24,915 bases of DNA, from IMG/VR virus record IMGVR_UViG_3300037247_000458, positions 1 through 24,915 of that record, one strand, 5' to 3'. The notes beneath the pieces are model-generated. The model searched no databases. It saw nothing but the letters and a program-made list of their open reading frames with translations, and was not told the origin of the DNA. Position 1 is the first letter of the stretch; each line of letters starts with the position of its first letter. The translations under genes and the position numbers were made by a program. Shown piece after piece: positions 1 through 24,915 of the stretch. Origin of the DNA: a virus.

Positions 1-3000
1 CCACATCATCGTTGGCCGTATCGATTGCGAAAGCGGCGGCGGCAGTGAAGGAGCTATCCTCGTTCACGTCAATCGTCAAGTCGGTCGAAAGAACATCAAC
101 CACCGTACCGGAGCACGGATTCCCGGTAGCCACTGGCGCACATCGAGCCACGTCCACGGTCGGCAGGCCCGACGAACTGACTGTGACAACCGCGGCGGTA
201 AGGCTAATCAGGTCCATCCCGATGAGCTTGTCGCCCTCGGCGATGTGGAAAAAATACTTCCCATCGCCAGTCGTCACGGCGGTTGTGAAGTCAAACAAGG
301 TCATTTGAACTGTGACTTGCCCGAACACCGAACCCGCCAGGGCGTCGGGGGTTACTGCCAAGATGGTGCTTGTGCCGGTATCAACCTCAGTGTTGATTGC
401 CATCTCCGGGCAACCAACCGCTGTCGTGCTGGCCGCGTCGCAATCGAGTGTGTCGGGAGAAGCAGCCGTTAAGGTCAGCCCGGTTCCGCCCAAGTTGCTG
501 TTGAGGTCATCGCCGTCAATGCTGCCAGCCGCGTACTGTCCGGCCGCGACTGTTCCGGCCAAGTCAGAGAAGTCCAGGGATTCAATCTTGTCTCGTACCG
601 CGTCCTTCTGGGGTGCGCCAGTGTCCGCATCCCAGCCCGACGCATCGTAGGCTTCGGCTGGAGGAACGATGGGAAGCAAGGAAGTGAAATCTACCTGAGT
701 GAAAAGATAGTCACTAGTGGGAGAGCCGTCTGCATCTCCAATCAAGCTGAGATAAACAACCTCAGCATCGGCTCCATCGTTGTGTTGCAGGCTGAGAATT
801 GTCGTGCTGTTCGCCGCGTCCGCATCCTGGTTGGTGAGCGTCAGCATCACCTCAGCGGCCGCATCAAGTTGTCCGACAATATCTTGTTGGGTGGCTACGA
901 AATCAATCGAGCCATCTGCTGCGGCATCACCGATAGAGCTCCACGCTGTCGCCCCACCAGAATCGTCGTCGTCCGCGCACTCCCACAACCCGCCAGTGGT
1001 ATTGAACTTCTCGACTTGGCCGTTGGAACAACCACGCAACAGGCCCAAGTCGGCCCCACCTGTACCCCCAAACTCCATGCCTGATTCGTTAGAGGTAGAA
1101 CCTGTTTGGTCGTCTATGTCAATCAGGTCAATATCTAGCGTGTCGGGCGCGGCTGCTGTGAGCACCAATCCGCTCCCAGCCAAGTTACTGTTGATGTCAT
1201 CCCCGTCGATTGATGCGGCACCATACTGACCAGCCGCTGCCGCCCCAGCAAGGTCGGAAAAGTCCGGTTGGGCCTTGCTTATCACTCCGGCTGCTGAGAT
1301 GGCGGTGAGGAAATTGTTCGCCGCTCCAGTATCAGGCTGAACCGTGGTCGAGTCAGCATTGGGGACGGTTACTGCCCGATCAGCCGTGGGGTCGGTGATG
1401 TTGAAGGTCGTCTCGAATCCATCGTCCGTGGAGCCCTCAAACTCAATAAAGGTGTGCTGCCATGTGGAGAGGTTGGTGCCAGAGCCGAGTTGTACTTGGT
1501 CGGTTCCGCCTGAGCTGACCACGATGGGGGAGTTGAACGCCCATTGCTCAGTAGCGTCGTATGTGATTGTTCCATCTGTGCCAGCAGGAGCAGCTTCAGC
1601 AGCCACACAGGCCACAGCGTTGGCGCAACGTAGGACTCCAGCCCCAGCAGCGGCCCCAGAACCATCGGTGTAACTCGCCCCTACGAAGGTGTTGGTGGTG
1701 CTGGATAGGGCGTAGGCTACTGTCTCATCAAGTTCGGTCGCGGTGATGGAATCCGCTATAACGATGGCGGTCAAATCCTCGGGAGCGTCGGTAGTGGTAA
1801 AGTCAATCGTGCCGCTGTCGGTCACGGTCAGGGTGTCGGATGCGCTGTCAGCTACCGCGTTCCCAATAGTCCCGAACGAGTTCCCCCCGCCCGCTGTGTT
1901 CAGATCAAAGGCGGTTCCATTTTCACAACCCCGCATCTTGTTGGAAGTGGAGTTGCCCTTTACCCAATAGTCCCCTGCGGCGCAAGTGGCGTCTCCAGCG
2001 CTTTCCGTGAAGGTGATGAGGTCATTTATCGTCACGTCTGTGAGCGTCGGGTTGATGCTGGCAACCACTAGCCCAGTCGTGCCTGTCTCGTTGGAAATCA
2101 TTCCAAGGAACTCAGCCGAGGTCGTCGGAGCAAAGAAGTCCAAGGTGTCGGTGGAGTTGGGAACAGCGTTTCCGCCCTCTGTAAGAACCCCAGCGAAAAC
2201 CGTCCCTTCGATCTCCGCATCGTCCTGCACAAAAAGGTCGGCCCCAGTTCCCGCCGTGTCGCAGTCAATGTTGGCGTTGTCCGTAGTCCAAGTGTCGCAG
2301 TTCACCATGTTGGAGTTGGCTGGAGCTGGGCCGGCGATGATGAGAGAGCGAGGGCTGTAAGTTCCCAAGCCTGCCCCTGAACCAGCTATGGCAAAACGAA
2401 TTACGCTAGAGGATTCCATCCAAGCAAACTCTATATCGCTCGTTACTGGCCCACCTTGATTCACCCACAAGACCGCCCCGTCGAGGTCAAGTGAGCCGGA
2501 AATAAAGGAAGTTCTGCCGCCGAAGGAATTACCCAATCGCGCCATGCCATAGGTAGGAGTTCCATCGGTGTCGCCGATTTGAATGTCGAAGTCGGCAAGC
2601 CCACCCAGACCCGATGGTACAAATGTGTTCAACCCGGCCCAACTATTTGCGGCAGCGAATAGGTCAAAATCTACCCAATCGCTTCCGGTCCATTGAGCAA
2701 AATCAGAAGCACCTATACCAGCAAAGGTTCCCAGTACAGCAGTGGAACCGCTGCCGCTGGTTCCGCTCACGTCCGAGAGTAGGGTTAGGCTGTAGTCTCC
2801 TTCAACTGCGACCACCGCGCCGCTTCGTGTGAATACGCTAGTCACACCACCAGGGCAGGTATCCCACTTAATCCCAAATGCCGCTGTTGAATCAGCGATT
2901 AGGCAGAAGTCGTTTGTACCTACTGGCAGGCGATCATCTACCGTGTTGAATCCCCAAAGGTCGCCTTTGGTGGTGAGCGGAGACGTTCCGGTGCCGAGAA

Positions 3001-3205
3001 TGTCTGTGTTGCATACAACGATTCCACCCGTCGCAATCCCGCTTACTTTATCGGTCCCGGTACAGAGAGCAGGAATTACACTGGTGCGATTTCCTGCTAC
3101 CACGGCAGGCGTAGGACCACCAGTACCAGGAATGACTACTTGCCCCCAAGCAAGAAAAGGGGCTAGTAGTAGGGCAGCCAAGCCAACAAAGATGCGTATT
3201 CTCAT
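1..3205 (-). CDS. Very long tail fibre/tail protein with N-terminal signal peptide, partial at left edge
   Basis: The minus-strand frame is open from an ATG at 3205 to the window edge, giving 1068 codons without a stop; the C-terminus lies outside. The ATG shares its A with the TAA of the upstream gene (TAATG), so translation is probably coupled. Residues 1-21 look like a Sec signal peptide: basic MRIR, a hydrophobic core, then A-W-G before Gln22. The rest is Gly/Ala/Ser/Thr/Asp-rich low-complexity sequence with few Lys, typical of phage fibre shafts, and includes phrases such as RGCSNGQ followed by WECADDDDSGG that recall tail proteins of uncultured phages. A segment of about 43 residues starting FSDLAG is repeated twice (DNA at 1136-1263 and 447-575). 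I infer a receptor-binding or surface fibre. The function is not proven and no catalytic motif is seen. Confidence 0.8.
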   Translation of the reverse strand, partial: MRIRIFVGLAALLLAPFLAWGQVVIPGTGGPTPAVVAGNRTSVIPALCTGTDKVSGIATGGIVVCNTDILGTGTSPLTTKGDLWGFNTVDDRLPVGTNDFCLIADSTAAFGIKWDTCPGGVTSVFTRSGAVVAVEGDYSLTLLSDVSGTSGSGSTAVLGTFAGIGASDFAQWTGSDWVDFDLFAAANSWAGLNTFVPSGLGGLADFDIQIGDTDGTPTYGMARLGNSFGGRTSFISGSLDLDGAVLWVNQGGPVTSDIEFAWMESSSVIRFAIAGSGAGLGTYSPRSLIIAGPAPANSNMVNCDTWTTDNANIDCDTAGTGADLFVQDDAEIEGTVFAGVLTEGGNAVPNSTDTLDFFAPTTSAEFLGMISNETGTTGLVVASINPTLTDVTINDLITFTESAGDATCAAGDYWVKGNSTSNKMRGCENGTAFDLNTAGGGNSFGTIGNAVADSASDTLTVTDSGTIDFTTTDAPEDLTAIVIADSITATELDETVAYALSSTTNTFVGASYTDGSGAAAGAGVLRCANAVACVAAEAAPAGTDGTITYDATEQWAFNSPIVVSSGGTDQVQLGSGTNLSTWQHTFIEFEGSTDDGFETTFNITDPTADRAVTVPNADSTTVQPDTGAANNFLTAISAAGVISKAQPDFSDLAGAAAAGQYGAASIDGDDINSNLAGSGLVLTAAAPDTLDIDLIDIDDQTGSTSNESGMEFGGTGGADLGLLRGCSNGQVEKFNTTGGLWECADDDDSGGATAWSSIGDAAADGSIDFVATQQDIVGQLDAAAEVMLTLTNQDADAANSTTILSLQHNDGADAEVVYLSLIGDADGSPTSDYLFTQVDFTSLLPIVPPAEAYDASGWDADTGAPQKDAVRDKIESLDFSDLAGTVAAGQYAAGSIDGDDLNSNLGGTGLTLTAASPDTLDCDAASTTAVGCPEMAINTEVDTGTSTILAVTPDALAGSVFGQVTVQMTLFDFTTAVTTGDGKYFFHIAEGDKLIGMDLISLTAAVVTVSSSGLPTVDVARCAPVATGNPCSGTVVDVLSTDLTIDVNEDSSFTAAAAFAIDTANDDV
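447..575 (-). repeat. Internal repeat copy 2 in the long tail protein
   Basis: This segment encodes FSDLAGTVAAGQYAAGSIDG then DDLNSNLGGTGLTLTAASPD. It matches copy 1 at 1136-1263 residue for residue at most positions. Both copies end in an Asp-Thr-Leu-Asp sequence. Confidence 0.75.
1136..1263 (-). repeat. Internal repeat copy 1 in the long tail protein
   Basis: This segment encodes FSDLAGAAAAGQYGAASIDG then DDINSNLAGSGLVLTAAAPD. It is the upstream copy of the repeat at 447-575. The spacing is about 690 bases (230 residues), which suggests a duplicated shaft module. Confidence 0.75.
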
Positions 3206-5565
3206 TAGTTCGCCTCTGTGGTGGTGTTACCCAGCGGTTGAGATACGAGAATGTAGATTCTAGCCTGTCCTGCGTTCGTATCAGCGTGATCATCGCCAGT
3301 CAGGTCGCATTGAATCTCTATGTCCCCACTTGCCACCAGCATGAAGGGGGCGAACTTGTCAGTGGAGTCGAACAGCAGGGTACCCTTACCACCGCTTGCT
3401 GTCCCGTCGTGTAGTTCATACACCGTGGCGGCGGCAAAGAAGTCATCGTCGAGGGTGAGGTCGTTTGCTCCCCCCGCTGCTGTGCCGACTGAGCAAACCG
3501 CCGCAGAGAGTCCCACCGCAGCCTCCCACGCAGTTACAACCGATCCCACAACGTCGTGGATCATTGTGTTGGCAGGAAGTGTCCACAAGGTAAAGGTAGC
3601 CGCTGTCGCCGCAGCGGTCATATCGGTGTGATCTACCTGCTTGAAAATCCAGCGGGGCAGGTTTGATACCGCGCCTTCTAAGGCATTTACCGGAACAGCT
3701 GCTCGGCCAAGAACTATTGATGCTAGGTCAGAATCGTCGCCGAGACGCAGAACATCGGAACTATCAACAATCGCCACGCAAACGGCAGCACTTCCCACGT
3801 CTAGCGATTGGTAACATTCATTGTTGGGGCCGATGATGCCTGTTGCTTGGGGGCTCACATTGCCGAATCCGAGTTGGCCTAACACGCGAACTTCGGCACC
3901 GGACGCATTTCCAAGCGCAACATCATCATTTGCATCAAGTGATATTACCGCCACATTTCCTGAATCAGCCGCATTCCGGCTTTGTACTCCTACCAGACTA
4001 CTCAAGCGAATATCTCCTGTAGTTGCTGGGGCTGCCCCAACCGCTAGACCTTCTGGCATGTACCAAGCTGTGAGGCTGCTCTGCTCTTGGAAGAGGGTGA
4101 CGACATTTGCACTAGAGTTACTGACGGGAGTGTCCGTCGAACCCATTTGGAATGGGCCTATGCTTCCCGCTTGATGGTTTGCTGTAACGCTGACAGCCGT
4201 ACCGCTGCCTGCACCCCGCAGGATTCCACCGACAAGATAATTGTTGTTTCCGAAGTCAAACCGAACAGCCGGAACCGTATCAGAAAAGGAGATGCGGTTG
4301 TTATACAACATGACGTTAGCTGCCCGATTCGAGCCATCCCCGGTAATGTCCACGACAGCTGCGGCTGTGACAATCGAACTTGCAGCTATAGTATTGCTTC
4401 CCATGTGGACGAACTGGGTCTCATCGAAAACTATGATTGGGAAGTCTGGATTCGTGGCATTGAAGTCCATGAAGTTTTCCACTATCCATATAGTGTTGGC
4501 CTCCACGCTGTTGACATAAATCGCGGTTCCCTGCTTGTTGTTCCCTCCCGCGTTATCGCCTTGCCAAATACATCCGAACCAGTTGATTTGGTTTAACTGT
4601 GTACCACCAGGGTCGGAGCGGTTCTCTACCCGAATACCAGCCGTCGCTGGCGTACCCCCCGTACCCACGCGGTCATAGCTGACGTTGGTGTGAACAATTC
4701 GTGCGCCAGCATCAATGTCCTCGGCCTGGCCCAAGAGAGTGAATTGCATCCGCTCCAGGGTTATGTCGGTGAAGAAGTTGAAGAAGATGCCGGTCTGCCC
4801 GTCAAGGGTGTCTGTGCCTTCAACGGCAAAATCTTTCAACTCTATCTTTGTGACTCGATTCGACCCATCGGTGCCTGCGACCCGAATCAGCGGTGTAACA
4901 CCACTACTCGCCGCAATGATGCGAGTTCCTCCAACAGTCGTTGCACCCTTGTTGACCCCGATCAGAGAGCTATAGTCACCAGCGACTACGAAATCAAACG
5001 CAGGGCTCGCCGAAGTCGTGTAGGTGGCATAGCCCAGTAGAATCTGCACCGCCTTATTCACGGTGATGGTGGAAGAGATGACCTGAGCACCGATTATTCC
5101 GCGAGCGTCACAGATTCCTCCCGTAGAAGGTAACGCAGCAATGCAGGCCGCTATCTTGAACCCGGCGTCTGCACCTGCTAGCGTATCTACATGGATTATA
5201 TTGTTCACCGTGCCGGCGTTAAAATTACCAACGTCGGCGGGCATCAGCACCGTGCGGGTGACACAGGTTGCCCCAAGGCATAGCTGCTCTTTGTAGAAAC
5301 CAGGAGAAGCGTAGTAGGTGTAGGCAGCGGCAGAATCTACAGCGAGAGTAGGGCCAATTCCAATAGTGAGTGCTTTGTCGCTGAAGATCGAAGCGGTAGG
5401 AGAACAAGGTATCCCGCTGGCTGCTTCGGTGCAGACTCGAACAGTTGCACCTATGGCTGGCTTGCCATCTGCGCGCAAAACAGAATCATTCAAGATTCCG
5501 CCTTGGCCGAATGCAGGCAAAGCAAACAGCAACAGACAACCCAAGGCAATTAGTGTTCTCTTCAT
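3205..5565 (-). CDS. Tailspike-like protein with pectate-lyase-type beta-helix and N-terminal signal peptide (786 aa)
   Basis: The ATG is preceded by AGGAG at good spacing. Residues 1-20 form a clear Sec signal peptide: MKRT, a Leu/Ala-rich core, then A-F-G before Gln21. After a beta-rich N-terminal domain (about 21-110), the stretch from about residue 125 (GADAGFKIAACIAALPSTGG) has the entry pattern of phage pectate-lyase-like right-handed beta-helices. Helix-type rungs follow to about residue 470 (for example IELKDFAVEGTD, ITLERMQFTLLG, NVMLYNNRISF). The C-terminal ~130 residues form a beta-rich domain starting near FTLWTLPANTMIHDVV. I infer a trimeric tailspike that binds or depolymerises a host glycan; the catalytic residues cannot be assigned by eye. 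The signal peptide is odd for a protein assembled in the cytoplasm. The next gene overlaps its stop (TAATG). Confidence 0.8.
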   Translation of the reverse strand: MKRTLIALGCLLLFALPAFGQGGILNDSVLRADGKPAIGATVRVCTEAASGIPCSPTASIFSDKALTIGIGPTLAVDSAAAYTYYASPGFYKEQLCLGATCVTRTVLMPADVGNFNAGTVNNIIHVDTLAGADAGFKIAACIAALPSTGGICDARGIIGAQVISSTITVNKAVQILLGYATYTTSASPAFDFVVAGDYSSLIGVNKGATTVGGTRIIAASSGVTPLIRVAGTDGSNRVTKIELKDFAVEGTDTLDGQTGIFFNFFTDITLERMQFTLLGQAEDIDAGARIVHTNVSYDRVGTGGTPATAGIRVENRSDPGGTQLNQINWFGCIWQGDNAGGNNKQGTAIYVNSVEANTIWIVENFMDFNATNPDFPIIVFDETQFVHMGSNTIAASSIVTAAAVVDITGDGSNRAANVMLYNNRISFSDTVPAVRFDFGNNNYLVGGILRGAGSGTAVSVTANHQAGSIGPFQMGSTDTPVSNSSANVVTLFQEQSSLTAWYMPEGLAVGAAPATTGDIRLSSLVGVQSRNAADSGNVAVISLDANDDVALGNASGAEVRVLGQLGFGNVSPQATGIIGPNNECYQSLDVGSAAVCVAIVDSSDVLRLGDDSDLASIVLGRAAVPVNALEGAVSNLPRWIFKQVDHTDMTAAATAATFTLWTLPANTMIHDVVGSVVTAWEAAVGLSAAVCSVGTAAGGANDLTLDDDFFAAATVYELHDGTASGGKGTLLFDSTDKFAPFMLVASGDIEIQCDLTGDDHADTNAGQARIYILVSQPLGNTTTEAN

Positions 5566-5573
5566 GGCTTCTC

Positions 5574-6512
5574 CTAAGAAGTCGGAGCTACAAAAGTAGA
5601 AAAATAAACCGTGATCCGAATTTTTCCAGCACCGGGTGTGCCACTGGTGGTAATTCGCAAACTTGCTGCGGCAGCCTGCACCGGCCCAGCCGCATCTGCT
5701 ACGCTAGGCTGACGGTGCGCTAGTCCTACCTCAGTGTCGCCTGCGGTCAGGTTGCTACTGGCAGCCAGAAAACGTTCTGCTTGAGTAGCATCTCCCAAAG
5801 CCCAATCGGTTGCGGTTGTGATAGTTTCAGTGACACGCGCCACAACCCCCTCGATGATGGAGTTGGCTGGCAAGAGACTCGCCGCTGAGTCTGTGGTACT
5901 GCCACCTGTCGAAAGGGTGATTTCTTCGGAGATTTGCCCGCGAATCCATTTCCCCAGGTTGGCGCTTTCTTGGCTGACGTTGGCCTTCGGGGTTATGTCA
6001 CCGCTGGCTTCCAGGGTGGTGAATTGCCCTGCCGCTGGTGTGCCAGAGCCAATCGGGTCGGGAGCATCCCAATCCTTACCACTTAACTTGGCCGCATTGA
6101 GGTTCGCAACTTCGGTGGTCGAGGAAATCACGAGTGGGGCTGTACCAGTCGTAACTGTGCTTATGATCTGGCCGCTGGCGGTGACGGCGGCAAGAGTGGT
6201 TGCGCCGGTGACAGTCAGAGAAGAAAACGCCCCCACATCTGCAACTTGGATATTATCTACAGTCCAGAGTTCGACATCGAACGCATCGGTGAGCTTGAAT
6301 TTGTATCCACCTGCCGCCAACCAGATATTTGCTTCGCCATTTCCATCAAGTTCGGTTGGATTGGGATTGGCGACTGAACCTGCTTGGCTGGTGAAGGTTG
6401 CCTTCGGTGTAGTAGTCCCAGGTTCGTAGGTGTAGAGTTTTCCTCCTACCAGAGATGCACCCGTATTGGGATCAACCGCACGAAATCTTGGGTTCGATTG
6501 AATTAAGGCCAT
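5574..6512 (-). CDS. Tail protein with P22-tailspike-type head-binding-like N-terminus (312 aa)
   Basis: The ATG at 6512 has an AAGGGGA ribosome site about 9 bases upstream. Residues 7-80 (NPRFRAVDPNTG, GGKLYTYEPGTTTPKATF, NPTELDGNGEANIWL, GGYKFKLTDA) match the well-known N-terminal particle-binding domain pattern of podoviral tailspikes and adaptors. The middle (about 95-190) is Thr/Ser/Ala-rich and fibre-like. The C-terminal ~110 residues (from SLLPANSIIEGVVARV) resemble the C-terminal domain of the next gene. It lies between the ejection genes and the larger spike. I infer an adaptor that anchors tailspikes to the tail, or a short spike in its own right. Unlike the two downstream tail genes it has no signal peptide. 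Confidence 0.72.
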   Translation of the reverse strand: MALIQSNPRFRAVDPNTGASLVGGKLYTYEPGTTTPKATFTSQAGSVANPNPTELDGNGEANIWLAAGGYKFKLTDAFDVELWTVDNIQVADVGAFSSLTVTGATTLAAVTASGQIISTVTTGTAPLVISSTTEVANLNAAKLSGKDWDAPDPIGSGTPAAGQFTTLEASGDITPKANVSQESANLGKWIRGQISEEITLSTGGSTTDSAASLLPANSIIEGVVARVTETITTATDWALGDATQAERFLAASSNLTAGDTEVGLAHRQPSVADAAGPVQAAAASLRITTSGTPGAGKIRITVYFSTFVAPTS

Positions 6513-6513
6513 G

Positions 6514-8424
6514 CTATCTTCCCCTTCTTAACACTGGGAAACCTGGGAAACGCGGTTCTAACCGTTTCACTCCCGAAGCAGTTACGAATCCCATGAGCCT
6601 CGCAACGGCAGCAGCCCTACCATTTCGCCTTAGTTCTTCAAAGACCACCTTCTCAACCGTAAGAAGGCGCTTTGGGTTCGTCAGCCATCTACCAATAACT
6701 CCAGGCAGGCCAACCACTCCAGTACCAAAAGCCAAGCCTTGAACTGCCGCCGACGGAGCGCCCGCTACTGCCCTGGTTAACCCACCCGCCACTCCACCAA
6801 CAGCCAATCCGATACCAGCCCCACCCGCTTGAGGGGAAATCAATTGTGGGTTGAAGCCAATAGAATCCAACAAACCAGAAAAACGCCTGAATCGTTGTAG
6901 GGGTTCCGCGCCTCCAAACAGTTTTCGCAGAGTGTCAGTACCAATCCTTCTTTCAATTGCGTTGATGGTATTAGAAATTGGAATTTCTCTTGTGGACTGA
7001 TCGAAAATCCTCCTGATGGCAGAAGCACGAATAGGATTCAACTTTGAGAGAGGAATCTTTACTGCGCTCAACACTGATTCGATTCGCTTGAGTCGTGTGG
7101 CGGAACCTCTACGCAAGAGTAAATCTACTATCACTTCGGGGCTTTCTTGATTGAGGATTCCCTTGAGTGACCGCTTCTCCAGATTCTCAACGACAAACCT
7201 GAAATTTCTGCTTACTTTGAGAAATTCCGCATTCAGGTCAGGCCGACCAGCCCTTTGCAGAGCCTCGCCAATACTCTCGGTTAGGGCTTGATTCAATTTC
7301 TTGATGGTTCCCTTGCCAATTGTCGTTTCGGAAGCCTGCGAGATGGAAAATAGAAGTTTCCTCAGTTCAATCGCTTTCTCAACCGGGATAACGCGAGGCT
7401 GAAACCTTGTGATGGGTTTTCCGGCAGCAGAGAGAACACCTGTCTCTACTCTCTCTCCGGTCTTTGCAAAATCTTTCAAGATTGACATAGCACGGTTCAA
7501 ATCTTCTACTCCCAACAGCGAGGAAAACTCGTCTGTTGATGAGCGCAATTTCCCCAGCATCGTACCAGCCGTTTCACTCAAGGCGCTTTTCCCTCGTATG
7601 GCGGCATCAGGCGCTTCTCTTGCAATAGCGCGAACAGCATCATCGAAGTTCGCACCAACGCGCTCTCTGGCTTTGTTCAAAAACGAAACCAACAGTTCCC
7701 CCGATTGTTCGGGTGGGAGATCAACCCGCGAGACGCCGCGCACAAATTCATCAATAGTGCGGTTGACTTCTGGAAGTTGTTTTTCCAGCCTGAATCTTCT
7801 GAATGCGGTTTTTCCTAAAATGGTTTGACCAATGAATCCTTCTACGGCCTGTCGTGTTGTTCCAGGGGAAACATCTCCTGCTATGACTGGAATCCTAAAC
7901 TCCGATGCTGCTCTCAACTCTGGAGTAATCGTCCTACCGAACAATCGAGATAGAATTGGTTTGAATACAAAACGATTGAGTGCCGCGCCACCTAGTTCAC
8001 CTGCACCACCCGCCACGCCCGCGAAACCAATTTCACTAGCAGCCTCGGCAGATGTTTCTACCTCTCTACCTACTGGCGCTCCGGCTCTACGGGTCAATTG
8101 TCCGGCAGCTTCACCGGCCGCACCACCAATAGCGGCGCCAGCAATCATTCCAGGCGGCCCGCCAGGAGTTCCAAATGCTCCACCTATCATCATGCCAGCT
8201 ATTGCCGGACCTTCTTCCTGAGCAAAGTCCAGTAATTTCTTACCAAGTTGCACTCTCTGTTCTTCTACGAGCGGATTGGCTTCTCCTGCTCCACTAACCC
8301 CACCAAATCCAATCCCAGGTTGATTGACGAAGAAATCGGCAGGCAAAGTATCTGGCGCAGTTAGTGACTTTGACTTGTTCTTTTGGAAGAAGTCTGCGGG
8401 TAGCGTATTGGGAGTAGCGCCCAT
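6514..8424 (-). CDS. Putative internal virion/ejection protein, P22 gp16 position (636 aa)
   Basis: The length (636 aa) and position fit P22 gp16 (609 aa), the last ejection protein before the tailspike; similarity is positional rather than by a motif I can name. The N-terminus carries TLPADFF twice (residues 7-13 and 26-32). Residues about 74-110 are glycine-zipper-like and hydrophobic (IAGMMIGGAFG, MIAGAAIGGAAGEAAGQ). The centre is long, charged and helical. A second Gly/Ala-rich hydrophobic stretch (GGAGIGLAVGGVAGGLTRAVA) lies near residue 550, followed by a basic C-terminus. Such membrane-active segments suit a protein ejected into the host envelope. The ATG directly follows the TAG of the upstream gene without a clear ribosome site, so it is probably coupled. 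Confidence 0.65.
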   Translation of the reverse strand: MGATPNTLPADFFQKNKSKSLTAPDTLPADFFVNQPGIGFGGVSGAGEANPLVEEQRVQLGKKLLDFAQEEGPAIAGMMIGGAFGTPGGPPGMIAGAAIGGAAGEAAGQLTRRAGAPVGREVETSAEAASEIGFAGVAGGAGELGGAALNRFVFKPILSRLFGRTITPELRAASEFRIPVIAGDVSPGTTRQAVEGFIGQTILGKTAFRRFRLEKQLPEVNRTIDEFVRGVSRVDLPPEQSGELLVSFLNKARERVGANFDDAVRAIAREAPDAAIRGKSALSETAGTMLGKLRSSTDEFSSLLGVEDLNRAMSILKDFAKTGERVETGVLSAAGKPITRFQPRVIPVEKAIELRKLLFSISQASETTIGKGTIKKLNQALTESIGEALQRAGRPDLNAEFLKVSRNFRFVVENLEKRSLKGILNQESPEVIVDLLLRRGSATRLKRIESVLSAVKIPLSKLNPIRASAIRRIFDQSTREIPISNTINAIERRIGTDTLRKLFGGAEPLQRFRRFSGLLDSIGFNPQLISPQAGGAGIGLAVGGVAGGLTRAVAGAPSAAVQGLAFGTGVVGLPGVIGRWLTNPKRLLTVEKVVFEELRRNGRAAAVARLMGFVTASGVKRLEPRFPGFPVLRRGR

Positions 8425-9624
8425 CTATTGCTTCACCCATATCGTTCCGTCGAATTCGTAGATAGCTCCCTCATGTTCCCTTCGATCTCCTTCCTGGGGA
8501 GCACCAGATGGCAACCCTGAATTGATACGAATGAGGTTCCATTTCATGCGGGCGCTGGCAATGGTATCTTTGAAAACATTGGGAACCAATGGGAGCCAGA
8601 TCGCCTTGACATCGGCATCACTCGGACGAGAACCCTGTTGTGCCACGGCAAGGTTTCCGGCCAGAGCCAGTCTTGCATCTTGATAGGTTCGGAACTCAGG
8701 GTCGTCGGCCAAAGCAGCCTCAACTGTCCGACCAGCAGCTACGGCCTTTTGTGCAATTGCCAATTTCTCTGTGATAACCTTCTTGCTCAACGCTTCCAGC
8801 GCATCAATAGCAGGAACCAGTGTTTTCCGTGCCGCTACCTTGTTCCGCATATCGGCAGTGGGGGGTTTTAGAAACTCACCACCGAGTTCTTTCGGGACAA
8901 AGCGTGTTACCGCCCTGCCCTGATCATCCACGGTACTTATCGTAGCCAATCCACCGCTTCCTCTTGCTTTAGCAATCCGTATTCTCTGAGCTTCTTCCTC
9001 AGGAGACAGAAGTTTCCCAGCCTCTCTTGCGGCAATCTTTTCGTCAAGTTCTGCTTGTCGTAGGGCTTGGTCAATTTGGTCTTTTACGGAAACCGCTTCT
9101 AACATGGCCTGACGCGCCATTCCAGGTTCATATTGCTGCGGGAGTTTGGCGGCAACTTCTGGAGGCAATTGAGCGAGAGCATTGGCATACATCACTTGCA
9201 AGGCTTCGGGCGAAGCAGGCGATGCCTCATTCTCCTCTGCGGCACGAATCGGGCCAGCCAATTGCCCCATTAGTTCTGCCGTAGCTTTGGCATTTTCAAG
9301 CTGGCCTTTTCGTTGTGCTAGCTTCGCTTTTTCTGCCGCCGCGCCCTGTGCGGAGAATTCCGCTCCAAACTTTAGTCCTGCGAGTGGGGCCACTTCTTGA
9401 AGTCGGGCAAGAATGTCAGCGCGGGTTCCACCCGCCCCTACGGCGCCACGAATGGCTTTCTGCCTCGCGCGCTCCCTTTCCATATCCTCCAGTTGTAGCT
9501 GGTTGATCTGACCGCGCTGCTGCAATCGCCGCAGATTGGCGATGCGGGAGAAGGCTGCTATCGGGTCAAAAGGACGCGAGACTCCCCGCGCCGTGATGGA
9601 GGGGTCAGTTCTGAATGCTCCCAT
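8425..9624 (-). CDS. Putative ejection/internal virion protein, P22 gp20 position (399 aa)
   Basis: The ATG at 9624 has GGGAG upstream. The protein is mostly helical and coiled-coil-like: Arg/Gln/Glu/Ala-rich around residues 25-60, 95-130 and 170-220. A C-terminal block (LAVAQQGSRPSDADVKAIW...KDTIASARMKWNLI) resembles a segment I associate with internal proteins of other podovirus-like phages. The last 20 residues (HEGAIYEFDGTIWVKQ) form a short capping motif. By order it corresponds to P22 gp20 (471 aa), a DNA-ejection protein released with gp7 and gp16. The assignment rests on synteny and composition. No enzyme motif is seen. Confidence 0.6.
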   Translation of the reverse strand: MGAFRTDPSITARGVSRPFDPIAAFSRIANLRRLQQRGQINQLQLEDMERERARQKAIRGAVGAGGTRADILARLQEVAPLAGLKFGAEFSAQGAAAEKAKLAQRKGQLENAKATAELMGQLAGPIRAAEENEASPASPEALQVMYANALAQLPPEVAAKLPQQYEPGMARQAMLEAVSVKDQIDQALRQAELDEKIAAREAGKLLSPEEEAQRIRIAKARGSGGLATISTVDDQGRAVTRFVPKELGGEFLKPPTADMRNKVAARKTLVPAIDALEALSKKVITEKLAIAQKAVAAGRTVEAALADDPEFRTYQDARLALAGNLAVAQQGSRPSDADVKAIWLPLVPNVFKDTIASARMKWNLIRINSGLPSGAPQEGDRREHEGAIYEFDGTIWVKQ

Positions 9625-9636
9625 CTTACTAGCTCC

Positions 9637-10632
9637 CTATTGGAAGAAATCGCGCACATCACTGGCGCTCGGACCAGCCCCGCCGCCTTGTGCCAACTGA
9701 CTCAGCAGCAAGAAATTCAAACCAGTATTAACGCCCCCGCCTATGCTTTGTCCCAGCGCAGAGAAACCCGAAGCCCTAGCTGCTGCTGCTGCTGTTTGAC
9801 CACCTACGGTCAGATTGCCGATGTTGGTTGCTGTTCTCGCCCCTAATTCTCCAAGTTGAGCGCCTGTAATTTGGCCTAGTCCAGCCACACTCGCCAGTCG
9901 GTTAAAACGACCAGCACGTTCTGTCTGGAAACGATTGAAAGCACTTTGAAATTCCTGAGAGGCCGTTCCTTGAGCGAAGCGTTCCAACTCTTTCAATGTT
10001 CCACCTGAAAGCAACCCACCCCGCGCAGCCGCCGAACGCTCTAAGGCTTTTTGTCCTTCAGACAGGCGAAACTCAAAGCCTGGGTCAGCTTGAAAATCCT
10101 CTAGGCTGAAATCTTCCTGCAATGAGCCAAATTCAGGGTCGGTTTCGGCTCCGGCAGGCGCAGCGATTCCGCCCCTGAAACGCTCAGGAACGTCAAAGCC
10201 AAACTGATCTCCCAATTGCCTCAATCTCTCAAACCGGCCTCCATCTTGCAACTCAGGAGAGTCAAATCCTCGACTGATCTGTGGTACTCCTCCTGGTTGA
10301 CCTGTGGGCTGTCCTGACAAGCCCAACAAGAAGGCTAACCGTTGAACCGCTAATGTGCCTGCTCCAAGAAAAGGAGCAAGATTCCCTTGAGTAATGCCAA
10401 ATTGCCTGCGCTGTTCGGCAATTGCCGCTTCGGAGGAGCGTTCCGCTGCTCTAGCCTGTACCGTCGCACCCTTCTTAGCCAAGACCCCACTAGCAACCGA
10501 CCCACCTATTGAAGCTGCCGCTAGGCCGATCCCAATCGCAGTTCCGATAACAGCCAATTCTACATCTTCGGGGGCGCTGGGAAAGACCCGCGAAAGCAGA
10601 AAGACAATCCCCCAAAACAACGCTCTGTTCAT
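9637..10632 (-). CDS. P22 gp7-like DNA ejection protein (331 aa)
   Basis: I start it at the ATG at 10632, because AGAGGAG lies just upstream and the ATG overlaps the previous stop (ATGA); a GTG at 10677 would add 15 residues without support. Residues 4-16 and 24-55 are hydrophobic (LFWGIVFLL; AVIGTAIGIGLAAASIGGSVASG). QRRQFGITQGNLAPFLGAG, then the central DPGFEFRLSEGQKALERSAAARG and SGGTLKEL segments, match the typical pattern of phage DNA-transfer/ejection proteins of the gp7 type. P22 gp7 (229 aa) loses a short N-terminal peptide during assembly, and the hydrophobic N-terminus here could be an equivalent. It sits between the GNAT-like gene and the two larger ejection proteins. Confidence 0.75.
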   Translation of the reverse strand: MNRALFWGIVFLLSRVFPSAPEDVELAVIGTAIGIGLAAASIGGSVASGVLAKKGATVQARAAERSSEAAIAEQRRQFGITQGNLAPFLGAGTLAVQRLAFLLGLSGQPTGQPGGVPQISRGFDSPELQDGGRFERLRQLGDQFGFDVPERFRGGIAAPAGAETDPEFGSLQEDFSLEDFQADPGFEFRLSEGQKALERSAAARGGLLSGGTLKELERFAQGTASQEFQSAFNRFQTERAGRFNRLASVAGLGQITGAQLGELGARTATNIGNLTVGGQTAAAAARASGFSALGQSIGGGVNTGLNFLLLSQLAQGGGAGPSASDVRDFFQ

Positions 10633-11138
10633 GCTGATTGCTCCTCTGGAAACGAAGCAAATAGTACCACATCGCACAATTCACCTTGCCGCCGTGTTTC
10701 CTTCTTCAACTCGCCTTCAAGTTTTGCTCCCAAGCGTCGGAGGAAGATGCGGTAAGCACGATTGTCAGCCAGGGCCATCCAGCGAATCTTTCTCGCCCCT
10801 TCAGAGAAGAACCGCCCCAGAGTTAGCTTGGCGGCTTCCAGTTTCTCTCTTGGCGTCAAAGCGTCCCGATCAAATACCAGATGGCCGGCAAAGACTTGAT
10901 CGCCTACATGCTCTCCCCACAGACAACCAACTACAGTTCCTTTCTGGACGATGGCGTAACTCTTTCCCCCAGCTTCTTGATCCCGCTGTGCTTTCTCTGT
11001 CATCTCCTCAAAGGTCTTTGGTGTAAAGTCATCCACCATTTGATCTTTGAACTCCTGCATCCAGCGCCAAAACAGTTGCAGGCATTCCTCTGGAAAAGGG
11101 GAAAGGATTTCATACTTTGGTTGAATTGCAACCGTCAT
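10629..11138 (-). CDS. GNAT-fold-like protein in P22 gp14 position (169 aa)
   Basis: The fold pattern is GNAT-like: YAIVQKGTVVGCLWGEHV (about 61-78) as the beta2-beta3 pair, a helix starting LTPREKLEAAKLTLGRFF, a strand IRWMALADNRAYRIFLRRLGA (about 118-138), then EGELKKETRRQGELCDVVLF, which resembles the C-terminal strands of acetyltransferases. A classical R/QxxGxG/A acetyl-CoA loop is not evident, so it may not be an active enzyme. Both ends overlap neighbours by four bases (ATGA). Phage T7 gp13, also next to the ejection genes, has been assigned a similar acyltransferase-like fold and acts in virion assembly. I infer an assembly factor at the P22 gp14 position (172 aa) rather than a metabolic acetyltransferase. 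Confidence 0.62.
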   Translation of the reverse strand: MTVAIQPKYEILSPFPEECLQLFWRWMQEFKDQMVDDFTPKTFEEMTEKAQRDQEAGGKSYAIVQKGTVVGCLWGEHVGDQVFAGHLVFDRDALTPREKLEAAKLTLGRFFSEGARKIRWMALADNRAYRIFLRRLGAKLEGELKKETRRQGELCDVVLFASFPEEQSA

Positions 11139-11701
11139 GCCATCCGTCCGAAACCAGACAACTTAAAGCCTGGGATATAATCTCCTATGCCTCCCGTGCC
11201 GCTGTCGGAAGTACCGCCCCCACCAGAGGTTGAACCCCCTCCGCCTTGCGAGACACTGGCGAGTGCCGATCCTACCCAATAGAGTCCATCCTTGAGGGTA
11301 TCTCTGAAATCAGTCGTGACGCTATAGGTTGCTGTGGCGGGATCGTAGGTAACGAAATAGAACACGTTGTAGGCTTTGCCGGTAAATTCGATGGCGGCTA
11401 ATGGGCCACGAGTGAGAAAGCCCACCTTGGTTCCTTCATAGCGATTCCAAGTAGTACCCACACCTCCAGGCCCATACACCCGCAACTTGCCAGTGCTGGC
11501 ATCAACATCAACCCAATCTACCACAGCATCGTTGCTGGAATTGATAGAAACGCTAGGGTCAACTGATTCGGTGGGAATCTTTCCCGCTTGTCCAAGTTTC
11601 TTATAGAGCAAATCAAACCAGCGCCGACCCTGAAGAGTCAGCATTCCTTCTTTATCCACAATCGCCGTGCGCGGGGGTTCAGGCAGTGATGGAATCGCCA
11701 T
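11135..11701 (-). CDS. Hypothetical structural protein in P22 gp26 position (188 aa)
   Basis: The opening residues PSLPEPPRTAIVDKEGMLT and RRWFDLLYKKLG resemble an N-terminal motif seen in small phage structural proteins. Residues about 60-150 are beta-rich. Residues about 152-172 are a Gly/Ser/Thr linker, followed by a short tail (YIPGFKLSGFGRMA). P22 has its trimeric tail needle gp26 at this place, but the long coiled coil of a needle is not visible here, so I do not call it a needle. It starts directly after the upstream TAG/TAA region and overlaps the next gene by four bases. Confidence 0.55.
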   Translation of the reverse strand: MAIPSLPEPPRTAIVDKEGMLTLQGRRWFDLLYKKLGQAGKIPTESVDPSVSINSSNDAVVDWVDVDASTGKLRVYGPGGVGTTWNRYEGTKVGFLTRGPLAAIEFTGKAYNVFYFVTYDPATATYSVTTDFRDTLKDGLYWVGSALASVSQGGGGSTSGGGGTSDSGTGGIGDYIPGFKLSGFGRMA

Positions 11702-13126
11702 TTAGTTCCTCAAGCCTTCTGCGTCAAGCAAGGCTGAAATCATTGTGACAGGGATGGGATCGGTGATTGTCACTTCAAAAACAAAGTCCCTTCCTTGTCC
11801 AAGCCTGCGCCACAAAGCTCGATGCAGAAATTCGCCTTGTTTACCGACGCTGGCCCAATGTTCGTTTCCCCAAGAGTGCCCACCATCACGAGAAATTCTC
11901 AGCATAGCTTGTGGGTCAGACCCTTGCCCACTTGCCAAGCCCATCCCAGTTTCCATATCAAGCTGAAAGGCGTGCATGGTGAAGCGAGAACCGTTGTTGC
12001 TAAGATGGGGCGAGCGGCGCTGACGGGTGATTGTTGCCCCATCGTCGGTATAAGTGGAATCATCAAGTTGGTAGAGATTGCCATTTTCAAAGTCGTCCAC
12101 GATGTGCCGACCACCTGCAAAAGCATGGTTCTGAGCACGATGGCGGGTGCGAGTTCCATCGGATTTGGTGTAGTCACGCTCATGCCAGAGTCCGGTTGAA
12201 ACATCCAGCGCCCAAGTCGTATTGGCGTTTGGGAAATTGACGACATAGAAGGCGTGGCCTTTTCCCTGGTAGGTATAGGCGGTTGCTGTGGAGATGTCAC
12301 CATAGCCAGCAATTGCATTCTCAACTGCATGAGTGCTGACCCGCTTCCACTGATACCCTAGAGCCCGATTGACGATGTTCTGCCCATCCAGATCACGGGA
12401 AACACAGAAAATGCTGTTATCCAACTTCTGCGCTGTGTTGGCAGCGGCAATGCCTTGCTCCAAAAACTCCCGTCGTTCAAAGGGAAAGTCTAATGCACCA
12501 GAGTTGAAATAAACTTCGCTGGAGGTTCGACCTAAAAGCCACACTTCTCGGTGGTCAACCAATAAGGTCAAGAGGTCGTCGGTAGCACCCTCCTTGGTGG
12601 CAAAGTCCAGACCGTTCCAACTGGTAGCATCAGTTAGATCGGAAATCCAGAACTTGCGCGTTCCGACTTCATTGACAATCAGGTATTGATCCACAAAAGC
12701 ACAAGCGGAAGCGACGGGAAAATCAGGGTCGGTGATTTCTGCAAAGGTGTTGGTGCTGAATCTGAAGGTGTAGCCCTTCAATCCATCTACTAATAGAAGA
12801 TCAATCCCATTGTCCGACATGCAGACTTGTCCGGTGAATGTTCCGAGTGTCCCGTACTCAACGGCGGCGGTGAGCGTGATTTCGTAGAACTTGCTTCCAC
12901 TAACTGCAAACAGACGGCCATTGCCTGCGGTGTAGAGTCCACGGCCAGGGCCTGCGAGTGTAGCGATTCTTACCAAGCCCGGCGTGCCAATCAACGCAGC
13001 AATCTCCCGATTCTTTCCGGTACCTTTTTCGTTCAATTCAGCGTAGAGATTGAGAGATTTTTGAGCATCAACCGAAACTGATCGCAGCGTGTAGGATGGG
13101 CCGATGAATCCGGCAAAGGGGCGCAT
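11702..13126 (-). CDS. P22 gp10-like packaged-DNA stabilisation / tail accessory protein (474 aa)
   Basis: The start is the ATG at 13126, which shares its A with the upstream stop (TAATG); a TTG four codons upstream is less likely. The length matches P22 gp10 (472 aa). The N-terminal FIGPSYTLRSVSVDAQKSLNLYAE, the many beta-propeller-like repeats (GRGLYTAGNGRLFAVSGSKFYEI, STNTFAEITDPDFP, NGNLYQLDD) and the C-terminal LRISRDGGHSWG...ALWRRLGQGRDFVFEVTITDPIPV are characteristic of this family. It would plug the portal channel below gp4 and serve as a tailspike docking site. It follows the gp4-like gene as in P22. Confidence 0.85.
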   Translation of the reverse strand: MRPFAGFIGPSYTLRSVSVDAQKSLNLYAELNEKGTGKNREIAALIGTPGLVRIATLAGPGRGLYTAGNGRLFAVSGSKFYEITLTAAVEYGTLGTFTGQVCMSDNGIDLLLVDGLKGYTFRFSTNTFAEITDPDFPVASACAFVDQYLIVNEVGTRKFWISDLTDATSWNGLDFATKEGATDDLLTLLVDHREVWLLGRTSSEVYFNSGALDFPFERREFLEQGIAAANTAQKLDNSIFCVSRDLDGQNIVNRALGYQWKRVSTHAVENAIAGYGDISTATAYTYQGKGHAFYVVNFPNANTTWALDVSTGLWHERDYTKSDGTRTRHRAQNHAFAGGRHIVDDFENGNLYQLDDSTYTDDGATITRQRRSPHLSNNGSRFTMHAFQLDMETGMGLASGQGSDPQAMLRISRDGGHSWGNEHWASVGKQGEFLHRALWRRLGQGRDFVFEVTITDPIPVTMISALLDAEGLRN

Positions 13127-13881
13127 TACGGAATCCAACCACCACTTTTGATGTCGTACCGTCCTCTTCCCCTTCGTACCAGCAAGGCGTTGTCAACCCG
13201 TAGTTCGGGCGTGATGCTGTTGATGCGTTTCACGTTGGCCTTAGTCTGAACGGCAGCAATAGCAACTGCGGGAGGCACAGCTTTGCCATATTCGGGAGCC
13301 AAGCGGATCGCCAGTTCATAGACAATCGCATCGGCATATCCTGGCGGGAATGCCATTGCCTGATTGATGTTTGAAATTTGGCTCAGAAGATTCCAAGTGT
13401 AGATTATGAAGTCGTAGGATTTATCGGTTACAGGCCAGAGATTGATTACTCCCAAAGGATGCTTGGCCTCATAGTAGAGAATGTAAGGCCTGCCGGTAAT
13501 ACTCTTGTCCACAATGCTGGCCCAACGGTCTTGCTGCCAAACCGTGATGGGATATTCAAGGCTGTCTTCACTGATCCAAGGCTGCCCTGCTTCAATTCGT
13601 TGCGGGCGTACTTGATCCAGGTTTCCTCCTGGCCCAATCTCCAAAGAAGTTATAGCTGCAGAAATTGTGTAAGCATTTCGATTTACCACATGAACCAGCA
13701 ATTCCTCGGTGTTCCAGTTGTCCAGCATCCGATTGATTTCTTCCAAGGCATCGGCCAGTTCGTTGCCGTTTATCTCTTCTCCACTGGCAATGGCACCCAA
13801 TTTACGCAAGGCGGCTTTCACCAGCTTCACTCCGGTAGTGGAGTGTTGATAAACGGCATAGGGAGAGAGAAGGATTGGCAT
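13126..13881 (-). CDS. P22 gp4-like head-completion / tail accessory protein (251 aa)
   Basis: Residues 17-65 (GVKLVKAALRKLGAIASGEE...ADALEEINRMLDNWNTEELL) match the start of P22 gp4, which has a near-identical LVRAALRKLG helix. Near residue 180, ADAIVYELAIRLAPEYG matches the gp4 segment containing LACRIAPDY. Between them lies an insertion relative to the 166-residue P22 protein (residues about 70-165, with YPITVWQQDRWASIVDKS and PYILYYEAKHPLG), likely an extra beta domain at the portal-tail interface. The product should bind the portal after packaging and recruit the gp10-like protein. The stop overlaps the gp10-like ATG. Confidence 0.85.
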   Translation of the reverse strand: MPILLSPYAVYQHSTTGVKLVKAALRKLGAIASGEEINGNELADALEEINRMLDNWNTEELLVHVVNRNAYTISAAITSLEIGPGGNLDQVRPQRIEAGQPWISEDSLEYPITVWQQDRWASIVDKSITGRPYILYYEAKHPLGVINLWPVTDKSYDFIIYTWNLLSQISNINQAMAFPPGYADAIVYELAIRLAPEYGKAVPPAVAIAAVQTKANVKRINSITPELRVDNALLVRRGRGRYDIKSGGWIP

Positions 13882-14076
13882 TTAGGGTTTCCGTTTCTTT
13901 GGCCCGGTTGGAAGCTGCGGAGTTCGGACAGGCGTTTTGCGTTCGGGCTTTTCCTTCTCTGCTTGCTTGTGTGCATCTTTATAGCCCAGCGCTTTCAGGC
14001 TGGCTTCATCTTTGGCGTCATTGACCATAGCAACGCCGCCCTCATCAGACACTAGCTTTTTCGGGTATTCGCTCAT
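13882..14076 (-). CDS. Small Lys-rich phage protein (64 aa)
   Basis: The chosen ATG at 14076 has AAGGAG seven bases upstream; a longer frame upstream has no such site. The N-terminal EYPKKLVSDEGGVAMVNDAKDEASLKALGYK pattern (Tyr-Pro-Lys, Val-x-Asp, then an alignment helix) is similar to small proteins found among phage head-neck genes. The C-terminal half is Lys/Pro-rich and probably disordered. It overlaps the end of the GT-MT gene by 32 bases and its stop directly precedes the gp4-like ATG. The function is unknown. Confidence 0.65.
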   Translation of the reverse strand: MSEYPKKLVSDEGGVAMVNDAKDEASLKALGYKDAHKQAEKEKPERKTPVRTPQLPTGPKKRKP

Positions 14077-15361
14077 GCTGTTCTCCTTGAACAAAACAAA
14101 ACCAGATACTTGTTCCCGGGACGACAGTAGCGGTGGGGAGTAGTTCATCCACCGCCTGCCTTACTGTTTTCCAATCGTAGTCATGGCCGCAGAGCAAGCC
14201 TCCCGCACGAAGCATTGCCAGTCCGTTTTTAATGTCACGCTTGACAGGCTCGTAGTGGTGATCGCCGTCAATGAAAAGCATATCTGGTTTCTGCCCCCCG
14301 CCGTGTCCGTTGAACCACTCAGGCGGTAGCAGGTCAACCCTCTCATTGTTGGCACGAACAGGAACTACCTTGCCGGAATCAATATGTTCCTGTAGGTGCA
14401 GGCAAAAACCAAGATAGAGATTTTCTTCAAAGTCCGGCGTCAGGTTCTCAAGAATCTCTGGCCCCCAATGAGGCTTTATCCCCGTTCGCCAGTCGTCCAT
14501 TGCATAGACTTTTCCAACCGCGTTGTCAGCCAGGACGCGAGTTGAACGCCCAAGGAAAGAACCAAATTCCACAATCAACTTATGCTGCTTTGCTTGGGTA
14601 GCCAGCCAAACCAACTCTCTCGGTGCCATGTAACCCGGCGTGCCTAGTGCCTTGGTCAAACTCACATTCGATTTGGCGCCACCAGGAAGGCCAAGCAGGT
14701 ACTCATGGTAGTTGCCTGCATACGCCTTCTTGCCGATGTGGTGAAAATTAATGTCGGGATACACCCATAGTTGCCCCCCAATCTCGCGCCACAAGCGGCA
14801 AAAGAAATAGTCCTCGGGATAAAAGCGCCCCTCAAAGACTCCTGTACCAAAAAAGTTATAGGCTTCTTTGGTGGGTCCATTTTTAAGCCCCATAAAGTTC
14901 TTTTCATACTTCAATTCCGGGTAGTGTTTGGCTAGGATTTCAAAAACTTCTCGCTTGATTCGCATGAAGCCTGCGGGGAGAAACAAAGCCTCTACCAGCC
15001 CATCACGTCCCAAGAGTCTGCCATCCTCGGTCTTGAGTTCTATCGGAAACTCTGCAAGGTCTTGCTTGAGTGGGTAAATCCCGGCAATAACGTGGTCAGG
15101 TCGTTCCAAGAGTTCCACGACCGCTTTCGCATCGAACCCCACATCGGAATCAATGAAAAAGAAATCAGTCGCTTCTTTGTCGGCCATGAAATCTGCTACT
15201 AGGTTGTTTCGTGCCCTGCTGATACAAGCACAATCACAAATGGAAAATAAGTCGTGGGGGATTCCCTTGAGGTCAAGAATCCTCTGAACGTGCATCAGGC
15301 TTTGTGCACACTCCATTTGGAGTGCGCCGGTGAGAGCCGGAATCGCAAAGATAACCTTCAT
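14045..15361 (-). CDS. Bifunctional glycosyltransferase-methyltransferase fusion (438 aa)
   Basis: Residues 1-225 look like a GT-A glycosyltransferase of the type found in phages: IFAIPALTG at the start, SRARNNLVADFM (48-59), the metal-binding FFFIDSD (DSD at 71-73), AGIYPLKQ, a late YPEDYFFCRLWREIG (Glu183-Asp184 as likely base region) and a His pair in FHHIG (207-208). Residues 245-425 form a class I SAM-dependent methyltransferase of the Methyltransf_24 type: VEFGSFLGRST (264-274, motif I), YAMDDW (286-291), MLFIDGDHHYEPVKRDI (361-377) and AGGLLCGHDYDW (386-397). Both halves look intact. It lies between the head genes and the neck genes, so it is probably made late. I infer modification of a virion or host glycan; the substrate is unknown. 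A short hairpin lies just before the ATG. Confidence 0.85.
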   Translation of the reverse strand: MKVIFAIPALTGALQMECAQSLMHVQRILDLKGIPHDLFSICDCACISRARNNLVADFMADKEATDFFFIDSDVGFDAKAVVELLERPDHVIAGIYPLKQDLAEFPIELKTEDGRLLGRDGLVEALFLPAGFMRIKREVFEILAKHYPELKYEKNFMGLKNGPTKEAYNFFGTGVFEGRFYPEDYFFCRLWREIGGQLWVYPDINFHHIGKKAYAGNYHEYLLGLPGGAKSNVSLTKALGTPGYMAPRELVWLATQAKQHKLIVEFGSFLGRSTRVLADNAVGKVYAMDDWRTGIKPHWGPEILENLTPDFEENLYLGFCLHLQEHIDSGKVVPVRANNERVDLLPPEWFNGHGGGQKPDMLFIDGDHHYEPVKRDIKNGLAMLRAGGLLCGHDYDWKTVRQAVDELLPTATVVPGTSIWFCFVQGEQHERIPEKASV

Positions 15362-15362
15362 A

Positions 15363-15380
15363 GCGGGTTTTTGCTCCCGC
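15363..15380. promoter_or_regulatory. Hairpin directly upstream of the GT-MT start codon
   Basis: The plus strand has GCGGG, an eight-base loop, then CCCGC. On the minus strand it ends one base before the ATG at 15361 and includes the only GGGAG-like ribosome site. On the plus strand it is followed two bases later by five Ts. It could limit translation of the fusion or stop antisense transcription. This is weak evidence from sequence only. Confidence 0.35.
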
Positions 15381-15385
15381 AGTTT

Positions 15386-15589
15386 TTACGCCGCCACTAG
15401 GCCAAGTGCGATCAGCTTAGTGCGAAGGTCGTTTGCTAGGGTCTGCGTTGTGGCGGCATCTGTTCCTGCCGCTGCAATGCTGGCTTGGACCACTGGCGTA
15501 ATTCCATAGAAAGCAATGGGATCACTCGCCTTCAAGCCAACCAACCCGGCAATCGCATTGTTCGTGAGAGCACCTTCCGGTCGTCCCAT
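15386..15589 (-). CDS. Small head protein, paralogue 2 (67 aa)
   Basis: The ATG has AAGGAG with GAGGA just downstream. The sequence DPIAFYGITPVVQASIAAAG then TDAATTQTLANDLRTKLIAL is nearly the same as in the gene just upstream. The pattern (aliphatic FYG-x-TP-hVQ, Ala-rich linker, C-terminal helix ending LGL) is shared by small proteins located after coat genes in many tailed phages. It is possibly a capsid decoration or minor head protein. The N-termini of the two copies differ. Confidence 0.7.
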   Translation of the reverse strand: MGRPEGALTNNAIAGLVGLKASDPIAFYGITPVVQASIAAAGTDAATTQTLANDLRTKLIALGLVAA

Positions 15590-15615
15590 GTTCCTCTCTC
15601 CTTGCTAGAGCTAGT

Positions 15616-15637
15616 GGGGGCGTTGCACGACGCCCCC
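15616..15637. other. GC-rich hairpin between the paralogous head-protein genes
   Basis: GGGGGCGT and ACGCCCCC form a perfect 8-bp stem around a six-base loop. It lies in the 67-base gap between the two small head genes. No T-run follows on either strand, so it is not a canonical rho-independent terminator. An mRNA-processing, stability or partial attenuation role is plausible. Confidence 0.6.
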
Positions 15638-15656
15638 TCCAGCTTTCGCTTCGACT

Positions 15657-15863
15657 TTAGGTTGCGATGAGGCCCAAAGCGGCCAACTTGGTCCGCAAGT
15701 CGTTTGCTAGGGTCTGAGTCGTAGCCGCGTCGGTGCCCGCAGCGGCAATCGTCGCTTGGACAATCGGCGTGACTCCGTAGAAGCTGATGAGATCTGTGGC
15801 GGACTGGCCGAGGCCTGAACCGCCAGGGTTCCCATCACTCACTTGCTTAGCTGGTGCAGCCAT
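15657..15863 (-). CDS. Small head protein, paralogue 1 (68 aa)
   Basis: The ATG has AAAGGAG seven bases upstream and lies 12 bases after the coat gene. The N-terminus is GLGQSATDLISFYGVTPIVQ and the C-terminal 30 residues (TDAATTQTLANDLRTKLAAL) are almost identical to the downstream copy. The GQSATDxIxFYGxTPxxQ motif is common in small phage proteins encoded next to major capsid genes. I infer a capsid-associated protein. Strong ribosome sites on both copies imply high expression together with coat. Confidence 0.72.
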   Translation of the reverse strand: MAAPAKQVSDGNPGGSGLGQSATDLISFYGVTPIVQATIAAAGTDAATTQTLANDLRTKLAALGLIAT

Positions 15864-15875
15864 GTCAGTTCTCCT

Positions 15876-17063
15876 TTAGCCGTCCGCATGTATTCTGACA
15901 GCAATTTCCGGGTAGCGAGTCTTGTACCCGTAGATGATGTCAAACCGAGCGGGGACTTTGTAGTTGAGAATGTCGAACTGCTTGGCGAGGTTGAAGCGCA
16001 AACCATCTACGGTTTGCCGTGACCCCCATGCGCCAAACTGACTCGGATCAGGCAAGTCGGCAGAAGCGAACACAAAGGCTTCCTTGTGAAAGGCCAGCGA
16101 ACCGTTAATTAATTCACTAGCGCCTGCACCAAGGTTCACAATCGCCTTGCCATCGGCCAAGCCAGTGACATTCTGTTTCGCTCCTGATGTGACGGTGGCA
16201 GGGGAAATTGGCATATTGCCAGCACCGTCGAAATCAGCCGTCACCACGAACTGTTGCAGAATGCCCGTACTGGTCTTGGTTTCAGGGTGAACACGGAACA
16301 AGTCGGCAACTGTGATGATGTCACCGGCCAGGTATGTGAGGGTGCCGGTGTCAACCGCCAGCAATGCCCCGACAACCGGGTTGTTGGTTAGATAGGCCCC
16401 AGCCTTAACTTCCGTCCCGGTGGTGTGGTCGGAAACCAAGCTGGACGAACCAACATCAAAGCCGCACACCGACCCCATAATCCCGTCACGGAAGTTCTTG
16501 TTGAGATCGCTTTGCGGATTGAACAAACCCTTGTTGGCGTTGAGGAACTTCGCCACATGAGCGTTGCTCAGCAGAGCCGTGCGTTCGGCTGGCGGGGTGA
16601 GGGTATCATTCAACTTCGCCTGAGCATCTGCTACATGGCTGAAGTCGAATGCCGCCGCATCGCCGTCAATGATGTTGTAGATGTCCTTGGTCATGTTCAC
16701 CAAGGCATCGGACTCCACGTTGGCGGCCAGAACAGCCATTGCTGGTTCCAAGATGCGTTTGCTGAAATCGTCCAAACTCAGGGCGAGTTCCTGCATCCCG
16801 AAGTTGACCGCAACGTGCTTGTGTTTGTTGATGGTGAGTGTTTTGCTCGTTTCCACAGTATCCTGAACGACCATTGTTGCGCCGTCAGTTACCGTGTATC
16901 GGTTGGCATCACGAAGCCGGAGAGAATCTCCAATCTTCGCACCTTCCCTTCCAAACGAATCGTCGTACTGCCGGTCAATGCTTCCTACGAAAATGGCCTT
17001 CTGGTGAAAAACGCGGCCAGCTTCACGCAGAATCATATCCGGTGTGAGAATGGTGTTAGCCAT
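15876..17063 (-). CDS. Major capsid (coat) protein, P22 gp5-like (395 aa)
   Basis: Features typical of the P22-type coat family are visible: the N-terminal helix region ANTILTPDMILREAGRVFHQK, the IGDSLRLRDANRYTVTDGATM segment, TLTINKHKHVAVNFGMQELALSLDDFSKRILEPAMAVLAANVESD (the long spine-helix area, about residues 75-120), a Gly-rich inserted beta domain in the middle, and a C-terminal ADLPDPSQFGAWGSRQTVDGLRFNLAKQFDILNYKVPARFDIIYGYKTRYPE block. The length is close to P22 coat (430 aa). It follows scaffold directly, with AGAGGA upstream of the ATG. It assembles on the scaffold as an HK97-fold shell. Confidence 0.9.
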   Translation of the reverse strand: MANTILTPDMILREAGRVFHQKAIFVGSIDRQYDDSFGREGAKIGDSLRLRDANRYTVTDGATMVVQDTVETSKTLTINKHKHVAVNFGMQELALSLDDFSKRILEPAMAVLAANVESDALVNMTKDIYNIIDGDAAAFDFSHVADAQAKLNDTLTPPAERTALLSNAHVAKFLNANKGLFNPQSDLNKNFRDGIMGSVCGFDVGSSSLVSDHTTGTEVKAGAYLTNNPVVGALLAVDTGTLTYLAGDIITVADLFRVHPETKTSTGILQQFVVTADFDGAGNMPISPATVTSGAKQNVTGLADGKAIVNLGAGASELINGSLAFHKEAFVFASADLPDPSQFGAWGSRQTVDGLRFNLAKQFDILNYKVPARFDIIYGYKTRYPEIAVRIHADG

Positions 17064-17069
17064 CGGCTT

Positions 17070-18029
17070 TTATCCTCTAGCGCGGGAGCGCACTTGTGCT
17101 CTCCTTGCCTTCAGCCACTCATCGGTACTCATTTGGCCCGCCGAGGCAGGGTCGTCTGGTCTTAGCTTCCTTCCTCCGGCAGTCTTTTTGATAGGGGCGG
17201 TTGGCTTGGGAGCACGCGACACAGCAGGAGTTTCGGTTTCTTGGCCGTTCCCCTGTGTGTTTTGTGCGAGTTTGTCCGCGATAGCGCCCAACGACATCAC
17301 CGCTGATTTTGGGTTCTGTTTGGCGATTCGTTGTAGTTCATCCGGGTTTTGTCCGAGAAAGTAAAGCACTGCTGGTCCTTGGTCGGAAGCCATAATCGCC
17401 GCAGCCATTTCCTTGGTCGCCGGGCTGTTCAATTGCCCCAACATACCCAAAGCAGCATCAGCCACTTCATCGTAGCCCTCACCGTCTGGCGGGCTTTCGG
17501 GTAGGGTTTCTGCAAACGCAGCCTCACGTCCCAGAAACTCTCGCCCTTGCTGTTGCTGCTCTGTTTGGGCTTGGCTTTCTCTTGCCTTCGTATCGCGCTC
17601 GGTTAGCCGTTGCTCCAGTTTCCAATCGGTCAACGCTTCGGTGTAAGCAGCATGGTCGAACCCACCGCCATCTTCTTCCTTGATAGCGAAATCCTCTGGT
17701 TTTGGTTTGGACTTCGCCTCAACAGCGGTCGGTTGTTTTTCTTCCTGCTGGCGGCTTTGTGCTTGTCCGCGCCAGTAGTCAGCTTCGGCTTGGGCTGCTT
17801 CGGCTCGTGCATTGAGCTTGCGAATGCGACGCTGAAAGCCTCCTGGTTTCTTGGGCTTTTTAGCTTCCTCTGTCTCTTCCTCGTCACCCGTAGTTTCGCG
17901 GGTTTCTCGCTCTTCTTCAGGCGTTGCCGATTCAACCTCGGTTTCGCCCTCCGTCGCGCCAGGGACTACTTCCTTTACTTCCCCAACTTTTTCTTCGGTG
18001 GACTCGGCTACTTTTTCTTCTGGACTCAT
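17070..18029 (-). CDS. Scaffolding protein, P22 gp8-like (319 aa)
   Basis: The position between portal and coat and the length (P22 gp8 is 303 aa) fit scaffold. The first ~75 residues are very acidic (Glu-rich). Residues about 80-165 are Lys/Arg/Gln/Glu-rich and helical (RRIRKLNARAEAAQAEADYW, RESQAQTEQQQQ). A middle helix region (ALGMLGQLNSPATKEMAAAIM) precedes a Pro/Thr-rich linker. The C-terminal ~25 residues end in a basic helix (DEWLKARRAQVRSRARG), as expected for a coat-binding tail. The ATG has GGAGGG at good spacing. It is the first gene after the terminator at 18096-18133. Confidence 0.85.
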   Translation of the reverse strand: MSPEEKVAESTEEKVGEVKEVVPGATEGETEVESATPEEERETRETTGDEEETEEAKKPKKPGGFQRRIRKLNARAEAAQAEADYWRGQAQSRQQEEKQPTAVEAKSKPKPEDFAIKEEDGGGFDHAAYTEALTDWKLEQRLTERDTKARESQAQTEQQQQGREFLGREAAFAETLPESPPDGEGYDEVADAALGMLGQLNSPATKEMAAAIMASDQGPAVLYFLGQNPDELQRIAKQNPKSAVMSLGAIADKLAQNTQGNGQETETPAVSRAPKPTAPIKKTAGGRKLRPDDPASAGQMSTDEWLKARRAQVRSRARG

Positions 18030-18095
18030 CGAAACCCTCCGATGGAGTTTTCCCAGCGTTTATCCCCGCTGGTGGGGAAACCTTTTGAGGCCAAC

Positions 18096-18133
18096 AAAAA
18101 ACCCCGAACATCCCATCTCTGGGAGTCGGGGTT
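18096..18133 (-). terminator. Rho-independent terminator between the Com-like gene and scaffold
   Basis: Read on the minus strand, AACCCCGA and TCGGGGTT form an 8-bp stem with an inner CCCA/TGGG pairing, and the stem runs into six Ts (18101-18096). It lies inside the late operon, so it probably attenuates rather than ends transcription, unless a promoter lies just before scaffold. I see no clear one in 18030-18095. Confidence 0.7.
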
Positions 18134-18168
18134 CGTGACCCTCCAAACTTTAGGCGGTCGATGCCGCT

Positions 18169-18333
18169 CTACTGCGTTGCTACTACTTGTTCAACCCTCC
18201 TACTTGGAATCATTCTCGGAAAGGAGAACTTGTTGAGATATTTGCAATGGCACTTCACCTCAAATTCTCCTTTCTCAACTCGCCCCTTCAGCAAGAGCCG
18301 TCGGCATCTCTTACACCTGAGTTCGGCCATCAT
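18169..18333 (-). CDS. Com-like small zinc-finger protein (54 aa)
   Basis: The ATG overlaps the portal stop (TGATG). The translation begins MMAELRCKRCRRLLLKG, followed about ten residues later by FEVKCHCKYLNKF. Cys7-Cys10 and Cys28-Cys30 form a likely zinc site. The RCxxCxxLLhK and hEhKC pattern is that of the Com family, first known as the Mu translational activator of mom and widespread as short ORFs in phage head-gene clusters. Here the second pair is C-x-C instead of the usual C-x2-C. The C-terminal ~15 residues are basic. The role in this cluster is unknown; RNA binding is inferred. A strong terminator follows 35 bases downstream. Confidence 0.75.
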   Translation of the reverse strand: MMAELRCKRCRRLLLKGRVEKGEFEVKCHCKYLNKFSFPRMIPSRRVEQVVATQ

Positions 18334-20348
18334 CAGATTTCTTTGGCCGTCTGCGCTGACTCTCTTGCCTTTTCTTGCACATCAACCTGCAACCGGCTCT
18401 TAATCGCATCAATCTCTGCTTTTAGTAGCGCAATTGCCTCCTGGCTGTCAAGTCTTTGTTGCTCTAGTTGTGCGTTCACCTGGAGTTTCGCCATCTCGAT
18501 CCCTTGGCGGCTTTGCAATTCTTGGACTTCTTGAGTCCGTTTTTCCAGTTCCTTACTCAGGGCTTCAAGCATCTGCTTCGCTTGTTCCAACTGAGCCTTT
18601 ACTTGTGGGGGAATGGGCTGTTGGCCGTCTTGCAGTTCGGGGGGGAGGAGTTTGTGGAGTCGCTTCGCCAATTCCTGCGCTTTCGGCATATCCAAGTTTT
18701 CCGCCAAGATGTCGCCCGCTATCTGCATCAATTGCGGATAGGCTCTAGTCAGTTCGATCATTTGGGCGGCAACTTCTTGGCGCTTGGAGCCGAAACTTGG
18801 CCCAGCGGTAGCAATCACATCGTATTTGCCCACTCCGAGCTTGTAGTGCTTAGGCTTTCCATTGTCTTGGAAGCGTGCATTTACGCGCACGATCTTTTGT
18901 TCTTCATCTTCTCCGATGATTCGCACCATGCGGTCGGTATCGTAAATCTTGGGGATCAGGTCAACCTCAATACGGGCGCCATGTTCAACCGAGCGCCGCA
19001 AGTTATCGCCATAATGGAAATTGGAAGTTTCCCCTTGCTGTACGCGGGCGATGATGGCGCGCCCGCTGGTTTCGTTTGAAGGTGCACCGATTTGGGGAGG
19101 ATTAGTTCCCGTAGTTGCAAACAAATCATCTACAGCCTCTCTGCGGGCATTGATTATGGCAACGATGTTTGGATCGGCTGCTAAACGTTGTGGGAAAGGA
19201 GCAGGCTGACCTGCGATGGCCGTAGGTTTGATTTCCAGCCAAGCTAAATTCCTTGTGTTGGCTTCGGCCCACTCTTTTCTGTGGCCTTCAAGCTGGCCCT
19301 CATAGACGATTATGGGTGCTTTGGGTGTTAGGGCAATGGATTCAGTTTCAGCCGATGCCATCCAGTTCAATTGTTTTTGCGGCTCTTTGGCGTTGCGAAT
19401 GATTCCATTCAGGTGCAGCTTGCCATCTATCTCAATCTCATCCCCGATTACTTTCACAATAGGAATCCACAGTCCCAGCCATTCGACTTGCTCCAAGACT
19501 TCGACTGCATTCAACTTGCAAGATTTGATGTAGGGAATTTCAGTTTCGCGGTTAGCAATGACTGTGAGTTCTTTGTCTAATTGCTTTTCAAGATTCTCTA
19601 ACTCACTTTTCAGAATCGGCAATGGGCCTTGGGGTGTTTCTACCATCAAAAGAGTTTCGCGCCGACGCTTGCGGTAATAATACTGCACGATCCGAATACC
19701 TTGGTCGGTGATCCAATCTGCATCGTCATCACCTGTGGCTCTGAAATCATCAAGTCCTTTAGCGTCGGCATCGGGGTAGGCTTGCTCAAATTCTTTTTTG
19801 GTAAATTGTTCGGTGATGAAACCAAAGTCGGCATCGGAACCGTCCGGTTCTTGGCTGGACGGGTCGAGATAGACGCTGAAAGGATTTCTAATTCGCTTGA
19901 TAACAATATCCTGGTCGAAACTCATCGCATTGGAAAATTCCGTGGTGATATGCCAGTAACCCCAACCCATAGCGGCAGCATAGAAAGCTGCTGTGTCAAA
20001 AGCTAAATCCGCATGAGATTGGACATGGATATGTCGAATGATTCCTTGCAAGACTTCCGCTGTTTCAATATCCGACTTGTCGTCTACTGGCAGAACCCTG
20101 GAAGAAATGCGATTGCTGCGTTGGGGATTAGTTGTTGCCCGAACCAATCCCGGCAGGCGATTGATGGTATGGCAAGGACGGTCATTGGTAATACGCTCGG
20201 TTTTGATTCTGTCGTCCCATTGGTCGCCATTGAGAAAGCGCAAATCTTCCAACGCTTCCACTCGCATATCATGTTCGGCATCCTGAACCTGCCGGAACTG
20301 TTCTTTCGCTTCGGCAATCAGGTCTTGGTCGGAGATGTTATCAGGCAT
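18333..20348 (-). CDS. Portal protein, P22 gp1-like (671 aa)
   Basis: I start at the ATG at 20348, with GGAG six bases upstream; an upstream in-frame codon would add 18 residues that overlap the preceding gene. The N-terminal half has the P22-portal signature: an AEHDMRVEALEDLRFLNGDQWD helix-loop, RPCHTINRLPGLVRATTN, AFYAAAMGWGYWHITTEF and RNPFSVYLDPSSQEPDGSDADFGF. The C-terminal ~110 residues are a Gln/Glu/Lys-rich coiled coil (from about QLEQAKQMLEALSKEL), comparable to the P22 barrel/C-terminal helix (P22 portal is 725 aa). It forms the dodecameric DNA gate bound by TerL and gp4. The stop overlaps the Com-like start. Confidence 0.9.
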   Translation of the reverse strand: MPDNISDQDLIAEAKEQFRQVQDAEHDMRVEALEDLRFLNGDQWDDRIKTERITNDRPCHTINRLPGLVRATTNPQRSNRISSRVLPVDDKSDIETAEVLQGIIRHIHVQSHADLAFDTAAFYAAAMGWGYWHITTEFSNAMSFDQDIVIKRIRNPFSVYLDPSSQEPDGSDADFGFITEQFTKKEFEQAYPDADAKGLDDFRATGDDDADWITDQGIRIVQYYYRKRRRETLLMVETPQGPLPILKSELENLEKQLDKELTVIANRETEIPYIKSCKLNAVEVLEQVEWLGLWIPIVKVIGDEIEIDGKLHLNGIIRNAKEPQKQLNWMASAETESIALTPKAPIIVYEGQLEGHRKEWAEANTRNLAWLEIKPTAIAGQPAPFPQRLAADPNIVAIINARREAVDDLFATTGTNPPQIGAPSNETSGRAIIARVQQGETSNFHYGDNLRRSVEHGARIEVDLIPKIYDTDRMVRIIGEDEEQKIVRVNARFQDNGKPKHYKLGVGKYDVIATAGPSFGSKRQEVAAQMIELTRAYPQLMQIAGDILAENLDMPKAQELAKRLHKLLPPELQDGQQPIPPQVKAQLEQAKQMLEALSKELEKRTQEVQELQSRQGIEMAKLQVNAQLEQQRLDSQEAIALLKAEIDAIKSRLQVDVQEKARESAQTAKEI

Positions 20349-20487
20349 GACTTCTCCGACGTTTGAAATGTTCCACCTGGGCCAACCGGCGCAAGGCTCC
20401 AATCTTGGAACGGAAAGGCCCGCCCAACCTTCGACCTTTCCTGCTTCTCACGGTGAACCCCTTCTTTTTGTTTCCGTGGATGCTCAT
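20341..20487 (-). CDS. Small basic phage protein (48 aa)
   Basis: The ATG at 20487 overlaps the previous stop (ATGA) and the gene overlaps the portal start by 8 bases. The sequence has KGFTVRSRKGRRLGGPFRSK and then ALRRLAQVEHFKRRR. The xxxGxxLGxxxSKxxAxxRLxQVExFK pattern is that of a common family of short phage ORFs near terminase and portal genes. The function is unknown; it is very basic, so nucleic-acid binding is possible. Confidence 0.65.
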   Translation of the reverse strand: MSIHGNKKKGFTVRSRKGRRLGGPFRSKIGALRRLAQVEHFKRRRSHA

Positions 20488-20750
20488 TGTTCTGTGTACC
20501 TCACCGGCCAGTAGGCCAAAGCCCACTGGGGTAGGAATGTTTCTTTCAGGAATTGAAACCAGTTGGAAGGCTTGTCCACCACATAAACTTTCCCGTGATG
20601 AGTTTTTCTGACCTCTCTCAAACTTTCCCGTGCCAATTCTCTCCTGCGCTTTCTGCTCAGCCTAACCACTCTGGGATTGAGTGTGAGTCTGTTCACCACA
20701 TAGCGCCGAAGTTCTTGCCGGGAGAGCTTGCGTTTTGGCCTCAAGATCAT
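20484..20750 (-). CDS. Small basic protein of unknown function (88 aa)
   Basis: The ATG at 20750 is preceded by GGAG with seven bases between; an upstream TTG has no ribosome site. The first 55 residues are Arg/Lys-rich and helical (KRKLSRQELRRYVVNRL, SRKRRRELARESLREV). The end is aromatic (PSNWFQFLKETFLPQWALAYWP). I do not recognise a domain. It sits between TerL and portal and overlaps the next ORF by four bases. Confidence 0.6.
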   Translation of the reverse strand: MILRPKRKLSRQELRRYVVNRLTLNPRVVRLSRKRRRELARESLREVRKTHHGKVYVVDKPSNWFQFLKETFLPQWALAYWPVRYTEQ

Positions 20751-20887
20751 GTTATACTCCAACTTGAGTAAACTGCTTGGCTGAGACAGCAAGTAGATTG
20801 TCGCGTGAGGCCGGATACGGAGTAAGAAGGCCCCGAAGCTACTATGTCTCGCCCTCCAGCTTTTCCAGGCAGGTGAAAACGCGACAT
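20747..20887 (-). CDS. Possible 46-codon ORF between TerL and the 88-aa gene
   Basis: An ATG five bases after the TerL stop opens a frame that ends in an ATGA overlap with the next start, which is the junction style of this operon. The product would be Ser-rich with a Cys-Cys pair (TRQSTCCLSQAVYSS). Composition is not convincing and the ribosome site (GAGAG) is poor. Otherwise these 142 bases are non-coding leader, and I see no promoter or tRNA in them. Confidence 0.25.
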   Translation of the reverse strand: MSRFHLPGKAGGRDIVASGPSYSVSGLTRQSTCCLSQAVYSSWSIT

Positions 20888-20892
20888 TTCTC

Positions 20893-22374
20893 TCATACTC
20901 TCATCCAGCCTGACTCAGAAACATTGAATTGCTGATAGTGGCTGTGGTCTTGTTCTGGCACGGCGATTTGCACGGCAAAGCTCATTGCCAGCATATCCCC
21001 AACATCAGGCGAAGCCAAGCCCCTTCTCTTCATATCCGCCTTACGTTCTAACTGAATTTGCCCTTTATTGGAAGTAAGATATTCTGGGCCAGTCAAATCG
21101 TCGGCCAATTCCTGTAGGTCGGGAATCTCCGCGCCTTCCCGGAGCCAATCGCGTACTTCACCCCAAATCTCTGCTCGGCGGTTGAAGTATTTTTCGGTCT
21201 TGTTGGCTCTCTCGGCCCCGTGGAACTCAAAGCACTTATACCCGCGCGCTTTCAATTGATCCACCACGCCGGCCCCCAAGCCGTCACCATCTACTACCAC
21301 TGCGTTGGGTTCCTCTTTGGTAATGAACTCAATCACCCGCTCAGCCACTTCCACAGTGTCCAAGCCGCGGTATTTCTTCAACAGGGTTGCCTTCCTTCCC
21401 TGGCGCAGACCAATCACAGTCTGGTCGTCACCAAAGCGGGCTACATCCACACTCAGAATCTTGGGCAGACTTTCATAGGCCAGAGCCTTGTACTTCCGAG
21501 CCGCATCAACCAAATCCGAAGGAATGAACTGCCGGGACGACTGAGAGGGAAACAGTCCGCGGACCCAAATCTTAGTGTGGTCCTCACTCTCGCCGCCGTA
21601 GTCCTCGACTTCTTTGGCAATCTGCTCTTTGTTGGTTCCTTCGACGGTGCGAGAGTCAATCTGATAATTCTTCCAACGGTGTTTCAGCCGGCCAAAGCAC
21701 TCTTTGAACCGTCCGGTATTGCGGGTGGGATTCCCAAACGCCAGCCAAATAATTACGGTGTTTTCATCGGTCAAAGCGCCGTCGGTGACTTCCCAAATCT
21801 TGTCGGCAATCCTGCTGGCTTCGTCAAAAATTACAACAATCATTTTCCCCTGGTTGTGCAGGCCGGCAAAGGCTTCGGGGTTATTCTCCGACCAAGCAAT
21901 GCGGTCCATGCGCCACAATCGTTTGCGCTTTTCATCTTTGATACTGATGGTTTCGGCTTCCTGGTTGAACCAATGGGAATTGAGCGCAAGATTGAACCAC
22001 TTGTTGACTTCCGGCCAAGTTTTCGTTCGCAACTGCGGCTCGGTATTCGCGGTCAGAACGATCTTGCAATCCTCACAGACAGTCATGCCCCACTGAGAAA
22101 TCATCCCCACCAGGGCAGACTTCCCAATCCCTTTGCCGGAAGCAACGGAAATCAGCAATGGTTGGAAGCGGGTTTTGGGATTCCTGAGATGGTCGCCAAT
22201 CGTAGTAAGAATATCTGCTTGCCAGGTACGCGGTCCTTTTACCCCGGCCAGATCGCCTTCGCCCCAGGGCATGATGTACTTGATATAGCCCAAGGGGTCG
22301 CGTTGGTTCACAAACCGGCAGATGTCGTCACACAACTCTAGCTCGGCTCGATGGGCTTTTACATCGGCTCTCAT
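20893..22374 (-). CDS. terL: Terminase large subunit (493 aa)
   Basis: The ATPase domain shows a P-loop at residues 76-87 (SVASGKGIGKSA) and a Walker B motif at 180-186 (VVIFDEA, catalytic Glu after Asp). An adenine-binding-type region lies near the start (GPRTWQADIL). The C-terminal RNase-H-like nuclease has LSVDVARFGDDQT (Asp310), VVVDGDGLGAGVVDQL (Asp362) and SPDVGDMLAMSF (Asp457/Asp460). All expected metal ligands are present, so it should be active. It translocates DNA through the portal and cuts it. The start overlaps the previous stop by four bases (ATGA). Confidence 0.95.
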   Translation of the reverse strand: MRADVKAHRAELELCDDICRFVNQRDPLGYIKYIMPWGEGDLAGVKGPRTWQADILTTIGDHLRNPKTRFQPLLISVASGKGIGKSALVGMISQWGMTVCEDCKIVLTANTEPQLRTKTWPEVNKWFNLALNSHWFNQEAETISIKDEKRKRLWRMDRIAWSENNPEAFAGLHNQGKMIVVIFDEASRIADKIWEVTDGALTDENTVIIWLAFGNPTRNTGRFKECFGRLKHRWKNYQIDSRTVEGTNKEQIAKEVEDYGGESEDHTKIWVRGLFPSQSSRQFIPSDLVDAARKYKALAYESLPKILSVDVARFGDDQTVIGLRQGRKATLLKKYRGLDTVEVAERVIEFITKEEPNAVVVDGDGLGAGVVDQLKARGYKCFEFHGAERANKTEKYFNRRAEIWGEVRDWLREGAEIPDLQELADDLTGPEYLTSNKGQIQLERKADMKRRGLASPDVGDMLAMSFAVQIAVPEQDHSHYQQFNVSESGWMRV

Positions 22375-22616
22375 GGTTTGAGGCCCATACGTCGCAAACC
22401 CATCAGCATCAGCCTGGAACCCAACTGGGCGCGGTCCTCACAGGGCGACCAGTAGCTCGATACTGTTTTTTCGCTGTCCTCCATTGCGACAATCACGCTC
22501 CGAATGTTTGGCGTTTCCTTGGCGATTCTAAGACATTCCTTCAATTGCTCTACTACCTCTCGGTGGTAGGCTTGGGGCAGCGTCTCCAACACCCTGATTT
22601 TGTCGGTGGCTTTCAC
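22371..22616 (-). CDS. Small protein between terS and terL (81 aa; start uncertain)
   Basis: I place the start at the GTG at 22616, but no good ribosome site precedes it, and the same frame stays open and coding-like for 29 more codons up to a TGA at 22704-22706 (Glu/Asp/Arg/Thr-rich). The protein has a helical N-half (LETLPQAYHREVVEQLKECL) and an IRSVIVAMEDSEKTVSSYW strand region, then RAQLGSRLMLMGLRRM. This recalls short ORFs next to terminase genes in other phages. The function is unknown. It overlaps TerL by four bases, so it probably feeds ribosomes into terL. Confidence 0.6.
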   Translation of the reverse strand: MKATDKIRVLETLPQAYHREVVEQLKECLRIAKETPNIRSVIVAMEDSEKTVSSYWSPCEDRAQLGSRLMLMGLRRMGLKP

Positions 22617-22703
22617 AGGAAACTCTGTCTCAGTAATCCGTGGCCTTTCTACATCGTCCGTCCTTGCCCTACCCGGTTCCTCGTCCGGCTCTTTGCTCCC
22701 CTC

Positions 22704-22802
22704 TCACACTCTGTAAACTTTTTTGCCAAAATCCCAAAACCCGTCCCTGGGAAGGAGGAGGGGAACTGTTCCTTTACCCCGCGGGGTCGCGTTCTGTTTC
22801 AT
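22704..22802 (-). CDS. 32-codon ORF in frame with the 81-aa gene, separated by one TGA
   Basis: The ATG at 22802 is preceded by a GGAGGGGGG purine tract that is part of a G/C hairpin. The translation includes PLLLPRDGFWDFGKKVYRV and ends in TGA at 22704-22706. The frame then continues without another stop through the 81-aa gene. It could be the 5' part of an interrupted gene, a leader peptide, or chance. Confidence 0.35.
   Translation of the reverse strand: MKQNATPRGKGTVPLLLPRDGFWDFGKKVYRV
22776..22787. repeat. 12-bp perfect palindrome between terS and terL
   Basis: ACCCCGCGGGGT reads the same on both strands. It lies within the 32-codon ORF and close to the GGGGGGTGCCCCCC hairpin at 22803-22816. 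Confidence 0.6.
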
Positions 22803-22816
22803 GGGGGGTGCCCCCC
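22803..22816. other. G6/C6 hairpin overlapping a possible ribosome site
   Basis: GGGGGGTGCCCCCC can fold into a 5-6 bp all-GC stem. On the minus strand it ends directly before the ATG at 22802 and would hide the AGGGGGG purine tract. Confidence 0.5.
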
Positions 22817-22843
22817 TCCCATCCTAGCCTGTGCCTCCCATCC
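22815..22843. repeat. 10-bp direct repeat between terS and terL (candidate packaging or operator site)
   Basis: CCTCCCATCC occurs at 22815-22824 and again at 22834-22843, 19 bases apart start to start (about two helical turns). The minus strand of 22811-22844 is a series of G-tracts (GGG, GGG, GG, GG, GG, GGG, GGGGGG). The terS-81-aa gap (22617-22915) is the largest in an otherwise compact operon. Terminase small subunits bind repeated sites near their own gene in several phages, so a pac/cos-type role is a reasonable inference. Confidence 0.45.
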
Positions 22844-22915
22844 CATCGGTCGGAGTAGGACGTGGGTGCTGTCTTGCTAGTTGACATAAAGCATCTTATC
22901 GGCAGTTAGGTTTGT

Positions 22916-23506
22916 TCATTCGCTTGGGGTTATGGGTTCGGGCTGTTTATCAGATGCCCTATCCACAACATCTTGGGGTAGCTGGTCCACCTCGCGGCGA
23001 CGTGCGGCCTGTATCCTGCCGGCCAGAACAGCAACCCTAACGTCAAGTTCAACCCGCTTGGCTGCGAAGTCTCCGCGCAGTTCGTGAGCTAGTCTGACTG
23101 CTCTGAGCCTAACGTCGTGGGCCACAAGTGGCTTAGAGTACACGATGTCGCCAGTCTTCTGATGGATGAATGCCTTTGTCTCTTTCGCGTTCATGCCTTG
23201 CTTGACTCTCTTTGCCAACTTCTCGACTGTGAGGCCAGCGGCATCATAAATGCGGGTGAGTTCTCTTTCTCCGTTGTCACTCTTGATGATTCGGTTACCT
23301 GTTTGGGGTGCTGAGACAGGGGAAAAGCCTGCCGCTATTGCTGACTGAGTAGCATTGCCCTCTGTGGGGGAGTTAGGGTCGACGTAGGCGCGGATTAGTC
23401 GTCGGTGCTTTGGGGTTAGGCTGTTTCCGGCGGTTCTGAGGTCAATGCGGCCTGATTTGGTGAGTTTAGGTAGCTTGGGGTCTTTCCGGCGTTTAGGCTT
23501 ACTCAC
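22916..23506 (-). CDS. terS: Terminase small subunit (196 aa)
   Basis: The start is a GTG at 23506 with AGGG upstream. A basic N-terminus (PKRRKDPKLPKLTKSGR) precedes a helix-turn-helix of the terminase small-subunit type: LTPKHRRLIRAYVDP, then GNATQSAIAAGFSPVSAPQTGNRII (about 30-74). A following segment (LTVEKLAKRVKQGMNAKETK, GDIVYSKPLVAHDVRLRAVRLAHELRGDF, about 91-150) matches the oligomerisation part of these proteins. It recognises the packaging site and activates TerL. It is located just upstream of the 81-aa gene and TerL. Confidence 0.82.
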   Translation of the reverse strand: MSKPKRRKDPKLPKLTKSGRIDLRTAGNSLTPKHRRLIRAYVDPNSPTEGNATQSAIAAGFSPVSAPQTGNRIIKSDNGERELTRIYDAAGLTVEKLAKRVKQGMNAKETKAFIHQKTGDIVYSKPLVAHDVRLRAVRLAHELRGDFAAKRVELDVRVAVLAGRIQAARRREVDQLPQDVVDRASDKQPEPITPSE

Positions 23507-23533
23507 CGGGCAACCCTACGCTCTCAGGGGGTG

Positions 23534-23800
23534 CTAGTCAAGCCCGCCTTCCACGTGGTGACATCCTTGCGTCAGACAAATCAGTCGGCGGCTGGGGTCT
23601 TTCGTCCACTCATCCATGAATAGCTTGCGCTGATGAATAGGGCAGAATCCACTACGGGGTTTCCCTTGGGGTGTACTCATGGGGAGTTTCCCCGGTCCTT
23701 GTGGCTCTATTGTCCCACACAATCCAGTGAAGCTCCGCCAATCTGTTGCAATGTGAGAAAGCCGCAGCGCATCCCGTAGGCTCAGGTGCGGCTTCTTCAT
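23534..23800 (-). CDS. Small Cys/His protein at the head of the late operon (88 aa; start uncertain)
   Basis: In-frame ATGs lie at 23815, 23800 and 23680. None of the first two has a ribosome site; the last, giving 48 aa, has GGGGAAA upstream but within a short GGGG/CCCC hairpin. The C-terminal part shows FCPIHQRKLFMDEW and then ICLTQGCHHVEGG, so Cys and His residues could bind zinc. It ends 27 bases before terS. I do not recognise the family. By position it may be a late-operon regulator or terminase accessory protein. Confidence 0.45.
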   Translation of the reverse strand: MKKPHLSLRDALRLSHIATDWRSFTGLCGTIEPQGPGKLPMSTPQGKPRSGFCPIHQRKLFMDEWTKDPSRRLICLTQGCHHVEGGLD

Positions 23801-23810
23801 GCTGCAAGAT

Positions 23811-23819
23811 ACCATAGCA
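23811..23819 (-). promoter_or_regulatory. Possible extended -10 promoter for the minus-strand operon
   Basis: On the minus strand TGCTATGGT resembles an extended -10 (TGnTATAAT with two mismatches). A TTGCCC lies 19 bases further upstream. A start site about 7 bases downstream would leave almost no leader before the ATG at 23800. This is a weak call. Confidence 0.25.
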
Positions 23820-23935
23820 CTAGGGGGCTAGGCTAGGGCAAATGACTCATGCGGTTTAGGCGGTTTGACCTATTCCCTGCGGTTTGCGCTGGTGCTAGGG
23901 TGGACGCATGAGGAAGGAAACCGGAGGGAAAGAAG
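23816..23935. promoter_or_regulatory. Divergent control region with GCGGTTT and CTAGG repeats
   Basis: These ~120 gene-free bases separate the leftward and rightward operons. GCGGTTT occurs at 23851-23857, 23860-23866 and 23879-23885. CTAGG occurs at 23820, 23828, 23833 and 23895. ATGACTCAT at 23842-23850 is a 9-bp palindrome. A TTGACC at 23865-23870 could be a -35 for the plus strand, but no good -10 follows. The repeats look like operator sites for a phage regulator. Confidence 0.5.
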
Positions 23936-24034
23936 ATGGAAACACAAATGGCCGCTAACGCCTTCTTGTTGGTTGTAGCATTGCTGTATGGAATTGTGCG
24001 AGTTGCAGATCGCCTTGCAACTGGGCGCTGGTAG
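23936..24034 (+). CDS. 32-residue single-span membrane microprotein
   Basis: The ATG has a strong GGAGGG eight bases upstream. The translation starts METQMAANAFLLVVALLYGI and ends in VRVADRLATGRW. Residues about 6-21 form one transmembrane helix, followed by a positively charged tail, which suggests an N-out/C-in topology. It is the first gene of the rightward operon. A 16-codon ATG frame at 23908 overlaps its start and may be a leader. The function is unknown. Confidence 0.6.
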   Translation: METQMAANAFLLVVALLYGIVRVADRLATGRW

Positions 24035-24089
24035 TGCTCCCACCGTCTGCTTGCTCTACGGAGTCGGCAGGCTGAGGGATGCTAAGATC

Positions 24090-24347
24090 ATGAGCAAGAA
24101 AACTGCATTGGGTTGTCCAGCTTGTAATTGCTCCAACGATGTTCCACAAATCAGGTGCGAGAATTGCTCATACATCTTTTCGCCTGACTTGCTAGAAGCT
24201 GCGCGGGATTTATATCTCGCAGGTAAACAGCTTCTCAAGGAACGGTCGAAGAAGGTGTATGAATCGGATGGAGAGTTTCAGCAACGGTGGGCCATTGCAT
24301 GGGAACGCTTGCAAAGGGCTGTAGCCAAAGTTGAGAGGGTGAAATGA
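24090..24347 (+). CDS. Zinc-ribbon plus helical protein (85 aa)
   Basis: The chosen ATG at 24090 has GAGGG about 11 bases upstream; the frame is open further back but without a better site. CPAC (Cys9, Cys12) and CENC (Cys23, Cys26) form a zinc ribbon, with an additional Cys14. Residues 33-85 are helical and charged (LLEAARDLYLAGKQLLKER, RWAIAWERLQRAVAKVERV). It overlaps the next gene by four bases (ATGA). I do not recognise a named family; an early regulatory or nucleic-acid-binding role is a guess. Confidence 0.6.
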   Translation: MSKKTALGCPACNCSNDVPQIRCENCSYIFSPDLLEAARDLYLAGKQLLKERSKKVYESDGEFQQRWAIAWERLQRAVAKVERVK

Positions 24348-24643
24348 TGAAACCTGAACTGCTAGCGAAACTCAACACGCTGTTACATGCTTGGCACGAA
24401 GCTGGGCGCGAGTCATTTGAGCACCGCTACAAGAATCTTGACTATGACTCACCAGGTTACGCCAAGAGCGCAACCGAGCGCCGGAAATATATCGCTCTTG
24501 ACTCTGGTTCGTCAGGTGCTTTTCTGGTGGACAAGAACACAGGGCACATTTTCACCATCAAGGCATACGGTGTGCCGAAGCACTGGATCGGGAGCATAGA
24601 CGAATTGAGCGGGGCGCAACTCTTCAATTGGAGGCCATACTAA
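24344..24643 (+). CDS. Small conserved-looking phage protein (99 aa)
   Basis: Tandem ATGs at 24344 and 24347 follow GAGAGGG; the second has better spacing and would give 98 aa. The segment RRKYIALDSGSSGAFLVDKN then TGHIFTIKAYGVPKHWIGSI has the pattern of a small phage protein family (KYIxxDxGxSGxFhVxKxTGxIFxIKAYGVP). The function of that family is not known to me. It lies in a tight rightward operon. Confidence 0.65.
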   Translation: MMKPELLAKLNTLLHAWHEAGRESFEHRYKNLDYDSPGYAKSATERRKYIALDSGSSGAFLVDKNTGHIFTIKAYGVPKHWIGSIDELSGAQLFNWRPY

Positions 24644-24644
24644 G

Positions 24645-24915
24645 ATGTTTCTAAGGAACTTCCGCTGGTATCGGCGTTGGGTTGGAGGCAAGTGGGCTAG
24701 AGCCACTGGCTATCTGTGGGGCAAGCGCTGGGTGTACTGCCCACAGAGCGCAGGGCGGGTTGAAGAGGACTACACACAAACCACGTTCTGCTACTGTCCG
24801 ATCTGTCGGCATGAACTGTGCTCAGACCCCGATGCATTCGTCTATGACAAAGAGTGGGTGCGCTACAAATGCCCAAAGTGTGAAACCTACAGCGATTGGC
24901 ATTTTGATGCCCCTG
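24645..24915 (+). CDS. Zinc-ribbon phage protein, partial at right edge (at least 90 aa)
   Basis: The ATG lies one base after the stop of the previous gene, and the frame is open to the window edge. Residues 1-31 are Trp/Arg-rich (RWYRRWVGGKWARA). CPIC (Cys51, Cys54) with Cys59, and CPKC (Cys76, Cys79), form a zinc ribbon. LCSDPDAFVYDKEWVRYKCP and the ending SDWHFDAP match a widespread small phage protein type of unknown role. Confidence 0.65.
   Translation, partial: MFLRNFRWYRRWVGGKWARATGYLWGKRWVYCPQSAGRVEEDYTQTTFCYCPICRHELCSDPDAFVYDKEWVRYKCPKCETYSDWHFDAP

Follow-up and report, generated by a model that had tools for sequence, protein, structure and literature searches.

Gene organization of the locus

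The window analyzed here is an entire 24,915-base IMG/VR record. On the minus strand lies a P22-type block in which genes for the terminase, portal, scaffold and coat are followed by two small paralogues, a glycosyltransferase-methyltransferase (GT-MT) fusion, an overlapping open reading frame (ORF), and gp4-like and gp10-like genes:

18333..20402 (-), portal protein (profile match)
17070..18029 (-), scaffolding protein (profile match)
15876..17063 (-), P22-like major coat protein (phrog_283)
15657..15863 (-), small head protein 1, 68 aa, with FYGVTPIVQ and AAAGTDAATTQ; candidate acceptor
15386..15589 (-), small head protein 2, 67 aa, paralogue with a near-identical C-terminal half; candidate acceptor
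14045..15361 (-), GT-MT fusion gene, 438 aa (ORF, profile matches, AlphaFold2 model, fold matches)
13882..14148 (-), small ORF, partly shared with the 3' end of the fusion and probably starting at 14076, after aaggag
13126..13881 (-), gp4-like head-tail adaptor (phrog_12985/637)
11702..13138 (-), gp10-like head closure protein (profile match)

The fusion is, as an earlier note on this DNA had described it, a single intact gene of 438 codons, with an ATG start and no internal stop. The same note had placed it exactly between the small head proteins and the gp4-like gene, where P22 was said to have nothing. The position stands, but not the word "exactly", since the short ORF 13882-14148 intervenes; likewise, P22 does carry the 69-aa orf69 between gene 5 and gene 4, although no enzyme. 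No membrane segment was found in the fusion, whose highest 19-residue hydropathy is 1.25.

Scans of IMG/VR and searches of the PDB with the single fusion sequence gave no matches, and its relatives came from profile searches. Full-length relatives of 40-66% identity occur in at least five other contigs, several of which have them in the same slot, so that the search for this fusion at this locus suggested in the earlier note had a positive outcome. Compared with the nearest relative (L086), pN/pS is 0.31 for the GT half and 0.32 for the MT half; judged from these alignments, purifying selection acts equally on the two halves. A chance ORF is ruled out by the existence of full-length relatives elsewhere together with these low pN/pS values.

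Two further features of the window deserve mention. The sequence GCGGGAGCAAAAACCCGC at positions 15362-15380 (minus strand), directly before the fusion ATG, could form a 5-bp stem-loop that includes the nearest GGAG of the fusion and might limit its translation. In the tail-gene block, positions 10629-11138 give a weak acetyltransferase match (phrog_1249, E 5e-5) that is kept in contig L091 and has no match in Pfam.

Two predicted catalytic halves in one polypeptide

The motifs of the fusion lie at the residues given in the earlier note, and can be mapped as follows:

14657..15361 (-), A197-type GT-A half, residues 1-235 (phrog_1574; 2c0n by fold and sequence profile)
15143..15151 (-), DSD (DxD), residues 71-73; neither Asp varies among 24 diverse GTs
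14810..14815 (-), ED, residues 183-184; candidate acceptor-site/base residues (Asp184 invariant, Glu183 >90%)
14738..14740 (-), invariant His208; may be the third metal ligand in the GT-A site
14045..14656 (-), class I O-methyltransferase half, residues 236-438 (Methyltransf_24; MeT1 by profile)
14540..14572 (-), SAM motif I, VEFGSFLGRST, residues 264-274 (sequence alignment)
14252..14275 (-), FIDGDHHY, residues 363-370; Asp365 and His368 invariant
14180..14188 (-), GHD, residues 392-394; probable metal/catalytic motif, invariant in five fusions

The whole protein was modelled with AlphaFold2 from 38 sequences, at a mean pLDDT of 90.4. The model comprises one GT-A domain followed by the MT, with no second GT domain between them; Foldseek recovers a GT-A and then a class I MT fold. 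The N-terminal half matches phrog_1574, a family of unknown function, over residues 2-213 (E 2.2e-22). The top PDB match of the model is A197 of the archaeal virus STIV (2c0n; E 2.3e-9, target TM 0.63), and the collagen glycosyltransferase LH3 is also among the fold matches. Moreover, a GT-only profile retrieves A197 by sequence (E 0.00036), with the DED of A197 aligned over DSD. Asp71, Asp73, Asp184 and His208 are all invariant across the 24 diverse GTs. Sequence and model together strongly support the N-terminal half as an A197-type GT-A glycosyltransferase with intact catalytic residues and predicted activity.

The C-terminal half matches Pfam Methyltransf_24 over residues 264-395, with 49.1 bits against a curated cut-off of 26.3. 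After A197, the best solved folds are Mycobacterium hassiacum MeT1 and CalS11, a TDP-rhamnose 3'-O-methyltransferase, and an MT profile retrieves MeT1 (6g7d, E 2e-8). MeT1 acts on an oligomannoside, methylating and thereby blocking a sugar hydroxyl (PMC9883506). Catechol and phenolic O-methyltransferases appear in the match list beside these two sugar-acting enzymes. Asp365 and His368 are invariant in alignments of five fusions and one stand-alone relative. A class I methyltransferase with intact catalytic residues is strongly supported by the profile match and the model, and its closest solved folds suggest a sugar-type enzyme with a putative sugar substrate. The identities first proposed from the motifs therefore hold for both halves, and the loss of catalytic residues that would have spoken against them is seen in neither.

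A conserved slot with recurrent methyltransferase pairing

The order coat, small protein, GT, gp4 is found in about 98 distinct environmental P22-like loci, 89 of them with the small protein. When loci were sampled by coat only, a GT occupied the slot at 28 of 80; it is absent from P22 itself and from the cultured P22-like relatives examined. The phages bearing the fusion are uncultivated; the genome scan turned up a single MAG contig carrying P22-like genes (L213), which gave no host.

An MT is also present in at least 38 of the approximately 98 GT-slot loci, and belongs to three lineages, two fused and one adjacent. The first is the fused Methyltransf_24 of the window gene and its kin. The second is likewise fused, but is a divergent class I enzyme bearing the motifs GSGLST and DGPPR. 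The third is a separate Methyltransf_11 gene encoding about 170 aa, which often overlaps the GT start by 4 bases. At least 18 changes of MT state are counted on the GT tree.

Other arrangements were encountered. Locus L008 has, in the slot, two GT2 domains joined to an A197-like domain. In L157, a MptE-like (PF01973) protein, just under the Pfam cut-off, lies directly after the small protein and replaces the GT (L157:6480-7292); flagellin glycosyltransferases belong among the MptE-like families. Fusions in both orders occur in loci with no detected P22-like genes (MT-GT in L217; GT-MT in L220 and L226). Finally, L048:2-2632 is an 876-aa open frame combining a MoxR-type AAA, a GT2 and an A197-like GT, of which the AAA part lies at the contig end and may be an assembly join.

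Small head proteins as candidate acceptors

A gene for a small "FYGxTPVVQ" protein lies just upstream of the GT, and the two co-occur. In 65 coat-sampled loci, both were found in 22, the small protein alone in 3, the GT alone in 3 and neither in 37 (Fisher p 4e-11, a value that ignores kinship), an association that may be inflated as both profiles were seeded largely from loci having both genes. Independent contrasts on the coat tree gave about six of eight pairs agreeing in direction and none disagreeing (median p 0.03). A nearby GT is missing at about 13 of 69 small-bearing loci.

Divergence is also shared. Across 53-57 loci, GT distance follows small-protein distance and not coat or gp4 distance; the correlation resides in the C-terminal half of the small protein (r=0.49, p=0.002), as opposed to r 0.02 for the N-terminal half and about 0 for the coat. 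Small paralogues of the same genome, including pairs that flank the GT, are near-identical in the C half and unrelated in the N half. In our reading, the N part of the small protein would bind the capsid and the C part would be exposed or oligomerize. The sequence pattern linking C half and GT fits an enzyme-acceptor pair, and trimer compatibility and physical linkage could explain part of the co-variation. The Ser/Thr content of the small protein shows no difference, being 23% with a GT and 20% without (p 0.5), the latter group comprising nine proteins. The structure model of the small protein, of low confidence (pLDDT 67), was left out of the fold search.

The synonymous divergence of the fusion from its counterpart L086:7743-9026 is about 1.6, far above that of the small genes (0.38-0.79) and coat (0.59), which suggests allele replacement by recombination. 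This mismatch implies that the enzyme and its candidate acceptor can move separately. The small-protein domain is also found as the C-terminus of fibre- or spike-like proteins (L303:1379-4165, 928 aa; L305:1871-4192, 773 aa; L317:2855-4198, 447 aa), and phrog_29706 (tail spike) matches it as well.

The small head protein is regarded here as the leading candidate acceptor, with coat or tail proteins as second choice. More tentatively, and with doubts that outweigh our confidence, we suggest that uncultivated P22-like phages share an undescribed, widespread cassette that matches each GT, whether or not an MT accompanies it, to the C half of the small protein, the pair co-evolving and being swapped between capsid lineages.

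Proposed function and alternatives

We consider it probable that the GT-MT gene encodes a late-expressed virion glycosylation enzyme by which a host-derived sugar is added and then methyl-capped, the C half of the small protein being the leading candidate for its acceptor. The enzyme would be expressed late, within a virion glycosylation module. Its GT-A half would transfer a host-made, nucleotide-activated sugar onto a structural protein of the phage while the particle is being assembled. The O-methyltransferase half would then methylate a hydroxyl of the added sugar, or of a short glycan, to form the cap. The sugar would be accepted by the small head proteins whose genes lie directly upstream, in their C-terminal half, which contains Ser and Thr, and the benefit could be a changed surface, adsorption or shielding. 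Activity, order of both reactions, donor sugar, acceptor and benefit are all putative in this scheme, and the placement of the sugar on the virion, and on a given virion protein, is likewise presumptive. Virion modification is supported by the conservation of the slot in about 98 loci, the co-occurrence and co-variation with the small protein, the pairing with MTs of three lineages, and published precedents.

This agrees in part with the earlier interpretation of the gene as a system adding and methyl-capping a sugar on the virion, except that the system can no longer be called self-contained. The two sugar-nucleotide families searched, NAD-epimerase and nucleotidyl-transferase, have no member in any of 17 related records, which makes a host-made donor most likely.

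The closest alternative also involves virion glycosylation and overlaps the preferred reading, differing only on the acceptor: the coat or a tail or spike protein would be modified, and the small protein would be a mere neighbour. Capsid and tail tube are stated to be modified in known phage cases (PMC11600133), some loci have a GT with no detected small protein, and the small-type domain also terminates long spike- or fibre-like proteins. Against this, GT divergence tracks the C half of the small protein and not the coat, and we judge a coat or tail acceptor unlikely, while keeping it ahead of the remaining alternatives.

The enzyme could instead act, late in infection, on glycans of the host surface (O-antigen or capsule), altering receptors in a Gtr-like manner and leading to superinfection exclusion or release. 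Glycosyl transfer and sugar O-methylation would be suitable chemistry, and the donor would be host-derived, as for the window fusion. Nevertheless, the late structural slot recurs in about 98 loci and is linked with a small head protein, which leaves this explanation improbable. A Gtr-type conversion set consists of a membrane glycosyltransferase, a flippase and a bactoprenol glycosyltransferase. O-antigen conversion of that type was rejected, the fusion being soluble, with no membrane segment, and its neighbours being head genes.

Glycosylation and methylation of modified bases in phage DNA are less probable still. Related GTs are found in early regions (L004 and L005, the latter with a Methyltransf_24 gene nearby), and the MT half also matches phrog_2675, which carries the name DNA methyltransferase; but DNA is not the substrate of the closest solved MTs, which modify sugars and small-molecule hydroxyls. 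A hypermodification system was rejected on the position of the gene among head genes, not replication genes, and on the absence from all 17 related records, some of them incomplete, of the thymidylate synthase/hydroxymethylase family (PF00303) that would supply the base precursor. Finally, a moron-like or decaying insertion with no virion role, compatible with the absence of the gene from the cultured P22-like relatives examined, is hardly credible given the equal purifying selection on both halves, the invariant catalytic residues and the retention of the fusion down to 40% identity.

Comparison with known systems

Virion glycosylation combining GT and O-MT activities is already known, from chlorovirus A064R and from cluster O actinophages. 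In PBCV-1, the GT-GT-methyltransferase A064R extends the capsid glycan and 2-O-methylates its terminal sugar with one polypeptide (PMC9614988). It resembles the window fusion in joining GT and MT in a single viral polypeptide, but has two GT domains, belongs to a eukaryotic chlorovirus and extends an N-glycan. A 638-residue viral protein, likened to A064R by its size, appears at a weak rank in the BFVD fold list. Cluster O mycobacteriophages encode an O-MT and three GTs, whose stated targets are the capsid and tail tube (PMC11600133). As in the window module, the O-methyltransferase adjoins glycosyltransferases in that description; unlike it, the genes are separate, the phages are siphoviruses, and no link to a small head protein is described.

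Each half of the fusion also has its own closest relatives. STIV, the virus encoding A197, has a glycosylated coat (PMC10551542). A197 has the same fold as the N half and weakly belongs to the same sequence family, but it lacks a methyltransferase domain, comes from an unrelated virus, and its acceptor is also only putative. MeT1 and CalS11, the closest solved folds to the C half, are stand-alone bacterial enzymes acting on small glycans.

P22-type capsids are a textbook model of assembly. No description of a P22-like GT-MT module was found in the open-access literature, nor any glycosylation of a P22-type capsid in the literature searched; the P22-like module, its fused enzyme and its candidate acceptor appear to be new. 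If the proposed function is correct, glycosylation would be a common trait of environmental relatives of P22, and the module would name both an acceptor half-protein and one bifunctional enzyme, which would open the glycosylation of phage proteins to testing in a laboratory E. coli strain with no more than two small genes.
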